Assembly (NCBI RefSeq): GCF_006385685.1
Contig: NZ_VFRP01000004.1
Location: 124,001-188,000 of the forward strand
Direction of reading: 5' to 3'
DNA from: Amaricoccus solimangrovi
GTDB taxonomy: Bacteria; Pseudomonadota; Alphaproteobacteria; Rhodobacterales; Rhodobacteraceae
DNA: 64,000 nucleotides
Positions 1 to 64,000 of this stretch are shown here, piece by piece. The first letter of the stretch is position 1; every line of letters begins with the position of its first letter. The translations under genes were made by a program, and so were the position numbers. Under the pieces are notes generated by a model. The model did not search any database and was not told the origin of the DNA. It worked only from the letters and a program-made list of their open reading frames with translations.

Positions 1-120
1 GGAAAGACCGGAACTCACGCGAATTTCGGAGAAAAAGAGTCGGGATCCGATCGTCCGGCCCCCGCCCCTTTCCGTGAACTTCGACCTTGGTACCATGGCG
101 GGGACAGTCCGGAGGCCCTC

Positions 121-630
121 ATGACCCGTCTGAACCCCGCCCTGATTCTCGCCCTGACGTTCGCTCTGGTCCAGCCGGCCGCGGCGGAGGAGCTCTGGCA
201 GGGGCGCTCGGCCGCCTTCTTCGGGGCGCACTGGATCGATACGTCGACCGAGGGCGCGATCAACGGCCCGCGCGCGGACGAGACCGCGCGTGTCCGGATG
301 CTCGACGACTATATCGCCGAGGGGCTGAGGGCGGGCGGGCTCACGCTCGTCGATCTCGGCCCCGCGGAGGCGAAGCTGGCCGCGGTCAGGAACCCCGAAC
401 ATTGCAACGGCTGCGACGTGAGGATCGCGCGCGAGCTTGGCGCGGATTATTCCGTGGTCGCCGAGGTCCAGAAGGTCTCGAACCTGATCCTCGCGATCAA
501 CATCTACGTCCGCGACGCCGCGACCGGAGCGCAGCTGCGCGGCCAGGCGGTGGATATCCGCGGCAATACCGACGAGAGCTGGCGGCGCGGCGCGCGCTAC
601 ATCCTGAGGAACAACATCTTCGCGCAGTGA
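121..630 (+). CDS. Secreted DUF3280/DUF2380-like protein of the methanol oxidation cluster
   Basis: Predicted periplasmic protein of 169 aa with a signal peptide (residues 1 to about 22, ending QPAAA). The mature part carries a CxxC pair (C95, C98, in HCNGCDVR) and a compact alpha/beta region with LGADYSVVAEV, which resembles the DUF2380/DUF3280 proteins often found beside xoxF or mxaF genes. The start is set by GGAGG at 111-115, five bases before the ATG. It points towards the rhodanese gene and ends in a hairpin-rich convergent gap. No biochemical role is known to me; the CxxC could bind metal or form a disulfide. The family call rests on overall resemblance. Confidence 0.7.
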   Translation: MTRLNPALILALTFALVQPAAAEELWQGRSAAFFGAHWIDTSTEGAINGPRADETARVRMLDDYIAEGLRAGGLTLVDLGPAEAKLAAVRNPEHCNGCDVRIARELGADYSVVAEVQKVSNLILAINIYVRDAATGAQLRGQAVDIRGNTDESWRRGARYILRNNIFAQ

Positions 631-633
631 AAG

Positions 634-768
634 GCGTCCCTCCGGGACGCGGCGGAGCGGCCCTTTGGCCGCGAGTCCGGTTTCTCCCCGCCTGTTGGCG
701 GGGCCCCTCGCTCCGGAGCCTGACGGCTCCTGCGCGGACTGCCCGATAGATTTCATGCCCATATGAAA
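634..768. repeat. Array of short stem-loops between convergent genes
   Basis: Four perfect inverted repeats follow one another: 634-640/644-650 (GCGTCCC), 657-662/667-672 (GCGGCC), 686-692/697-703 (CCCCGCC) and 715-720/725-730 (GGAGCC). A fifth, weaker one (TTTCAT, 751-756/763-768) follows. Loops are 3 to 6 bases and no T-run follows any stem. The array may act as transcript ends or RNase barriers for both convergent genes; the function is inferred. Confidence 0.5.
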
Positions 769-838
769 CATGAGGAAGAAGCGAGCTTGAGGGGAGCACC
801 CGGCGGGGCGAACAGCCGGCGGGGTTTCGGCGCCGCGC

Positions 839-1546
839 TCAGGGCGCGGCGGGAGCGGGCCGGGCCGGATCGGGCGCGACATGAGGCCTGACGCGCTCGA
901 GCGGCCATCCTTGCGCGGCCCATCCGTCGGTGCCGGCGGGGTACCAGAAGATCCGGGCGTAACCCGTCTCCACCGCGCGTTTCGCGCCGTTCCAGGACAT
1001 CCAGCAGTCCTGCTTGCAGAAGAAGACCATGGGCGCGTCCATCCGCCCCCCCGAGAGTCCGGCGAGGGCGTCGAGGAAGTAGCGCTCCGTGGCGGGGTCG
1101 AGCGCGTCGTAGCCGGTGTTCGCGAGCCAGGTCGCGCCCGGGATCGTCTCGTGGGGCGGGTCGCGCCAGAGCGTGCCGGCCGGCAGGTTCGCGGGCCTGA
1201 CCGGAGTCGGAAGCAGGTCGACGAAGGGGATGCCGGCGCGCCAGAGCGCATGCGCCGCCGCGTCCCCGATCACCTCCGCGCCTTTCAGCGTCGCGGGAAC
1301 CGGCGAACGGTAGGGTTCGCCGTGATAGCTATCGGGCTCTGGAACCTCATCCGTCGCCGCCTCCGGCCGGGCGGCGGGCGGCTCCGCCTCCGCGCCGGCC
1401 GGGCGCGGGGGCGGCGGCGCGGCGGCGAGCCCCTCGCGCGCGGCGGGAGGCGGAACGCCCTCCTGCGCGGCGCGCGCGGCGGCGGGCGCGGCGAGGACGG
1501 CGAGGGCGCTCAGGCAGAGCGCGCCCGCCGTCCCCGCCCGGGTCAT
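839..1546 (-). CDS. PQQ-dependent catabolism-associated CXXCW-motif rhodanese-like protein
   Basis: Secreted 235-aa protein: signal peptide 1-27, a Pro/Ala-rich linker to about residue 68, then a rhodanese-like domain ending in the family signature CKQDCWMSW (C177, C181) followed by the conserved WYPAGTDGW. This matches the PQQ-associated CXXCW family found beside quinoprotein dehydrogenases. The ATG overlaps the xoxJ stop (ATGA at 1543-1546), so it is probably co-translated as the last gene of the xoxF-G-J transcript. The role is unproven; a periplasmic sulfur or redox function linked to quinoprotein maturation is suggested by family and context. An upstream extension in the same frame exists but lies inside xoxJ and has no ribosome site. 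Confidence 0.88.
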   Translation of the reverse strand: MTRAGTAGALCLSALAVLAAPAAARAAQEGVPPPAAREGLAAAPPPPRPAGAEAEPPAARPEAATDEVPEPDSYHGEPYRSPVPATLKGAEVIGDAAAHALWRAGIPFVDLLPTPVRPANLPAGTLWRDPPHETIPGATWLANTGYDALDPATERYFLDALAGLSGGRMDAPMVFFCKQDCWMSWNGAKRAVETGYARIFWYPAGTDGWAAQGWPLERVRPHVAPDPARPAPAAP

Positions 1547-2391
1547 TGCGTGACCTCCGGCTTCAGCGCCGTGCCCATGTCGTTGAGGAGCGGCACGCCC
1601 GCCTCGCGCAGGATCTCGTCGATCCGGGGCTGGACCTTGCGGAGCGTCGAGTTGAGCTCGCGCTTCCACACGTCCTCGCCGTTCCGCACGCCCATGGAGA
1701 CGCGGTAGAAGAGCCGGGGGGCGCCCTGGGGTTTCGGCTCCCCCACCAGCGGCGTGAGCTTCAGCGGCGCGCCCGACTGCTTGACGAGCGGCCCGGCGAC
1801 CGGCCCCCACATCACGGCGATGTCGAGTTCGCCGGCTTCGAGCGCCCTCAGCATGTCCTCGTTCGGGCTCTCCACCCTCCGGTCGACCTGGAGGTTGTAG
1901 CCCCGCACGGTCTTGAGGAGCCCGTAATGCGCGAGATAGCTCGCCGGCGGGGTGCCGGCGATCACGCCGATCCGGCGGCCCCGGAGCCGGGGATCGGCGA
2001 GGGTCGTCACGTCGGCGAGGTCGCTGTCCTCCCGCGCGACCAGCGCGTAGGCCGAGGTATAGTAGGCGTTGGTCGTCATCACCATGTCCTCGCCCTGGGC
2101 GTAGCCGATGATGACGTCGCAATTGTAACCGAGCAGCGTGCGGCGCACGAAGCCCATCGCCATCGGCGACCAGAAGTACTGGAGCGGCCGGTCGAGGGTT
2201 TCCGCCATCAGCTCCGCGATCCGGTTCTCGAAACCCGTCCCGTCCTTGTCGCTCTCTGGCGCGTTGGCGGGATCGGCGCAGACGCGGAAGGCGGTGCGCG
2301 ACACCAGATCCGTGGGCTGGGCCGCGAGCGGCCCGCCGATCAGCAGCAGCGCCGCCGCGAGGGCGGCGGCGGGGCTAGCCCATGCAGGCAT
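1543..2391 (-). CDS. xoxJ: XoxJ-type periplasmic substrate-binding-like protein
   Basis: 282-aa periplasmic protein of the quinoprotein dehydrogenase-associated ABC substrate-binding family (XoxJ/MoxJ). Signal peptide is residues 1-25; the mature N-terminus has the typical FRVCADPANAP, followed by a bilobed binding-protein fold. XoxJ is thought to help activate or mature XoxF rather than import a solute, and no ABC permease is nearby. The chosen ATG lies inside the 3' end of xoxG (17-base overlap), and a longer upstream frame would lack a signal peptide at its start. Third gene of xoxF-xoxG-xoxJ-rhodanese. Confidence 0.93.
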   Translation of the reverse strand: MPAWASPAAALAAALLLIGGPLAAQPTDLVSRTAFRVCADPANAPESDKDGTGFENRIAELMAETLDRPLQYFWSPMAMGFVRRTLLGYNCDVIIGYAQGEDMVMTTNAYYTSAYALVAREDSDLADVTTLADPRLRGRRIGVIAGTPPASYLAHYGLLKTVRGYNLQVDRRVESPNEDMLRALEAGELDIAVMWGPVAGPLVKQSGAPLKLTPLVGEPKPQGAPRLFYRVSMGVRNGEDVWKRELNSTLRKVQPRIDEILREAGVPLLNDMGTALKPEVTQ

Positions 2392-2908
2392 CTTCTTGCT
2401 CTTTGTAGGCGTCGGGCTTGTCGGCGCGCTTCGCCGGCCGGCCGCGCGGAATCGCATCCATGCCCATCGCCTTGAGATAGACGTAGATGTCGTCGAGGTA
2501 GCACATGACGTTCTTGTTGTCGCCGAAGGAGGGCATCACCAGGTTGCCCTGCTGCTTGCCGCCGGCGACGATGCCGAGCACGTCGTAATAGTCGAGCCGG
2601 AGCATGGATTTCGCCAGCGCCGGCGCGTAGGTCGAGCCCTGGCCGTCCGGACCGTGGCAGACGAAGCATTCCGAATTGTAGCGCCGGAAGCCGGAGAAGG
2701 TGTACCAGTCGACGGTGCCGTCCTCCTGGACCTTGAAGGTGGGGATATCCTCCTTCGTGAACCACTTCCCGTCGACCTCGTGATCGGCGGTGATGTTGCT
2801 CTCGATCTGCTCCGGCGTGAGCTTCACCTCCTGCGCCGAGGCCGCCTGGGCGAGCCCGAGCGCGGCGAGGGCGGAAAGTGCGATGGATGCCGATTTGGCA
2901 TGGATCAT
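2375..2908 (-). CDS. xoxG: XoxG cytochrome c, electron acceptor of XoxF
   Basis: 177-aa periplasmic c-type cytochrome (cL class) that takes electrons from the methanol dehydrogenase PQQ. Signal peptide residues 1-26 (LAQAASAQ). The single haem site is CFVCH at 81-85, and LVMPSFGDN supplies the likely axial Met (M125). The C-terminus includes two further Cys (C136, C175). Start ATG chosen for its GGAGG (2917-2921 on the plus strand as CCTCC). It lies 201 bases downstream of xoxF, behind two stem-loops, and overlaps xoxJ. Confidence 0.93.
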   Translation of the reverse strand: MIHAKSASIALSALAALGLAQAASAQEVKLTPEQIESNITADHEVDGKWFTKEDIPTFKVQEDGTVDWYTFSGFRRYNSECFVCHGPDGQGSTYAPALAKSMLRLDYYDVLGIVAGGKQQGNLVMPSFGDNKNVMCYLDDIYVYLKAMGMDAIPRGRPAKRADKPDAYKEQEDACMG

Positions 2909-2916
2909 CAAATGGT

Positions 2917-2959
2917 CCTCCAAGACCCTGCTTGTGTAGGTTGGGTTTCGACAGGGTCT
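2917..2959 (-). promoter_or_regulatory. Stem-loop abutting the xoxG ribosome-binding site
   Basis: A perfect 8-bp inverted repeat (AGACCCTG at 2923-2930 with CAGGGTCT at 2952-2959, 21-base loop) ends one base before the xoxG Shine-Dalgarno (2917-2921). It may protect the 3' piece of a processed xoxFG transcript or modulate xoxG translation relative to xoxF. Structure is seen; role is inferred. Confidence 0.45.
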
Positions 2960-2999
2960 GCGCCCCTTGAAACGGTTCGAGGCCTGGCCGTTCCAAGCA

Positions 3000-3032
3000 A
3001 GAGGGCGAAACACCGGGTGTGTCCCGCCCCCT
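3000..3032 (-). other. Intercistronic hairpin between xoxF and xoxG
   Basis: Arms at 3000-3007 and 3025-3032 pair over 8 bp with one G-T, with an inner ACAC/GTGT stem. No T-run follows on the minus strand, so a processing or stabilising hairpin fits better than a full terminator. Such a structure could set the xoxF to xoxG ratio. Confidence 0.35.
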
Positions 3033-3109
3033 TCCGGTCCGCTGCCTCAAGGTCCGGGCGCGCCGCTACTCCCCAAGCGCGTGCCCGCCCGAACCTCGAT
3101 GCCGGAAGC

Positions 3110-4918
3110 TCAGCTGTCCGGCAGCGAGAAGACCGTCAGCTGGCCGCCGAGGGCGGTGTAGTCGCTGAGGGCCGAGTAGCCGCCCACGGCGCCGAGGCCT
3201 TCGTTGGGGTTCGTGAGACCGGCCGCGAGGCCGATGCCGGCCCAGCCGCCGACGCCCGAGAGGACCGCGACGTACTGCTTGCCGCCGTGCTCGTAGGTCA
3301 TCACGTTGCCGATGATGCCCGAGGGGGTCTTGAACTTGTAGAGTTCCTTGCCCGTCTCGGCGTCCACCGCCTTCAGATAGCCTTCGAGCGTGCCGTAGAA
3401 CACGACGTCGCCCGCGGTCGCCAGCGCGCCCGACCAGACCGAGAACTGCTCGGGGATCGACCACTTGATCTCGCCCTTCGTCGCGTCCCAGGCGATGAAG
3501 TTGCCCATGCCGCCATGGCTGTTCGGCGCGGGATACATCGAGAGGGTGGCGCCGACATAGGGCTGGCCGGCGGTGTAGCTCACGCGGAACGGCTCGTAAT
3601 CCATGCAGACGTGGTTGGTCGGCACGTAGAAGAGCGAGGTCTTCGGCGAGAAGGAGGCGGGCTGCTGGTCCTTGGTGCCGAGCGCGGCCGGGCAGATGCC
3701 GGTCGTGTTCTCGTCCTCGCCATTGGCCTCGGTCGAGAATTCCTTCACCACGGCCGGGCGGCCGAAGGTCTCGGAATCGCGGTTCATGTCGACGCCGGTG
3801 GTCCAGTTCACCGCCGGGTCGTACTTCTCCGCCACCAGCAGGTCGCCGTTCTCGCGGTTCAGCGTGTAGGCGATGCCGTTACGGTCGAAGTGGACGAGAG
3901 CCTTGGTGTCCTTGCCGTCGATGTTGAGGTCGGCGAGGATCATCTCGTTGACGCCGTCGTAGTCCCATTCGTCATGGGGCGTCATCTGGTAGACCCATTT
4001 CGCCACGCCGGTATCGGCGTCGCGGGCGAAGATGGTCATCGACCACTTGTTGTCACCCGGGCGCTGCGACGGGTTCCAGGTCGAGGGGTTGCCCGAGCCG
4101 TAGTAGATCAGGTTCAGGTCGGGATCGTAGGAATACCAGCCCCAGGTGGCGCCGCCGCCGATCTTCCACTGGTCGCCTTCCCAGCTCGAGATCGAGCTGT
4201 CCTTGCCGACCGGCTTGCCGAGCGCGGTGGTCTTCTCCGGGTCGAACAGCAGCTGATCGTCGGTGCCGACCGAATAGGCCCGCCAAGCCATCGAGCCGTC
4301 CTTGATGTTGTAGGCGGTCACGTGGCCCTGCACGCCGAATTCGCCGCCCGAGATCGAGACGAGCAGCTTGTCCTTGAAGGGCATCGTGGTCGCGGTCGCG
4401 GTCTCGCCCTTGGCGGGATCGCCGTTCTTCACGCTCCACTTCACCTCGCCGGTCTTGGCGTCGAGCGCCACGACGGTCGTGTCGGCCTGGCTGAGGAAGA
4501 CCATCCCGTCGGCGTAGGAGAGGCCGCGGTTCACGGTGTCGCAGCACATCACGCCGATGACGTTCGGATCCTGCTGCGGTTCGTACTTCCAGAGGATCTT
4601 GCCGTCGTTGTTGAGGTCGAGCGCGTAGACCGTGTTCGGGAACGGCGCGTGGACGTACATCACGTCGCCGATCACCAGCGGCGAGCCCTCATGGCCGCGC
4701 AGCACGCCGGTGGAGAAGGTCCAGGCCGGGCGCAGGTCCTTGACGTTGTCCTTGGTGATCTGATCGAGCGTCGAATAGCGATGGTTCGCGTAGTCGCCGG
4801 TCTGGATCGCCCAGTTCTTCGCGTCGCCGATCGCCTCCTGGGTGCTTTCGTTGGCGAACGCGCCGAGACTGCCCGAGAGCATCAGGGCGGCCGCGGCCGG
4901 CAGTGCGTATCTGATCAT
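3110..4918 (-). CDS. xoxF: Lanthanide-dependent PQQ methanol dehydrogenase XoxF
   Basis: Periplasmic quinoprotein alcohol dehydrogenase (602 aa, usual length for the family) oxidising methanol, with electrons going to XoxG. It has a signal peptide (1-22) and the eight-bladed propeller with repeated W-motifs. The active-site vicinal disulfide is C125-C126 (VMCCDTV). Expected metal and catalytic residues are E193, N277, D319 and D321 in HDEWDYDG. The extra Asp two residues after the catalytic Asp is the hallmark of lanthanide-using XoxF; calcium-type MxaF has Ala there. GGGAGG just before the ATG at 4918 favours this start over one 27 bases upstream. First gene of the xoxFGJ-rhodanese unit; no MxaI-like small subunit is seen. 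Confidence 0.97.
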
Positions 4919-4981
4919 ATAACCCTCCCACTGGGTTGTTTTCATCGGCCTTGGGAGGAGGGTACGCCAGTCACTCCGCCA

Positions 4982-4995
4982 TCACCCGCGGGTGA
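4982..4995. promoter_or_regulatory. 14-bp perfect palindrome in the xoxF leader
   Basis: TCACCCGCGGGTGA is perfectly self-complementary and lies 64-77 bases before the xoxF start codon, downstream of the predicted promoter. It could be an operator or an RNA hairpin; the sequence alone does not decide. Confidence 0.4.
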
Positions 4996-5080
4996 CAGAG
5001 CGCGACTGACCGGGGCGATTCCTCCGCCTGAAAGACACTTTCCTCCCTGAGAGGAGGCCCTTTCTTATCGTTCTTGCAGG

Positions 5081-5111
5081 CATATAAATGCCCGCTCGCG
5101 GAGCCGGTCAA
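5081..5111 (-). promoter_or_regulatory. xoxF: Candidate sigma-70 promoter of xoxF
   Basis: On the minus strand a TTGACC -35 (5106-5111) is followed after 17-19 bases by TTTATATG (5081-5088), the most AT-rich spot in the 483-base gap 4919-5401. Transcription from here would give a leader of roughly 155 bases. The -10 match is only moderate. Confidence 0.45.
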
Positions 5112-5127
5112 TAACAAAGCCTCGGCA

Positions 5128-5154
5128 TTGGCATAAAGTAGTACCCCATGCCAA
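5128..5154. promoter_or_regulatory. Inverted repeat upstream of the xoxF promoter
   Basis: TTGGCAT (5128-5134) and ATGCCAA (5148-5154) form a perfect 7-bp inverted repeat with a 13-base spacer, 17 bases upstream of the candidate -35. The position suits an activator such as the response regulator at 11558-12271, but the link is inferred. Confidence 0.45.
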
Positions 5155-5288
5155 GGGAGGCGTCCCGAGTCGCGCAATCCCGCGACCGCGACGGCGTAAC
5201 GTCTTGTTAAGAAAGGATTTCCGGAGGAGGCCGCGCGGATCGCGCGGAGCGCTTCCCCGCGCCGTCGGAAGTCGGCTCCGGGGAGATG

Positions 5289-5392
5289 GCCTTCCCGCGA
5301 AGGCCGGGCGGGGCGGCCGGAAGAGCGGCCCCGCCCCCCGCCCGGACAGCGGCCCGGGCGGAGGAGGATGACCCCGCGCGCGGCGCGGGGTC
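5289..5392 (-). terminator. Tandem hairpins after the glutathione-formaldehyde dehydrogenase gene
   Basis: Four inverted repeats follow the gene ending at 5402: 5370-5378/5384-5392 (GACCCCGCG, 9 bp, starting 9 bases past the stop), 5338-5345/5354-5361 (CCGCCCGG), 5307-5313/5329-5335 (GGCGGGG) and 5289-5294/5299-5304 (GCCTTC). There is no T-run. The array probably separates this transcript from xoxF downstream on the same strand. Confidence 0.5.
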
Positions 5393-5401
5393 GGGGGCGG
5401 A

Positions 5402-6532
<1,131 letters not shown>

Positions 6533-6555
6533 GGCTTCCTCCGATTGGCCTTCCG

Positions 6556-6579
6556 GTGGCCGGCGCGCGCGCCGGCCAC
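6556..6579. promoter_or_regulatory. 24-bp perfect palindrome in the frmA leader
   Basis: The half-site GTGGCCGGCGCG (6556-6567) is followed at once by its exact complement (6568-6579), 24-47 bases before the frmA start. A nearby GGTTGTAACC on the minus strand is a second small inverted repeat. This may be a regulator site or a leader hairpin. Confidence 0.45.
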
Positions 6580-6693
6580 ATGCGCGCCGACAATCGGGCC
6601 GCGCACGTCCGGTTACAACCTTATTCCGGCCTCCGCCGATAGGACTTTGGTCCGAAACCGAGGCGGCCGGAGGACGTCCCGGCCCCGGGAGGC

Positions 6694-6909
6694 TCAGACG
6701 TCGATCTCGCGCCGGCTCGACTCCTCGCATTTCCAGGACACGATCGTGAAGGCGGGATGTTCGCGCGCCCAGGTCGCGAGTTCGGGCTGGGCGCGCATGA
6801 AGCAGGAGGTCCCGGAGGCGGCCTCTCCCTCCCAAACGTAGCTCAGGATCTTCTGCTCGCAGGTCCGGGGTTCGGCCTTGAGGCAGGCGACGAAGACGAG
6901 TTCGATCAT
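6694..6909 (-). CDS. Small four-cysteine protein, MIEL family, copy A
   Basis: 71-aa protein of unknown function that is not random: it shares a full-length pattern with the protein at 7687-7920 and with the first 48 residues of the metallohydrolase at 8127-9146. The common pattern is MIEL, C9, C17, a third Cys (C36), then W-x4-P-x6-W-x-C (W47, P52, W59, C61). No signal peptide is evident, so it may be cytoplasmic. GGGAG lies five bases before the ATG at 6909. It is divergent from the secreted protein at 7047 and upstream of frmA. Four conserved Cys suggest metal binding or disulfides. Confidence 0.72.
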
Positions 6910-7046
6910 GCTGTGCTCCCATGGCCGCGCCCGCGCGGGCACGGCCCCGGCGCGGACTCGGTCGCCAAAAGGTCAGTCTTGACCAGAGCGGCGCCATGAA
7001 CAAGTCAGGAGAAGCTGCGACGAACCGCGCGCCAAGGAGGAAACCC

Positions 7047-7673
7047 ATGCCAGCGAAATCCGGCCGAGCCTCGCTCGCGGCCCTGACGGCCCTCGCCCTC
7101 GGCCTCCCGCTCGCGGCCGGGCCCGCCCGCGCGGCGGACCAGAGCGACCCGGACTGGCCCTGCGTCCAGCGCAAGGTGCCCTCGCTCTCGATGGGGCAGA
7201 TGTGGGCGGGTCCGCCGGCGGAGGGCGACTGGCAAGAGGATCCCGAGATCGCCCGGCTCGCCGGGGTGATGGCGGCGCGGCGGACCACGCTCGACGAGGT
7301 GAAGGCGCTCGCCGGGGACTACGCCGCGAAGCTCGACCCGGACGCGCGGCCGGGCCGGATGGCGCTGCTCTTCCAGGGGGTGCTCGACCGGATCAATTCC
7401 GAGCGGGCCGACGTGATGAGCGGCATCAGCCGCTACGCGCATCACCAGATCGAGCTCTCCGACGGCGTGAAGGCGGAGGAGGCCGCGCTCGCCGCGCTCA
7501 AGGCCGATCCGAAGGCGGATCCCGACAAGGTCGAGGAGGCGCAGGACAAGCTGAACTGGAACATCCGCGTCTACCGCGAGCGCGCGCAGTCGCTCACCTA
7601 TGTCTGCGAGACCCCTGTCCTGCTCGAACAGCGCGCCTTCGCGATCGCGCGGATCCTGGCCGAGATCGCGTAG
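7047..7673 (+). CDS. Secreted helical protein of unknown function in the methylotrophy cluster
   Basis: 208-aa predicted periplasmic protein. The start is fixed by a strong AAGGAGG (7034-7040), and a clear signal peptide runs to about residue 29 ([10 protein letters not shown]). The mature N-terminus has [16 protein letters not shown]39 can pair with the only other Cys, C187 (TYVCETP). The rest is almost all helix and likely coiled-coil (about 105-208), rich in Glu, Lys and Ala. It sits alone on the plus strand between the two small Cys proteins, both encoded on the opposite strand. I do not recognise a characterised family; the location argues for a part in XoxF-linked periplasmic oxidation. 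Confidence 0.75.
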
Positions 7674-7686
7674 GGCCGCCCGCGTC

Positions 7687-7920
7687 TCAGAGCGGCGGCT
7701 GGGCCAGCGGATCGTTGCGCTCCGCCACGCTCTCCCGCATCTCGCGGCAGCGCCACTTGGCGATGCTGCGCTCGGGATGGGAGTTGACCCAGGAGGCCAG
7801 CTCCGGCTGCGCCTGATACATGCAGAGCGCGGCGCTGGCCGCCGGCATGAATTTCACGACCTTTTCCTGGCAATCGGCGGGGTCCGTTCGCAGGCAGGCA
7901 AGAAAAACGAGCTCAATCAT
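7687..7920 (-). CDS. Small four-cysteine protein, MIEL family, copy B
   Basis: 77-aa paralogue of the 6694-6909 protein. Both start MIELVF and share AQPELA, with Cys at 9, 17, 33 and 58 here and the W44-x4-P49-x6-W56-x-C58 tail. A hydrophilic C-terminal extension of about 19 residues (ERNDPLAQPPL end) is unique to this copy. AAGGGA precedes the ATG. It is downstream of the metallohydrolase on the same strand after a 206-base gap with its own promoter-like elements, and it meets the 7047-7673 gene tail to tail. Function unknown. Confidence 0.72.
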   Translation of the reverse strand: MIELVFLACLRTDPADCQEKVVKFMPAASAALCMYQAQPELASWVNSHPERSIAKWRCREMRESVAERNDPLAQPPL

Positions 7921-8038
7921 TGTCTATCCCTTGACGTTATTGAGAGTTGCCCGCCGAAGCGGCCAATTCCGGGTCAACGGGCTCCCTCCCAGGGAGAATC
8001 TTGAATGATCTTTTAGGTTGTTCACGCCTTGAGCGATT

Positions 8039-8096
8039 ATGCCAAGACTTCTACGACTAATGTCCTATTGTATCCCGAATCACCCCGGGCCACCAA
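8039..8096 (-). promoter_or_regulatory. Candidate promoter and TTGGCAT half-site before small Cys protein B
   Basis: The 7921-8126 gap is visibly lower in GC. On the minus strand TTGGTG (8091-8096), 18 bases and TACAAT (8067-8072) make a plausible promoter. ATGCCAA at 8039-8045 is the same 7-mer as the xoxF inverted repeat. Low confidence because both elements are short. Confidence 0.35.
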
Positions 8097-8126
8097 GCGC
8101 ATTCTTTGCTGCGCTGCAAAAAAGAA

Positions 8127-9146
8127 TTATTCCCACTCCAGCTCGCGATAGACCGCCGTCGCGTTGCGCGCGTTGAAGTCGTCGAACAGCAGCCAGTCGC
8201 CGCGCAGATCCGCGCCGAGGTGGCGGCTCGCCTCCCCGAGGCTCTCGCCTCGGGCGAGCGCGGCGCGGGTCTCGGCGACCAGCGCGGTGAAATAGGCCCG
8301 CGTCGTCTCGGCGCCCGCGGGCCAGGGCAGGCTCGCCGCGCCATGGCCCGGTACGATCCGTGCGGCGGGCTTCGCGCCCAGTTCGTCGAGCAGCCGCAGC
8401 CAGCCGAGGACGGAGCCGTCCATCGAGGGCGTCTGCCGGTCGAAGACCAGATCGCCGGTGAACCAGGTGTCGGTCGCGAGATCGCGCGCGGTCAGGTCGT
8501 TGTCGGTATGCGCCGTCGGCCAGGCTTCGAGCCGCAGCGCCCGCCCGCCGAGGTCGAGGTCCCGGCTCTCCTCCACCGTCTCGTCCGGCAGAACCGTCCC
8601 GGCGCCGAGCCCCACGAGCGGGCCCATCGCGCGCGCCGCCGCCGCGGCGTAGCTGTCGGAGCGGTTCAGGAGCGCGTCGGGCAGCCGGGCGTGGCCGATG
8701 ATCCGCGCGCCGGCCTCGTGGAAGAATTCGGCGCCGAGCGTGTGATCGGGATGCATGTGCGTCAGGACCAGCCATTTCACCGGCAGATCGGTCCGCGCCC
8801 GGATCGCGGCGTAGAGCCCCTCCGCCACCTGGCGCGACCCGCCCGCGTCGATCACCGCCACGCCCGCGGCGCCGATCACGAAGCCGAGATTGGCCTCGTC
8901 GCCCGCGTTCTCGGGATCCGCGAGCTCCTGCCGCCCGGGATGGACGAAGACACCCGGCGCGACCTCGGTCACGTCGAGCGCCGGACGCGCCGCCGGATCG
9001 GCGCAGGACCAGCCCCGGAGCACCAGTTCCGGCCGGGCGGCCACCCAGTCGCGCGCCGCCGCCTCGACGCAGGGCACGGGCAGGAGATGGGCGGCGCAGC
9101 GGTCCGGCTGGCCGGCGAGGCAGAGATCCATCAGAAGCTCGATCAC
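8127..9146 (-). CDS. Quinoprotein relay system zinc metallohydrolase (type 2) with N-terminal MIEL Cys domain
   Basis: 339-aa metallo-beta-lactamase-fold hydrolase of the SoxH-related, PQQ-associated family. Metal ligands are HMHPDH (H130, H132, D134, H135), H213 (AHTDND), D232 (TGDLVFD) and H268 (PGHG). Residues 1-48 are a separate four-Cys module (C9, C17, C26, C48) homologous to the two small proteins at 6694-6909 and 7687-7920. The start is GTG at 9146, chosen because GGGGAGG lies five bases upstream and because MIEL is the family N-terminus. It diverges from the SoxYZ-like carrier gene over 86 bases, its usual partner. The substrate is unknown; hydrolysis of a thiol-bound intermediate is plausible. 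Confidence 0.88.
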   Translation of the reverse strand: MIELLMDLCLAGQPDRCAAHLLPVPCVEAAARDWVAARPELVLRGWSCADPAARPALDVTEVAPGVFVHPGRQELADPENAGDEANLGFVIGAAGVAVIDAGGSRQVAEGLYAAIRARTDLPVKWLVLTHMHPDHTLGAEFFHEAGARIIGHARLPDALLNRSDSYAAAAARAMGPLVGLGAGTVLPDETVEESRDLDLGGRALRLEAWPTAHTDNDLTARDLATDTWFTGDLVFDRQTPSMDGSVLGWLRLLDELGAKPAARIVPGHGAASLPWPAGAETTRAYFTALVAETRAALARGESLGEASRHLGADLRGDWLLFDDFNARNATAVYRELEWE

Positions 9147-9203
9147 GCGATCCTCCCCGGGACGAATGTCCCGCTACGAAAGGCGGGGCTCCGGGTGTAT
9201 GCT

Positions 9204-9222
9204 CTCCCCCGCTTCGGGGGAG
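9204..9222 (+). promoter_or_regulatory. Hairpin covering the ribosome site of the SoxYZ-like gene
   Basis: CTCCCCCG (9204-9211) pairs perfectly with CGGGGGAG (9215-9222) over a 3-base loop, and the right arm contains the Shine-Dalgarno of the ATG at 9233. It could limit translation, or be one of the common CCCCCGCTTCGGGGG intergenic elements of GC-rich genomes. Confidence 0.4.
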
Positions 9223-9232
9223 GGAGCCCGCC

Positions 9233-10069
9233 ATGACAGATTTCAGCCTTTCGCGCCTCTTCGCACCCGTCGCCGCGGTCCTCGTGCTGGCCGTCGCGCC
9301 GGTCCACGCCGAGACGGCGGATCAGGGGCGCGACACCACGATGCGGCCAAGCGAGGCCTGGGACGAGATGCGCGGCGATGTCCTCGGCCCGGGCGAGATC
9401 CGCGACGGCGCCGGTCTCTTCACGCTCGACGCGCCGTTCCGGGCGGAGGACGCGGCGACCGTGCCGGTCCATATCGTCCAGAAGCCGGGCACGCCGCGGA
9501 TCGCGAAGCTCACGCTCGTCGTGGACGAGAATCCCTCGCCGGTCGTCGCCACCTTCACCTTCGGGCCGGCGATGGATCCGCTCGACCTCGAGACGCGGAT
9601 CCGGGTCAACGCCTATTCCAACGTGCGCGCGATCGCGGAGACCGAGGACGGGGCGCTGCTGATGACGGGGCGCTACGTGCGCGCCGCCGGCGGCTGCTCC
9701 GCGCCCGCCTCCAAGGACGCCACCGCCGCGCTGGCCGCGCTCGGCCAGATGAAGACGCGCTGGTATTCGGAGGAACCCGCCGCCGTCGGGACCCGGCGCG
9801 AGGCGCAGGTGATGCTGCGCCATCCGAACTATTCCGGTCTGCAGCGCAACCAGGTCACCCATCTCTTCGTGCCGGCGCGCTTCATCGACACGCTGGAGGT
9901 GAGCCAGGGCCCCGATCTCTTGTTCCGGATGGAGGGCGGGATCTCGATCAGCGAGGATCCGACCTTCCGCTTCCGCTATGTCGACGGCGGCGGCGACGAG
10001 TCGCTCAGCGTCCGCGCGCATGACACCGACGGGCAGGCGTTCGAGGGCAGCTTCCCGCTCGGCAGCTGA
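9233..10069 (+). CDS. Quinoprotein dehydrogenase-associated SoxYZ-like carrier protein
   Basis: 278-aa secreted protein fusing a SoxY-like and a SoxZ-like domain. Signal peptide 1-26 (VAPVHAETAD). The SoxY-like part (about 35-165) ends in RAAGGCSAP with C155 as the likely carrier cysteine; here the GGC motif is internal instead of at the C-terminus. The SoxZ-like part (about 185-278) has LRHPNYSGLQRNQ and a beta-sandwich pattern. In Sox systems such a carrier binds sulfur intermediates; beside PQQ dehydrogenases its cargo is not known. Divergent from the relay metallohydrolase, which supports a joint role. Ends 10 bases from the convergent gene at 10080. Confidence 0.88.
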   Translation: MTDFSLSRLFAPVAAVLVLAVAPVHAETADQGRDTTMRPSEAWDEMRGDVLGPGEIRDGAGLFTLDAPFRAEDAATVPVHIVQKPGTPRIAKLTLVVDENPSPVVATFTFGPAMDPLDLETRIRVNAYSNVRAIAETEDGALLMTGRYVRAAGGCSAPASKDATAALAALGQMKTRWYSEEPAAVGTRREAQVMLRHPNYSGLQRNQVTHLFVPARFIDTLEVSQGPDLLFRMEGGISISEDPTFRFRYVDGGGDESLSVRAHDTDGQAFEGSFPLGS

Positions 10070-10079
10070 GCCGCGCCGC

Positions 10080-10463
10080 TCAGAAGCAGCGCACATCGCC
10101 CTCGGCCTGCGCCCGCTTCAGGTCGCGGACGAAATCGTTCGCGACCGGCGCCGTGCGCATCATCCCCACGCGCTCGCCCGCGACCTGGCGCATCGCCAGC
10201 ACCGTCTCGGCGTCGACGTATTTCTCGTAAGGGATGATCGAGGCGATCACGTCGATCGAGCAGGAGCAGCGCCGCAGCGCCTCCCGCGTCTGCCCGTTGG
10301 TCGCCATGCAGACGAAGACGTAATCGGCCCGCGCCTCGGTCGGGTAGTCGTTGACGAGCGCCGCGCCGCTGTCCGCCTCCGGAAGCGGCGCCCCGACCTG
10401 CTGGGCGAGGGCCGGGGCGGCGGCGAAGGCCACGGCCGCGAGGATCACCGCGGAGCCGCGCAT
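10080..10463 (-). CDS. Secreted small cysteine-rich protein of unknown function
   Basis: 127-aa predicted periplasmic protein: signal peptide 1-20 (AAPALAQQ), then Cys at 52, 66, 68 (RRCSCSID) and 126 near the C-terminus (DVRCF). Four Cys in about 107 mature residues suggest two disulfides or a metal site. The ATG follows the stop of the 244-aa upstream gene by one base, with GAGGAGGGG inside the end of that gene, so the two are translationally coupled. I do not recognise the family; the cluster context suggests a periplasmic accessory of methanol oxidation. Confidence 0.75.
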   Translation of the reverse strand: MRGSAVILAAVAFAAAPALAQQVGAPLPEADSGAALVNDYPTEARADYVFVCMATNGQTREALRRCSCSIDVIASIIPYEKYVDAETVLAMRQVAGERVGMMRTAPVANDFVRDLKRAQAEGDVRCF

Positions 10464-10464
10464 C

Positions 10465-11199
10465 TCACCCCTCCTCGATCTTCGAGAGCGTCAGGCTGAG
10501 GTCCATGAGCGGCGGCGCCTCCGGCTTCGCCGCCCCCCCGGCCCTCGCCGCGTCGGGCGCCGCGGCGTCCGGGCCGGTCACCGCCTCCATCCGGGCGAAT
10601 TCGCCCGGGATCTCGTCGCTCATCGTGAAGCGGATCGTGAGATCGACGAAGGCCGGCCCCATCTTGTCGGCGTTCCTGTCGCTCAGGAAGGGCTGGAAGG
10701 TCAGCACCCGCGCCGGCACCTCGCGCCCTTCGTAGGCGACCGTCGTCTCCTCCACCGCGTCCTGCGCGCCGAGCGCCTCGCGCATCCGGTTGCGGATGTA
10801 GAAGGAACTGCCGCCGGTCAGTTTCGACATCGTGGCGACGGCCTCCTCCATGAAGACCATGAACATCGGATTGCCCGCGTCCGCCGGGAACGGATCGAAA
10901 TTCGCGATCAGCTTGTCGCCGTCGCGCACCAGCGCCACGGCGGCGCGCTTGCCGGCCTCCTCGCCCGGCTCGACCGTGAGCCGCGCCTCGCCATGGGCGA
11001 TCTTGTCGAGCTTGTCGCCGGAATAGGCGCCCTCGCGCGAGAAGTCGTAGACGAGCGTCTCGCCGGTCCTCACCTCGTCGAGCGCGCCGAGCGCGAAGAG
11101 GCGGTCCTGCGCCTCGCCGGCGAGCGCCCCCCGCGCCAGAAGCGCCAGCGCGAGCGCGGCGACACCGAGCCGCGCCCCCCGTCCCGTTGGACCTGTCAT
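10465..11199 (-). CDS. Secreted protein of unknown function, first gene of a two-gene unit
   Basis: 244-aa predicted periplasmic protein with signal peptide 1-27 (ALLARGALAGEA). The body (30-205) alternates beta-like segments typical of a lipid- or ligand-binding sandwich (TGETLVYDFSREG, AVALVRDGDKLIANFD). It ends with an Ala/Pro-rich linker and LMDLSLTLSKIEEG. No Cys in the mature part and no catalytic signature that I can name. GGGAGGA precedes the ATG. Divergent from the response regulator gene and coupled to the 127-aa Cys protein, so control by that regulator is plausible. Confidence 0.75.
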   Translation of the reverse strand: MTGPTGRGARLGVAALALALLARGALAGEAQDRLFALGALDEVRTGETLVYDFSREGAYSGDKLDKIAHGEARLTVEPGEEAGKRAAVALVRDGDKLIANFDPFPADAGNPMFMVFMEEAVATMSKLTGGSSFYIRNRMREALGAQDAVEETTVAYEGREVPARVLTFQPFLSDRNADKMGPAFVDLTIRFTMSDEIPGEFARMEAVTGPDAAAPDAARAGGAAKPEAPPLMDLSLTLSKIEEG

Positions 11200-11331
11200 C
11201 CGAAATTCCTCCCGCGAGATCATTCGCCGCGGCGCCGGCCGGCCCCCGCGACGGTGCGAAGTCTTTGCGCCGGAGTTTAGCCGCCGGGCGCCGGGCGACA
11301 ATCCGCGTCGCGCGAATCTCGCACCTTTGTC

Positions 11332-11384
11332 TGTGTGCCGTCTTGGCGCGCGCGCCGAAAAGGTTCAAGCTGGCCCGGCACACA
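11332..11384. promoter_or_regulatory. Long inverted repeat in the divergent control region
   Basis: TGTGTGCCG (11332-11340) and CGGCACACA (11376-11384) are perfect complements 35 bases apart and enclose the 12-bp palindrome GGCGCGCGCGCC (11345-11356). They lie mid-way in the 358-base gene-free gap 11200-11557 between the 244-aa secreted protein and the response regulator. Candidate bipartite operator; nothing else recognisable apart from the palindrome at 11519-11530. Confidence 0.4.
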
Positions 11385-11518
11385 CTCGCGTGGGCGCCAG
11401 GCCAGCCGATCATGACGACGATCCTGACACGAAATGCGACAACCGAGGCGGGGCCGCGCGCCGCCGCCCCGGGCCCGGCTGTCTTCACCTTTGGTCTAAT
11501 ATCATCGCGGGAGACGTC

Positions 11519-11530
11519 GATGCTAGCATC
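11519..11530. promoter_or_regulatory. 12-bp palindrome before the response regulator gene
   Basis: GATGCTAGCATC is a perfect palindrome 27 bases upstream of the regulator start codon, close to a TCTAAT hexamer (11495-11500) that could be a -10. The position fits an autoregulatory operator for a LuxR-type dimer. Confidence 0.4.
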
Positions 11531-11557
11531 ACGCGGCATTGACTTGAGGATCCCCGC

Positions 11558-12271
11558 ATGCGGTCCGCCGTGATTTCTTTGACGAATCCTCCGGGTCAGG
11601 GCGCGCAGCATGTGATGGTGGTCGATGATCATCCTCTGTTCTGCGAAGCCCTCGCCATGACCCTGACCGGGGCGCTCGGCGTCTCGACCATTACCATGGC
11701 GAACTGCCTCGCCGACGGGCTCTCGAAGCTCCGCGCGGGGGAGGCCCCGGATGCCATCCTGCTCGACCTGAACCTGCCCGACGTCGCCGGACTCGACGGG
11801 CTGGTGCGGCTGAAATCGGCCGCGCCGGGCATCCCGGTGATCGTCGTCTCCTCCTTCCAGGACAGCCGGATCATCACCTCGGTGATCCAGGCGGGCGCGG
11901 CGGGCTTCATCCCGAAGCATTCCGCGCGCGAGGTCTTCGTGAAGGCCTTCAGCCAGATCTGGGCGGGCGAGACCTTCACGCCGGACAGCTACGTGCCGCC
12001 GAAGGCGCCGACCTCCGCCGCCAAGGCGGTCGATCCCGCCGCGCGGCTCTCCGACCTGACGGCGCAGCAGGCGCGCATCCTCGACCTCGTCTGCGAGGGC
12101 AAGCCGAACAAGCAGATCGCCTACGAACTCTCGATCGCCGAGACCACGGTCAAGGCGCATATCACCGCGATCCTGCGCAAGCTCGGCGCGCAGAGCCGGA
12201 CCCAGGCCGTCCTCGTCGCCAACAAGGCGAGCTTCGCCTCGATCTTGCGCTCCGACAACAAGGGCGACTAG
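11558..12271 (+). CDS. LuxR/NarL-family response regulator of the methylotrophy cluster (FlhR/ErdR-like)
   Basis: 237-aa regulator: receiver domain (about 17-130) with acidic D23-D24, phospho-acceptor D70 (ILLDLNLPD) and Lys in GFIPKHS. A C-terminal LuxR HTH (about 168-225) has LTAQQARILDLVCEG and TVKAHITAILRKL. An Ala/Pro-rich linker joins them. In Paracoccus the FlhSR pair controls formaldehyde/methanol genes, and in pseudomonads related regulators control PQQ ethanol oxidation; the location inside this cluster supports the same job. Cotranscribed with the FIST gene (9-base gap) and the hybrid kinase. The 16-residue leader before the receiver is short and the start has a TTGAGGA ribosome site. 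Confidence 0.88.
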   Translation: MRSAVISLTNPPGQGAQHVMVVDDHPLFCEALAMTLTGALGVSTITMANCLADGLSKLRAGEAPDAILLDLNLPDVAGLDGLVRLKSAAPGIPVIVVSSFQDSRIITSVIQAGAAGFIPKHSAREVFVKAFSQIWAGETFTPDSYVPPKAPTSAAKAVDPAARLSDLTAQQARILDLVCEGKPNKQIAYELSIAETTVKAHITAILRKLGAQSRTQAVLVANKASFASILRSDNKGD

Positions 12272-12280
12272 ATTCGACGG

Positions 12281-13462
12281 ATGGGAGAGCTGCTCGGCCT
12301 CGCTGAGGATAGATCGAACGAGGCGAGCGGGCGCGTTCGCCGCGCGCAGTCGCTCCGCGGCGACGATTTCGCCGCCGTGGCGGAGGTCCGGCGCGCGCTC
12401 GGCCCCGGCCCCTTCGCCCTCGTCATCCTCCTCGTCTCGTCGAACCGCTCGACCGACGCGATCTCGGCCGCCGTGATGCGCGAATTCCCCGGCCAGGTGG
12501 TGATCGGGGCGACCACGGCGGGGGAGATCGGCGTCACCGGCTATCTCGACGGGGCGATCGTCGCCGTGGCGCTGCCGGCGGCGAATTTCCGCGCGCAGAC
12601 GCTGATGATCCCCGATCTCGAGCAGTTCCCGCGGCATGTCTCGATCCAGGAGGTGCTGCGCCTGCGCAACGGCCTCGCGGGCAGCGTGCCGACCTGGCCG
12701 AACGAATTCGCCTTCCTGCTCTCCGACGGGCTCTCGCTCCGGGAGGAGCAGTTCGTCTCCGCCCTCGGCCCCGCGCTCGGCGGCGCGCCGCTCTTCGGCG
12801 GCTCGGCGGCGGACGGGGTGAATTTCGAGCGCACCTTCGTGCTCGCCGACGGCGCCTTCCGTTCCAACACCGCGGTGCTCGCCTTCATCCGCACCAACTG
12901 CCGGGTCAAGGTCTTCCGCTTCGACCATCTGCTGCCGACCGAGCAGCGCATGGTCGTGACCGCCGCCGATCCGGCGCGCCGGCTGGTGATGGAGATCAAC
13001 GCCGAACCCGCGGCGCGCGCCTATGCCCGCGCGCTCGGCCGCGATCCGGACCAGCTCTCGCCCTTCATCTTCGCCGCGCATCCGGTGGTGGTCCGCATCG
13101 GCGGCACGCATCATGTCTGCGCGATCCAGCAGGTGGAGCCGAACGGCGACCTGAAGCTCTTCTCCGCCGTCGACCAGGGCCAGGTGCTGACGCTGGCCGA
13201 GGGCCAGGAGATCGCCGCCCATCTCGAACGCTCGCTCGACGCGCTCTCCCCCGACGGCCCGCCCGAGGCGATCATCGCCTGCGAATGCATCCTCCGCCGC
13301 CTCGAGATCGAGGAGACGCAGGTGAAGGGCGTGATGTCGCGGACGCTCGCGCGCCACAACGTGGTCGGCTTCAACACCTATGGCGAGCAGCTCAACATGC
13401 TGCACGTGAACCAGACCTTCACGGGCGTCGCGATCTACCCGCCCCTCGGGGAAGACAGATGA
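12281..13462 (+). CDS. FIST-domain sensory protein partnered with the hybrid kinase
   Basis: 393-aa soluble protein with FIST N domain (about 40-225: VVIGATTAGEIG, LSDGLSLREEQ, GGAPLFGGSAADG) and FIST C domain (about 230-375: ARAYARALG, RHNVVGFNTYGEQ). FIST proteins sense small ligands. The closest well-known arrangement is Pseudomonas NosP, a haem FIST protein for nitric oxide, encoded beside the hybrid kinase NahK. Here the stop overlaps the kinase start by ATGA (13459-13462), so the pair is probably made in fixed ratio. Ligand here is unknown. The start ATG has only a weak ribosome site. Confidence 0.9.
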   Translation: MGELLGLAEDRSNEASGRVRRAQSLRGDDFAAVAEVRRALGPGPFALVILLVSSNRSTDAISAAVMREFPGQVVIGATTAGEIGVTGYLDGAIVAVALPAANFRAQTLMIPDLEQFPRHVSIQEVLRLRNGLAGSVPTWPNEFAFLLSDGLSLREEQFVSALGPALGGAPLFGGSAADGVNFERTFVLADGAFRSNTAVLAFIRTNCRVKVFRFDHLLPTEQRMVVTAADPARRLVMEINAEPAARAYARALGRDPDQLSPFIFAAHPVVVRIGGTHHVCAIQQVEPNGDLKLFSAVDQGQVLTLAEGQEIAAHLERSLDALSPDGPPEAIIACECILRRLEIEETQVKGVMSRTLARHNVVGFNTYGEQLNMLHVNQTFTGVAIYPPLGEDR

Positions 13463-15684
13463 AACCGCTGCTGCTCGATCCGGCGGACGACCTCGCGACC
13501 GAGAACCGCAAGCTCCGCCGCATCGCCGACGTGCTGATGGAGCGGATCGAGCGCGAGATCGCCGAGGGCGGCGGCGCGGGCTATACCCAGTTCCAGCTCG
13601 CCGCCGCGCTCGAGGAACAGGTGCGCGCCCGCACCAAGGATCTCGACGACACGATGAAGATGCTCTCGATCGCCAACGCGCGGCTCAACGTCGCGCGTCA
13701 GGAGGCGGAGCAGGCGCGCAACGATCTCTACGACGCGATCGAGGCGGTGCAGGAGGGATTCGCGCTGTTCGGCCAGGACGACGCGCTGATCCTGTGCAAC
13801 AGCCGCTTCTCGGCGCAGCTTCCCGATGTCGCGCCCAGGCTCGGGCCGGGGCTGAAGTTCGTCGATTACGTGCGGATGGTCTCGCGGAGCGAGCATCTGC
13901 AGGTCGAGGACGACGAGAGCCGCGAGGAATGGGCGCGGCAGCGCCTGAAGGACCACCGGAGCCCCCGGATCGTATTCCTCGTCGGGCTCATCAACGATCG
14001 CTGGCTGCAGGTCAGCGCCTATCGCACCCCCTCGGACGGCACCGCCGTGCTGCAGACCGACGTGACCGACATGGTCCGGCGCGAGCGGGAGGAACGCGAC
14101 CGGCTGCTCGACGACCAGGCCCGGCTCCTGCGCGCGACGCTCGACCACATCACCCAGGGCGTCGCGATCTTCGATGCCCAGCGCCGGCTCGCCGGCTGCA
14201 ACCAGCGGCTGCGCCGGCTGGCCTCGCTGCCGCTGCAGTTCACCCAGGCGGGGGCCGATTTCCGCGGGCTGCTCGACTACATGTCCGCGGGCGCCCGCTT
14301 CCTGCCCGCCGCCCAGCTCGAGGCGCTCGGAGCCTGGGTCGAGCGGGACGAGCGCGGCGGGCCGCTGTCGCTCGAACTGCGGCGCAGCGACGGCGCGGTG
14401 CTCGACGTCTTCTGCCAGGAGATGCCGGACCGGGGCTTCGTGATCAGCTTCACCGACATGACCGCCGAGCGCGAGGCGGTGGCCGCGATGCACCACGCCA
14501 ACGAGACGCTGGAGCAGCGCGTCGCAGCGCGCACCCGCGAGCTCGAGGCCGCGCGCGACGAGGCGGAGCGGGCGAACGCGTCGAAATCGCGCTTCGTCGC
14601 GAGTTCCAGCCACGACCTGCTCCAGCCGCTGAACGCGGCGAAGCTCTTCGTCTCCTCGCTCACCCATACCGAACTCGACGCGGAGCAGCGCGGCATCGCC
14701 GACCGCATCCGGAGCGCCTTCGAGAGCGTGGAGACGATCCTCGGCGCGCTGCTCGACATCTCGAACCTCGATATCGGCAAGGCCTCGACCGAGGTGACCG
14801 TGATGCCGGTGGCGCCGCTCCTGCGCTCGATCGACCAGGAGTTCCAGGGCCTCGCGCGCGAGCGGGGGCTGGAACTCCGCGTGATCCCCTGCTCGCTCTG
14901 GGTCGAGAGCGATCCTGCCTATCTGCGGCGGATCCTGCAGAACCTCGTCGTCAACGCGCTGCGCTACACCAAGCAGGGCAAGGTCGTGGTCGGCGCGGTC
15001 CGGCGCGGCGACCGCCTGCGCTTCCTGATCTGCGACACCGGCCCCGGCATTCCGCCCGACCGGCGCGCGGAGATCTTCGACGAATTCGTCCGGCTCGAGC
15101 ATTCGCCGGGCACGCCGCAGGGCATGGGGCTCGGCCTCGCGATCGTGGAACGCGCCTGCGCGCTGCTCGATCACCCGCTCTCGCTCGACAGCGAGGTGGG
15201 CCGCGGCACCCGCTTCGGCGTCTCGGTGCCGGTCGCCGAGCCCGCCACGGCGGCGGAGGAGGACGAGGAGCGCGGCAATCACCGCGGCCCCCTGCTCGAC
15301 GATCTGATCGCCATGGTAATCGAGAACGACGACGCCGTGCGCGCGGGCATGATCGCGCTGCTCGAGGACTGGGGCACGAGCCCGCTCGAAGCGCGCGACA
15401 TCGCGGGCGCCGAGGCGCTGGTCGACGATCTCGGCACCGCGCCGGACGTGATCATCGCCGACTACCTGCTCGACGACGGCGAGACCGGCCTCGCCGCGAT
15501 CCAGCGGCTGCGCGCGGCGCACGGGCCGATCCCCGCCGTCATCGTCTCGGCCGACCGCGGCACCGAACTGCGCGCCGCGGCCGCGCGCGAGGACATCACG
15601 CTCCTGCACAAACCCCTGGAACTGCACCGGCTCCAGGCGGTGCTGCAGTGGGTCAAGACCAGCATTTCGCGCGAGCGGGCCTGA
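13459..15684 (+). CDS. Soluble PAS-PAS hybrid histidine kinase with C-terminal receiver (NahK/FlhS-like)
   Basis: 741-aa cytoplasmic kinase, no membrane segment. Order: N-terminal coiled coil (about 10-90), PAS-like 1 (about 90-205, AVQEGFALFGQDD), PAS-like 2 (about 220-335, ITQGVAIFDAQ), coiled coil (340-375), HisKA with H385 (SSSHDLLQPLNAAK), HATPase (N495/N499, DTGPGIP, GMGLGLAI) and receiver with phospho-acceptor D668 (VIIADYLLDDG). The layout is that of NahK/ErcS-type kinases. Presumably modulated by the FIST protein whose gene it overlaps, and signals to the response regulator two genes upstream. Confidence 0.92.
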   Translation: MKPLLLDPADDLATENRKLRRIADVLMERIEREIAEGGGAGYTQFQLAAALEEQVRARTKDLDDTMKMLSIANARLNVARQEAEQARNDLYDAIEAVQEGFALFGQDDALILCNSRFSAQLPDVAPRLGPGLKFVDYVRMVSRSEHLQVEDDESREEWARQRLKDHRSPRIVFLVGLINDRWLQVSAYRTPSDGTAVLQTDVTDMVRREREERDRLLDDQARLLRATLDHITQGVAIFDAQRRLAGCNQRLRRLASLPLQFTQAGADFRGLLDYMSAGARFLPAAQLEALGAWVERDERGGPLSLELRRSDGAVLDVFCQEMPDRGFVISFTDMTAEREAVAAMHHANETLEQRVAARTRELEAARDEAERANASKSRFVASSSHDLLQPLNAAKLFVSSLTHTELDAEQRGIADRIRSAFESVETILGALLDISNLDIGKASTEVTVMPVAPLLRSIDQEFQGLARERGLELRVIPCSLWVESDPAYLRRILQNLVVNALRYTKQGKVVVGAVRRGDRLRFLICDTGPGIPPDRRAEIFDEFVRLEHSPGTPQGMGLGLAIVERACALLDHPLSLDSEVGRGTRFGVSVPVAEPATAAEEDEERGNHRGPLLDDLIAMVIENDDAVRAGMIALLEDWGTSPLEARDIAGAEALVDDLGTAPDVIIADYLLDDGETGLAAIQRLRAAHGPIPAVIVSADRGTELRAAAAREDITLLHKPLELHRLQAVLQWVKTSISRERA

Positions 15685-15774
15685 CCGCCCGGCTCGCGAC
15701 CTATTGGCAATTGATTTCACAAAACCCGGGGCGCAGCGTCGGGTTCAACGACGACACCAGGAGGGAGAACCCAC

Positions 15775-16425
15775 ATGGGACTGCTTGCAAGTATCTTCGG
15801 CGGCGGCGGCGCCACCACCACCGAGGCGCCGCGTCCCCCGGCACCGAGCTATTCGGGTGTGAAGATCCACCCCTCGGTCGACAACGGCTTCCCCCCGGCC
15901 ACCGCCGGCTTCTCGGGCGGAACCCTGACCTGCAAATGCGCGACCAACCCGGTCAAGGTGAAGATCGGCGCGCAGACCGCGCATAACCACGTCTGCGGCT
16001 GCTCCAAATGCTGGAAGCCCGCCGGCGCGATCTTCGCCCAGATCGCCGTGGTCGGGAAGGATCAGGTCCAGGTCACCGAGAACGCCGACAAGCTGATGAT
16101 CGTCGACGAAAGCGCCACGATCCAGCGCCATGCCTGCAAGGAATGCGGCGTGCACATGTACGGCCGGATCGAGAATACCGGCCATCCCTTCTACGGGCTC
16201 GATTTCGTCCATACCGAGCTCAGCTCGGAATCCGGCTGGTCCCCGCCCGAATTCGCCGCCTTCGTCTCCTCGATCATCGAGCAGGGGTTCGACCCGTCGA
16301 AGATGGACGGGATCCGCGGCCGGCTGCGCGAACTCGGGCTCGAGCCCTACGACTGCCTCTCGCCGCCGCTGATGGACGCGATCGCGACCCATATCGCGAA
16401 GCAGAGCGGCAAGCTGCCGGCCTGA
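15775..16425 (+). CDS. gfa: Glutathione-dependent formaldehyde-activating protein Gfa
   Basis: 216-aa zinc protein of the Gfa family, proposed to promote condensation of formaldehyde with glutathione to feed the dehydrogenase at 5402-6532. The seven family cysteines are present: C53 and C55 (TCKCATN), C74, C76 and C79 (VCGCSKCW), C120 and C123 (ACKECG). It is slightly long for the family, with a Gly/Thr/Pro-rich N-terminal 25 residues. AGGAGGGAG precedes the ATG. A 90-base gap after the kinase holds TTGGCAA (15704-15710) and an AACCCG/CGGGTT repeat, so it may have its own promoter. Whether Gfa is truly catalytic is debated for the family. Confidence 0.93.
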
Positions 16426-16433
16426 GCCTCGGA

Positions 16434-16460
16434 CGCGGGAGCGCCCGGGGCGTTCCCGCG
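16434..16460. terminator. Strong hairpin between convergent gfa and phoB
   Basis: Arms 16434-16446 and 16448-16460 are complementary over 13 positions with one G-T pair (CGCGGGAGCGCCC against GGGCGTTCCCGCG), so the tip must open. No T-run. Likely terminates or stops both convergent transcripts. Confidence 0.55.
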
Positions 16461-16473
16461 CGACGCAGGGTAA

Positions 16474-16491
16474 GGCGGACAAATGTCCGCC
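16474..16491. repeat. GGCGGAC-AAAT-GTCCGCC stem-loop element
   Basis: Perfect 7-bp arms with a 4-base loop, extendable to about 10 bp with one mismatch. TCCGCCCTAC recurs 28 bases further on. This form of palindrome is common as an interspersed intergenic element; only one full copy is seen here. Confidence 0.4.
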
Positions 16492-16521
16492 CTACGCCGT
16501 GGCGCCCCGGTCCGCCCTACC

Positions 16522-17217
16522 TCACCCGGTATAGGTCTCGTCGAGCGCGTAGCCGCTGGAGCGCACCGTGCGGATCGGATCCTTGTCGCCGCGCCGGTTC
16601 AGCGCCTTGCGAAGCCGCCCGACATGGACGTCGACGGTCCGGCTCTCGACATAGACGTCCTGCCCCCAGACCCGGTCGAGCAGCTGCTCGCGCGAGAAGA
16701 CCCGCCCCGGCCGCTGCATCAGCACGTCGAGCAGGCGGAACTCGGTCGGGCCGAGATGCACGTCGCGCTCGCCCCGCCGGACCCGGCAGAGCTGGCGGTC
16801 GAGCACGATGTCGGCGAAGCTCGCCACGTCGCCCGCGACGGCGGGCGAGGCGCGGCGCAGCACCGCGCGCATGCGCGCGACGAGCTCGGACATCGAGAAG
16901 GGCTTGGTCACGTAGTCGTCCGCGCCGGTCATGAGGCCGCGCACGCGGTCCTCCTCCTCGCCGCGGGCGGTCAGCATGATGACCGGGATCTCCCGCGTGT
17001 CCATCTGCCCGCGCAGCTGCCGGCAGAGCTCGATCCCCGAGACGTTCGGAAGCATCCAGTCGAGCAGGATCAGGTCGGGCCGGTTCTCCTTGACCGTCAG
17101 CATCGTGTCGTCGCCATCGGCGGCGACGGAGACCGCGAACCCCTCCTTCTCGAGGTTGTAGCTCAGCAGCGCGCTGATCGCCTCCTCATCCTCGACAATC
17201 AGTACCTTGGCGCACAT
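16522..17217 (-). CDS. phoB: Phosphate regulon response regulator PhoB
   Basis: 231-aa OmpR/PhoB regulator: receiver with acidic D10-E11, phospho-acceptor D53 (LILLDWMLPNVSG) and Lys in VTKPFS; winged-helix DNA-binding domain from about 130 (LGPTEFRLLDVLM, VDVHVGRLRKAL). PhoB switches on phosphate-scavenging genes through Pho boxes. It follows phoU by 20 bases in the same unit, and the unit has its own Pho box (18029-18072), giving positive autoregulation. The kinase PhoR is encoded just upstream. Confidence 0.96.
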   Translation of the reverse strand: MCAKVLIVEDEEAISALLSYNLEKEGFAVSVAADGDDTMLTVKENRPDLILLDWMLPNVSGIELCRQLRGQMDTREIPVIMLTARGEEEDRVRGLMTGADDYVTKPFSMSELVARMRAVLRRASPAVAGDVASFADIVLDRQLCRVRRGERDVHLGPTEFRLLDVLMQRPGRVFSREQLLDRVWGQDVYVESRTVDVHVGRLRKALNRRGDKDPIRTVRSSGYALDETYTG

Positions 17218-17237
17218 GGATTCCCCGGTCTCCCGTT

Positions 17238-17939
17238 TCAGGCGCGGATGAAGTCGACGCCGGCCGGCTCGCCCTTGGGGCGCTCCTCGCCGATCGGCTT
17301 GCCCCGCACGATATAGTAGACCATCTCCGCGATATGGGTGGTGTGGTCGCCGATCCGCTCGAGGTTCTTGGCGATGAACATGAGCTGGGCGCCCATGCCG
17401 ATCAGCCGGCTGTCCTCGACCATGTAGGTGACCACCTCGCGGAAGATGGCGTTGTACATCTCGTCGATCTCGTAATCCTGGTTCCAGATCTGCACCGCGA
17501 GATCGACGTCGCGCGCCGCGTGGGCGTTCAGCACGTCCGAGAGCTGCACCAGCGTCTGGCGGCCCATCCGGACGATCGAGGTCGTGACCCGGCCATGGGT
17601 CGCCGCCGAGAGCGGGATCGCGCGCTTGGCGATGTTCTTCGACAGGTCGCCGATGCGCTCCAGCGTCGAGGCGATCTTCATCGCGGCGATCAGCACGCGC
17701 AGGTCCGCCGCCACCGGCTGGCGCAGCGCGATCACCTTGACGACCGATTCCTCGAGCGCGACCTCCATCAGGTCGAGCGCCCGGTCGCGCTCGATCACCA
17801 CGCGGGCGAGGTCGGTGTCACGCGCCTGCACGCATTCCAGCGACTTCGACAGCAGTTCCTCGCAAAGCCCGCCCATTTCCGAGATCCGGGCCTGCACCTG
17901 AACCAGATCCTCGTCGAACGCCGTCACAATATGCGCCAT
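17238..17939 (-). CDS. phoU: Phosphate signalling protein PhoU
   Basis: 233-aa all-helical protein with two PhoU repeats (about 15-105 and 115-205), including the conserved ERIGD in both halves (STLERIGDLSKNI and KNLERIGDHTTHI), which are the metal and PhoR contact regions. PhoU represses PhoR signalling when phosphate is plentiful, normally together with PstSCAB. The Pst genes are absent here, so PhoU must work with a transporter encoded elsewhere. First gene after the Pho box promoter; phoB follows. Confidence 0.96.
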   Translation of the reverse strand: MAHIVTAFDEDLVQVQARISEMGGLCEELLSKSLECVQARDTDLARVVIERDRALDLMEVALEESVVKVIALRQPVAADLRVLIAAMKIASTLERIGDLSKNIAKRAIPLSAATHGRVTTSIVRMGRQTLVQLSDVLNAHAARDVDLAVQIWNQDYEIDEMYNAIFREVVTYMVEDSRLIGMGAQLMFIAKNLERIGDHTTHIAEMVYYIVRGKPIGEERPKGEPAGVDFIRA

Positions 17940-18028
17940 CTATTTCCCGTCTCGCCCGTTCCCGGGTCGTTCTCCCGTCCCGGCGCGCGCGGTCGCACCC
18001 CGGGGAATCGCCGTCGCGATCGGCCGGG

Positions 18029-18072
18029 AGTATAGCCCGGCCAACGACATCCGCGTTACAGTTTCATGACGT
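18029..18072 (-). promoter_or_regulatory. Pho box with three 11-bp repeat units and -10 element
   Basis: On the minus strand three half-sites occur at exact 11-base steps: ACGTCAT (18066-18072), CTGTAAC (18055-18061) and ATGTCGT (18044-18050), each matching the CTGTCAT consensus at 5 of 7 positions. Nine bases after the last comes TATACT (18029-18034) as -10, the spacing known for PhoB promoters that lack a normal -35. It drives phoU-phoB with a leader of about 85 bases. Confidence 0.72.
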
Positions 18073-18093
18073 TTTCGAGACGCCCCGGTTCCC

Positions 18094-19437
18094 TCAGGCG
18101 ATCCGCTGATCGGCCTCGGCGGGCGCGCGCTCCTCGGTCGCGACCGCCTCCCCGGCCGGTCCGGCCTCGGCCGGCCGCAGCCAGACGGTGAAGACGCTGC
18201 CCTCGCCGGGGGCCGAGGCGATCTCGAGCCGGCCGCCATGGCGGTTCAGGATATGCTTGACGATGGCGAGGCCGAGGCCGGTTCCGCCCTTGTTGCGGCT
18301 CTGGCTCGCGTTCACGCGGTAGAAACGCTCGGTCAGGCGGGGCACGTGCTCGCGCGGGATGCCCGGCCCGGTGTCGGAGACGGAAATGCCGACCCGGTTC
18401 GGAAAGGCCTTGCTCGGCGGCGCGGCGAAGACCCGGACCACCGCGTCCTTGCCGCCGTATTTCATCGCATTGTCGACGAGATTGGCGAAGACCTGGGCGA
18501 GCTGGTCGCGGTCGCCGGCCACCGGCGCCCCGCCCGTCGGCACCTCGACGCGCAGATGCACCCCCTGCTGCTCGGCCACCGGCAGCAGCGCGGTCGCGCT
18601 CTCGAAGGCGATCTGGTTGAGCGACCACTGCTCGCTCGGGCGCAGATGCTCGTGCATCTCGATCCGGCTGAGCGAGAGCAGATCGTCGACGAGGCGACGC
18701 ATCCGTCCGGCCTCGCGCGCCATGATGCCGAGGAACCGCTCGCGCGCGCCCGGATCGTCGCGCGCGTGATGCTGCAGCGTCTCGACATAGCCGATGATCG
18801 CGGCGAGCGGCGTGCGGAGTTCGTGGCTCGCGTTGGCGATGAAGTCGGAGCGCTGCTGCTCGGCGCGCCGGGCCTGGGTGCGGTCGTCGACGCGCACGAT
18901 CACCTGGCGCTCCGGCCCGAAGCTCCCGGTCTCCGGCAGCCGCGCCACCCGCGCCTCGAAGAACCGCTCCTGATCGCGCAGCGTCGTGAATTCGATCGTG
19001 CGCTCGCCGCCGTCGGCGAAGGTGGCATTCACCGCCTCGACGAAGGCGGGCGCGCGGATCACGCCGGCGAAATGCTCGCCCGACCGGATCCGGGGCAGCG
19101 CCGCCCGCGCGGCGGAATTGGCGAAGCTGATCCGTCCGCCCTGGGCGATGATGAGAAGCGGCGTCGGCAGGCGCTCGACCAGGTCCTGGGCGAAGGCCGA
19201 GCTCATCTCCCGGCTCTCCCGCGCCTCGGCCTCGACGGCCGCGGCGCCCGGCGGCTCCGCGCCCGGCTCCGGCGTCGCGAAGCTCACCGCCCGCCGCCGT
19301 CCCGGCAGGCGCGCCAGCGCGAAGGCGAGCACCGCGCCGATCGCGAAGGCGAGCAGCGGCGGCAGCGGCACGGCGACCGCGGCCGCCATCAGCGCCCCGG
19401 CCGCGAGCGCGAGCCAGATTTCCAGTGCCTTCGACAT
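18094..19437 (-). CDS. phoR: Phosphate regulon sensor histidine kinase PhoR
   Basis: 447-aa membrane kinase: two N-terminal transmembrane segments (about 7-23 and 27-43), a PAS-like domain (about 85-185, PTPLLIIAQGGRISFAN), HisKA with H205 (ANASHELRTPLAAI) and an HATPase with DNAMKYGG, DTGPGIP and GTGLGLAIVK boxes. The short periplasmic part is typical of PhoR, which reads phosphate through PhoU/Pst rather than directly. The start at 19437 is preferred for GGGAGAG and because the membrane segment starts at once; an in-frame start 54 bases upstream is possible. Its stop is 154 bases before phoU. Confidence 0.93.
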   Translation of the reverse strand: MSKALEIWLALAAGALMAAAVAVPLPPLLAFAIGAVLAFALARLPGRRRAVSFATPEPGAEPPGAAAVEAEARESREMSSAFAQDLVERLPTPLLIIAQGGRISFANSAARAALPRIRSGEHFAGVIRAPAFVEAVNATFADGGERTIEFTTLRDQERFFEARVARLPETGSFGPERQVIVRVDDRTQARRAEQQRSDFIANASHELRTPLAAIIGYVETLQHHARDDPGARERFLGIMAREAGRMRRLVDDLLSLSRIEMHEHLRPSEQWSLNQIAFESATALLPVAEQQGVHLRVEVPTGGAPVAGDRDQLAQVFANLVDNAMKYGGKDAVVRVFAAPPSKAFPNRVGISVSDTGPGIPREHVPRLTERFYRVNASQSRNKGGTGLGLAIVKHILNRHGGRLEIASAPGEGSVFTVWLRPAEAGPAGEAVATEERAPAEADQRIA

Positions 19438-19565
19438 GCGGCGGTCTCTCCCGGGCGCTCTCTCCCCTCGCATATCATTTCGAAGGGCCATCCCGAAGGA
19501 AGATTGTTTTCATCCCGGCGTCACATATCTAGTAGGAAAGACCGCTTCCCGTGAGCCACACCTCG

Positions 19566-19997
19566 ATGATCCGCTTTTCGCTGCGTTGCGACAAATCCCA
19601 CCGTTTCGAGTCCTGGTTCGGCTCGGGCGCCGATTACGACCGGCTGAGCGCGGCCGGCCTCGTCTCATGCCCGGTCTGCGGCGGCGACAAGGTCGAGAAG
19701 GATCTGATGGTGCCCAATATCGGCGCCCGGTCCGGGGAGAGCGCCCGCGACGCCGCGCCGGACCTCTCGGCCCCCGCCTCGCCGGCCGAACAGGCGCTCG
19801 CGGAACTGCGCGCGCGCGTCGAGGCGCGCTCCGAGAATGTCGGACGGAACTTCGCCACCGAGGCGCGCAGGATCCACGAGGGCGACGCGCCCGCCCGCCC
19901 GATCATCGGCGAGGCGCGCCCGGCCGAGGCGCGCGGCCTGATCGAGGACGGCATCCCGGTCGTTCCCCTGCCCTGGTCCTCCCGCAAGGGCGACTGA
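19566..19997 (+). CDS. DUF1178 family protein
   Basis: 143-aa cytoplasmic protein of the alphaproteobacterial DUF1178 family. It begins MIRFSLRCDKSHRFESWF and has a zinc-ribbon-like set: C8 in LRCDKSH and CPVCGGDKV near 35-40. The ATG at 19566 is chosen because family members begin MIR/MIK; a GTG at 19551 is the alternative, and neither has a good ribosome site. The C-terminal part (from about 75) has ENVGRNFATEARRIHEG, a conserved family block. Function unknown. Divergent from phoR. Confidence 0.85.
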   Translation: MIRFSLRCDKSHRFESWFGSGADYDRLSAAGLVSCPVCGGDKVEKDLMVPNIGARSGESARDAAPDLSAPASPAEQALAELRARVEARSENVGRNFATEARRIHEGDAPARPIIGEARPAEARGLIEDGIPVVPLPWSSRKGD

Positions 19998-20119
19998 CGC
20001 CGCTCCGGCGCCCCCGCGGTCTGCTCTGACCATCGCTCGCTCCCGCGCCGTTGCCTTCCCCGTCCCGCCGGCCTAGGTTCCGCCCGATCCCTTCTCCTCC
20101 AGGAACAAGGCGCGCCCCC

Positions 20120-21502
20120 ATGAACCATCCGCTCTCCAATTCGCAGAGGCGCGACGCCGAGGCGCTGCTCCATCCCTATGCCAACGCGGTCGCGCTCCGC
20201 GCGAACGGCGTGCAGATGATCGAGCGCGGCGAGGGGATCCGCGTCTATGACGAGACCGGCAAGAGCTATATCGAAGGGCTCTCCGGCCTCTGGTGCGCCG
20301 GGCTCGGCTTCCACAACGCCGAACTCGTCGAGACCGCGCGCGAGCAGATGGCGAAACTGCCCTACTACCACCTCTTCACCGGCAAGAGCCACGAGACGGC
20401 GGTGGAACTGGCCGAGAAGATCAAGGAACTCGCCCCCGGCCGGATCGCGCGCGTCTTCTACCAGTCGAGCGGGTCCGAGGCGAACGAGACCCAGATCAAG
20501 ATGGCCTGGTACTACAACAACGCGCTCGGCCGCCGCGAGAAGAAGAAGATCATCAGCCGGGTGAAGGCCTATCACGGCACGACCATCGTCTCCGCCTCGC
20601 TCACCGGCCTGCCTTACAACCACCTCGACTTCGACCTGCCGGTCGAGCGGATCAGGCACACTTCGACGCCGCATTTCTGGAAGGGCGCGGAGCCCGGCGA
20701 GACCGAGGCGGAGTTCACCGCCCGGATCGTGCGCGATTTCGAGGAGATGATCCTCGCCGAGGGGCCGGACACGGTCGCGGCCTTCATCGCCGAGCCGATC
20801 ATGGGCGCGGGCGGGGTGATCGTCCCGCCGGAGGGCTACTTCTCCGCGATGGCCGAGGTGGCGCGCAAATACGACATCCTGATGATCTCGGACGAGGTGA
20901 TCTGCGGCTTCGGACGCACCGGCCAGTGGTTCGGCGCGCAGACGCTCGGCTATGATGCGACGTCCTATTCGATGGCGAAGCAGCTCACCGGCTCCTACCT
21001 GCCGCTCTCCGCGGTCGGCATCAACGAGGACATGGCGGAGGTGATCGAGAAGCACACGGGCGAGATCGGCACCTTCGGCCACGGCTACACCTATGGCGGC
21101 CACCCCGTGGGCTGCGCGGTCGGGATCAAGACGCTCGAGATCTACCACCGGATCGACGCGCCGGGCCGGGTCCGCGCGCTCGCGCCGCGCTTCGCCGCGC
21201 ATCTCGACCGGCTCGCCGGGCATCCGCTGGTCGGCGAGGCGCGCCACACCGGCCTCGTCGGCGCGCTGGAACTCGCGCCCGGGAAGTCGCCGAAGGGCTT
21301 CGCCACACCCGGCAAGCTCGGCCCCCGGCTCGCGCAGGAGCTGCTCGAACGCGGGGTGATCGTGCGCCCGATCGTCGACTCGATCGCCTTCTGCCCGCCG
21401 ATGGTCATCACCGAGGAGGAGATCGACGAGCTCTTCGCCCCGGTCGAGGCGGCGCTCGACGCGACCGAGGCCTGGGCGAAGGCGGAGGGGCATCTCGGCT
21501 GA
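20120..21502 (+). CDS. Class III pyridoxal-phosphate aminotransferase (omega-amino acid/putrescine-pyruvate type)
   Basis: 460-aa fold-type I aminotransferase, usual length for the group. The PLP lysine is K287 (TSYSMAKQLTGSYLP), with D258 in ISDEVICGFGRTG and SSGSEANETQ for phosphate binding. The sequence is closest in style to omega-amino acid or diamine-pyruvate aminotransferases (SpuC, taurine-pyruvate, beta-alanine-pyruvate); the donor cannot be fixed from sequence alone. It stands alone between DUF1178 and an EamA transporter on the same strand. The ribosome site is weak and an in-frame start further upstream exists, but the N-terminus chosen matches the family. Confidence 0.9.
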   Translation: MNHPLSNSQRRDAEALLHPYANAVALRANGVQMIERGEGIRVYDETGKSYIEGLSGLWCAGLGFHNAELVETAREQMAKLPYYHLFTGKSHETAVELAEKIKELAPGRIARVFYQSSGSEANETQIKMAWYYNNALGRREKKKIISRVKAYHGTTIVSASLTGLPYNHLDFDLPVERIRHTSTPHFWKGAEPGETEAEFTARIVRDFEEMILAEGPDTVAAFIAEPIMGAGGVIVPPEGYFSAMAEVARKYDILMISDEVICGFGRTGQWFGAQTLGYDATSYSMAKQLTGSYLPLSAVGINEDMAEVIEKHTGEIGTFGHGYTYGGHPVGCAVGIKTLEIYHRIDAPGRVRALAPRFAAHLDRLAGHPLVGEARHTGLVGALELAPGKSPKGFATPGKLGPRLAQELLERGVIVRPIVDSIAFCPPMVITEEEIDELFAPVEAALDATEAWAKAEGHLG

Positions 21503-21559
21503 CGGCCGCCCGGTCCGCGGGGTCCCGCGTGCCAGCTTCCCAGAGATGAAAGACGTCGA

Positions 21560-22483
21560 ATGACCGGCCCGCTCCGCGGCATCGCCTGCAAGATCGCCTC
21601 CGTCACCTGCTTCACGCTGATGGCCACCTTCATCAAGTCGACGGCGGCCGAGGTGCCTTCCGGCCAGGCGGTCTTCTTCCGGTCGTTCTTCGCGATCCCG
21701 GTCATCCTGATCTGGCTCGTGGCGCGGGGGGACCTGCGCCACGGGCTCGCGACCGTGAGCCCGATGGGCCATGCCTGGCGCGGGATCGCCGGCACCACCT
21801 CGATGATGCTGGTCTTCGCCGCGCTCGGCCTGCTGCCGCTGCCGGAGGCGACCGCGCTCGGCTACGCCGCGCCGCTGCTCGTCGTCGTCTTCGCCGCGAT
21901 GTTTCTCGGCGAGCAGGTCCGCGCCTTCCGGCTCGGGGCGGTCGCCCTCGGCCTCGCCGGGGTGCTGATCGTGCTCTGGCCGCGGCTCACGCTCGGCGCC
22001 GGGGGCGCCACGCCGACGCAGACGCTCGGCGCGGTGCTGGCGCTCGGCGCGGCGGTCTTCGCGGCGCTGGCGCAGGTCTTCATCCGCAAGCTCGTCCATT
22101 CGGAACAGACGGCGGCGATCGTCTTCTACTTCTCGGTGACCGGCGCGATCGTGGGCCTGCTCACGCTCCCCTTCGGCTGGGTGCTTCCGGATCCGCGCGC
22201 CGCGGCGCTGCTCGTGGGGGCGGGGCTCGTCGGCGGCGTCGGGCAGATCCTGCTGACCGAGAGCTACCGCCACGCGGAGGCGAGCGTGGTGGCGCCGTTC
22301 GAATACACCTCGATGCTGCTCGCGATCGCGCTCGGCTACTTCGTCTTCGCGGAAGTCCCGACCTCGACCACGCTCGCCGGCGCGGCGCTGATCGTGATCG
22401 CCGGGCTCTTCATCATCTGGCGCGAACGCCGGCTCGGGCTGCAGCGCGCGCGGGCCCGCGAAGTGATGACGCCGCAGGGCTGA
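21560..22483 (+). CDS. EamA/DMT-family membrane transporter
   Basis: 307-aa inner-membrane protein with ten predicted helices in two EamA repeats (about 5-140 and 152-290). Recognisable are the paired motifs LGYAAPLLVVVFAAMFLGEQ and EYTSMLLAIALGYFVFAE at the ends of the repeats. DMT proteins export or import amino acids, metabolites or drugs; the substrate cannot be told. It precedes DUF952 and pyrD in a common Rhodobacterales order, with 52 bases to the next gene. Cys and charged residues lie mainly at the C-terminal cytosolic tail. Confidence 0.9.
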   Translation: MTGPLRGIACKIASVTCFTLMATFIKSTAAEVPSGQAVFFRSFFAIPVILIWLVARGDLRHGLATVSPMGHAWRGIAGTTSMMLVFAALGLLPLPEATALGYAAPLLVVVFAAMFLGEQVRAFRLGAVALGLAGVLIVLWPRLTLGAGGATPTQTLGAVLALGAAVFAALAQVFIRKLVHSEQTAAIVFYFSVTGAIVGLLTLPFGWVLPDPRAAALLVGAGLVGGVGQILLTESYRHAEASVVAPFEYTSMLLAIALGYFVFAEVPTSTTLAGAALIVIAGLFIIWRERRLGLQRARAREVMTPQG

Positions 22484-22535
22484 GGGCGCGAACGATGTTG
22501 ACGCCGCCGCCCGACCGCGCCATGGATCGGGAACC

Positions 22536-22880
22536 ATGCTGATCTTCAAGGTCTTCCGCGCGCCCGAATGGGCCGACCTGGTCGAGAACGGCACCACGCC
22601 GGGTTCCGCCGTGGACCGTTCGGACGGATTCGTGCATTTCTCGACCGCCACGCAGCTGCCGGAGACGCTCCGCCGCCATTTCGCCGGCGATACCGGGCTC
22701 GTCCTCGTCGCGATGAAGGCCTCGCTCGGCGGCCCCTGGCTGCGCTGGGAGCCGTCGCGGGGCGGGGATCTCTTCCCGCATCTCTATCGCGACCTCGAGC
22801 TTTCGGACGTGCACTGGTCGCGCGACCTGCCCGACGACCCGGCCGAGCGCCAGCTCCCGGTCGAGCCGACATGCGCCTGA
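22536..22880 (+). CDS. DUF952 family protein
   Basis: 114-aa cytoplasmic protein of the DUF952 family, with the family blocks [19 protein letters not shown] and [10 protein letters not shown]. Members resemble ADP-ribosyltransferase-like folds with a conserved His (H34 in FVHFS), but no activity is established. It is seven bases upstream of pyrD and probably co-transcribed; this pairing is common in alphaproteobacteria. Confidence 0.9.
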
Positions 22881-22887
22881 CCACCGC

Positions 22888-23985
22888 ATGGGCCTGAGCG
22901 ACCGCATCGGGACCGCGCTGCTGCGCGGCCTCGCCGATCCCGAGACCGCGCACGGGCTCGCGCTCCGCGCGCTCGCCGCGGGCCTCGGCCCGCGCGGCGG
23001 GCCGCCGACCTCCCCCCGGCTCACGACCCGGCTCGCCGGGCTCGACCTGCCGAACCCGGTCGGGCTCGCCGCCGGTTTCGACAAGAACGCGACGGCGCTG
23101 GCACCGCTCGCGCGGACCGGTTTCGGTTTTCTCGAGGTCGGCGCGGCGACGCCCCTGCCCCAGCCCGGCAACCCGCGCCCGCGGCTCTTCCGGCTCGACG
23201 CGGACCGCGCGGCGATCAACCGCTTCGGCTTCAACAACGACGGCGCGGAGGCCATCGCCGCGCGCCTCGCCCGGCGCCCGGCGGGCGCGGTGATCGGCCT
23301 CAATCTCGGCGCCAACAAGACGAGCACCGACCGCGCGGCGGATTTCGCGAAGGTGCTGAGCCTCGCCGGGCCGCATGTGGATTTCGCCACCGTCAACGTC
23401 TCCTCGCCCAATACCGAGAAGCTGCGCGACCTGCAGGGCCGCGCCGCGCTCGACGCGCTGCTCGGCGGCGTGATGGCGGCGAACGCGGATCTCGCCCGGC
23501 CGGTGCCGATCTTCCTCAAGATCGCGCCGGACCTGACCGACGCGGAACTCGCCGAGATCTGCGAGGTGGCCGAGGCGCGCAGCGTCGCCGCGCTGATCGC
23601 GACCAACACCACCCTCTCGCGCGACGGGCTGAGCGATCCGCGCAAGGCCGAGGCCGGCGGCCTCTCCGGGCGGCCGCTCTTCGCGCGCTCCACCCGGATC
23701 CTCGCGAAGGCGTACCGTCTGACCGGCGGCCGCCTGCCCCTGATCGGCGTCGGCGGCATCGCCTCGGCCGAGGACGCCTACGCCAAGTTCCGCGCCGGCG
23801 CCTCGGCCGTCCAGCTCTACACCGCGATCGTCTTCGAGGGCATCGGCCTCGCGGGCGAGATCGCCCGGGGGCTCGACGCGCTGCTGGCGCGGGATGGGTT
23901 TGGGAATGTCGCGGGGGCGGTGGGGCGAGACGCCGAGGAATGGGTAGGCGGAATGAGTGGGCAGTTGCGACGCTCCAAGGCATAG
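22888..23985 (+). CDS. pyrD: Quinone-dependent dihydroorotate dehydrogenase PyrD
   Basis: 365-aa class 2 enzyme of pyrimidine synthesis, membrane-attached by its N-terminal helices (1-35) and passing electrons to quinone. Seen: [15 protein letters not shown] for [12 protein letters not shown], the catalytic Ser region [16 protein letters not shown], and the C-terminal [12 protein letters not shown] phosphate loop. The last 30 or so codons (from about 23893) shift to a G-rich, lower-GC3 style ([11 protein letters not shown] end), unlike the rest of the gene, marking the edge of the atypical segment that follows. Confidence 0.95.
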
Positions 23986-24094
23986 AGATTGTGCGTCGAG
24001 AGCCCTGTCAGACGGCATCCGAGTTGCAGAGTTGATCAGAGCGCCATTCGACTGTAGCCTCCCAACAGCGTGCGGCTGATTGGGAAGTTTGGTC

Positions 24095-24748
24095 GTGGAC
24101 AAACGAGGAATAGCTACCGAAATTCGCGCTATCTCAATTTTTGTGGCGACAGCGGCCGCGCTAACGAGTGCCGCGCGCGCGGAAGTCTGTGATTACACGC
24201 CCTCACATTGGGCTGGCAAGACTGCCACCACAATCGGCACTGCGGTTGCGGGGAGCAGCGCGGTCGCCGGAGCCGGCCTGCAAGCGGCTGGCTACTACAC
24301 ATTGGTGCATGCTGGCTCCGGCCTAACCATGCTGGGTTCTACGGCCGCCGGAGCCTCTGCGGCAGGTACGGTGGGGATCATCGCCGGCACAGCGGGTACC
24401 ATCGGAACGGCGGCATCGATATTGATGGCTCCGGTTACGATAGTTGTAGGCAGCGTAACTGTGGTCGCCGTTGGCGTGTTTGAAGGAGCATGCTACTTTC
24501 GCGTCGAGAGAGTAACCGATCCATATGATGTACGCCGGGTGATCGAGAGTGTTGCTTTGCAAGATAAGGCAGTTTCGATCGTTTCGACTGAAGACGGCGA
24601 TGCGATGGGGCTAACGATCTCTGGAGAGACTGAAACATATCTCCTTCGCAACCTCTACATCGCAGACGGCCATTTGAAGTACCGAGATTATGGCCCGAAT
24701 ACGGATCTTGGCCCAATCTTGTATATGTCCGAGCCCGTTGAGGATTGA
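24095..24748 (+). CDS. Secreted glycine/alanine-rich protein in a low-GC segment
   Basis: 217-aa protein with a signal peptide (about 1-29, ending SAARAE) and mature start VCDYTPSHWAGKT. Residues 40-130 are a long run of small residues with GxxxG-like spacing and three to four weakly hydrophobic stretches (GTVGIIAGTAGTIGTAA), then a soluble tail with CYFRVERVTDPYDVRR and GPNTDLGPILY. The GTG start is supported by GGAAG seven bases upstream; a TTG 15 bases earlier is possible. Base composition is far less GC-rich than neighbours and third positions are mixed, a sign of recent transfer. A membrane-inserting or envelope role is possible; function unknown. Confidence 0.72.
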   Translation: MDKRGIATEIRAISIFVATAAALTSAARAEVCDYTPSHWAGKTATTIGTAVAGSSAVAGAGLQAAGYYTLVHAGSGLTMLGSTAAGASAAGTVGIIAGTAGTIGTAASILMAPVTIVVGSVTVVAVGVFEGACYFRVERVTDPYDVRRVIESVALQDKAVSIVSTEDGDAMGLTISGETETYLLRNLYIADGHLKYRDYGPNTDLGPILYMSEPVED

Positions 24749-24782
24749 CGGGGCTTCGTTAAGCCGAGCACCACCTACCGCC

Positions 24783-26096
24783 CTACGCCCGCGCCTCGAT
24801 CTTCCGATACCTCAACCCCAGCGTCACCCCGCGCGTCGTGTTCAGGATCATCAGCCCCGCCCAGAGTCCGTGATTGCCGATGAGCGGAATGAGCACCATC
24901 AGCGACAGCGCGTAGACCGCGACCGAGAGGAGCGCCGCGTCGCGCATGTCTCGGGTCTGGGTCGCGCCGATGAAGATGCCGTCGAGCATCCAGGCGGCGA
25001 TCCCGACCAGCGGCGCCGCGACCAGCCACGGCAGGTAGTGCCGCGCCGCCGCCCGCACCTCCTCCGAGGTCGTCATCACGTCGATGATCGCCGGTCCCGC
25101 GAGAAGGAACGCCGCCGACAGCGCCGCCGCGAAGCCGAGCCCCCATTGCGAGGACAGGACCGCCGCCTGGCGGAGCGCGCCCCGGGCGCGGTGGCCGAGC
25201 GCCTGGCCGACCAGCGCCTCGGCGGCGAAGGCGAAGCCGTCGAGCGCGTAGGCCGTCACCTCGAGGAACTGCAGCAGCACCTGGTTCGCGGCGAGGGTGA
25301 CGTCGCCGAAACCCGCGCCAAGGAACATGAAGCTCGTGAAGCAGCCCTGCAGCGCGATCGAGCGGATCATGATGTCGCCGTTGACCCGCGCCATCCGCCG
25401 CAGTTTCGCCGGATCGAAGACCCGCGCCCAGTCGCGCCACTGCGCGCCGGAAAAGGCCGCGCGGCAGAGCCAGAGGCCGAGCGCGAGCCCCGACCATTCC
25501 GCGATCAGCGTGCCGAGCGCCACGCCCGGCACGCCCCAGCCGAGGCCGAGCACGAAGGCGACCGAGCAGATCACGTTGACGCCGTTGGTGAAGAGCTGGA
25601 GCAGCAGCACGCCCCGCGCCCGCTCCATCGCGATGAGCCAGCCGGTCAGCGCATAGGCCGCGATCGCCGCGGGCGCGCCCCAGACCCGGATCGCGAGATA
25701 GCTCCGCGCCAGCCCCTCCACCTCCGCCGAGGCGGGGGCGATCCGGAAGGCCGCCCAGAAGATCGCCGCCTGGCCGAGGATCATCGCCGCCCCGGCGGCG
25801 AAGGCGATCATCACGCCCCGCGTCAGCAGCGCCCCGGTCTCGGCCACGTCGCCCGCGCCACGCGCCTGGGCGACCATGCCGGTCGTGCCCATCCTGAGGA
25901 AGCCGAAGATCCAGTAGATCGAGATCAGGATGATCGCGCCGAGCCCGACCGCGCCGATCGGCGCCGCGCGGCCGAGCTGGCCGACCACCGCGGTATCGAC
26001 CGCGCCGAGGATCGGCACCGTCGCGTTCGAGACGACGATGGGCAGCGCGACGGCCAGCACGCGGCGGTGGGTGATCGGGGCGACGACGGCGGACAT
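24783..26096 (-). CDS. MATE-family efflux transporter (DinF-like)
   Basis: 437-aa inner-membrane protein with twelve predicted helices in two halves, typical MATE/DinF. Visible are ALPIVVSNATVPILGAVDTAVVG at the N-terminus (family motif around the first helix pair) and YALDGFAFAAEALVGQALG in the second half. Such pumps expel cationic compounds or drugs with a sodium or proton gradient. It converges on the low-GC gene at 24095 and lies 36 bases downstream of the thioesterase pair on the same strand, possibly in one transcript. Confidence 0.92.
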   Translation of the reverse strand: MSAVVAPITHRRVLAVALPIVVSNATVPILGAVDTAVVGQLGRAAPIGAVGLGAIILISIYWIFGFLRMGTTGMVAQARGAGDVAETGALLTRGVMIAFAAGAAMILGQAAIFWAAFRIAPASAEVEGLARSYLAIRVWGAPAAIAAYALTGWLIAMERARGVLLLQLFTNGVNVICSVAFVLGLGWGVPGVALGTLIAEWSGLALGLWLCRAAFSGAQWRDWARVFDPAKLRRMARVNGDIMIRSIALQGCFTSFMFLGAGFGDVTLAANQVLLQFLEVTAYALDGFAFAAEALVGQALGHRARGALRQAAVLSSQWGLGFAAALSAAFLLAGPAIIDVMTTSEEVRAAARHYLPWLVAAPLVGIAAWMLDGIFIGATQTRDMRDAALLSVAVYALSLMVLIPLIGNHGLWAGLMILNTTRGVTLGLRYRKIEARA

Positions 26097-26132
26097 GGGC
26101 TCAGGCGCTCCGGGGCGCGACCGGGGCGCGCG

Positions 26133-26636
26133 TCACGCCGCGCCCTCCGGCATCAGGAAATGCCCGGTCGCCTGCGCGATCGGCCGGCCGCGGTTGTCCT
26201 GCCAGCCCTCGACATGGACGCTGGCGTAACGCCGCCCCATCCGCGCCACCCGGGCGCGGGCATAGACGTCGCGCGGCAGGCCGGAGCGCATGTAGTCGAT
26301 CGTGAAGTCGATCGTCTTCGGCCAGGGCGGGAAGCGGCCCGCCTCGATCTCCGCCGCCCCCGCGCCGCCGCCCTCCATCCGCTCCCAAGTGAGCGCCCAG
26401 GCGAGTTCCATGAGCGCGGTGATCTCGAGGAAGGCGCCGATCGCGCCGCCATGGAGCGCCGGGATCCGCGGATTGCCGATGAGCTTCTCGTCGAAGGGCA
26501 GCCGCGCGGTCAGTTCGTCCCCCCGGCGGTCGAACTCGACGCCGAGGTGGCGGACATAGGGCACGCTTCGCGCGAGATGGGCGAGCGCCGCGTCGCGCCG
26601 GCGCTTCGCGACCTGGACCGGCTCGATCTCCCTCAC
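26133..26636 (-). CDS. PaaI-type hotdog thioesterase 1
   Basis: 167-aa hotdog-fold acyl-CoA thioesterase. Core motifs: [17 protein letters not shown] with the catalytic-loop HGG, and [12 protein letters not shown] plus [15 protein letters not shown] strands. The start is a GTG at 26636 overlapping the upstream stop as GTGA, with GGGGAGGA before it. Paired with a second hotdog gene and divergent from the acyl-CoA catabolism cluster, so it probably releases CoA from stalled or excess acyl-CoA. The chain length preferred cannot be read from sequence. Confidence 0.88.
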
Positions 26637-27082
26637 ACCACGTCCTCCCCTCTTCCGCCCTCGACCATGAAGGCGCCCGCCGCCGCCGCGACCGGCTCGC
26701 CGAGCCCGTCGGCGTAGGCGAAGGCGCGGACGAAGGCGACGCTGCGGGTGACGCGATAGCATTCCGCGCGGGCGGTGATCGCGCGCCCCGGCGGCGCCGC
26801 GCGCATGTAGTCGATCCGGAGGTCGATCGTCGCCGTCCTGCCCGGTGTCGAGGGATGGCTCATCACCGCCGCGCCGCAGCAGGTGTCGAGCAGCGTGGTC
26901 ACCACGCCGCCGTGCAGCACGCCGGTGTCGGGATCGCCGATGAAGCGCTCGTCATAGCCGAGGCGCAGCGCCGCCCGGCCGCCGCCGAGCTCGATCACCG
27001 CGATCCCGAGGTCGCGCGCATGCGGCAGCGCGTCGATGAACCGCTGCGCCCCCTCGATCCCGTCGCCATCGCCACCGGCCAT
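26633..27082 (-). CDS. PaaI-type hotdog thioesterase 2
   Basis: 149-aa hotdog-fold thioesterase, paralogous to the gene it overlaps. Motifs: [17 protein letters not shown] with the HGG loop and an acidic residue (D) five residues on, then [17 protein letters not shown] and [20 protein letters not shown] sits six bases before the ATG. First gene of the minus-strand unit, divergent from the MerR regulator across 201 bases holding two palindromes; likely co-regulated with beta-oxidation genes. Confidence 0.9.
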
Positions 27083-27180
27083 GCCATTCTCCCTTTCGCG
27101 GCGAGAGATGGCCACATCCGGCCGGGCGGCACAATGGGCGGCCGCCCCCCCGATCAGCCCCCGACCCGCCACCCGCCCCG

Positions 27181-27212
27181 GGTGACGTCGCGTCACCTTG
27201 ACGTAAACGTCA
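27181..27212. promoter_or_regulatory. Two adjacent palindromes, candidate MerR operators
   Basis: GGTGACG-TCG-CGTCACC (27181-27197) and TGACGT-AA-ACGTCA (27199-27212) are perfect inverted repeats one base apart in the divergent promoter between thioesterases and MerR. The second resembles the ACGT-nn-ACGT type of site used by MerR-family regulators of acyl-CoA catabolism (LiuR-like); identity is inferred. Confidence 0.55.
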
Positions 27213-27283
27213 CTTTTCCGGCTTGCCTCGCGGCCGCGCCCGGCCAATCCTGCGCGGGGAGGAGATCCGGAGGGAGGTCCGCG

Positions 27284-27703
27284 ATGCCGGAGGAAACGCC
27301 GGACAGCGCCGCCGCCACGCGGGGCATCGGGCAGATGTGCGCCGAATTCGGCGTCACGCCCCGGACGCTGCGCTTCTACGAATCGCGCGAGCTGATCTCG
27401 CCGATCCGCAAGGGACAGCGCCGCCTCTATACCCGGCGCTGCGCGGCCCGGCTGAGCCTGATCCTGCGCGGCAAGCGCTTCGGCTTCAGCCTCGAGGACA
27501 TCCGCCAGCTCCTGAACCTCTACGACCTCGGCGACCAGCAGGTGACGCAGCTCGGCCGGACCTGCGCGCTCGGCGCCGAGCGGCTCGCCGCGATGCGGGC
27601 GCAGCGCGACGAGCTCGACCTTGCCATCGCCGATCTCGAGAAGCAGCTCGCCGCCGCCAGCGCCCTGCTCGCCCGGCGCTCCGAGACGGGCGCGCGCGCA
27701 TGA
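27284..27703 (+). CDS. MerR-family transcriptional regulator of the acyl-CoA cluster
   Basis: 139-aa regulator: MerR winged helix (about 15-85: [48 protein letters not shown]) followed by a dimerising coiled coil (95-135). No Cys cluster for metals, so it probably responds to an acyl-CoA or other metabolite. The stop overlaps the dehydrogenase start (ATGA), so the regulator is first in the operon it likely controls. Two palindromes upstream are its probable sites. GGAGGGAGG lies before the ATG at 27284. Confidence 0.9.
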
Positions 27704-29457
27704 GCTACGCCCCCCCGCTCGACGATCTCGCCTTTCTCCTCCACCGCGTCTTCGAGGTGGCGCGGAGCGGGATCCCCGGCTACGCCGAACTCGACCCCGA
27801 TACCACGGCCGCGATCCTCTCCGAGGCGGGCCGGCTCGCGACGGAGAGGCTCGCGCCGGTGAGCCGGGCCGGCGATCTGGAGGGCTGCCGGTTCGAGAAC
27901 GGCGTGGTGCGGGTGCCCGAGGGATTCAAGGCCGCCTACGACGCGGTGCGCGCGGGCGGCTGGACCGCGCTCGACCTCGATCCGGACTATGGCGGCCAGG
28001 GGATGCCGACGCTGATGAATTCGATCACCGGCGAGATGTTCGTCGCCGCGAACATGGCGCTCGACATGTACTGGGGCCTGACGCACGGCGCCTACAACGC
28101 GATCCACGCCCATGGCACGGCGGAGCAGAAGGCGACCTACCTGCCGAAATTCGCCTCCGGCGAATGGACCGGCACGATGAACCTGACCGAGCCGCAATGC
28201 GGCACCGACCTCGGCCTCCTGCGCACCCGGGCCGAGCCGCGCGGCGACGGAACATATTCGGTCAGCGGGCAGAAGATCTTCATCTCCTCGGGCGAGCACG
28301 ACCTCGCAGAGAACATCATCCACCTCGTGCTCGCGCGCATCCCCGGAGGCCCGCCGGGGGTGAAGGGGCTCTCGCTCCTGATCGTGCCGAAGTTCCTGCC
28401 GACGCCCGAGGGGACCCTCGGCGCGCGCAACGGCGTCTCCTGCGGCGCGATCGAGCGCAAGATGGGGATCCACGGCAACCCGACCTGCGTGATGAACTAC
28501 GACGGGGCAACCGGCTTCCTGATCGGCGAGCCGCACCGGGGCTTGCGCGCGATGTTCACGATGATGAACGAGGCCCGCCTCGCCGTCGCGGCGCAGGGGC
28601 TCGCCCAGGGCGCCGCGGCGCTCGCCCAGGCCAGCGCCTATGCCCGCGACCGGCGGCAGGGCCGCGCCCTGCCCGCGCCGGCGGAGCCGGGGGCGCCGGC
28701 CGATCCGCTCATCGTCCATCCCGACATCCGCCGTGCGCTGATGGACATGCGCGCCTTCGTCGAGGGCGGGCGGGCGCTGATGATCTGGGACGCGATGTTC
28801 CTCGACCGCGCGCGCGCGGGCGACGCGGAGGCGGAGGGGCTCGCCGCGCTGCTGACGCCGGTCTTGAAGGGCTTCCTGACCGACCGGGGCTTCGCGGCGA
28901 CGGTGGAGGCGCAGCAGGTCTTCGGCGGCCATGGCTACATCGAGGACTGGCCGATGAGCCAGCTGGTGCGCGACGCCCGGATCACGATGATCTACGAGGG
29001 GACGAACGGCATCCAGGCGCTCGACCTCGTCGGCCGCAAGCTCGCCCAGGACGGCGGCGCGCCGATGCGCGCCTTCCTCGCCATCGTGAAGGACTTCCTG
29101 CGCGAGGCGGAGGCCGGGACCGACGCCGAGTTCAAGGCCACCTTCCTCGATCCGCTCGCGGCGGCGATCGGGGACCTCGAGGCGGCGGTGCTGACCTTCC
29201 TGCGGGTGGGCATGACCAATCCGAACGCGGCGCTCGCGGGCTCGACCGATTTCCTGCACCTGCTCGGCCTCGTCTGCCTCGGCCTGATGTGGGCGCGCAT
29301 GGCCCGCGCCGCCGATGGCGATACGGCGTTCGACCGGGCGAAGCGGCTGACCGCGCGCCACTACATGACCCGCCTCCTGCCCGAGACCGCGCTCCGCCGC
29401 GCGCGGATCGAGGCCGACCCCGAACCGCTGCTCACCCTGCCGGCGGAGGCATTCTGA
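27700..29457 (+). CDS. Acyl-CoA dehydrogenase, long form (DmdC/FadE-like)
   Basis: 585-aa FAD enzyme introducing the alpha-beta double bond of acyl-CoA. Middle-domain blocks [13 protein letters not shown] and [13 protein letters not shown], catalytic glutamate E433 ([10 protein letters not shown]), [11 protein letters not shown], and an additional C-terminal domain (about 465-585) of the type found in DmdC and related large dehydrogenases. The substrate could be a fatty acyl-CoA or a methylthiopropionyl-CoA-like compound; the neighbours (thiolase, FadJ-like enzyme) favour general beta-oxidation. Overlaps the MerR gene by ATGA. Confidence 0.9.
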
Positions 29458-29481
29458 CCGATACGTGACCCGAGGAAACCG

Positions 29482-30120
29482 ATGTCCGAATACCAGCTCC
29501 ATTCCTTCGCCCAGTCCGGCAATGCCTACAAGGTCGCGCTCCTGCTCGAGCTCGCCGGAGCGGACTGGGAGCCGGTCTGGGTGGATTTCTTCCACGGCGG
29601 GACCAAGACGCCGGACTATCTCGCGATGAACGAGATGGGCGAGGCGCCGGTGCTGGTGCATGGCGACCTCAGGCTCAGCCAGTCGGGCGTGATCCTCGAC
29701 TATCTCGCCCAGCGCTACCGCGACTACGCGCCGAAGTCGGAGGAGGAGCGGCGCGAGGTGCTGCGCTGGCTGCTCTGGGACAACCACAAGTTCACGAGCT
29801 ACATCGCGACGCTGCGCTTCCTGATGACCCTCGCCGCCCCCGACAAGCGCGACCCGGCGGTGATCGCCTTCCTCGACGGGCGGGCGCGGGCGGCGATGAA
29901 GGTGCTCGACCGCCATCTCGGCGCGCGCCCCTGGATCGTGGGGGAGCGGATGACGATCGCGGATTTCTCCTGCGCGGGCTATGTCTACTACGCCGAGGAA
30001 TACGGCGTCGACATGGCGGGCGAGTATCCCGGGATCGAGCGCTGGCGGAACGAGATCGCCGCGCTGCCCGGCTGGAAGCATCCCTACGACCTGCTGCCGG
30101 GCCATCCGCCCGGCGGCTGA
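29482..30120 (+). CDS. Glutathione S-transferase family protein
   Basis: 212-aa cytosolic GST-like protein: thioredoxin-fold N domain (1-78) with SFAQSGNAYKVALLLEL and the cis-Pro/Ser region EAPVLVHGD...LSQSGVIL, then the helical C domain (90-205) with WIVGERMTIADFSCAGY. The Ser at the usual catalytic place (SGNAYK) fits beta/zeta-like enzymes. Placed between acyl-CoA dehydrogenase and thiolase (24 and 12 bases), so it is part of this operon; the glutathione role in the pathway is unknown, perhaps detoxifying an electrophilic enoyl intermediate. Confidence 0.88.
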   Translation: MSEYQLHSFAQSGNAYKVALLLELAGADWEPVWVDFFHGGTKTPDYLAMNEMGEAPVLVHGDLRLSQSGVILDYLAQRYRDYAPKSEEERREVLRWLLWDNHKFTSYIATLRFLMTLAAPDKRDPAVIAFLDGRARAAMKVLDRHLGARPWIVGERMTIADFSCAGYVYYAEEYGVDMAGEYPGIERWRNEIAALPGWKHPYDLLPGHPPGG

Positions 30121-30132
30121 GAGGAGACGGAG

Positions 30133-31341
30133 ATGGCCGACGCCTATGTCTACGACGCGATCCGCACGCCGCGGGGCCGGGGCCGGGCCGATGGCGCGCT
30201 GCATGAGGTGACGGCGGTCCGGCTCTCGGCCGACGTGCTGAACGCGCTCCGCGCACGCACCGGCACGGCGACCGACACGGTCGAGGACGTGATCTGGGGC
30301 AATGTCACCCAGATCGGCGAGCAGGGCGGCTGCCTCGCGCGCTCCGCCGCGCTGCTCTCCGACCTGCCCGAGACGGTGCCGGGGCTCTCGATCAACCGTT
30401 TCTGCGCCAGCGGGCTCGAGGCGGTGAACCTCGCCGCCGCGCTCACCGAGGCGCGGGGCGGCGGCTATGTCGCGGGCGGGGTCGAGATGATGAGCCGGGT
30501 CGCGATGGGCTCGGACGGCGCGGCGATCGCGGTGGACCCGGCGCTGACCTTCGGCACGCATTTCGTGCCGCAGGGCATCGCCGCCGACCTGATCGCGACG
30601 AAACACGGCTTCACCCGCGACGATTGCGACGCCTACGCGGTCGAGAGCCAGCGCCGCGCCGCGCGCGCCTGGGAGGAAGGGCGCTTCGCCCGGAGCGTGG
30701 TGCCGGTCACGGACATCAACGGCCTGACGCTGCTCGAGCGCGACGAGCATCCCCGGCCCGGCACCGACATGCAGTCGCTCGGCGCGCTCCGCCCGGCGTT
30801 CAAGGACATGGGCGAGACGATGCCCGGTTTCGACGCGGTGGCGATCCTGCGCTATCCGGAGCTCGAGAAGATCGACCACGTCCATCACGCCGGCAATTCG
30901 AGCGGCATCGTCGACGGCGCGGCGGCGGTGCTGATCGGAGATTTCGACTTCGGCGTCCGCCACGGGCTGAAGCCCCGCGCCCGCGTCCGCGCGACGGCGA
31001 AGGTCGGGACCGATCCCACGATCATGCTGACCGGGCCGGTGCCCGCGACCGCGAAGGTGCTCGAAGCCGCCGGGATGGAGATCGGCGACATCGACCTCTT
31101 CGAGGTGAACGAGGCCTTCTCCGCCGTCGTGCTGCGCTTCCTTCAGGCCTTCGGCGCCGATCCGGCCAAGGTCAACGTGAACGGCGGCGCGATCGCGATG
31201 GGCCACCCGCTCGGCGCGACCGGCGCGATGATCCTCGGCACCGCGCTCGACGAGCTGGAACGATCGGGCGGGGAAACCGCGCTCGTCACCCTCTGCGTCG
31301 CCTCCGGCATGGGGGCCGCGACGATTCTGGAGCGCGTCTGA
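30133..31341 (+). CDS. Acetyl-CoA C-acyltransferase (thiolase II)
   Basis: 402-aa thiolase ending the beta-oxidation cycle by cleaving 3-ketoacyl-CoA. Active-site C91 ([12 protein letters not shown]), H358 ([13 protein letters not shown]) and C388 ([11 protein letters not shown]) are all present. GAGGAGA precedes the ATG; the stop shares one base with the bicupin start (TGATG). Cooperates with the FadJ-like enzyme two genes downstream, the usual FadA/FadB relation, although the order is interrupted by the bicupin. Confidence 0.93.
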
Positions 31342-32318
31342 TGCCGAGGATCGACCTGCCCCCCCGCCCGGAGTTCGAACTGACCCAAGGCTATGCCCCG
31401 CCGGAGCACGATCCCGGCCCCTTCGCCTCGATCCCGGTCGGCGAGATCGGCGGCCTTACCCGCTTCGGCGTCCGGATCGAGACGCTGCCGCCCGGCTCCG
31501 CCTCCTCGATGCGGCACTGGCACAGCGAGGAGGACGAATTCGCGCTGCTGCTCGACGGCGAACTGACGCTGGTCGAGGATACCGGCGAGACGGAGATGCG
31601 CCCCGGCGAGGCGGCGGGTTTTCCGCGGGGCCGGCCGAACGGGCATCACTTCGTCAACCGCTCCGCCGCCGAGGCGAGCTTCCTGATCGCCGGCAATCGC
31701 TCCCCCGCGGACATCTGCACCTATTCCGGCCAGGATCGCCAGTGCCGCCAGATCGGCGGCCGGGGCGTGATGACCCGCCGCGACGGAACGCCGCTCGAAC
31801 CCTCCGACGCCTCGGTTCCGACGGTGGAGGATCCGGTGCCGGACGTGCCCGGCGCCGTGATCGATGCCGCGGCCGCGCCCCATCTCTCCGGCGGCTCCTA
31901 TCCGCCGCCGCATGACGCGGTGACGACGCGCCGCTCCTGGATCCGGCTCGGGGCCGCGGCCGGGCTGACGCGGCTCGGGGTCAATCTCGTCACCATCGCG
32001 CCGGGCGGCTTCAGTTCGCTCCGCCACTGGCACACCGGCGTCGACGAGTTCCTGATCATGCGCGCGGGCGAGCTCACGCTGGTCGAGGACGAGGCCGAGA
32101 CGCCGATGCGCCCCGGCGACTGCGCCGCCTTCCCGGCGGGCAACGGCATCGGCCATCACCTGCGCAACGACACAGACGCCCCGGCGGTCTTTCTCGTCAT
32201 GTCGGACACGAACGAGCGCGACACCTGCCACTATCCGGATGTCGATCTCGTCGCGCATGTCGACGGCGCCCGGCGCTGGTACAGGCTGCGCGACGGGACC
32301 GTGATCAAGGAGTTCTAG
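31341..32318 (+). CDS. Tandem-duplicated cupin protein (bicupin)
   Basis: 325-aa soluble protein made of two near-copy cupin domains offset by exactly 170 residues. The first has RHWHSEEDEF (59-68) and GHHF (101-104), the second RHWHTGVDEF (229-238) and GHHL (271-274). Both keep HxH, the Glu and the distal His, so each can bind a metal. GELTLVED occurs in both (73-80, 243-250). It sits between thiolase and the FadJ-like gene with one-base overlap and two-base gap, so it is part of the operon. Activity unknown: metal-dependent dioxygenase, isomerase or ligand sensor are options. Confidence 0.82.
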   Translation: MPRIDLPPRPEFELTQGYAPPEHDPGPFASIPVGEIGGLTRFGVRIETLPPGSASSMRHWHSEEDEFALLLDGELTLVEDTGETEMRPGEAAGFPRGRPNGHHFVNRSAAEASFLIAGNRSPADICTYSGQDRQCRQIGGRGVMTRRDGTPLEPSDASVPTVEDPVPDVPGAVIDAAAAPHLSGGSYPPPHDAVTTRRSWIRLGAAAGLTRLGVNLVTIAPGGFSSLRHWHTGVDEFLIMRAGELTLVEDEAETPMRPGDCAAFPAGNGIGHHLRNDTDAPAVFLVMSDTNERDTCHYPDVDLVAHVDGARRWYRLRDGTVIKEF

Positions 32319-32320
32319 GG

Positions 32321-34510
32321 ATGGCGATCTTCACGCTCGAAACCGATGCCGAAGGGATCGCGACGATCACCTGGGACCTGCCCGGCCGGTCGATGAACAT
32401 CCTGACCTACGAGGGAATCGCGGAACTCGAAGCCGCCTTCGACGCCGCGCTCGCCGATCCGGCCGTCAGGGGGATCGTGCTGACCTCGGCCAAGCCCGAT
32501 TTCGCCGGCGGGATGGACCTCGGCATCCTCGCGCGGATGAAGGCGGAAGCGGGGCCGGAGCCGGCGCGCGGGCTCTTCGAGGGGCTCATGAACATGCACC
32601 GGCTGCTCCGCAAGATCGAGCGCGCCGGGATGGATCCGAAGACGCTCAAGGGCGGCAAGCCCGTCGCCTTCGCCTCGCCCGGCCTCTGCGCCGGGATCGG
32701 CACCGAGATCGCGCTTGCCTGCCACCGCCGCTTCCTCGCCGACCAGCCGAAGGCGCGGATCGGTCTGCCCGAAATCCTGCTCGGCATCTTCCCCGGCGCG
32801 GGCGGCACCACGCGGGTGAGCCGGATGCTCGGCCTGATGCCCGCGGCCCCGATCCTGCTCGAAGGCAGGATGCTCCGCGCGAAGGAAGCCCGCGCCGCCG
32901 GGCTGGTGGACGAGACCCCCGCGCCCGCGGACCTGCTTTCCGCCGCCCGCGCCTGGGTGCTTTCGGCCCAGGAGAACGACCTTGCGAAACCCTGGGACCG
33001 GAAGGGCTTCAAGATGCCCGGCGGCGCGCCCTATTCACACGAGGGGTTCATGACCTTCGTCGGCGCCTCGGCCATGGTCCAGGGCAAGACGCAGGGCGCC
33101 TATCCGGCGGCGAAGGCGATGCTCTCGGCGATCTACGAGGGCGCGCTGACCGATTTCGACACCGCGCTCCGGATCGAGGCGCGCTGGTTCACCCATGTCC
33201 TGATGAACCCGTCGTCCTCCGCGATGATCCGCACGCTCTTCCTCTCCAAACAGGCGCTGGAGAAGGGCGCCTCGCGCCCGGCGGGGGAGCCGGACCGGAG
33301 CGTGCGCCGGCTCGGCGTGATCGGCGCGGGAATGATGGGCGCCGGCATCGCCGGGGTGGCGGCGGAGGCGGGGATCGAGACGCTGCTCCTCGACCGCGAC
33401 GAGGCCGACGCGGAACGGGGCAAGGCCGGCCTCGCCGCCGCGCTCGACAAGCGCGTGGCGCGCGGCCGCCTCTCCCCGGAGCGGCGCGAAGAGATCCTCG
33501 GGCGGATCACCGCGGGCGCGGATTTCGCCGCCCTCGCCCCCTGCGACCTCGTGATCGAGGCGGTGTTCGAGGATCCCGCCGTCAAGGCCGACGTCATCGC
33601 GCGGGCCACCACGGCGCTGGGGCCGGAGGCCACCTTCGCCACCAACACCTCGACGCTCCCGGTCAGCGAACTCGCACGGGCGGCGGCGGACCCGAGCCGT
33701 TTCATCGGCATCCATTTCTTCTCGCCGGTGGAGCGGATGAAGCTCGTCGAGATCATCCTCGGCCGCGAGACCGGCCCCGCCGCCATCGCCCGGGCGCTCG
33801 ATTTCGTCCGCGCGCTCCGCAAGACGCCGATCACCGTGCAGGACGCGCGCTTCTTCTACGCCAACCGCTGCGTCCTGCCCTATGTGCTCGAGGGCGTCCG
33901 GATGGTGGCCGAGGGCGTCGCGCCCGCGCTGATCGAGAACGCGGCGAAGCAGCTCGGCTTCCCGCTCGGTCCGCTTCAGCTGACCGACGAGGTATCGATC
34001 GATCTCGGCGTGAAGATCGCGCGCGCGACGAAGGCGGCGCTCGGCTCCGCCTATCCGGCGAGCCCGGGCGACGCGGTGCTGGAGACGCTCGCGCTTCTCG
34101 GCCGGCTCGGGCGCAAGGCGGGCGCGGGCTTCTACGACTACGACGCGAAGGGCGGGCGCGCCGGCCTCTGGCCCGGCCTCGCGGATCACTGGCCGGTCGC
34201 CGCCGAACAGCCGGACCTCGCCGGGATCCGGAACCGCCTCGCGATGGTCCAGACGCTGGAGGCGGTCCGCGCGCTCGACGAGGGTGTGCTGGGCGATGTC
34301 CGCGAGGGCGACGTGGGCGCGATCCTCGGCTGGGGCTACATGCCCTGGACCGGCGGGCCTTTCTCCTGGCTCGACATGCTGGGCGCTCCGCGCGCGGTGG
34401 AGATGGCGCGCGACCTCGCCGCCCGCCACGGCGCCCGGTTCGACCCGCCCCGGCGTCTTCTCGACCTCGCGGAGAGCGGCGGCGCCTTCTATCCGGCCGA
34501 CGCCGCCTGA
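32321..34510 (+). CDS. fadJ: Bifunctional enoyl-CoA hydratase / 3-hydroxyacyl-CoA dehydrogenase (FadJ/FadB-like)
   Basis: 729-aa trifunctional-alpha type enzyme. The crotonase domain (1 to about 200) has oxyanion-hole regions FAGGMDLGIL and CAGIGTEIALACH with GLPEILLGIFPGAGG. The NAD domain starts near 329 (LGVIGAGMMGAGIAG), with the catalytic His region GIHFFSPVERMKLVE. The C-terminal dehydrogenase domains carry DEVSIDLGVKIA and WGYMPWTGG. It follows the bicupin by two bases and completes the cycle with the acyl-CoA dehydrogenase and thiolase upstream. Last gene of the operon. Confidence 0.93.
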   Translation: MAIFTLETDAEGIATITWDLPGRSMNILTYEGIAELEAAFDAALADPAVRGIVLTSAKPDFAGGMDLGILARMKAEAGPEPARGLFEGLMNMHRLLRKIERAGMDPKTLKGGKPVAFASPGLCAGIGTEIALACHRRFLADQPKARIGLPEILLGIFPGAGGTTRVSRMLGLMPAAPILLEGRMLRAKEARAAGLVDETPAPADLLSAARAWVLSAQENDLAKPWDRKGFKMPGGAPYSHEGFMTFVGASAMVQGKTQGAYPAAKAMLSAIYEGALTDFDTALRIEARWFTHVLMNPSSSAMIRTLFLSKQALEKGASRPAGEPDRSVRRLGVIGAGMMGAGIAGVAAEAGIETLLLDRDEADAERGKAGLAAALDKRVARGRLSPERREEILGRITAGADFAALAPCDLVIEAVFEDPAVKADVIARATTALGPEATFATNTSTLPVSELARAAADPSRFIGIHFFSPVERMKLVEIILGRETGPAAIARALDFVRALRKTPITVQDARFFYANRCVLPYVLEGVRMVAEGVAPALIENAAKQLGFPLGPLQLTDEVSIDLGVKIARATKAALGSAYPASPGDAVLETLALLGRLGRKAGAGFYDYDAKGGRAGLWPGLADHWPVAAEQPDLAGIRNRLAMVQTLEAVRALDEGVLGDVREGDVGAILGWGYMPWTGGPFSWLDMLGAPRAVEMARDLAARHGARFDPPRRLLDLAESGGAFYPADAA

Positions 34511-34620
34511 GGCTGCCGGTCGCCTCCGAAGGAAGCGCGGGGGAGACGCCTTTCGGCCCGCCCGCCCTTTCCTGCGGCGGCGTCCTGCTCTAGACCGGGT
34601 CGCACCGTCCCCAGTTCCGA

Positions 34621-35535
34621 ATGTCGATGACGGCCGCCGAGACCCGCCCCCGCCTCCAGACCGCCGGCCTCTGGCGCGAAAGCGCCCATGCCGAGCCGCG
34701 TCCGGTCACCGCCGTGCTCGGCAGTTCCACCGTGGTGCTCACGGGCGACGGCGGACAGTTCCTCGGGCACTGGGCGCTCGCCGGGATGCGCGTGGTCGGG
34801 GAGGAGGACGGCGCGACGCGCTACGCGATTCTCGACGACGACGGCGAGACGCTCGAACTCCGCGACACGGAGGCGAAGGCGGCGATCGCCGCCGCCGCGG
34901 GCGATTTCGACGCGCCCTGGACCGCGCCCCCGCCGCCGGGCGGCGCGCGGATCTCGATCTCGGGCCTCATCCTGCTGGCGCTCGCCCTCGCGCTCGTCCT
35001 CCGGGGGCCCGACCTCGTCCGCGCCCAGGCCGCGCGCATGGTGCCACCCGCCCAGGCGCGGGAATTCGGCGACCGGATGCTGCTCTCGATCCTCGAGGAG
35101 CACGGCCCGCTCTGCGCCGCGCCCCGGGGCACGCGCGCGCTCGCCGGGTTCGGCGCGCGTGTCGCGCCCGAGGCTTCCTTCCGTGTGCTCGATCTCGGCT
35201 TCGGCCGGGGGGTCGCGGCGCTGCCGGGACCGACGGTGCTGATCGACCGCGCCGCGCTCGCCCGCGCGAAGAGCCCCGAACAGCTCGCCGGCTGGGTGGC
35301 GCAGGCGCTCGGCCCCGAGCCGGGCACCGGCCAGACGCGGGCGCTGATGCGCGCCGTCGGCCCCTTCGCCGCGCTCGGCTACGTGTTCCGGGGCACGCTC
35401 CCGGACGCCGCGCTCGCCCGCGCGGCCGATGCGGCGCTGGCGCCCCCCGCCTCGCCCGACAGCTACCCCCCCGCCCCCGACGCCGCCGATTTCCCGGCGG
35501 CGGACTGGCACGCATTGCGCCGGATCTGCGGCTGA
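34621..35535 (+). CDS. Single-pass membrane protein, possible degenerate M48-like protein
   Basis: 304-aa protein: cytosolic N domain (1-110) with GQFLGHWALAG, one transmembrane helix (about 112-128, ISGLILLALALALVL), then a domain (130-304) whose layout recalls M48 peptidases. The segment LPGPTVLIDRAALARAKSPEQLAGWVAQALG resembles the strand-helix before an M48 active site, but HExxH is missing (VAQALG there). So it is either an inactive relative or an unrelated fold. No strong ribosome site at the ATG; a second Met follows two codons later. It ends six bases from convergent lolD. Confidence 0.65.
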   Translation: MSMTAAETRPRLQTAGLWRESAHAEPRPVTAVLGSSTVVLTGDGGQFLGHWALAGMRVVGEEDGATRYAILDDDGETLELRDTEAKAAIAAAAGDFDAPWTAPPPPGGARISISGLILLALALALVLRGPDLVRAQAARMVPPAQAREFGDRMLLSILEEHGPLCAAPRGTRALAGFGARVAPEASFRVLDLGFGRGVAALPGPTVLIDRAALARAKSPEQLAGWVAQALGPEPGTGQTRALMRAVGPFAALGYVFRGTLPDAALARAADAALAPPASPDSYPPAPDAADFPAADWHALRRICG

Positions 35536-35541
35536 CCCACC

Positions 35542-36222
35542 TCAGCCCTCGACGATCCGCCCGTCGCGCAGGTGAAGGATCCGGTCCATCCGCGCCGCGA
35601 GGTCGGGGTTGTGTGTGGCGATGAGCGCGGTCAGCCCGGTCTCGCGCACGCGCGCGAGCAGCATCGAGAACACCTGTTCCGAGGTCTCCGGATCGAGGTT
35701 GCCGGTCGGCTCGTCCGCGAGCAGGAGCTTCGGCGCGTTCGCGAGCGCGCGGGCGACCGCGACGCGCTGCTGCTCCCCGCCCGAGAGCTCCGCCGGGCGG
35801 TGCGAGACGCGATGCGCGAGGCCGACGCGGGCGAGCAGGTCGCGCGCACCCTCCTCCGCCGCGCGCCGGCCGAGCCCCGCGGCGCGCCGGGGCAGCGCCA
35901 CGTTCTCGAGCGCGCTGAACTCCGGGAGCAGGTGGTGGAACTGGTAGACGAAGCCGATCGCGTCGCGCCGGAGCCTTGTACGCGCGCGATCGTCGAGTCC
36001 GGCGGTGGAACGCCCGTCGACGTGCACCACGCCCGCGCTCGGCGTGTCGAGCAGCCCGGCGATATGCAGGAGCGTGGATTTCCCCGTCCCCGAAGGCGCC
36101 ACGAGCGCGACGATCTCCCCCGCGTCGAGCGCGGCGGAGGCGCCGTCGAGCACGACGACCGGCTCCCGCCCGCCGTCGTGATAGGCCTTGCCGATCCCCT
36201 CGAAGCGCAGCGCCTCACTCAT
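35542..36222 (-). CDS. lolD: Lipoprotein-releasing ABC transporter ATP-binding protein LolD
   Basis: 226-aa ATPase powering release of outer-membrane lipoproteins from the inner membrane to LolA. Walker [12 protein letters not shown] (about 40-50), signature [15 protein letters not shown], Walker [13 protein letters not shown] and switch His (LIATHNPDL) are present. The start overlaps the lolC stop by eight bases, so they are translationally coupled. Confidence 0.94.
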
Positions 36223-37501
36223 AACGCAACGCCTCGACCGGATTGAGCCGCGCCGCGTTGCGCGCGGGCATCAGCGTAATGACGAAGGAGAGGATGAGCG
36301 CCGTTCCCGCCACCGCGGCCACGTCGACGAGGCGGAGCCGGGCGGGAATATGCGTGAGATAGCGGATCTCGGGATTCCAGAGCGAACCGCCGGTCACCCA
36401 TTCAACGACCGACTGGATCTCCTGGATGTAGAAGGCGAAGAGGCAGCCGACGATCACGCCGAGCACGGTCCCCACCACGCCGATCATCGAGCCGCAGATG
36501 AAGAAGACCCGCATGATCGCGCCCCGCGTCAGCCCCATCGTCCTGAGGATGCCGATATCGCGGCCCTTGTTCTTCACGAGCATCACGAGGCCCGAGATGA
36601 TGTTCATCGCCGCGATCAGCACGACGAGCGAGAGGATAATGAACATCACCCGCCGCTCCACGTCGAGCGCGGAGAGGAAGGCGCCCGAGGCCTGCTGCCA
36701 GGTCCAGATCTCGCCCCTCGGCGCGGTCGCCGCGAGCAGCGGCGCGCGCAGGTCCTCCACCCGGTCGGGGTTCGCCACCATCACGTCGATCTCGTCGGCG
36801 CCCGCCTCGCGGTTGAAATAGCCCTGCGCCTCGGCGAAGGGCATGTAGACCCGCGTCCGGTCGATGTCGTAGCGGCCCATGCCGAAGATGTATTCGACCG
36901 TGTAGTCGTTGATCCGGGGCTGCGTGCCGAAGGGCGTGTCCATCCCGTCGGGCGAGATCAGCGTCACCACGTCGCCCACCGTCACGCCGAGTTCGCGCGC
37001 TACGCCGGAGCCGATCGCGACGCCCTCGCCGAAGTCTCCCAGGTTCCCTTGCTGTACCTCCGGATGGACGAGCAGCGGCACCTCGCCGAGATCCGCGGGC
37101 CGGATCCCCATCACCTCGACGCCGAGCGCGCGGCCATGGGCGGAGATCATCACCTGCCCCCGGATCATCGGCGCGGCCGAGGTGACGCCGGGGATCGCGC
37201 CGATCCTCGCGGTCCAGCCGTCGTAATCCGCGATCAGCCGGTCCGGATTGCCCTCCGCGTCGAAACTCGGCGCGGCGTAGACGGTGACATGGGCGTTGGC
37301 GCCGAGGATCTTCTCGGTGAATTCCTCGCGGAAGCCGTACATCACCGCCTGCACCACGATGAGCGTCGCGACGCCGAGCATCACGCCGATCAGCGCGTAC
37401 CAGGCGATGACGGAGATCCCGCCCTCCCTGCGGCGCGCGCGCAGATAGCGCCATGCGATCAGCCATTCGAAGGCGGAAAAGGGCGGCGTGCTCGCGGACA
37501 A
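36215..37501 (-). CDS. lolC: Lipoprotein-releasing ABC transporter permease LolC/LolE
   Basis: 428-aa inner-membrane protein: four helices (one near 25-50, three after about 280) around a large periplasmic MacB-like domain, with [17 protein letters not shown] at the N-terminus and [17 protein letters not shown] at the C-terminus as in LolC/E. Many alphaproteobacteria use one such subunit as a homodimer, which fits one copy here. The start is TTG at 37501, supported by GGGAG seven bases upstream and by the family N-terminus; another TTG lies 63 bases earlier without a ribosome site. Confidence 0.92.
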
Positions 37502-37607
37502 GGTTCGGCTCCCGGCAAGATCGCGCGGACCCTGTGGCGCCGTCCGGCCGAGGTCAAGCGCCAACCATGCCCGCGCCGATCACGAACGGGCGCGATGGCG
37601 GAGCGGG

Positions 37608-37635
37608 CGGACCGGCGCGAGCGCGCGCCGGTCCG
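37608..37635 (-). terminator. 12-bp perfect stem-loop after the ferritin-like gene
   Basis: CGGACCGGCGCG (37608-37619) pairs with CGCGCCGGTCCG (37624-37635) over an AGCG loop, ten bases past the stop of the gene at 37646. Very stable, but without a T-run. Confidence 0.5.
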
Positions 37636-37645
37636 ACGCCGTGCC

Positions 37646-38098
37646 TCAGAGCGACTCCGAGGTCCGCTCCATCCACGCGCGGTGGCGCAGCTCGTCCGCG
37701 TGGGCCTTCTCGAAGAAGGCGCGTGTCCTGGCGATGGCATCGTCGTGGCGCGCCGCGCGCTCGTAGGCGGCGACGGTGTCGTCCTCGTTCGTCTTCATCG
37801 CCTTCAGGATCGCGCCATCGCCCATCAGATTGGCGAGCGCGATCTTGCCGGTGGTCAGCATCTGCTTCATGTCGCCCTCCTCCGGCGCCTCGGCGCCGGT
37901 CTCGCGCGCGATCTCTTGGAGCACGTCGAGATGCTGGAGGTGATCCTGCCGGAAGGTCGAGATCTGGCTCCTGAACGACTCGTCCGAAAGCCTCTCGATA
38001 CAGGAGTCGTAGGCGGCGATGGCGTCGTGCTCGAGCAGGATGAGATCCTTGATCAGGCTCTTGATGTCGCCTTCGACGGCGCCGGTGGTCGTTGCCAT
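37646..38098 (-). CDS. Ferritin-like four-helix protein (DUF2383 type)
   Basis: 150-aa soluble four-helix bundle related to DUF2383/PA2169 and ferritin-like proteins. Carboxylate/His pairs are in the right helices: E23-H24 (LLEHDAIAAY), D52-H53 and H56 (QDHLQHLDVL), E105-D106 (TNEDDTVAAYE) and E136 with H139 (ADELRHRAW), which could form a di-iron site. GAGGAGACC precedes the ATG. It stands alone between lolC and proS; a role in metal storage or oxidative stress is a guess from fold. Confidence 0.82.
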   Translation of the reverse strand: MATTTGAVEGDIKSLIKDLILLEHDAIAAYDSCIERLSDESFRSQISTFRQDHLQHLDVLQEIARETGAEAPEEGDMKQMLTTGKIALANLMGDGAILKAMKTNEDDTVAAYERAARHDDAIARTRAFFEKAHADELRHRAWMERTSESL

Positions 38099-38220
38099 GC
38101 GGGTCTCCTCGCGTGTCCGAAGTTTGGGTCGGAGCGTCGCGCAGCCGCGATCGCCCACGCAGCCCGAACATCGGTCGGCGGCGGTTGTTCCCTGTTTCCT
38201 CCCGGCGCGGCGGATCGCCG

Positions 38221-39579
38221 CTACGCGGCCGGCCGTCCGTCCAGGTGGCCGCGATAGATGTCCGAGAGCCGGGCGATCGCGGCGCCGGGCGACATCTCCT
38301 CGCTCTCGCCGGTGCGCCGGCTGGTCAGTTCGACCCTGCCGTTCGCGAGTCCGCGCGGGCCGACCGTGATCCGCCAGGGCAGGCCGATCAGGTCCATCGT
38401 CGCGAATTTCGCGCCGGCGCGCTCCTCGCGATCGTCGTAGAGCGGATCGAGGCCCGCGGAGCGCAGCTCGGCGTAGAGCGCCTCGCAGGCCGCGTCGGCG
38501 GCGCCGTCGCCCTGCTTGAGATTGACGATCCCGACATGGAACGGCGTCACGCCCTCGGGCCAGATGATGCCCTTCTCGTCGTGGTTCGCCTCGATCAGCG
38601 CGCCGACGAGCCGGCTGACGCCGATCCCGTGGCTGCCCATCTGCACCGGCACGCGCTCGCCCGCCTCGTTGACGACCACGGCCTTCATCGGCTCGGAATA
38701 CTTGGTGCCGAAGAAGAAGATCTGCCCAACCTCGATGCCGCGCCCCTCGACGCGCCGATCCTCGGGCACCTTCGCGAATTCCGCCGCGTCGTGGCGCTCG
38801 TCGGTGCGGGCATAGGGCGCGGTCCAGGTCGCGACGATCTCGGAGACCTGCCCCCGGTCGGCGAAGTCGATCGCCCGGTCGCCCAGCGTCAGATCCGTCA
38901 CCGCGCGGTCGTAGAAGACCGCGCTCTCGCCGGTCGGCGCCAGCACCAGGAACTCATGCGTGTGGTCGCCCCCGATCGGCCCGCCGTCGGCGCGCATCGG
39001 GATCGCCTTCAGCCCCATCCGCTCGTAGGTGCGGATGTAGCTCACCATGTGGCGGTTGTAGGCGTGCATCGCGTCCTCGACCGTCAGGTCAAAGTTGTAG
39101 CCGTCCTTCATCAGGAACTCGCGCCCGCGCATCACGCCGAAACGCGGCCGCATCTCGTCGCGGAACTTCCACTGGATGTGGTAGAGTGTCAGCGGCAGGT
39201 CCTTGTAGGACGAGACCGCCGAGCGGAAGATGTCGGTGATGAGCTCCTCGTTGGTCGGCCCGTAGAGCATGTCGCGCTCGTGCCGGTCCTTGATCCGCAG
39301 CATCTCGGCGCCGTAATCGTCGTAGCGCCCGCTCTCGCGCCAGAGATCCGCCGATTGCAGCGTCGGCATCAGGAGCGGGATGTGCCCGGCGCGCTGCTGT
39401 TCCTCATGGACGATCTGTTCCAGCCGGCGCAGCACCTTGAAACCGAGCGGCAGCCAGGAGTAGATCCCCGCCGTCGCCTGCCGGATCATCCCCGCGCGCA
39501 GCATCAGCCGGTGGCTCGCGATCTGCGCCTCGGCCGGGTTCTCCCGCAGGACCGGCAGAAAGTACTTCGTCAGGCGCAT
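38221..39579 (-). CDS. proS: Prolyl-tRNA synthetase ProS, short alphaproteobacterial form
   Basis: 452-codon class II synthetase charging tRNA-Pro. Motif 2 region [19 protein letters not shown] and motif 3 [16 protein letters not shown] are present, followed by an anticodon-binding domain (from about 345). It lacks the large editing insertion of E. coli ProS, as expected for this lineage. GGGGAGGA lies before the ATG at 39579. Upstream is a 318-base gene-free gap. Confidence 0.96.
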
Positions 39580-39897
39580 GGCTCGTCCTCCCCGGTCGCT
39601 TTCGAGCCCCGCCGCTTTAGGCGATGCCCGCCGCGCGCGCAATGCCGCCGCGTGCCTTGCGCTCAGGAGATACCCGGTATGCGCGAGGCGAAAATCACGG
39701 TTGCAATCGGCTCACAAAGCTGTTTATTTCCCTCCTGCCGACAATGGGCGCCCAAGGGGAAAAGGCAGGAAATGGCGAAAAGCCACCGCTGTCCCCGAAG
39801 GCAAGCGAGGACCCGTTGGCATGGCCCAAGTCTTGGGGGGAGAAATCGGAAAGCGGCTCGCGAACGCGCGGGCCGCTTTTCCCGTTCAAGGGGAATC
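39580..39897. other. 318-base gap between ppx and proS; possible small RNA
   Basis: Lower in GC than its surroundings and full of short stems: TCCTGCC/GGCAGGA around 39733-39770, TGGC/GCCA near 39773-39785, and the terminator at 39850-39880. On the plus strand TTGCAA (39701-39706), 16 bases and TTTATT (39723-39728) could start a transcript of about 150 bases ending in that terminator. It must also hold the proS promoter on the minus strand, which I cannot place. Codon use in the short frames here is not gene-like. Confidence 0.35.
39850..39880. terminator. Intrinsic terminator after ppx
   Basis: AAAGCGGC (39850-39857) pairs with GCCGCTTT (39872-39879), with a further inner CGCG/CGCG stem. 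On the plus strand TTTT ends the structure; on the minus strand, 18 bases past the ppx stop, TTT also follows. Works in either direction. Confidence 0.6.
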
Positions 39898-41424
39898 TCA
39901 CGCGTCGAGCAGGTCGATCCGCGCCTCGCACTGCAGGCGCGAAGCGAGCGAATGCAACCGCCGTTCGACCGCCTCGCCGCCGAATTCGCGCGCCGGTCCG
40001 CGCAATGCGAGCACAAGTGCATCATTCTCGCGCTCGATCCGCGCATGTTCGAGCACGCCGACCGAGGAGCCCGACAGCATCGCGCCGAGCCGCATGGCCC
40101 GGCCGAGGATCACCGCCTCGGCCGCCCGTTCCTTCGGGAGCAGCGCCGCGTAGCGCGAGGCCTCGTCGCTCGGGCCGACGGTCTTGTAGCGGTTGAGCAG
40201 CGCGAGGCCGAGGAAGATACGCTCGGGATGATCGATTCCCGCCATGTTCGCCCGGGCCACTGATTCGTAGGAGACCTCGGCGCGATAGTCCGGATGCGCG
40301 CGCCAGTTCACGTCATGGAGCAGCGCGGCGGCGTGGATCAGCCGCCGCTCCGCCGCCCCCGCCTCGGGAAAGAGCGGCAGCAGCCATTCGTGCAGCGCGT
40401 CGCCGAAGCCGGGCGCCCGCGCCGAGAGCAGTTCCTGATGGCGGCAGGCCTCGATCAGCGGATCGAGCCCGCGCATCTCGGCCGGCATCTGCCGATAGAG
40501 CAGCCCCTCGCGCAGCCCGTAGGCCGAGATCACCACCCGCCCCGGCTCGATCCGGCGCAGCAGTTCCCTCAGCACGAGGCTCGCGAGCGGCACGAGCGAG
40601 AGCCGCGCGGCGGAGGTGCCGGTCATGTCCGACATCCGCGACTGTTCCTGCGTCTGGATCCAGTCGAGCGTCTCCCGCAGCTGGTCGACCGGCGGCTCGT
40701 AGGCGTGCAGCACCTTCAGCGGATAGTCGACCCGCTCCATGTCGAGCCGCGCGATCGCGCGCCAGGAGCCGCCGACGAGATAGAGCCGGGGCGCGGCCTC
40801 GGGCACGGCCTTGCGAAGCGCCTTCGCGGTCTTGCGCAGGTACTTCTCCCGCTTCTCCGCGTCGGTGAAATCGGCGAGCTTCAGCGGCCCGAGCGGCGAG
40901 GTCGCGCCATGGACCATCCGCCCGCCCGAGACGTGGGCGAGTTCGACCGAGGCGCCGCCGATGTCGCAGACCAGCCCCTCCGCGTCGGGCCAGCCGAGCA
41001 GCACGCCCTGCGTCGAGAGCCGCGCCTCCTCCGATCCGCTCGCGATGTGGAGCGTGACCCCGGTCTCGCGGCGGACCTGATCGCAGAAGGCCGGGCCGTC
41101 CTCCGCCTCGCGCACGGCGGCGGTGGCGACGGCGATCATGCCGGAGAGGTTCATCCGTTCGGCGAGCGCGGCGAAACGGTGCAGCGCGCGCAGCGCGCTC
41201 TCCCAGCCGGCCGGGCTGAGCCGCCCGGTCTCGCTCATCCCCGCGCCGAGGCCGCAGAGCACCTTCTCGTTGTAGAAATAGGCGGGGCTGCGCGCCATCC
41301 CGTCGAAGACGACGAGGCGGACCGAGTTGGAACCGACGTCGATCACGCCGATCCGCTCCAGCCGCGCCTTGTCGAGTTCGGGTACGCCGGGGATCGCCCG
41401 GTCCAAGGTGCCTCGCCTGGTCAT
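39898..41424 (-). CDS. ppx: Exopolyphosphatase / guanosine pentaphosphatase (Ppx/GppA)
   Basis: 508-aa enzyme of the ASKHA fold that shortens polyphosphate. N-terminal phosphate loops IGVIDVGSNSVRLVVFDG and GLVCDIGGASVEL, plus an HD-like C-terminal part with AALLHDVNWRAHPDY. It follows ppk1 by 106 bases, so synthesis and breakdown of polyphosphate are encoded together. GGGGAG precedes the ATG at 41424; an in-frame upstream start would read through the tandem repeats and is unlikely. Ends before a terminator. Confidence 0.93.
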   Translation of the reverse strand: MTRRGTLDRAIPGVPELDKARLERIGVIDVGSNSVRLVVFDGMARSPAYFYNEKVLCGLGAGMSETGRLSPAGWESALRALHRFAALAERMNLSGMIAVATAAVREAEDGPAFCDQVRRETGVTLHIASGSEEARLSTQGVLLGWPDAEGLVCDIGGASVELAHVSGGRMVHGATSPLGPLKLADFTDAEKREKYLRKTAKALRKAVPEAAPRLYLVGGSWRAIARLDMERVDYPLKVLHAYEPPVDQLRETLDWIQTQEQSRMSDMTGTSAARLSLVPLASLVLRELLRRIEPGRVVISAYGLREGLLYRQMPAEMRGLDPLIEACRHQELLSARAPGFGDALHEWLLPLFPEAGAAERRLIHAAALLHDVNWRAHPDYRAEVSYESVARANMAGIDHPERIFLGLALLNRYKTVGPSDEASRYAALLPKERAAEAVILGRAMRLGAMLSGSSVGVLEHARIERENDALVLALRGPAREFGGEAVERRLHSLASRLQCEARIDLLDA

Positions 41425-41478
41425 GAGCCGCTCCCCGGGTTCTGCTGTCCCGGGGACCGGTCTGGCATCCCCGGGACA

Positions 41479-41533
41479 GGGCGTCAATCCGGGGGGCGTC
41501 AATCCGGGGGCGTCGATCCGGGGGCGTCGATCA
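41479..41533. repeat. Four tandem 14-15-bp repeats at the ppk1 3' end
   Basis: GGCGTCRATCCGGGG recurs with GCGTC at 41481, 41496, 41510 and 41524 (steps 15, 14, 14). The last copy runs into the ppk1 stop codon. Short tandem arrays like this can vary in copy number. Confidence 0.6.
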
Positions 41534-43732
41534 GTCGTGGCTGTGCACGAGCTGGATCACATCCTCCGCCCCCGCCCGGCCGCGGCCCGAGAGCGAGGGG
41601 TTCTCCATGAAGAAGCGGTGGCAGCTGAAGAGCTGCGCCCCCGGCGCCGCGTCGTGGCGCAGATAGCTGCCATTGGGCCGCGCCACCCAGCTCTGCGCCT
41701 GGTCGGCCATGTTCGCGGCCATCACCTGGTCGATGATCTGCGCGTGCACCGTCGGGTTGGTGATCTCGACCAGCGTCTCGATCCGGCGGTTCAGGTTGCG
41801 CTCCATCCAGTCGGCCGAGCTGATGTAGACCCGCGCCTCCGGCGAGGGCAGCCCGTGGCCGTTGCCGAAGCAGACGATCCGGCTGTGTTCGAGGAAGCGG
41901 CCGATGATCGACTTCACCCGGATGTTCTCCGAGAGCCCGGCCACCCCCGCGCGGAGCGAGCAGATGCCCCGGATCACCATGTCGATCTTCACGCCCGCCT
42001 GGCTCGCGCGGTAGAGCGCGTCGATCACCTCGGCGTCGGTGACCGAATTGAGCTTCACCCAGACCTGCGCCGGCCGTCCCGCCCTCGCATGCGCGATCTC
42101 GGCCTCCAGCCCTTCGAGGATGCGCGGCTTGATCATGTGCGGGCTGATCGCGAGATTCTCGAGGCTCTCGGGCTTCACATAGCCGCTGAGGTAGTTGAAC
42201 ACCTTGGTCGCGTCGCGGCCGAGCGCCCTGTCGCAGGTGAAGAGCGAGAGGTCGGTGTAGATGTTCGCCGTGCCCGGGTGATAGTTGCCGGTGCCGAAAT
42301 GGGTATAGGTGACGAGCTCGCCCCCCTCGCGGCGGACGACGGTCGAGATCTTCGCATGGGTCTTCCAGTCGATGAAGCCGTAGACCACCTGCGCGCCCGC
42401 CCGTTCCAGCCGCCGGGACTGGCGGATGTTCGCGGCCTCGTCGAAACGCGCCTTGAGCTCGACCAGCGCGGTGACGGACTTGCCGTCCTCCGCCGCCTCG
42501 CAGAGCGCGGCGACGATCGGGCTGTCGCGGCTGGTGCGGTAGAGCGTCTGCTTGATCGCGAGCACGTTCGGATCGCGCGCCGCCTGCTGCAGGAAGGCGA
42601 CCACGGTCCCGAAGGATTCGTAGGGGTGGTGCAGCAGCATGTCCTTCTGCCGGATCGCGGCGAAGATGTCGCCGTCGAAATCCTGCACCCGCTCCGGCGC
42701 CCTCGGCGTGAAGGGCGGCCAGAGCAGGTCCGGCCGGTCGATCCGGCAAAGCTCCGACAGATCGCCGATGCCGATCAGCCCCGGCACCTGGATCACCTCG
42801 TCCTGCCCGACGCCGAGCGAGGCGACGATCATGCGCCGCAGGTCCTCGGGGGCGTCGTCGGTCATCGTGAGCCGGATCACCTGACCTCGGCGGCGGCGCT
42901 TCAGCGCGGTCTCGAATTCGCGGACCAGGTCCTCCGCCTCTTCCTCGACCTCCAGATCGCTGTCGCGCAGCACGCGGAAGGCGCATTTGCCGAGCATGGT
43001 GTAGCCGGGGAAGAGCCGGTCGAGGAACACTTCGAGCAGCGCCTCGAGCGGCAGGAAGCGGACCTCGCCCTTCGCGCCTTCCGGCAGCCGGATGAAGCGC
43101 GACACCTGCGCGGGCACCGGCAGCAGCGCCTCGAGCCCGGTGCCATCGGAATCGCGGCTGAGCTGGAGCGCCATCGCGAAGCCGCCGTTGGCGATGAACG
43201 GGAAGGGATGCGCCGGATCGATGGCGAGCGGCGACAGGATCGGAAAGACCTGCTCGAAGAAATGCTTCTCCATCACCTTCAGATCGGCGCCCCGGAGTTC
43301 CTCGGCGCCGAGGATGACGATCCCCTCCGCCCGCATGAGCTCGCGGATCTCGCCGAGGCAGTCGTGCTGGCGCAGCATCAGCGCGCGCGCGTCGGCGTCG
43401 ATGCGGAACAGCTGCTCCTTCGGCGAAAGCCCGTCGACGCTCGACGAGGCGACGCCGGCGCGGGCGAGGCCGCGCAGGCCCGCGACGCGGACCGAGTAGA
43501 ATTCGTCGAGGTTCGAGCCGGAGATCGACAGGAACCGCACGCGTTCGAGCAGCGGGACGCTCGGGTTCTCCGCCTCGTGCATCACCCGCCAGTTGAAGGC
43601 GAGCCAGCTCAATTCGCGGTTGATGAACCGCTCCGGCCCGGTGATGTCGACCCCCGGCAGGTCCCGCCCCGCCGGCGCGGCGGAATCGAGGAAATCGGCG
43701 TCGACTCCCTCGGACATGATGCTTTCGAGCAC
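41531..43732 (-). CDS. ppk1: Polyphosphate kinase 1
   Basis: 733-aa enzyme building polyphosphate from ATP. The N domain has [17 protein letters not shown] and [16 protein letters not shown]; the catalytic C domains contain the phospho-His region [35 protein letters not shown] and [15 protein letters not shown]. The start is GTG at 43732, chosen because GGGGGAG lies just upstream; the ATG five codons later has no ribosome site. It sits between hdaA and ppx on one strand. Confidence 0.95.
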
Positions 43733-43841
43733 GGTGCTCCCCCTCGTCCCTGATGCGCGCCGCCCCCTGGCGCCGCGCCGTTGTTCCGGCACCGTATATG
43801 GCACAGCTCGCGCGCGGGGGCGACCATGACCGCCGCGCCCG

Positions 43842-44540
43842 TCAGCCGCGTTCGCGCAGGATCTCCGCGGCGAGGCTGCGCGTGATCCGCCGCCGCCGCT
43901 CCAGCCCCGCCGCGTCGAGCCGGGCGACGAGCGATTCGGCGGCGACGAAGGAGCGGTCCATGCGCGCGACGAGATAGCTGACGAGATCGGGCGCCACCGG
44001 CAGCTGCCGGTCGGTGAAGAGCTTCACCAGCACCGCCGCGAGCAGCGCGTCGTCCGGCGGCTCCAGCCGCGCGACCGGCGCGGCGCCGAGCCGGCTCGCG
44101 AGATCGGGCAGCGCGAGATCCCATTGCGCGGGCGCCCGCCGGCCCGAGACCATGAGCCAGCCGCCCCCCGCCGCGAGACGGTTCGCGATGTGGAAGAGCG
44201 CCTCCTCCGCCTCGCGGCGCGGCGCGGGGCCGAGCCCGGCCAGACGGTCCGCGTCCTCGACCGCGAGCGCGGCGTTCGCGGGCAGCCGCGCGAGGTCGAT
44301 CGCCGGCAGGTCCCGCGCCGGCAGGATCCGCGCCCCGGATCCCGCCGCCCAGACATGGGCGAGATGCGTCTTGCCCGATCCCGCCGGCCCGGTGACCGCC
44401 AGCCGCCCCTCCGGCCAGTCGGGCCAGGTGTCGAGCTGCGCGAGCGCGAGCCGGTTCGCCGGCGACACGAAGAAATCCGCCCGGCCGAGCGCCGGACGGG
44501 TCGCGAGGTCGAGAACGAGCTGCTGACCCCGCCGCGCCAA
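43842..44540 (-). CDS. hdaA: Regulatory inactivator of DnaA, HdaA
   Basis: 232-aa DnaA-related AAA protein that promotes DnaA-ATP hydrolysis at the clamp in alphaproteobacteria. The N-terminus has the clamp-binding-like QQLVLDL (6-12), then Walker [17 protein letters not shown], Walker B AVEDADRL, and no DnaA DNA-binding domain. The start is a TTG three bases after the upstream stop, with GGAAGA inside the preceding gene's end; no closer ATG exists and the N-terminus matches the family. Confidence 0.9.
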
Positions 44541-44543
44541 GGC

Positions 44544-45659
44544 TCATTCTTCCCCGATCGGCGGCGCCGCGGGATCCAGGACCTCCTCGCCCTCCTCGTC
44601 CTCGGGAGGCGTCGCGCCGCTGTAGAGTGGACTCTCGAGGTATTTCTCGAAGGCGTAGCGCCCCAGCACGCCGAGCGCGGCCGCGAGCGGGACCGCGATC
44701 AGCAGCCCCGTGAAGCCGAAGAGCACGCCGAAGACCGAGAGGGCGAGCATCAGCGTGACGGGATGCAGGCCGACCGACTTGCCGACCAGCATCGGCGAGA
44801 GGATGTTGCCCTCGAAGAACTGGCCGATCATGAAGACGCCCGCCGTGGCGAAGATCCAGAACGGCTCCTCCCAGAAGGTGACGGCGGCGATGCCGGTCCC
44901 GACCAGCAGCCCGACCGTGGAGCCGACGAAGGGGATGAAGACGATCATCCCCGAGACGATCCCGACCAGGAGCCCGTAGGGCACGCCGATCAGCATGAGC
45001 GAGATCGCGTAGAACGCGCCCAGCACGACGCAGACGAGAAGCTGCCCCCGGACGAAGCCCGCCATCACCGCGTCGATCTCGCGGCAGAGCCGGCGGATCG
45101 TCGGCGCGTGCGCGCGCGGCAGCGCGGCGTTCACGCGCGCGACGAAATGGTCCCAGTCGATCAGCAGGTAGAAGGCGACGACCGGCGTCACGACCAGGAC
45201 GTAGAAGAAGTTCAGCACCTGCAGCGAGGAGGCGAGCACGGAGCCGAGCACGACCCCGCCGCTGTCGCGCAGCGCCGTCTCGGCCGAGGCGAGCCCGCGT
45301 CCGATGGCGGAGCTTTCGTCGAAGAGCTGCGGGAAGCGGCCGCCGAGGAAATGCGAGGCCGAGGCGAGATAGTCGGGGATCGCACCGATGAGCGACTGCG
45401 CCTGCTCGACGAGGAGCGGCACGGCGAGCAGGAGGCCCAGCGCGATCAGGAGCGTCAGCGCGGCGGCGATGATCGTCGTCGCCGTGATCCGGCCGAGCCC
45501 GAGCCGCTCCAGCCGGTCGGCGACCGGGTCGAGCAGATAGGCGAGCGCGGCCCCGCCGAAGAAGGGAAGCAGCGTTCCGGCGAGAAGCCAGAGCAGCAGC
45601 AGGACGCCCGCGATCACGAGTCCCCAGATGCGCCACTGCTGCGCGGCGGTGAGTGCCAT
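44544..45659 (-). CDS. AI-2E family transporter (TqsA/PerM type)
   Basis: 371-aa inner-membrane protein with about eight helices and the family pattern LLPFFGGAALAYLLDPVAD near the N-terminus, ALLTLLIALG-type helix pairs, and IGVPYGLLVGIVSGMIVFIPFVGS in the middle. The acidic tail (EDEEGEEVL) is cytosolic. Members export diverse solutes, some act as sodium/proton antiporters; the substrate here is unknown. First gene of the string leading into hdaA, a common Rhodobacterales order. GGAGAGAAGG precedes the ATG. Confidence 0.9.
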   Translation of the reverse strand: MALTAAQQWRIWGLVIAGVLLLLWLLAGTLLPFFGGAALAYLLDPVADRLERLGLGRITATTIIAAALTLLIALGLLLAVPLLVEQAQSLIGAIPDYLASASHFLGGRFPQLFDESSAIGRGLASAETALRDSGGVVLGSVLASSLQVLNFFYVLVVTPVVAFYLLIDWDHFVARVNAALPRAHAPTIRRLCREIDAVMAGFVRGQLLVCVVLGAFYAISLMLIGVPYGLLVGIVSGMIVFIPFVGSTVGLLVGTGIAAVTFWEEPFWIFATAGVFMIGQFFEGNILSPMLVGKSVGLHPVTLMLALSVFGVLFGFTGLLIAVPLAAALGVLGRYAFEKYLESPLYSGATPPEDEEGEEVLDPAAPPIGEE

Positions 45660-45790
45660 GTCCTTCTCTCCCTGATCCGGGGCCTGATGCCGCGGGGCCG
45701 GCGTCGTGACAAGTCCCGCCGCCGCCGGCCCCCCCGGCGGCTCCGGAAATACGCGGCCCGGGCCGCGAAGTTGCGACCGATGGCGCGCGA

Positions 45791-46555
45791 TCAGGCGAAT
45801 TGTTCGCGGATCAGCCGCTCCTCGAGCCCGTGGCCGGGGTCGAACAGGATCGTGTGCACGATGTCGGGCCGGCTCTCGACCTCGATCAGCACCGCGTCGC
45901 GCACCTCGGTCGAATCAGCCACCGCGCTGACCGGGCGCTTCTCGGGCTCGCGCACCTCGAAGGTCACCCGCGCCGCCTTGGGCAGCAGCGCGCCGCGCCA
46001 GCGCCGGGGGCGGAAGGCCGACATCGGCGTCAGCGCCAGGATGTCGGCGCCGATCGGCAGGATCGGCCCATGGGCGGAATAGTTGTAGGCGGTCGATCCC
46101 GCCGGCGTCGCGACCAGCGCCCCGTCGGCGACGAGCTCGGGCATCCGCTCCTTGCCGTCGATCAGGATCCGCAGCTTCGCCGCCTGCGGCCCGGAGCGCA
46201 GCATCGAGACCTCGTTGATCGCCAGCGCCTCGATGCTCTCGCCCGAGGCCGTCGTCGCCCGCATCCGGAGCGGATTGAGCGCCGCGGGCTCCGCCGTCGC
46301 GAGCCGCGCCTCGAGCCCGTCCTCGGCGTATTCGTTCATCAGGAAGCCGACGGTGCCCCGGTTCATGCCGTAGACCGGCGCGGCGAGGTGCTGGGTCGCG
46401 TGCAGGGTGGAGAGCATGAGCCCGTCGCCGCCGAGCGCGACGATCACATCCGCCGCCTCCGCCGGCGCCTGGCCGTGGCGCGCGATCAGCCGCGCCATGC
46501 TCTCCTGGGCGAGCTCCACCGGGCTGGCGACGAAGTGAACGCGCTGGAATGTCAA
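45791..46555 (-). CDS. nadK: NAD kinase
   Basis: 254-aa enzyme making NADP from NAD and ATP. Motifs [16 protein letters not shown] (GGDG loop), [11 protein letters not shown] (NE/D) and [22 protein letters not shown] (substrate site) are intact. The start is TTG at 46555, giving [11 protein letters not shown] as in relatives, with GGAG six bases upstream. Divergent from the mrp operon over 261 bases. Confidence 0.93.
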
Positions 46556-46746
46556 GGAATGCTCCGTCCCACCCGACCGCCGGGCGCGCACTGTGACCCG
46601 TGGCGCCGGATTGTTCAAGGCGCGCCCGTCCGACGCACCCGTCGCGGTTCGGCTTGCAAACCGGCGCTCCGGACGCGAAAACGGAACGGCCGCGCCGCCC
46701 GGCGGGGAAACCGCGGGCGGGCGACGAGCCGCGAGGGGGGACAGGA

Positions 46747-46824
46747 ATGAGCCGCGTCGGCGCCGGAACGGCGGATAGGACGAAGACCGCGCGGCCGCGC
46801 CGGAAAGGGCGGCGGCTTGGCTGA
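46747..46824 (+). CDS. Possible 25-residue leader peptide overlapping mrpA
   Basis: An ATG at 46747 with AGGA directly before it opens a 25-codon frame ([13 protein letters not shown]...GRRLG), very basic, whose TGA (46822-46824) overlaps the TTG start of mrpA by eight bases. It could couple ribosomes into the weakly initiated mrpA. Not a known family; it may be chance. Confidence 0.3.
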
Positions 46825-49069
46825 TCACGACACGACCCGCGCCGCGCCGCCGGTCTGGCGCTTTCTTCCCGCCATCGTCGCGGCCGCGGCCACGCTCTGG
46901 CTCGCGCGCTTCCTCGGCCCGGTCGCGGCCGGCGTCCATCCCGAATGGTCCCTGCCCTGGGCGCCCTCGCTCGGCATCGCCTTCGCCTTCCGGCTCGACG
47001 GGCTGGCGCTCGCGATGGCGCTGCTCATCTGCGGCATCGGCGCGCTGATCTTCCTCTACGCCGCGACCTATTTCGCCACCGACCGCCGCCTCGGCACGCT
47101 CCTCGTCACGCTCTCCTTCTTCGCGGTCTCGATGCTCGGCCTCGTCTGCGCCGACGACGCGATCACGCTCTTCCTGTTCTGGGAGGGGACGACGATCACC
47201 TCCTGGCTGCTGGTCGGCTTCGACCACGAGCGGCGCGAGGCCCGCGCGGCGGCGGTCCAGGCGCTGCTCATCACCGGCGCGGGCGGGCTCGCGCTGCTCG
47301 CCGGGCTCCTCGTCATGAGCGCGGTGGCCGGCACGACGCGGCTCTCGGAGATGAACGCGGCCGGCGACGTGTTCCGGCAGAGCGCCGCCTACGCGCCGAT
47401 GCTGCTCCTCGTGCTGCTCGGCTGCTTCACCAAGTCGGCGCAGGTCCCGTTCCACTTCTGGCTTCCCGGCGCGATGGCGGCGCCCACGCCCGTCAGCGCC
47501 TATCTCCATTCCGCGACGATGGTGAAGGCCGGGGTCTACCTGCTCGCGCGGCTCACCCCCGCGCTCGGCGGGACCGAGCTCTGGACCGGCCTGCTCGTCC
47601 CGGTCGGCGCGGTGACGATGATCCTCGGCTCGGTCTGGGCGGCGCGGCAGACCGACATGAAGCTCATGCTGGCGCAGACGACGCTGATGGGCCTCTCCGC
47701 GCTCGTGATGCTGATCGGCCTCGGCACCGAGGCGGCGATCGCCGCGGCGATGACCTTCCTGCTCGTCCACGCCTTCTACAAGGCCGCGCTCTTTCTCACC
47801 GTCGGCATGATCGAGAAGGGCGCGGGCTCGCGCGACTACCGCCATGTCGCGGGCCTCGCCCGGGCGATGCCGCTGACCGCGACGGCGGCCGCGATCTCCG
47901 GCCTCTCGATGGCGGGCTTCCCGCCGCTCTTCGGCTTCGTCGGCAAGGAACTCATCTACGAGGCGACGCTGACCGGGGCGGCGGTCACGCTCGCCGCGCT
48001 GGTGGCGAACCTCTTCATGGTGATCTGCGCCGGCATGGTCGCGATCCGCCCCTTCCACGGCGCCGAACGCCGCTCGCCGAAGGACCGGCCGGGCGATCCC
48101 GCCTGGGGGCTCTGGCTCGGGCCGCTCGTCCTCTCCGGGTTCAGCCTGCTCTTCGGCCTCGCCCCGGCGCTCGCCGGGGACTGGCTGATCGCGCCGATGG
48201 TCGCCGCGGTGACCGGGGAGGAGATGCACGGCCATCTCGCGCTCTGGCACGGGCTGACGCCGATGCTCGTCCTGAGCCTCGTCACCTTCGCCCTCGGCAT
48301 CCTCGGCTATCTCGCCCTTGACCGGCTGCGCGACGGGCTCGCGAAGGCGGAGCCGGGGCTGCCCCGGATGGAAAGCTGGTACGAGGGCGCCCTCGCCGGG
48401 ATCTTCACGCTGGCCCGCTCCGTCACCGCCGCCTCGCAGAACGGGCAGATGACGCATTACCTGCGCGCCACCTTCGCCGCCTGCGCGGTGCTCACCTGGG
48501 GCGGCGTCGTCCTCGGCCGGATGGCCTGGCCCGGCTTCACGCCGGGGCCGGGGCTGATCGACTGGATGGTGGTCGCGATCATCCTCGCCTCGGTCGCGGT
48601 CGTCCTCGTCACCCGGTCCCGGCTGACGGCGATCTGCGCGCTCGGCGGCGTCGGCTCCGGCATCGCCATCGTCTTCGTGCTCTACGGCGCGATCGACGTC
48701 GCGATGACCCAGCTCTTCGTCGAGATCCTCGTCGTCGTCTTCATGGCGATCGCGATGGTGCGCCTGCCCTCCTGGGGCGAGATCCCGTTCCATCCCGGCA
48801 ACGCGCTGATCGCGGTCGTGCTCGGCCTCGGCGTGACGCTCGGAACCCTCGCGGTGCTCGGCACCCCGCTCGATCCCTATCTCACCACCTTCTTCGAAGC
48901 GAACAGCGTGCCGAAGGCCGGAGGCCACAACATCGTCAACGTGATCCTCGTCGACTTCCGCGGCTTCGACACGCTGGGCGAGACCTCGGTCATCGTCATC
49001 GCCGGGATCGCGGCCATCGCGGCGCTGCGCGCGGGCCGCCGGAGACTGCGGGGGGCGCCGCGCCGATGA
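46817..49069 (+). CDS. mrpA: Na+/H+ antiporter subunit MrpA (MnhA)
   Basis: 750-aa membrane protein homologous to complex I NuoL: DNA for about 20 helices, with the antiporter module ([21 protein letters not shown], the proton-channel region [23 protein letters not shown] split over helices 7-8) and a C-terminal MbhD/E-like block ([19 protein letters not shown]). Starts with TTG at 46817; no ATG lies near and a GGAAAGGG region precedes. First of seven overlapping genes forming a full Mrp complex for sodium and pH homeostasis. Confidence 0.93.
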
Positions 49070-49551
49070 ACTCGCTCATCCTCTCCACCGCCGCGCGGTT
49101 CCTGATCCCGGTCATCCTCGCGCTCTCGCTCTTCATCTTCTGGCGCGGCCACAACGAGCCGGGCGGCGGCTTCATCGGCGGACTGCTCGCCGCGACCGCC
49201 TTCGCGCTCCTCGCCAAGGCGAGCGGCACCGCCAAGGCGCGGCGCACGCTCTACCTCCGCCCGCGCGCGATCGCGGCCTTCGGCCTCGGCTGCGCGCTCG
49301 TCGGCGGGATCTGGGGCGGGCTCGCCACGGGCGCCTTCCTCAAGGGCATGTGGCCCTTCCTCACCATCGACGCGGAGGGGCACAAGCACGGCCTGCCCTT
49401 CGGCTCGATCATGCTCTTCGATTTCGGCGTCTATCTCGTCGTGCTCGGCACGGTGACGGGGATCCTCTTCGCGCTCGAGGATTCGCTCGCCGAGGACGCG
49501 GCCGGGGCCGAGGACGTGCCCCTCGACAAGGAAGACGGCCGATGGAGGTGA
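49066..49551 (+). CDS. mrpB: Na+/H+ antiporter subunit MrpB
   Basis: 161-aa protein with four helices; [23 protein letters not shown] is the conserved MnhB signature (about 29-51) and [14 protein letters not shown] lies near the C-terminus. The ATG overlaps the mrpA stop (ATGA). In other groups MrpB may be fused to MrpA; here it is separate, making this a seven-gene (group 1) operon. Confidence 0.93.
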
Positions 49552-49898
49552 TGCTGGCCCTGACCGCGGGCGTCCTCGTCGCCGCCGGCGCCTATCTGAT
49601 GATGACGGGCAAGACGGTGCCCTACGTCTTCGGCCTGACGATGATCTCGAACGCCGCCAATCTCATCATCTTCTCGACCGGGCGCCTGACGCTCGCCAAA
49701 CCCGCGCTGGTGCCGGGCGAGGCGATCACGATCTCCGGGGCGGCGAACGCGCTGCCCCAGGCGCTGATCCTGACCGCGATCGTGATCGGCTTCGGCCTGC
49801 TCGTCTTCGCCCTCGCCCTCGCCTACCGCTCCTACTACGCGCTCGGCACGGCGGAGATGGACGAGATGCGCGTGGCCGAACCGGTGGAGCGCGACTGA
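49542..49898 (+). CDS. mrpC: Na+/H+ antiporter subunit MrpC
   Basis: 118-aa NuoK-like protein with three helices: GVLVAAGAYLMMTG, GLTMISNAANLIIFSTG and ALPQALILTAIVIGFGLL, the last matching the conserved DPLPQALVLTAIVI block (here NALPQALIL). It overlaps the mrpB 3' end by ten bases. MrpC sits between MrpA and MrpD in the complex. Confidence 0.93.
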   Translation: MEVMLALTAGVLVAAGAYLMMTGKTVPYVFGLTMISNAANLIIFSTGRLTLAKPALVPGEAITISGAANALPQALILTAIVIGFGLLVFALALAYRSYYALGTAEMDEMRVAEPVERD

Positions 49899-51394
49899 TG
49901 CTGCTGTTCTGGCCCCTCGTCATCCCGTTCCTGACCATGGTCGCGACGCTCTTCGCCTGGCGCTCGATCCGGACGCAGCGCGCGCTCTCGCTGCTCGGCG
50001 CGGCGGCGCTGCTCGCGGTGGCGCTGGTGATCCTGACGCGCGTCATCGCGGACGGACCCTTCGCCGAACAGGCCGGCGCCTGGCCCGCCCCCTTTGGCAT
50101 CACCATGGTCGCCGACGGGCTCTCGGCGGCGATGATCACGCTGACCGGCCTCGTCGCGCTCGCCGCCGCGGTCTTCGGCCTCCAGGACGTGAGCGACGGC
50201 GAGGCGCGCAGCGGCCACCACCCGCTCGCCAACGCGCTGCTCGCGGGCGTCTGCGGCGCCTTCCTGACCGGCGACCTCTTCAACATGTACGTCTGGTTCG
50301 AGGTGATGCTCATCTCCTCCTTCGGGCTGCTGGTCATCGGCGGGCGCAAGGCGGCGCTCGACGGCGCGACCAAATACGTGGGCCTCAACCTGATCGCGAC
50401 CGTCGCCTTCATCTCGGGCGTCGGCCTGCTCTACGGCACCACCGGCGCGCTCAACATGGCCGACCTGCACGGACGCCTCGCGGGACGCGGCGGCGAGGCG
50501 GGGATCCTGATGGCGACCGGGCTCATCATCTTCGCCTTCGGCGCCAAGGCCGCGCTCTTCCCGCTGCACTTCTGGCTGCCCGCCTCCTACCACACGCCCT
50601 CCTTCACCACCTCGGCGCTCTTCGCCGCGCTCCTGACCAAGGTCGGCGTCTACGCGCTCATCCGCTACTTCACGCTGATCCTGCCGATCGCGGACACGCC
50701 GGCGCAGCCCGCGCTCCTCTGGATCGGCGGCTTCACGATCCTCGCGGGCGCGCTCGGCGCGCTGGCGCAAAGCGGGGTCCGGCGCGTGCTCAACTACTCG
50801 ATCATGTCCTCGATCGGCGCGATGATCCTCGGCCTCGCGCTCGCCACGCCGCTCGCGCTCGTCGGCGCGGTCTTCTATCTCGCCCAGGACATGATCGTGA
50901 AGGCGAACCTCTATCTCGTCGCGGGCTCCGCCCGGCGGCTCGCGGGATCGGAGGATTTCGCCGAGGCGGGCGGCCTCTGGCGCGCCGCGCCCTGGCTCGC
51001 CGCGCTCTTCCTCGTCCCGGCGCTCTCGCTCGCCGGCGTCCCGCCCTTCTCCGGCTTCTGGGCCAAGCTGATCCTGACGCGCGCGAGCCTCGAGGCCGGC
51101 GGCTACTGGTGCGCCGCGCTGATCCTCGGGAGCGGCCTCATGACGCTGCTCGCGATGGCGCGGATCTTCGCGGAGATGTTCTGGAAATCCCATCCCGAGG
51201 GCGACGTGGCCGCGGGTGGGCGCCTGCCCGCCGCCGCCTGGGCGCCGCTCGTCGCGCTCAGCCTGCTGATCGCGGGGGCCGGGATCTTCGCCGCGCCGGG
51301 GGTCGAGGCGTCGGAGGCCATCGCCCGGAACCTGCTCGCCCCCGACGCCTATCTCGCGGCCGTGCTCGGCCCCGGCGCGGAGGTCCGGCCATGA
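49898..51394 (+). CDS. mrpD: Na+/H+ antiporter subunit MrpD
   Basis: 498-aa NuoM/N-like antiporter subunit with about 14 helices. Conserved blocks: FNMYVWFEVMLISSFGLLV with the key Glu, the Lys helix FGAKAALFPLHFWLPASYH, and SLAGVPPFSGFWAKL. Its start shares a base with the mrpC stop (TGATG). With MrpA it supplies the ion-moving channels of the complex. Confidence 0.94.
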   Translation: MLLFWPLVIPFLTMVATLFAWRSIRTQRALSLLGAAALLAVALVILTRVIADGPFAEQAGAWPAPFGITMVADGLSAAMITLTGLVALAAAVFGLQDVSDGEARSGHHPLANALLAGVCGAFLTGDLFNMYVWFEVMLISSFGLLVIGGRKAALDGATKYVGLNLIATVAFISGVGLLYGTTGALNMADLHGRLAGRGGEAGILMATGLIIFAFGAKAALFPLHFWLPASYHTPSFTTSALFAALLTKVGVYALIRYFTLILPIADTPAQPALLWIGGFTILAGALGALAQSGVRRVLNYSIMSSIGAMILGLALATPLALVGAVFYLAQDMIVKANLYLVAGSARRLAGSEDFAEAGGLWRAAPWLAALFLVPALSLAGVPPFSGFWAKLILTRASLEAGGYWCAALILGSGLMTLLAMARIFAEMFWKSHPEGDVAAGGRLPAAAWAPLVALSLLIAGAGIFAAPGVEASEAIARNLLAPDAYLAAVLGPGAEVRP

Positions 51395-51732
51395 GACTCG
51401 TCGCCCAGATCGTCGCGGTGCCCTGGCTCGCGGTCATGTTCTTCTACGATCTCGTCGTCTCGAGCATCGCGGTCGCCCGCGCCGTGCTCTCGCCCGGCGA
51501 CGTCGTCGCGCCGCGCTTCGTCGTCGTGCCGATCAAGGCGCGCTCCGATCTCGGCGTCACCCTCGTCGCGAACTACATCACGCTGACGCCCGGCACGCTC
51601 ACCGTGGACGTGAGCCCCGACCGTTCGCGCCTGCTCATCCACGACCTCTTCGCGGGCGAGAGTGGCGACGGCACCCGCGCGGGCATCCAGGAGGGGATCG
51701 AGCCGCGCGTCCTCCGGGTGACGCGGCGATGA
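51391..51732 (+). CDS. mrpE: Na+/H+ antiporter subunit MrpE
   Basis: 113-aa protein: N-terminal helix (8-28, AVPWLAVMFFYDLVVSS) and a cytosolic domain with VVPIKARSDLGVTLVANYITLTPGTL split by the family pattern LTPGT and DVSPDRSRLLIHDL. Shorter than Bacillus MrpE because one N-terminal helix is missing, as often in proteobacteria. ATGA overlap with mrpD. Confidence 0.92.
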   Translation: MRLVAQIVAVPWLAVMFFYDLVVSSIAVARAVLSPGDVVAPRFVVVPIKARSDLGVTLVANYITLTPGTLTVDVSPDRSRLLIHDLFAGESGDGTRAGIQEGIEPRVLRVTRR

Positions 51733-52124
51733 TGGGGATCATCATCGATACCGAGGTCGGCGGCGTGCTCGGCGCGGCGCTGGAACTCACCGTCCTCTGC
51801 GTCGCCTTCGCCCTCGCCGCCGCCGTCTACCGGCTACTGCGCGGGCCGACGCTCGCCGACCGCGTGGTCGCGCTCGACATGATCTCGGTGCTGCTCGTCG
51901 TCTTCCTCGTCGCTTTCCGGATGGTGAGCGGCGTCGACGCCTACATGTTCGTCGCGATCGGCCTCGCGCTCATCGCCTTCCTCGCCACCGTCGCCTTCGC
52001 CGGCTACATCGACCGCGCCCGGGGCGACCAGGTGCAGACGACGATGAACGGTGATCCGGGCCACACGGCCGAGGGCGGAGCGGGGCACGGACCGGCGGCG
52101 CGCGAACCGGAGGGGGAGGAATGA
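51729..52124 (+). CDS. mrpF: Na+/H+ antiporter subunit MrpF
   Basis: 131-aa protein with three helices; RLLRGPTLADRVVALDMIS (about 36-54) is the MnhF signature, with a Asp (ALDM) in the membrane. A hydrophilic C-terminal tail of about 35 residues (EGGAGHGPAAREPEGEE end) is longer than in most relatives. Overlaps mrpE and mrpG by ATGA. Confidence 0.92.
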   Translation: MMGIIIDTEVGGVLGAALELTVLCVAFALAAAVYRLLRGPTLADRVVALDMISVLLVVFLVAFRMVSGVDAYMFVAIGLALIAFLATVAFAGYIDRARGDQVQTTMNGDPGHTAEGGAGHGPAAREPEGEE

Positions 52125-52450
52125 CCGACTGGATCGCCGCGGCGCTGCTGCTCGGGGGCGGGTTCTTCTGCGTCGTCGCGGGTCTCGGCCTGCTCCGGCT
52201 CGGCGACGTCTACTGCCGGATGCACGCCGCGACCAAGGCCGGTACGCTCGGCCTCGCGCTGGTCTGCCTCGGCGCGATGGTCCGCGCCGGGAACTGGGGC
52301 GAACTGCTCGAACCGCTCTTCGTCTTCGTCTTCATGATCGCGACCGCCCCGATCGGCGCGCATCTGATCGGCCGCGCCGCCTTCCGCAAGCATTGCGAAA
52401 CGCTCCCCCGCACCGGCGCCGATCCCGGCACGGAGGCCTTCCGCGGCTGA
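52121..52450 (+). CDS. mrpG: Na+/H+ antiporter subunit MrpG
   Basis: 109-aa last subunit: three helices with the conserved LLRLGDVYCRMHAATKAGTLG block (about 24-44) and APIGAHLIGRAAF near the end. ATGA overlap with mrpF. Its stop is ten bases from the convergent DUF3422 gene, so little room exists for a terminator. Confidence 0.92.
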   Translation: MTDWIAAALLLGGGFFCVVAGLGLLRLGDVYCRMHAATKAGTLGLALVCLGAMVRAGNWGELLEPLFVFVFMIATAPIGAHLIGRAAFRKHCETLPRTGADPGTEAFRG

Positions 52451-52460
52451 CCCGCGGCCC

Positions 52461-53771
52461 TCAGTGCCCGCCGCCGCCGGCGAGCCGCGCGCGCACGCGG
52501 TGCATCATGAACCAGACGCCAAGGACGACGGGAACGACGAGCAGCGCGGTGAGCACCGGCTTCTCGATCCCGCCCATCTCAGCGAGCGGCCCGAGCAGAT
52601 AGCCGCCGAGGCTGACCGCGTAGTAGCTGATCGCGACCACCGACAGCCCCTCGACCGTCTCCTGTAGGCGAAGCTGCATCGCGCCGCGCTCCGACATCTG
52701 CGCGAGGATCTCGTTGTTCTGCCGCTGGTTCTCCACGTCGACCCGGGTCCTGAGCAGGTTCGCCACCCGCTCGGCGCGGAGCGAGAGCTCCGTCAGCCGC
52801 TCCCGCGCCGAACGGCAGGTCCGCATCGCCGGATCGAAGCGGCGCATCATGAATTCCTCGAAAAGCTGCCGCCCGCCGATCCGCTGCTCGCGCAGCACCT
52901 GGATCCGGTGGTTCACGATCGCCTCGTAGGCTTCCGCCGCGCCGAAGCGGAAGGCCGAGGTGGCCGAAAGGTGCTCGATCTCGGCGGAGACGCCGAGGAG
53001 CCGCGCCAGCGTTTCCGAATCCTCGCCCGCGCCCTCCGCCATGTCGCCGACGATCGCGCTCAGCTGCGTGTCGATCCGGCTGACCGCCGCGGCGACCGTC
53101 TGCGCCCTGGGCAGGGTCAGGAGCGCCATGCTCTTGTAGGTGTCGATCTCGAGCAGCCGCTGCGCGATCCGCCCGAGCCGGCGCCCGCCGATGTCGGGCT
53201 GGGCGAAGATCGCCATCCGGCTGTGGCCGTTCTCGTCGATCCGGAAATCGGTCGCGATCACCGCCTCGCCGTCGATCACCCGGCTCGCGGTCAGGCTCTC
53301 GGGCACGAACCACCGCTCCGCCTGGTCGCGCAGGCGCGATTCGGTCGTCTCCTGATCCATCCGCTCCACCCGGATCAGCGCGGAGGTGACGATCTTGCCG
53401 GGCGCCTCGGCCAGCCAGTCCGACGGGAAGAGCGCGAAGAGGTCGCCCGAGAACGGCTGTTCCGAGAGGCCCGGCGCGAAGATCGTGTAGGTGACGAATT
53501 CGGTATGCATCTCCCATTTCAGGAAGCCCCGGCCGATCTCGCCCGCGTAATGGTTCGCCCCCGGCGGCGGATGCGGCGCGCCGAACCGGTCGAGCAGTTT
53601 GATGAGATGGGCGAAATCGACCGACCGATCCCGCTCGGAGGCGCGCGTGGGCTGCTTGATCGCGAGATGGGCGGCGCGGCAGGGCGCCCGCAGCTCCGGA
53701 AACGGCCGCGCATGCAGCTCGTTGGCGAGCCGGTAGCGATCGGGATGATCGTCGAGCGAAAGCTGGGTCAT
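52461..53771 (-). CDS. DUF3422 family membrane-anchored protein
   Basis: 436-aa protein: large soluble part beginning HPDRYRLANELHARPFP (family hallmark), an antiparallel coiled-coil-like middle (about 260-360), and two C-terminal helices (about 375-392 and 405-422) that anchor it in the membrane. DUF3422 proteins are widespread in alphaproteobacteria without assigned function; the shape recalls ion-channel or CorA-like membrane proteins. The start ATG has GGGGGA 11 bases upstream; an upstream in-frame start is less family-like. Confidence 0.88.
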   Translation of the reverse strand: MTQLSLDDHPDRYRLANELHARPFPELRAPCRAAHLAIKQPTRASERDRSVDFAHLIKLLDRFGAPHPPPGANHYAGEIGRGFLKWEMHTEFVTYTIFAPGLSEQPFSGDLFALFPSDWLAEAPGKIVTSALIRVERMDQETTESRLRDQAERWFVPESLTASRVIDGEAVIATDFRIDENGHSRMAIFAQPDIGGRRLGRIAQRLLEIDTYKSMALLTLPRAQTVAAAVSRIDTQLSAIVGDMAEGAGEDSETLARLLGVSAEIEHLSATSAFRFGAAEAYEAIVNHRIQVLREQRIGGRQLFEEFMMRRFDPAMRTCRSARERLTELSLRAERVANLLRTRVDVENQRQNNEILAQMSERGAMQLRLQETVEGLSVVAISYYAVSLGGYLLGPLAEMGGIEKPVLTALLVVPVVLGVWFMMHRVRARLAGGGGH

Positions 53772-53855
53772 GCCTGGAACGTCCCCCGTGGCCTTTTCCG
53801 CCTTGTTCCGCCGGATCGGCTCCGGTTTCAAGCACGGCTTTCGGCCGGGTCCGCC

Positions 53856-55013
53856 TCAGGACTCCGGCAGCCGGACGAGGCGGGGCGCGGGTTCTACCCC
53901 GGCGGCCTCCTCGCCCGGGCTGAAGTCGATCGCCTCGAGCCTGCGCGCGCGATTGCCCGCCCGGTCGGCGGAGATGCGGATCTCCTCGAGATCCTTCTGC
54001 GCCTGGGCGAAATGCCGGTCGAGATTGCCGACCCGCGCGCCGAGCCGCTCCACATCCTTGTGCAGAAGCCCGAGCTCGCGCCGGATCCGGTGCGCCTCCT
54101 CCCGCATCCGCGCGTCCTTCAGGACCGCGCGGAGCGTGTGCAGCGTCGCCATGCAGGTCGTGGGCGAGACGGTCCAGACGCGGAGCGCGAATCCCTCGCG
54201 CACCTGCTCGCCGAAGCTCGCATGCATCTCGGCGTAGACCGCTTCCGAGGGCAGGAACATGAGCGCGCCCTCCGCCGTCTCCCCCTCGATGATGTATTTC
54301 TCCGCGATCGCCTTCATGTGCGCCCGGAGCGCCGCCCGCATCCGCCGCTGCGCCTCCTGCGCCTCGGCCGGCGTGCGCGCGGCGCGAAGCTGCTCGTAGG
54401 GCTCCAGCGGGAATTTCGCGTCGACCGCGATCGGCCCGGGCGGAAAGGGCAGATGGATGAGGCAATCCGCCCGTGTCCCGTTCGAGAGCGTGACCTGGAA
54501 GCTCGCCGCGTCGGGCGGCAGCGCGCGGGTGACGATCTCGCGCAGCTGGATCTCGCCGAAGGCGCCCCGGGTCTGCTTGTTGGCGAGGATGTCCTGCAGG
54601 CCGAGCACGTTCGAGGAGAGTTTCTCGATGTTGCTCTGCGCCTTGTCGATCGCGCTGAGCCGCTCCTGAAGCTCGCCCAAGCCCCGCGCCGTCCGGACCG
54701 CGCTCGCGCCGAGCGACTCGGTCAGCGCCCGCGTCACCTCCGCGAGCCGGGTCTCGAGATTGGCGCTCACCCGCGCCTGCGCGCTCGCCTGGGTCTCCGC
54801 GACCTGAACGAGCCCGCCGTGGAGCCGCTGCTGCCCTTCCGCCAGCGCGCGGATGGCGCCGTCCACCTCCTCGAGATGGCGGACCAGCGGCTCCGTCGCC
54901 CGGCCCGCGCGGGAGGTCGCGCGCAGGAGCATGAGGAACCCGGCCGCCGCCGCGACGGCGATCCAGAGCCGGGGATCGTCCCAGCCGATCGCGACGGATC
55001 CGATGGTGATCAT
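53856..55013 (-). CDS. rmuC: DNA recombination protein RmuC
   Basis: 385-aa protein with one N-terminal membrane helix (about 14-30), a coiled coil (35-130) and the RmuC nuclease-like domain (about 145-340) containing [29 protein letters not shown] and [12 protein letters not shown]. The acidic and Lys residues of DAKFPLE fit the restriction-nuclease fold. RmuC restrains inverted-repeat rearrangement. The ATG overlaps the mutL stop (ATGA), so two genome-stability genes are coupled. Confidence 0.92.
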
Positions 55014-56878
55014 CCGCGGCGTCCGAACAGGCGTTCGATATCGGCGAGCCTGAGCTCGACCCAGGTGGGGCGGCCGTGGTTGCACTGGCCCGAGAGCGGC
55101 GTCGCCTCCATCTCGCGCAGCAGCGCGTTCATCTCCGCCGCCGTCATCCGCCGCCCCGCCCGGATCGAGCCGTGGCAGGACATCCGGCTCAGCACCGCGT
55201 CGATGCGCTGGCCGAGCCCGTCCCCAGCCCCCTCGATCAGCGCGTCCGCGACGTCGCGGAGCAGCGCGCCGCCGTCGACCTCGCCGAGGATCGCCGGCGT
55301 CTCCCGCAGGCAGAGCGCGCCCCGGCCGAAGGGCTCGACCACCAGCCCGAGCCCGTCCAGCGCCTCGCGCGCCTCGAGCACCGCCGCCTCCTGCCCGGCG
55401 TCGAGTTCGACCACCTCGGGGATGAGCAGCATCTGGCCCGGCACCCGCGCGCCCTGCCGCGCCGCCTTCAGCCTCTCGTAGACCAGCCGCTCATGCGCGG
55501 CGTGCTGGTCGACGATCACGATCCCGTCCGGGGTCTGCGCGATGACATAGGTCTCGTGGAACTGAGCCCGCGCCGCGCCGAGCGGGTGGGATTCGGGCGC
55601 CTCCTCCTCCGGCTCCGGCTCGACCCGGGCCGAGGGCGCCTGCATCTCCTCCGCGAAGCCGAGCGCCCGCGCCGAGGGGCGCGGAGGCGGCGAATATGCA
55701 TATGCATAATTGCGCGGCGCGGCGGCTGGCGGCGAATATGCCTTTGCATATTCGCCGCTCTCGGGCCGGAATGCGCCGAGCATCCCCGCTCCGGTGGTGG
55801 TCGAACCGCGATGCCCGGCCCCCGCCAGCATCTGCTTCAGCGCCCCGATCACGAGGCCCCGGACCAGTCCCGGATCGCGGAACCGCACCTCGGCTTTCGC
55901 GGGGTGCACGTTCACGTCGACCGCCTCGGGCTCGCAGGTCAGGAACAGCGCCGCCGCCGGATGCCGGTCGCGGGCGAGCACGTCGGAATAGGCGGCGCGG
56001 AGCGCGCCGAGCAGCAGCTTGTCGCGCACCGGGCGGCCGTTGACGAAGAGATGCTGCGCCACCGCCGCGCCGCGCGAGAAGGTCGGGAGCGCCGCGAAAC
56101 CGCCGAGCGCGATCCCCTCCCGCTCGGCCTCCACCGCGAGCGCGTTCTCGGCGAAATCGGGGCCGAGGATCGCCCGGAGCCGGGCCGGCAGCCCGTCGAA
56201 GAGCTCGCCGGGCTCGGGATCGAGCCGCAGGATTTCGCGCGGGGAGCCTTGGTCGGTCACGTCGGAGAGGGTGAAGCCCACGCCGGGCGCGGCCATCGCG
56301 AGGCGGCGCAGGATCTCCCCGATCGCCTGCGCCTCCGCCCGGTCGGAGCGCAGGAACTTGAGCCGCGCCGGTGTCGCGGTGAAGAGGCCGGCGAGTTCCA
56401 CCACCGTGCCCTTCGCGAGCGCCGCCGGACGCGTCGCCCCCTGCTCCTCGCCGCGCACGCTGATGCTCGCCGCCTCCGCCGCGCCGGCGGCGCGCGAGGT
56501 GACGGTCAGCCGCCCGACCGCGCCGAGCGAGGGCAGCGCCTCGCCCCGGAAGCCGAAGGAGCGGATGTTGGTGAGGTCGGTCCCGTCGATCTTCGAGGTC
56601 GCATGGCGCGACAGCGCGAGCGGCAGTTCCTCCGCCGGAATGCCGTGGCCGTCGTCGCTGACCCGGATCAGCGTCTTGCCGCCGTCGGCATAGGCGACCG
56701 CGATCCGCCGCGCGCCGGCGTCGAGCGCGTTCTCGACCAGTTCCTTGATCGCGGAGGCCGGGCGCTCCACCACCTCGCCCGCCGCGATCCGGTTCGCCGC
56801 CGCCGCGTCGAGCTGGCGGATCGGGCGACGAGCCTCGGGACGGGCCTCTGACTGCATGTTGGGGACCGCGACATTCAT
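55010..56878 (-). CDS. mutL: DNA mismatch repair protein MutL (endonuclease type)
   Basis: 622-aa protein: GHKL ATPase domain (1 to about 330: [20 protein letters not shown] split over the first helix, [21 protein letters not shown]), a Pro/Tyr-rich linker (about 360-430) with a 14-residue tandem repeat, and a C-terminal dimer domain carrying [12 protein letters not shown], which fits the DQHAx2Ex4E endonuclease motif. So it nicks DNA itself, as expected in bacteria without MutH. Start chosen at 56878; a Met seven codons later is possible; neither has a clear ribosome site. Confidence 0.94.
55686..55757. repeat. AT-rich direct repeat and 12-bp hairpin inside mutL
   Basis: GGCGGCGAATATGC occurs at 55686-55699 and 55728-55741, 42 bases apart, in frame. 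The second copy is the left arm of a perfect stem CGGCGAATATGC (55730-55741) / GCATATTCGCCG (55746-55757) with a CTTT loop. The DNA encodes YAKAYSPP and YAYAYSPP repeats in the linker and is far less GC-rich than the rest of the gene. Confidence 0.65.
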
Positions 56879-56911
56879 GCCGCTAGGTCTAGCATGGCAC
56901 CTGGGCGCGGC

Positions 56912-56938
56912 GCCACCGATTAATGGTTAATCGGTGGC
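56912..56938 (-). other. 12-bp hairpin spanning the stop codon of the M16-like gene
   Basis: GCCACCGATTAA (56912-56923) pairs perfectly with TTAATCGGTGGC (56927-56938) over TGG; the TAA stop of the gene ending at 56927 is inside the stem. It lies 33-60 bases before mutL and may separate expression of the two. No T-run. Confidence 0.5.
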
Positions 56939-58249
56939 CTTGAGCCCCTCGGGCTGGCCCACCACGACGAAGGTGAGTTCCCCCGGATCGAGCAGCCGCT
57001 TCGCCACCCGCGCCACGTCCTCCTTCGTCACCGCCTCGACGAGATCGTTGCGCTTGTTGACGTAGTCGATGTCGAGGCCGGCGACCTGGATCCCGAGCAG
57101 CTGCTGGGCGATCCTGCCGTTGCCCGCGAACCTGAGCGGATAGGCGCCGGTGAGATACTTCTTCGCCGCCTCGAGCTCGGCCTCGGTCACGCCGCCCTCG
57201 GCCATCCGCTTCCATTCGGCGCGCACGAGCTCGACCGCCTGCGCCACGCGGTCGTTGGCGGAGGCGAAATGGCCCATGTAGAGCGCGCCGAGGTCGTAGG
57301 GCACCAGCATCGTGTTGATGCCGTAGGTGAGTCCCCGCTTCTCCCGCACCTCGGTCGAGAGCCGCGAGCCGAGCCCGCCGCCGCCGAGGATGTAGTCCAT
57401 CACGAAGGCCGGGATGAAATCGGGGTCGTCGCGGTCGAGCCCGTGCTGGCCGAAGAAGACGATCGACTGCGGCACGTCGAAATCGATGACGCTGAGCGTG
57501 CCGGGCAGCTTCGGCTCCACCGCGGGCGGCAGGGTGGGTCCGGTCGCGGGCAGGTCGCCGAAGAGCCTGTCGAGCATCGGGCCGAGTTCCTCGGGCGTGA
57601 TGTCGCCCACGACCGCGAGCCGCAGCCGGTCGCGCGTCATCGTCGCGTCATGCGCGGCCTCGATGTCGGCCCGGTCGAGCGCCCTGACCGATGCGAGCGT
57701 GCCATCGACCGGCACCGCGTAGGGATGGCCGGGGAAGGCCTTCGCGTAGAAGGCCTCGCCACCGATGGCGCCGGGATCGGTCGCGTCGTCTTCGAGACCG
57801 GCGACCACCTGCCCCCGCACCCGCTCCACCGCGGCGGGCGCGAAGCTCGGCCGCGCCAGCGCCTCGCGCAGCAGGTCGACCGAGGCGGCCTCGTTCTCGC
57901 TCAGCATGTCGAGCGAGACGGAAACCTCGTCCCGCCCGCAGTCGAAGCCGTAATGCGCGCCGAGATCGTCGCGCCGCTCGGCGAAGCCGGTCGAATCGAG
58001 ATCGCCCGTCCCCTCCTCGAGCAGCCCCGCCATCAGCACGCAGACGCCTTCCTTGCCGGCGGGGTCGAGGCTCGCCCCGCCCTGGAAGCTCGCCTGGAGC
58101 GTGACCATCGGGATCGTGTGATCCTCGTAGAGCCAGGCGTGGAGGCCGCCCGGCGAGGTGACGGGCGTGATGGTGATCGCGGCCCGCGCGGGCAGGCCGG
58201 CGCCGGCGATCAGGAGGGCGGCGCCGAGCGTGGCGAGGCAGTGTCTCAT
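56927..58249 (-). CDS. M16 family protein lacking the zinc site (non-catalytic partner)
   Basis: 440-aa secreted M16-like protein: signal peptide 1-23 (GLPARAAITI), two M16 halves. The HxxEH motif is absent: its place reads LMAGLLEEGTG. The C-half keeps the REKRGLTYGIN pair (Arg/Tyr) that in such heterodimers positions substrate for the active partner. Overlaps the catalytic M16 gene upstream (ATGA), so they almost surely form an alpha/beta complex like PqqF/PqqG or mitochondrial processing peptidase. Natural substrate unknown. Confidence 0.9.
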   Translation of the reverse strand: MRHCLATLGAALLIAGAGLPARAAITITPVTSPGGLHAWLYEDHTIPMVTLQASFQGGASLDPAGKEGVCVLMAGLLEEGTGDLDSTGFAERRDDLGAHYGFDCGRDEVSVSLDMLSENEAASVDLLREALARPSFAPAAVERVRGQVVAGLEDDATDPGAIGGEAFYAKAFPGHPYAVPVDGTLASVRALDRADIEAAHDATMTRDRLRLAVVGDITPEELGPMLDRLFGDLPATGPTLPPAVEPKLPGTLSVIDFDVPQSIVFFGQHGLDRDDPDFIPAFVMDYILGGGGLGSRLSTEVREKRGLTYGINTMLVPYDLGALYMGHFASANDRVAQAVELVRAEWKRMAEGGVTEAELEAAKKYLTGAYPLRFAGNGRIAQQLLGIQVAGLDIDYVNKRNDLVEAVTKEDVARVAKRLLDPGELTFVVVGQPEGLKATD

Positions 58250-59616
58250 TGGATCGCGACCTCGCCTTTCACGGGACGGGCGGGCAGGAGCCAGCCGGTG
58301 ACCGAGGCTTCGGGGTCGAAGACCAGCTTCGCCGCCGCCTGTACCTCCGCGGGCGTCACCGCGCGCAGCGCGTCGGGCCAGGCCTCGACGTCGTCGATGG
58401 TGAGCCCCGAGGTCAGCGCCTCCCCGAATTCGTTGGCCCGGTCCTCGGTATCGTCGCGCTCGTAGACCTCCCAGGCATCGACCTGGCGCCGCGCCCGTTC
58501 GAGATCGGCCGGATCCGGACCTTTCGCGATGAAATCCGCGATCAGCGCGTCGAGCCGCGCCTCCGCCGCCTCGGGATCGACGCCCGGTTTCAGCGCCATG
58601 TGGAGCGTGAAGCTGCCGGGATCGAGGCTCACGTCCTGGTAATACGCGCCGGTATCGACGCAGATCGCGTCGGGGCCGAGTTCGAGTTCGCGGCTCATCA
58701 CCGAGGTTGTGCCCTTGCCGATCAGCTTCGCGAGCATGGCGAGCGCCGCCGCCTGCTTCTGGTCGCCCGCCCGCCGGGCAGGCGCGAGATAGGCGCGCGT
58801 CATCACCGGGAGGGTCACGCGGGGGTCGCCGTGCTCGATGCGCCGCGCGCCGAGGGGCGGCGGCTCCTGGGGGCGGTCGCGCGGCGCAATGCGGTCCGAG
58901 GCCGGAATCGGGCCGAAATGCTTCTCCGCGAGCGCCTTCACCTGATCCGGCGTCACGTCGCCGCCGACCACCAGCACCGCGTTGTTGGGCGCGTAATGGT
59001 CCTTGTAGAAGGCCATCGCGCTTGCGAGCGTGATCTTGCCGATCTCGCTCCGCCAGCCGATCGTCGGCCGCCCATAGGGGCTGTTCACGTAGAGCGCGGC
59101 GTTGCGCCGCTCCATGAACGGCCCCTCAGGCGTGTTGTCGATCCGCGTCCGCCGCTCCTCGAGCACCACGTCGCGTTCGGAAAGCGCGCCCTGCTCGCCC
59201 GGATCGAGGTTCACCATCCGGTCGGCCTCCATCCCGAGGACGAGGTCGAGCCGGTCGGCCGAGATGTTCTGGTAATAGGCGGTGAAATCGGCGGTGGTGA
59301 AGGCGTTCTCGTCGCCGCCATTGGCCGCGATCACCGCGCTGAACTCGCCGTCCGCGAGCGTGTCGGTCGCCTTGAACATCATGTGTTCGAGGAAATGCGC
59401 GAGGCCGGTCCGCCCGGCGGGGTCGTCCGCGGCGCCGACCTTGTACCAGACCATCGAGGTCACGACCGGCGCGCGGTGATCCTCGATCACCACGCCCTGG
59501 AGGCCGTTCGGCAGGGTGAAGGTCGAAACCGCGGGATCGGCGGCGGCGAAGGCCATCGCGGGCGCGAGGGCGAGCGGAGCCAGCGCGAACAGGCTCGGGC
59601 GGGGAAGGCGGGTCAA
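58246..59616 (-). CDS. M16 zinc peptidase, catalytic subunit
   Basis: 456-aa secreted peptidase: signal peptide about 1-25 (ALAPAMAFAAAD), HxxEH zinc motif in GLAHFLEHMMFK (about 72-76), the downstream Glu region DENAFTTADFTAYYQ, and VVGGDVTPDQ in the second part of the N-half. It degrades small peptides in the periplasm or matures a precursor. The start is TTG at 59616 with GAGGAG nine bases upstream; a GTG nine codons earlier would give a poor signal peptide. Confidence 0.9.
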   Translation of the reverse strand: MTRLPRPSLFALAPLALAPAMAFAAADPAVSTFTLPNGLQGVVIEDHRAPVVTSMVWYKVGAADDPAGRTGLAHFLEHMMFKATDTLADGEFSAVIAANGGDENAFTTADFTAYYQNISADRLDLVLGMEADRMVNLDPGEQGALSERDVVLEERRTRIDNTPEGPFMERRNAALYVNSPYGRPTIGWRSEIGKITLASAMAFYKDHYAPNNAVLVVGGDVTPDQVKALAEKHFGPIPASDRIAPRDRPQEPPPLGARRIEHGDPRVTLPVMTRAYLAPARRAGDQKQAAALAMLAKLIGKGTTSVMSRELELGPDAICVDTGAYYQDVSLDPGSFTLHMALKPGVDPEAAEARLDALIADFIAKGPDPADLERARRQVDAWEVYERDDTEDRANEFGEALTSGLTIDDVEAWPDALRAVTPAEVQAAAKLVFDPEASVTGWLLPARPVKGEVAIQ

Positions 59617-59740
59617 GCGGCGTCTCCTCTCGGACGCGGCCACCCTATCGCGCTTTGCGCCGCGATCAACGGCGCGCGGCGCGGTCTTCCGAAATGTGAT
59701 CCGGGCGTGACGGGCGCGGCGTGAAACGCGCCGCGGCGGC

Positions 59741-60259
59741 TCAGTCGCTTTCGAGCGCGCTCGGCGGCGCCGCCGGGACGCCCACGCCCCGGGCGCGCAT
59801 CCGCTCGAACTCCGCCGGCGCGTCGAGGGTCACGGCGCGGTAGGTGACGTCGTTGGGGTCGCGCGCGAAGAGCCGGGGCAGAAGCTTGCCGCGGTTCTCC
59901 TCGCGGAAGACCACGTCCTCCTGGGCCAGTCGGGCGCGGATGTTCGGATCGACCGGACCGGCGCGCGCGATCAGCGCCGCGGCGCCCGCGGTGCCCGCGG
60001 CGGCGGTGTCCTTGCCCGTCAGGCTCGCCACCGCTTCCTCGCGCGGGTCGATGTCGACGCGGTTCGGCGCGCCGGGCGTCGGCGGCGGCAGGCTCGCGAG
60101 GTTCCGGGGCATCTCGAGCGGCCGGGTCGGCAGCACCATGAACTCGTCCGGGGAGCCCGCCGAGCGGAGTTCCCCGTCGCCGGTGCTGCGCGAACAGGCG
60201 CCGAGCGCCATCGCAGAAACGATCATTGCCGCCCCGGAAAGGGCACGTGGCCACCCCAT
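59741..60259 (-). CDS. DUF3035 family lipoprotein
   Basis: 172-aa lipoprotein with lipobox AMALGAC (acylated C22) and the family block FMVLPTRPLEMPRNLASLPPPTPG split around residue 40-62. Beyond that mainly Ala-rich and polar. Members occur beside lspA in Rhodobacterales, fitting its own need for signal peptidase II; the Asp-free +2 residue (Ser) predicts outer-membrane sorting through LolCD. Function unknown. Confidence 0.9.
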   Translation of the reverse strand: MGWPRALSGAAMIVSAMALGACSRSTGDGELRSAGSPDEFMVLPTRPLEMPRNLASLPPPTPGAPNRVDIDPREEAVASLTGKDTAAAGTAGAAALIARAGPVDPNIRARLAQEDVVFREENRGKLLPRLFARDPNDVTYRAVTLDAPAEFERMRARGVGVPAAPPSALESD

Positions 60260-60311
60260 GAGGTCCCCGTCCGCCGAAAACGCCCCCTCCTACCGCGGAA
60301 CGCGGGCCGCG

Positions 60312-60827
60312 TCACCTCCTCTTGCGCGCGCGGCCTCCGGATTGTGACTTCCGGGGCGCGGGTTCGCGGGCGAAGATCAGCAGCAGGACCGCGCCAAGGA
60401 AGATCGCCGCGTCCGCGACGTTGAAAGCGAAGGGGTTGCGGACGCCCGGAACGGAGAAGTTCAGGAAATCCGCCACCGCGCCGTAGCGGATCCGGTCCCA
60501 GACATTGCCGAGCGCGCCGCCGATGATGAGCCCGACGCCGAGCGCGTCCATGACGCCGGTCCGCCGCCGCGCCCAGAAGAGCAGCCCCGCGCAGATCGCG
60601 AGCGCGAGCCCGATCAGCGCCCAGCGCCCCGCGTCCGGCCCCATGTCGAAGAGGCCGAAGTTGATGCCCTGGTTCCAGGCCATGGTGAGGTTGAACCAGG
60701 GATCGAGCACCGCGACATGGCCGCGGCTCCGCAGGTCGAGCACCTCGACCACCCAGAACTTCGTCGCGCGGTCGATCAGGTAGACAAGCGTCGCGATGGC
60801 GACCACGCGGCGGAGCGTCGGGTTCAT
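60312..60827 (-). CDS. lspA: Lipoprotein signal peptidase LspA
   Basis: 171-aa inner-membrane aspartyl peptidase with four helices that cleaves prolipoproteins. The catalytic Asp pair lies in GNVWDRIRYGAVADFL and FNVADAAIFLG; LVYLIDRATKFWV at the N-terminus and NLTMAWNQGINFG are further family motifs. The ATG is one base past the purH stop, so translation is coupled. A basic tail (GGRARKRR) ends the protein. Confidence 0.94.
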   Translation of the reverse strand: MNPTLRRVVAIATLVYLIDRATKFWVVEVLDLRSRGHVAVLDPWFNLTMAWNQGINFGLFDMGPDAGRWALIGLALAICAGLLFWARRRTGVMDALGVGLIIGGALGNVWDRIRYGAVADFLNFSVPGVRNPFAFNVADAAIFLGAVLLLIFAREPAPRKSQSGGRARKRR

Positions 60828-60828
60828 C

Positions 60829-62421
60829 TCAGTGCCGGAAGTGACGCATGCCGGTCAGGACCATCGCAAGGCCCGCCGCGTCGGCCGCCGCGATCACCTC
60901 CGCGTCGCGCATCGAACCGCCGGGCTGGATCACCGCCGTGACGCCGTTGCCGGCCAGCACCTCGATCCCGTCCGCGAAGGGGAAGAAGGCGTCGGAGGCC
61001 GCCACCGCGCCCTTCGCGGGGCTGTCGCCGAGGCCGAGTTCCGCCGCCATGCGCTCGGCCTTCAGGGCGCCGATCGTCGTCGAATCGACCCGGCTCATCT
61101 GGCCCGCGCCGACGCCGACCGTCGCGCCGTCCTTCGCATAGACGATGGCGTTCGACTTCACGTGTTTCGCGACGCGCCAGGCGAAGGCGAGATCGGCCAG
61201 TTCGCGCGCGGTCGGCTGGCGCTTCGTCACGACCTTCAGATCCTCGATCGCCACCCGGCCCGCGTCGCCGTCCTGGACGAGGAAGCCGCCCGAGACCTGG
61301 CGGAAGGTCAGCGGCTTCCTCGCCGGATCGGGCAGACCGCCGGCGACGAGCAGGCGCAGGTTCTTCTTCGCGGCGAAGACCGCGGCCGCGGCCTCGGTCG
61401 CGTCGGGGGCGATGACGACCTCCGTGAAGATCTCGGCGATCGCCTTCGCCGTCTCTTCGTCCAGCGTCCGGTTCAGCGCGACGATGCCGCCGAAGGCCGA
61501 GGTTCGGTCGCAATCGAAGGCGGCGCGGTAGGCGTCGAGCAGGCTCGGCCCGGTCGCGACGCCGCAGGGATTGGCATGCTTGATGATCGCGCAGGCCGGA
61601 CCCGTCGCCGGATCGAACTCGGCGACGAGTTCATAGGCCGCGTCGGTGTCGTTGATGTTGTTGTAGGAAAGCTCCTTGCCCTGAAGCTGGCGCGCGGTGG
61701 CGACGCCGGGGCGGTCGGAGCCGTCGCGGTAGAAGGCCGCGCCCTGATGCGGGTTCTCGCCGTAGCGCAGCGTCTGCGCCAAGGTGCCCGCGAAGGCGCG
61801 GCGGCGGGGCGTCGGCTCCTCGTAGGCCCCGGCCATCCAGGTCGAGACCGCCGCGTCATAGGCCGCCGTCCGGCCGAAGGCGGTGAAGGCGAGGCGCCGG
61901 CGGAAGGCGAGCGAGGTCGCGCCGTCGTTGCGCGCCAGCTCATCGGTCAGCGCGGCGTAATCCTCGACATCCGTCACCACCGCGACGAAGGCGTGGTTCT
62001 TCGCCGCCGAGCGCAGCATCGCCGGGCCGCCGATGTCGATGTTCTCGATGCAATCCGCGACCGGGGCGCCGGAGGCGACCGTCGCCTCGAACGGGTAGAG
62101 ATTGACGACGAGCAGGTCGATCGGCCCGATCCCGTGCGCGGCGAGCGCGGCCTGATGGCTCTCGGCGTCGCGCACCGCGAGCAGCCCGCCGTGGACCACC
62201 GGATGCAGCGTCTTGACGCGCCCGTCGAGCATCTCGGGGAAACCCGTGAGCTCGGCGACGTCGCGCACGGGCAGGCCCGCCTGCCGGATCGCCTGGGCGG
62301 TGCCGCCGGTCGAGACGAGCTCCACCCCCCGCTCCGCCAGCGCGCGCGCGAGGTCCAGAAGCCCGGTCTTGTCGGACACCGACAAGAGGGCGCGGGTGAT
62401 GGGCACGAGATCGGCGGGCAT
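60829..62421 (-). CDS. purH: Bifunctional AICAR formyltransferase / IMP cyclohydrolase PurH
   Basis: 530-aa enzyme for the last two steps of IMP synthesis. N-terminal MGS-like cyclohydrolase domain (1 to about 195: [32 protein letters not shown]) and the formyltransferase domain (from about 205) with [23 protein letters not shown] and DAFFPFADG. All folate and nucleotide site blocks appear intact. Upstream of lspA in a coupled pair; AAGGAA precedes the ATG. Confidence 0.96.
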
Positions 62422-62456
62422 GGGGGCGGTTCCTTCAAGGGGCTCTGGCGCGGCCC

Positions 62457-64000
62457 TCAGGGTTCGGCCGGCGCCCGCGCGAACGGGTCGGACGCGCGCG
62501 GAGCCTCGGCGACGCGTCCGAAGGACCAGGTGATCTGCCCCAGATACTCGACCACCTCCGCGCGGACAACCACCTGTTTGGTCGTCCGTGGCCGCGCCGC
62601 CCCGGGGTCGAACCAGACCGAATCCTCGATCTCGATCTCGCCCCCGGCGGCGCGGAACTGCCAGGGATCACCCTCCGGAACGGTGAGCGTCGCGACCTGG
62701 CGATAGCCGTCGAATTCCACCCCGATCGACGGGTGGAGGTGGAAGCGCGCGGCGATGACCACGGATCCGCGCGCCGCCGCCCGGTCGAAGCGGGCGCGCG
62801 CCTTCGCATCGGTCACGCTCAGGATTTCCTCGCCCCGCGCCTCGCGGCCGCGCGCGTCGAGAAAGATCCGCCGCTCGTGCAGGAGCCCGTGGCTCGCCAC
62901 GTAGCCGTCCTGCGTCGCGAGCAGCCACATGCCGGTCGCGTCCTGCGCCTGCCGCACCGAGACCAGCGTCGGCCCGTCCTCCAGCCGTTCGCCGAAGGTC
63001 CGCGCCGCGAAATCGCGCGAGACGATCCGGGCGGAGGAGCGGTTGTCGACCTCGACCGTGCTCGCCGCCGCGGTCTGGCGGCAGAGATGCGCCCAGTCCG
63101 CGCCGAAATCCTGCCCCGGGCCGGCGTTGACGACGAGCGGCTGGCGGCCGTCGCTCATCTCGAAGGCGAGCGCGGAGGCATGGGCGCCGAGCGCCGCCGC
63201 GCCCGACGGGGGCGCCGCGCCGTCCATGACGAGCGTCAGGCGCCCGCCGGTCAGCCGGACATAGCCCATCGGGAGCCGGGGCTTGGCCTGCGCGCCGAGG
63301 CGCAGTTCCGCGAGCGCGAGGTCGAGCCGCTCCGGCGTTCCCGGCCCGCCGCCATGGAAGCGCGCGAGCGCGCCGTCGCCGAGACGGAGCGCGCGCAAAA
63401 CCGGCACCGCCCGGGCGATCGCGGCGAGAAGCGCCGGGCTCGCGGGCGCCGCGCCGTCCTCGAGCAGCCGCGCGGTCCAGGTGAGCAGGATCACCGCCTC
63501 CGCCAGATCCTCGGGCACCCGGGAGGCCATCGCCCCCTCGGCGTCGATATATTCCCCCGCCACCTCGCCCAGCAGGGCGACATGCGCGCCATGCTCGCGA
63601 TGCGGCAGAACCCGGCCAACCCAGACGAGACCCGCGAGCGCGCGGAGCCGGGCGAGCCCGTCCGGCGCCTTCTCCCAGGCCGCGCCGAGATAGCGCCCCT
63701 GGGCGGCGAGCGCGCGCCAGAAGCGATCCGCCCCGCCCTGATCGACGCCCTGGGTCAGCATCCCGGCGTGCAGGCTCCAGGCCATCGCGCGAAGGCCCGC
63801 GCTTTCCGGCGCCCAGCCGGGGCCGGAGCCCGAGCCGTAGTGCCGGATCCAGTCGAAGGTCCAGGATTGCGCGAGGCCGCGCGCCGCCCGGCTCCCGAGC
63901 GTCGCGAGATCCTCGAGCCAGCGGAAATCCTGCCGCGCCGCCTCGACGCGCGCCACCTGCCCCGCGGGCGGAACGGCGTCCCAGATCGAGCCCGGCCCCA
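62457..64000 (-). CDS. Heparinase II/III-like protein (5' end beyond the window)
   Basis: At least 514 codons; the frame stays open to the window edge (upstream residues read ...[16 protein letters not shown]), so the start is missing. The visible part has an alpha/alpha-toroid N-domain ([21 protein letters not shown]) and a beta-sandwich C-domain with [34 protein letters not shown] and the usual DSVWFDPG end, as in PF07940 proteins. In Rhodobacterales this gene stands next to purH. These are polysaccharide-lyase-like enzymes; the polymer substrate is not known. Confidence 0.9.

Follow-up and report, generated by a model that had tools for sequence, protein, structure and literature searches.

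A four-cysteine protein module, free and fused to the metallohydrolase SoxH2, associated with the XoxF system in sampled Alphaproteobacteria

The analysed stretch of DNA (the window) comprises 64,000 nt of Amaricoccus solimangrovi (assembly GCF_006385685.1, contig NZ_VFRP01000004.1, positions 124,001-188,000 of the forward strand) and contains the following features (profile scores in bits, family cut-offs in brackets):

839..1498 (piece used, start approximate), minus strand: PQQ-associated CXXCW (rhodanese-like) protein; TIGR03865, 204.9 bits (128.05)
1543..2457 (ORF bounds), minus strand: MoxJ-like periplasmic substrate-binding protein; TIGR03871, 287.3 bits (212.15)
2375..2917 (start approximate), minus strand: c-type cytochrome, methanol metabolism-related; TIGR03874, 225.4 bits (161.75)
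3110..4945, minus strand: XoxF-type PQQ methanol dehydrogenase; TIGR03075, 761.4 bits (480)
5402..6532, minus strand: GSH-dependent formaldehyde dehydrogenase; corresponds to a Paroceanicella gene with this annotation (L008); 80% identity to the L033 gene
6694..6909, minus strand: free four-Cys module 1; ATG ORF of 71 aa with C9, C17, C36 and C61
7048..7673, plus strand: secreted-looking protein between both free modules
7687..7920, minus strand: free four-Cys module 2; ATG ORF of 77 aa
8127..9146, minus strand: whole fused SoxH2 ORF; GTG start, 339 aa
8127..8978, minus strand: SoxH2 catalytic part, residues 57-339, the region covered by the profile match; TIGR04559, 362.9 bits (280); Pfam Lactamase_B
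8976..9146, minus strand: fused four-Cys module, SoxH2 residues 1-57 (from alignments); no signal peptide seen
9233..10069, plus strand: SoxYZ-like carrier; TIGR04557, 271.8 bits (140); Sec-type signal peptide and GGC motif (GGCSAP)

The dehydrogenase at 3110..4945 is presumably a XoxF, a name taken from its neighbours and from knowledge of the family. The SoxYZ-like and SoxH2 genes are divergent; free module 2 lies 210 bp 3' of the SoxH2 gene on the same strand, and the formaldehyde dehydrogenase gene follows 162 bp downstream of free module 1. Each module ORF start is preceded, a few bases 5', by a purine-rich stretch (GGGAG, AAGGGA and GGGGAGG); free module 1 would be 11 residues longer if translated from an in-frame GTG further upstream. 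The secreted-looking protein between the free modules matched no Pfam or NCBIfam family over cut-off and recurs, in divergent orientation, beside free modules at L008, L033, L052 and L110. Further module copies of the same genome are situated on contigs C72 and C49, the latter copy shortened to about 49 codons.

The initial annotation had described three copies of one module, in two small proteins of 71 and 77 aa and at the N-terminus of the metallohydrolase: these ORFs exist, they are homologous, and all four Cys align. The shared elements that it had listed (MIEL, C9, C17 and the terminal W-x4-P-x6-W-x-C) are identical in the three window copies, with a chance product for nine shared letters of about 3e-15 per aligned start (calculated from residue frequencies and valid as an order of magnitude only); the third Cys, likewise claimed, aligns once more members are added, and the module is therefore a four-Cys module. 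With the window's fused copy left out, comparison of 57 free and 32 fused sequences by hhalign still yielded homology of the two forms with a probability of 97.3% (E = 2e-11). The W-x4-P-x6-W part is absent from most of the other fused copies, in whose set M1 and the four Cys are the sole invariant positions. Free modules are about 67-77 aa long, with the spacing C-x7-C-x~15-C-x~24-C (C9/C17 and C33/C58 in the common numbering); their N-terminus is hydrophobic over approximately 8-10 residues, carries E or D at position 3 in 146 of 182 modules and has no basic n-region when read from the conserved start. All four Cys are kept in 181 of 183 distinct modules. One exception is truncated by a contig end; the other, an intact ORF in genome G584, retains C1 and C2 but has neither C3 nor C4, a joint loss hinting at two Cys pairs. 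The G584 copy is a single case and could be a decaying one.

The claim that the module is undescribed agrees with the family searches: neither free window copy matched a Pfam or NCBIfam family over cut-off, 57 aligned members gave scattered weak matches only (lowest E: Pfam 0.0098, NCBIfam 0.03), the PDB contained no sequence match, and the open-access full text, as far as searched, yielded no description of this protein. The module is a real small-protein family and apparently an undescribed one. The AlphaFold2 model of free module 1 (mean pLDDT 81.6) has the order strand-strand-helix-strand with residues 2-10 in a strand; the model of the fused module, calculated from an alignment of only 8 sequences and thus too shallow, is mostly below pLDDT 50 and in this poor state helical. 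Foldseek found no match to the free model at E <= 0.001. Its best VIA-align match was the PurS fold (2yx5; Z 6.0, 58 aligned, rmsd 2.9) at 12% identity, where a Z under 8 may reflect a common arrangement only. Three familiar Cys-containing types were rejected: zinc ribbons or CxxC knuckles do not fit the spacing of C-x7-C followed by single Cys, a thioredoxin-like redox protein would require a conserved CxxC that the module alignments do not contain, and a lipobox at C9 is contradicted, by eye, by the shortness of the preceding stretch and by the L, I or V that precedes the Cys in many fused forms.

The near-invariance of the four Cys would also suit a cytoplasmic domain that binds or delivers zinc (or copper) at a single four-Cys site and was fused to SoxH2 for metal loading, the more so as SoxH2 is a zinc enzyme that keeps its metal motif H-x-H-x-D-H (HMHPDH in the window; present in 8 of 8 aligned members). 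Such a role is nevertheless very unlikely: the spacing is unlike that of zinc ribbons, the G584 copy lost one half of the putative site and kept the other, the Cys would come to lie at opposite ends of the fold if the model represents an ordinary strand-helix-strand unit, and SoxH2 proteins with a signal peptide manage without the module.

The distribution of the module was determined in the window's order (order 1; 244 genomes) and in a second order (order 2; 140 genomes). The XoxF system was marked in order 1 by the TIGR03874 cytochrome; XoxF itself was searched in order 2 only, with a threshold of E <= 1e-150 that lets through homologues of as little as 48% identity. A free module was found in 29 order-1 genomes from 16 genera (G243, G412 and G421, matched through the fused copy only, are left out), and all 29 also contain SoxH2, the TIGR04557 SoxYZ-like protein and the TIGR03874 cytochrome (free module versus SoxH2: Fisher p = 8e-33, genomes being counted without kinship correction). 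Order 2 gave the same picture: 30 of its 140 genomes have a free module, 30 of these 30 a XoxF homologue (27 at >= 62% identity, three at 53-54%) and 29 of 30 SoxH2. The three with the 53-54% homologue only (G511, G553 and G588) have a weak module match; G617 has the module and XoxF and no SoxH2 match. The system occurs with no free module found in 7 of 36 cytochrome genomes of order 1 and 8 of 38 XoxF genomes of order 2, absences that are soft since only part of the first-look candidates (at most 25 per genome in order 1 and 43 in order 2) was scored. An earlier class-wide search of 240 genomes with a narrower profile had detected the module in five (in two of these weakly, at about 24 bits) and SoxH2 over cut-off in 13, with both in three. 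The check proposed by the initial annotation, profile co-occurrence with the SoxYZ-like and metallohydrolase families, thus returned a near-perfect association in two orders.

Co-inheritance on a methylotrophy island, with a module that has no role in methanol metabolism, could produce such an association, and many module copies do lie within the island. It is given little probability here: the sole free copies are on other contigs in 12 of the 29 order-1 genomes and >= 66 kb from SoxH2 in 3 of 29, and the rule still holds; even module copies at distances of hundreds of kb or on separate contigs were found only in system-bearing genomes. The number of copies (one to six per genome) and the strict sequence conservation speak against it as well.

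The gene neighbourhood was analysed for 136 module ORFs. Genes of the same sensor-kinase family occur within 500 bp of 56 of them, 51 divergently oriented and five, all in order 2, with the module directly upstream of the kinase; the order-2 kinases share just 35-39% identity with the query and for this reason may not be one orthologous group, and in the window's order the kinase neighbourhood may be inherited synteny. The module directly precedes an ABC transporter gene in 14 cases, a formaldehyde dehydrogenase gene in 3 and a XoxF gene in 2 (the sets overlap). No tested marker lies within 500 bp, in any orientation, of 59 of the 136 ORFs, and neighbour clustering of 21 marker-less loci revealed mainly genus-level synteny and no methanol theme; a marker count of 57 of 80, made with 13 marker queries of which one (beta-propeller) was out of frame, takes in SoxYZ matches with an identity of about 31% that may represent genuine SoxYZ. 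The proximity to quinoprotein genes noted in the window is not confined to it, as homologues were found near such genes elsewhere. By co-occurrence and neighbourhood, the free module is a component of the XoxF system in the sampled Alphaproteobacteria.

From the fused copy it had further been suggested that the free forms act with the metallohydrolase. A specific service to SoxH2 is not supported: among the 136 module ORFs a single one, in the window, has SoxH2 within 500 bp and five have it within 2 kb, compared with the 56 next to a kinase. In the form of free modules that are partners of SoxH2 and, as carriers or docking subunits, compete with or replace the module at the enzyme's N-terminus, the idea can appeal to the homology of free and fused forms, to the presence of SoxH2 in 29/29 and 29/30 free-module genomes and, in order 2, to free modules in 23 of 28 genomes with a signal-peptide SoxH2 as well as to their absence from both fused-module genomes (G504 and G592), a split/fused pattern. 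XoxF, however, predicts the module as well or better (30/30, including G617 with no SoxH2 match), and co-occurrence cannot single out SoxH2, because both are found in nearly the same genomes (in order 2, XoxF in 38 and SoxH2 in 38, with 37 common to both). In addition, free and fused forms exist together in order 1, and a signal-peptide SoxH2 and a free module would reside in different compartments. A partnership with SoxH2 is in consequence regarded as unlikely.

The N-terminus of SoxH2 was read in 30 of 34 order-1 and 30 of 38 order-2 genomes. The module and a signal peptide exclude each other on the enzyme, and in its tree one branch (support 90/99) separates 35 rows with the former from 34 with the latter, a single change being obtained in 90% of the bootstrap trees: the module occupies the position of the signal peptide in one SoxH2 branch, by a single switch. 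The row labels come from a module pattern and a crude signal-peptide script, the window's row alone having been relabelled. Among the order-2 N-termini, 28 of 30 look like signal peptides, while those of the order-2 free modules do not, so that the two would occupy different compartments there. Free modules read from the conserved start show no signal peptide by eye and for this reason are most likely cytoplasmic; in 85 of 205 module ORFs no in-frame start lies further upstream, and the start is not certain for each ORF because the other 120 do have one. Wherever the N-terminus of the SoxYZ-like partner is readable, in loci of both kinds, the protein looks exported, so that a cytoplasmic-looking module and an exported-looking partner present what looks like a compartment paradox. 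A cytoplasmic SoxH2, too, fits badly with the exported-looking SoxYZ-like partner.

In another reading the module would be an unconventional export or envelope-targeting domain and the free proteins would be periplasmic with two structural disulfides. The exclusive occurrence of module and signal peptide with one switch in the tree, the exported-looking partner in both kinds of loci and the hydrophobic stretch of 8-10 residues are compatible with this; paired Cys loss suits disulfides too, and the upstream in-frame starts of some copies, including window copy 1, would add basic residues. The crude signal-peptide script, which missed likely signals at L030, L176 and L179, called four module-type SoxH2 signal-like from such upstream starts. 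Yet from the conserved start the stretch has no basic n-region and is acidic at position 3 in most modules, its cleavage would remove Cys 9, the fold model places residues 2-10 in a strand, and the 85 ORFs lacking an earlier start leave no room for an extension. We know of no precedent for an export domain of this type and consider the explanation quite improbable.

We tentatively favour, at somewhat less than an even chance, a cytoplasmic module that acts through its thiols, as a companion or sensor of the methanol regulon, and was captured once by SoxH2. Its thiols (pairs C9/C17 and C33/C58) would react with formaldehyde, sulfane sulfur or a redox change, or bind a metal; a thiol or metal function is something we infer from Cys conservation alone. 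The resulting state might be passed to neighbouring cytoplasmic parts, most often to the sensor kinase/response regulator beside the pqq genes and elsewhere to the operons headed by the module (ABC transporter, formaldehyde dehydrogenase, XoxF). Taking the place of the signal peptide, the module would retain SoxH2 in the cytoplasm and supply the same Cys set in cis. A bolder proposal, to which we assign only a slim chance, is an N-terminal domain of a new type, for targeting or as a carrier, that takes over the function of a signal peptide. It would deliver both SoxH2 and the free modules to the SoxYZ-like carrier independently of Sec and Tat signals, and would carry sulfur or one-carbon groups on its paired thiols for the XoxF relay.

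XoxF is a widespread lanthanide-dependent methanol dehydrogenase, and the roles of its SoxYZ-like and SoxH-like accessory proteins are unsettled; a small protein that follows this system nearly one for one in both sampled orders is a candidate for a missing part. In the xoxF5 cluster of Rhodobacter sphaeroides and roseobacter strain La 6, the figure legend names adhI, soxH, xoxF5, xoxG, xoxJ and gfa, a list that includes no small Cys protein (PMC5934484). The small EtgC of Paracoccus denitrificans has four conserved cysteines and is encoded in an alcohol-oxidation cluster; it is, however, a 12.8 kDa relative of IscA/SufA/ErpA (PMC12214560), whereas the module has about 67-77 aa and no IscA/SufA/ErpA family was recovered with its 57 aligned members. 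The accessory set of XoxF and PQQ alcohol dehydrogenases (Pseudomonas putida PP_2666, PP_2677 and PP_2678) comprises the same kinds of genes as the window (SoxYZ-like, SoxH-like and rhodanese-like); a 2026 review suggests that it helps to form disulfides, stabilises the cofactor or shields PQQ from sulfur and, in the sections available, does not mention a small four-Cys protein (PMC12997753). The fused protein of the window is itself a member of TIGR04559 (SoxH_rel_PQQ_2, quinoprotein relay system zinc metallohydrolase 2): one side of the family tree, including the window protein, has the module and no signal peptide, the other a signal peptide and no module, an exchange that bears on where SoxH2 works.

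The XoxF methanol-oxidation cluster of the window comprises a rhodanese-like CXXCW protein, a MoxJ-like protein, a cytochrome, a PQQ dehydrogenase, SoxH2 (quinoprotein relay system zinc metallohydrolase 2, TIGR04559) and a SoxYZ-like carrier (TIGR04557), each scoring above its NCBIfam cut-off, together with a formaldehyde dehydrogenase named after an annotated relative. The features considered here are as follows:

6694-6909: small open reading frame, free four-Cys module (copy 1)
7048-7673, plus strand: secreted-looking protein between the two free modules, family not recognised
7687-7920: small open reading frame, free four-Cys module (copy 2)
8127-9146: SoxH2, whose first 57 residues form the fused four-Cys module
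10080-10463, minus strand: secreted-looking protein, no Pfam or NCBIfam match
10465-11199, minus strand: secreted-looking protein, no Pfam match
12281-13462, plus strand: FIST-domain protein (370.7 bits against the model of the nitric-oxide sensor NosP, short of the cut-off of 450), adjoined by response-regulator-like and kinase-like open reading frames

Proteins of the 7048-7673 type also lie divergently beside free modules in four other loci (L008, L033, L052, L110), and homologues of the two minus-strand proteins recur near SoxYZ-like/SoxH2 genes and the sensor kinase. Two additional module copies lie elsewhere in the same genome: one on contig C72, and a short one on contig C49 (locus L269; about 49 codons, four cysteines, middle Trp absent) that represents either a minimal form of the module or one in decay.

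The initial annotation had proposed that one module is shared by the two free proteins and the SoxH2 N-terminus; this is real, as the four cysteines align in all three. The resemblance exceeds chance: a profile of 57 free modules aligned with one of 32 fused modules (window's own fused copy excluded) over 63 columns with a probability of 97.3% (E = 2e-11). All four cysteines were present in 181 of the 183 distinct free and fused modules collected by profile search; one exception is truncated by a contig end, the other (locus L249, G584:C1:5453-5826) is an intact reading frame that kept cysteines 1 and 2 and lost both 3 and 4, in a genome with another full copy. The Trp/Pro signature on which that proposal drew is mainly one of the free forms, because the fused set is invariant only at M1 and the four cysteines. 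Neither free protein of the window matched any Pfam or NCBIfam model above cut-off, and the 57-row profile found no PDB sequence at E ≤ 10; the module is a real and apparently undescribed family.

An AlphaFold2 model from the 57-row alignment (mean pLDDT 81.6) predicts strands at residues 2-10, 17-24 and 54-63 and a helix at 33-50. No Foldseek match to this free-module model reached E 0.001; its best VIA-align match, PurS (Z 6.0), may reflect only a common arrangement. In the model of the fused protein the metallohydrolase part was good and the module part was not. Judged from the topology, C9/C17 and C36/C61 (copy 1 numbering) would lie at opposite ends of the fold, which the single paired cysteine loss in L249 fits.

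Among plasmids, tblastn found the module in 167 records, and all ten genera among the matches listed are Alphaproteobacteria (seven more first words of names occur beyond those). A scan of the genome collection gave 101 relatives and 80 retained loci, 57 of them with one or more core markers (quinoprotein, PQQ or formaldehyde) within 10 kb of the module (pqqE in 41, SoxH2 in 7). In the order of the window (order 1), free modules occurred in 29 of 244 genomes from 16 genera; SoxH2, the TIGR03874 cytochrome and the SoxYZ-like carrier were each present in all 29, against totals above cut-off of 34, 36 and 40 genomes. In the order of genome G070 (order 2), 30 of 140 genomes from 23 genera carried free modules, all with an XoxF homologue and 29 with SoxH2 (38 genomes each in total). 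The free copy lay 0.4-17 kb from SoxH2 in 14 of the 29 order 1 genomes, 66-639 kb away in three and on a different contig in 12, and the rule of co-occurrence was kept in those with distant or other-contig copies. The p-values (8e-33 and 1.5e-23) were computed without regard to kinship. The link of the module to XoxF methanol oxidation is solid. Tandem free-module pairs about 110-190 bp apart were seen in one genus (g207: G350, G405, G291, G437, G479), on other contigs than SoxH2 or more than 600 kb from it. Some order 1 genomes (e.g. G312, G367, G252) have a second, weaker SoxYZ-like match above cut-off, no more than about 2 kb from the gene of the methanol cytochrome, possibly indicating two carriers per system.

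Presence alone cannot choose between XoxF and SoxH2 as partner, because both occur in nearly the same genomes; the sole informative one, G617, has the module and XoxF and no SoxH2 match. Gene adjacency does not point to the specific partnership of free forms with SoxH2 proposed initially, and that proposal is weakened. Of 136 module reading frames, taken from 129 loci and the window's first 20 kb, 77 lay no more than 500 bp from a tested marker, whatever its orientation; within this distance 56 had a sensor kinase and one, window copy 2, had SoxH2 (five within 2 kb). The kinase, annotated as HAMP-containing, is accompanied by a response regulator, often with pqq genes next; it is divergent from the module in 51 cases (sharing 49-100% identity with the query kinase), and in five order 2 loci (L284, L286, L289, L296, L298; 35-39%) the module stands directly upstream of it. 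The module also directly precedes genes for an ABC transporter (14), formaldehyde dehydrogenase (3) and XoxF (2); the ATPase and one permease of the transporter match TIGR03864 and TIGR03861, which are PQQ-alcohol families.

In order 1, SoxH2 starts with the module, with no signal peptide by eye, in all 29 loci read and in the window. In order 2, a Sec- or Tat-like signal peptide starts SoxH2 in 27 of 29 newly read loci and in G070, and the module in two; both of the latter genomes lack a free module, which 23 of the 28 signal-peptide genomes possess. In a tree of 69 SoxH2 catalytic domains, one branch (support 90/99) separates 35 module from 34 signal-peptide forms, with a single change in 90% of bootstrap trees: the swap happened once on this tree.

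Inspection by eye showed a signal peptide on the SoxYZ-like partner in every case with a readable N-terminus (that of L160 was not readable), and the GGC motif occurs in every row listed. Free modules, read by eye from their conserved start, showed no signal peptide, but an earlier in-frame start is absent in only 85 of 205 module reading frames; the one further test, a crude hydropathy script, flagged four module-type SoxH2 as signal-like when read from upstream starts. Module-bearing SoxH2 looks cytoplasmic while its SoxYZ-like partner looks exported, a paradox: either SoxH2 of the module branch would act inside the cell, or the module would take over the role of an export signal.

The data above show the homology, the conservation of the cysteines, the co-occurrence, the gene neighbourhoods and the single swap. 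We infer that the module would reside in the cytoplasm, would perform thiol or metal chemistry and would be coupled either to the sensor kinase or to the operons at whose head it stands. The review PMC12997753 proposes that SoxYZ-like, SoxH-like and rhodanese-like proteins help disulfide formation, lend stability to the cofactor or protect PQQ against sulfur nucleophiles; thiol or sulfur chemistry of this kind would suit a companion with four cysteines.
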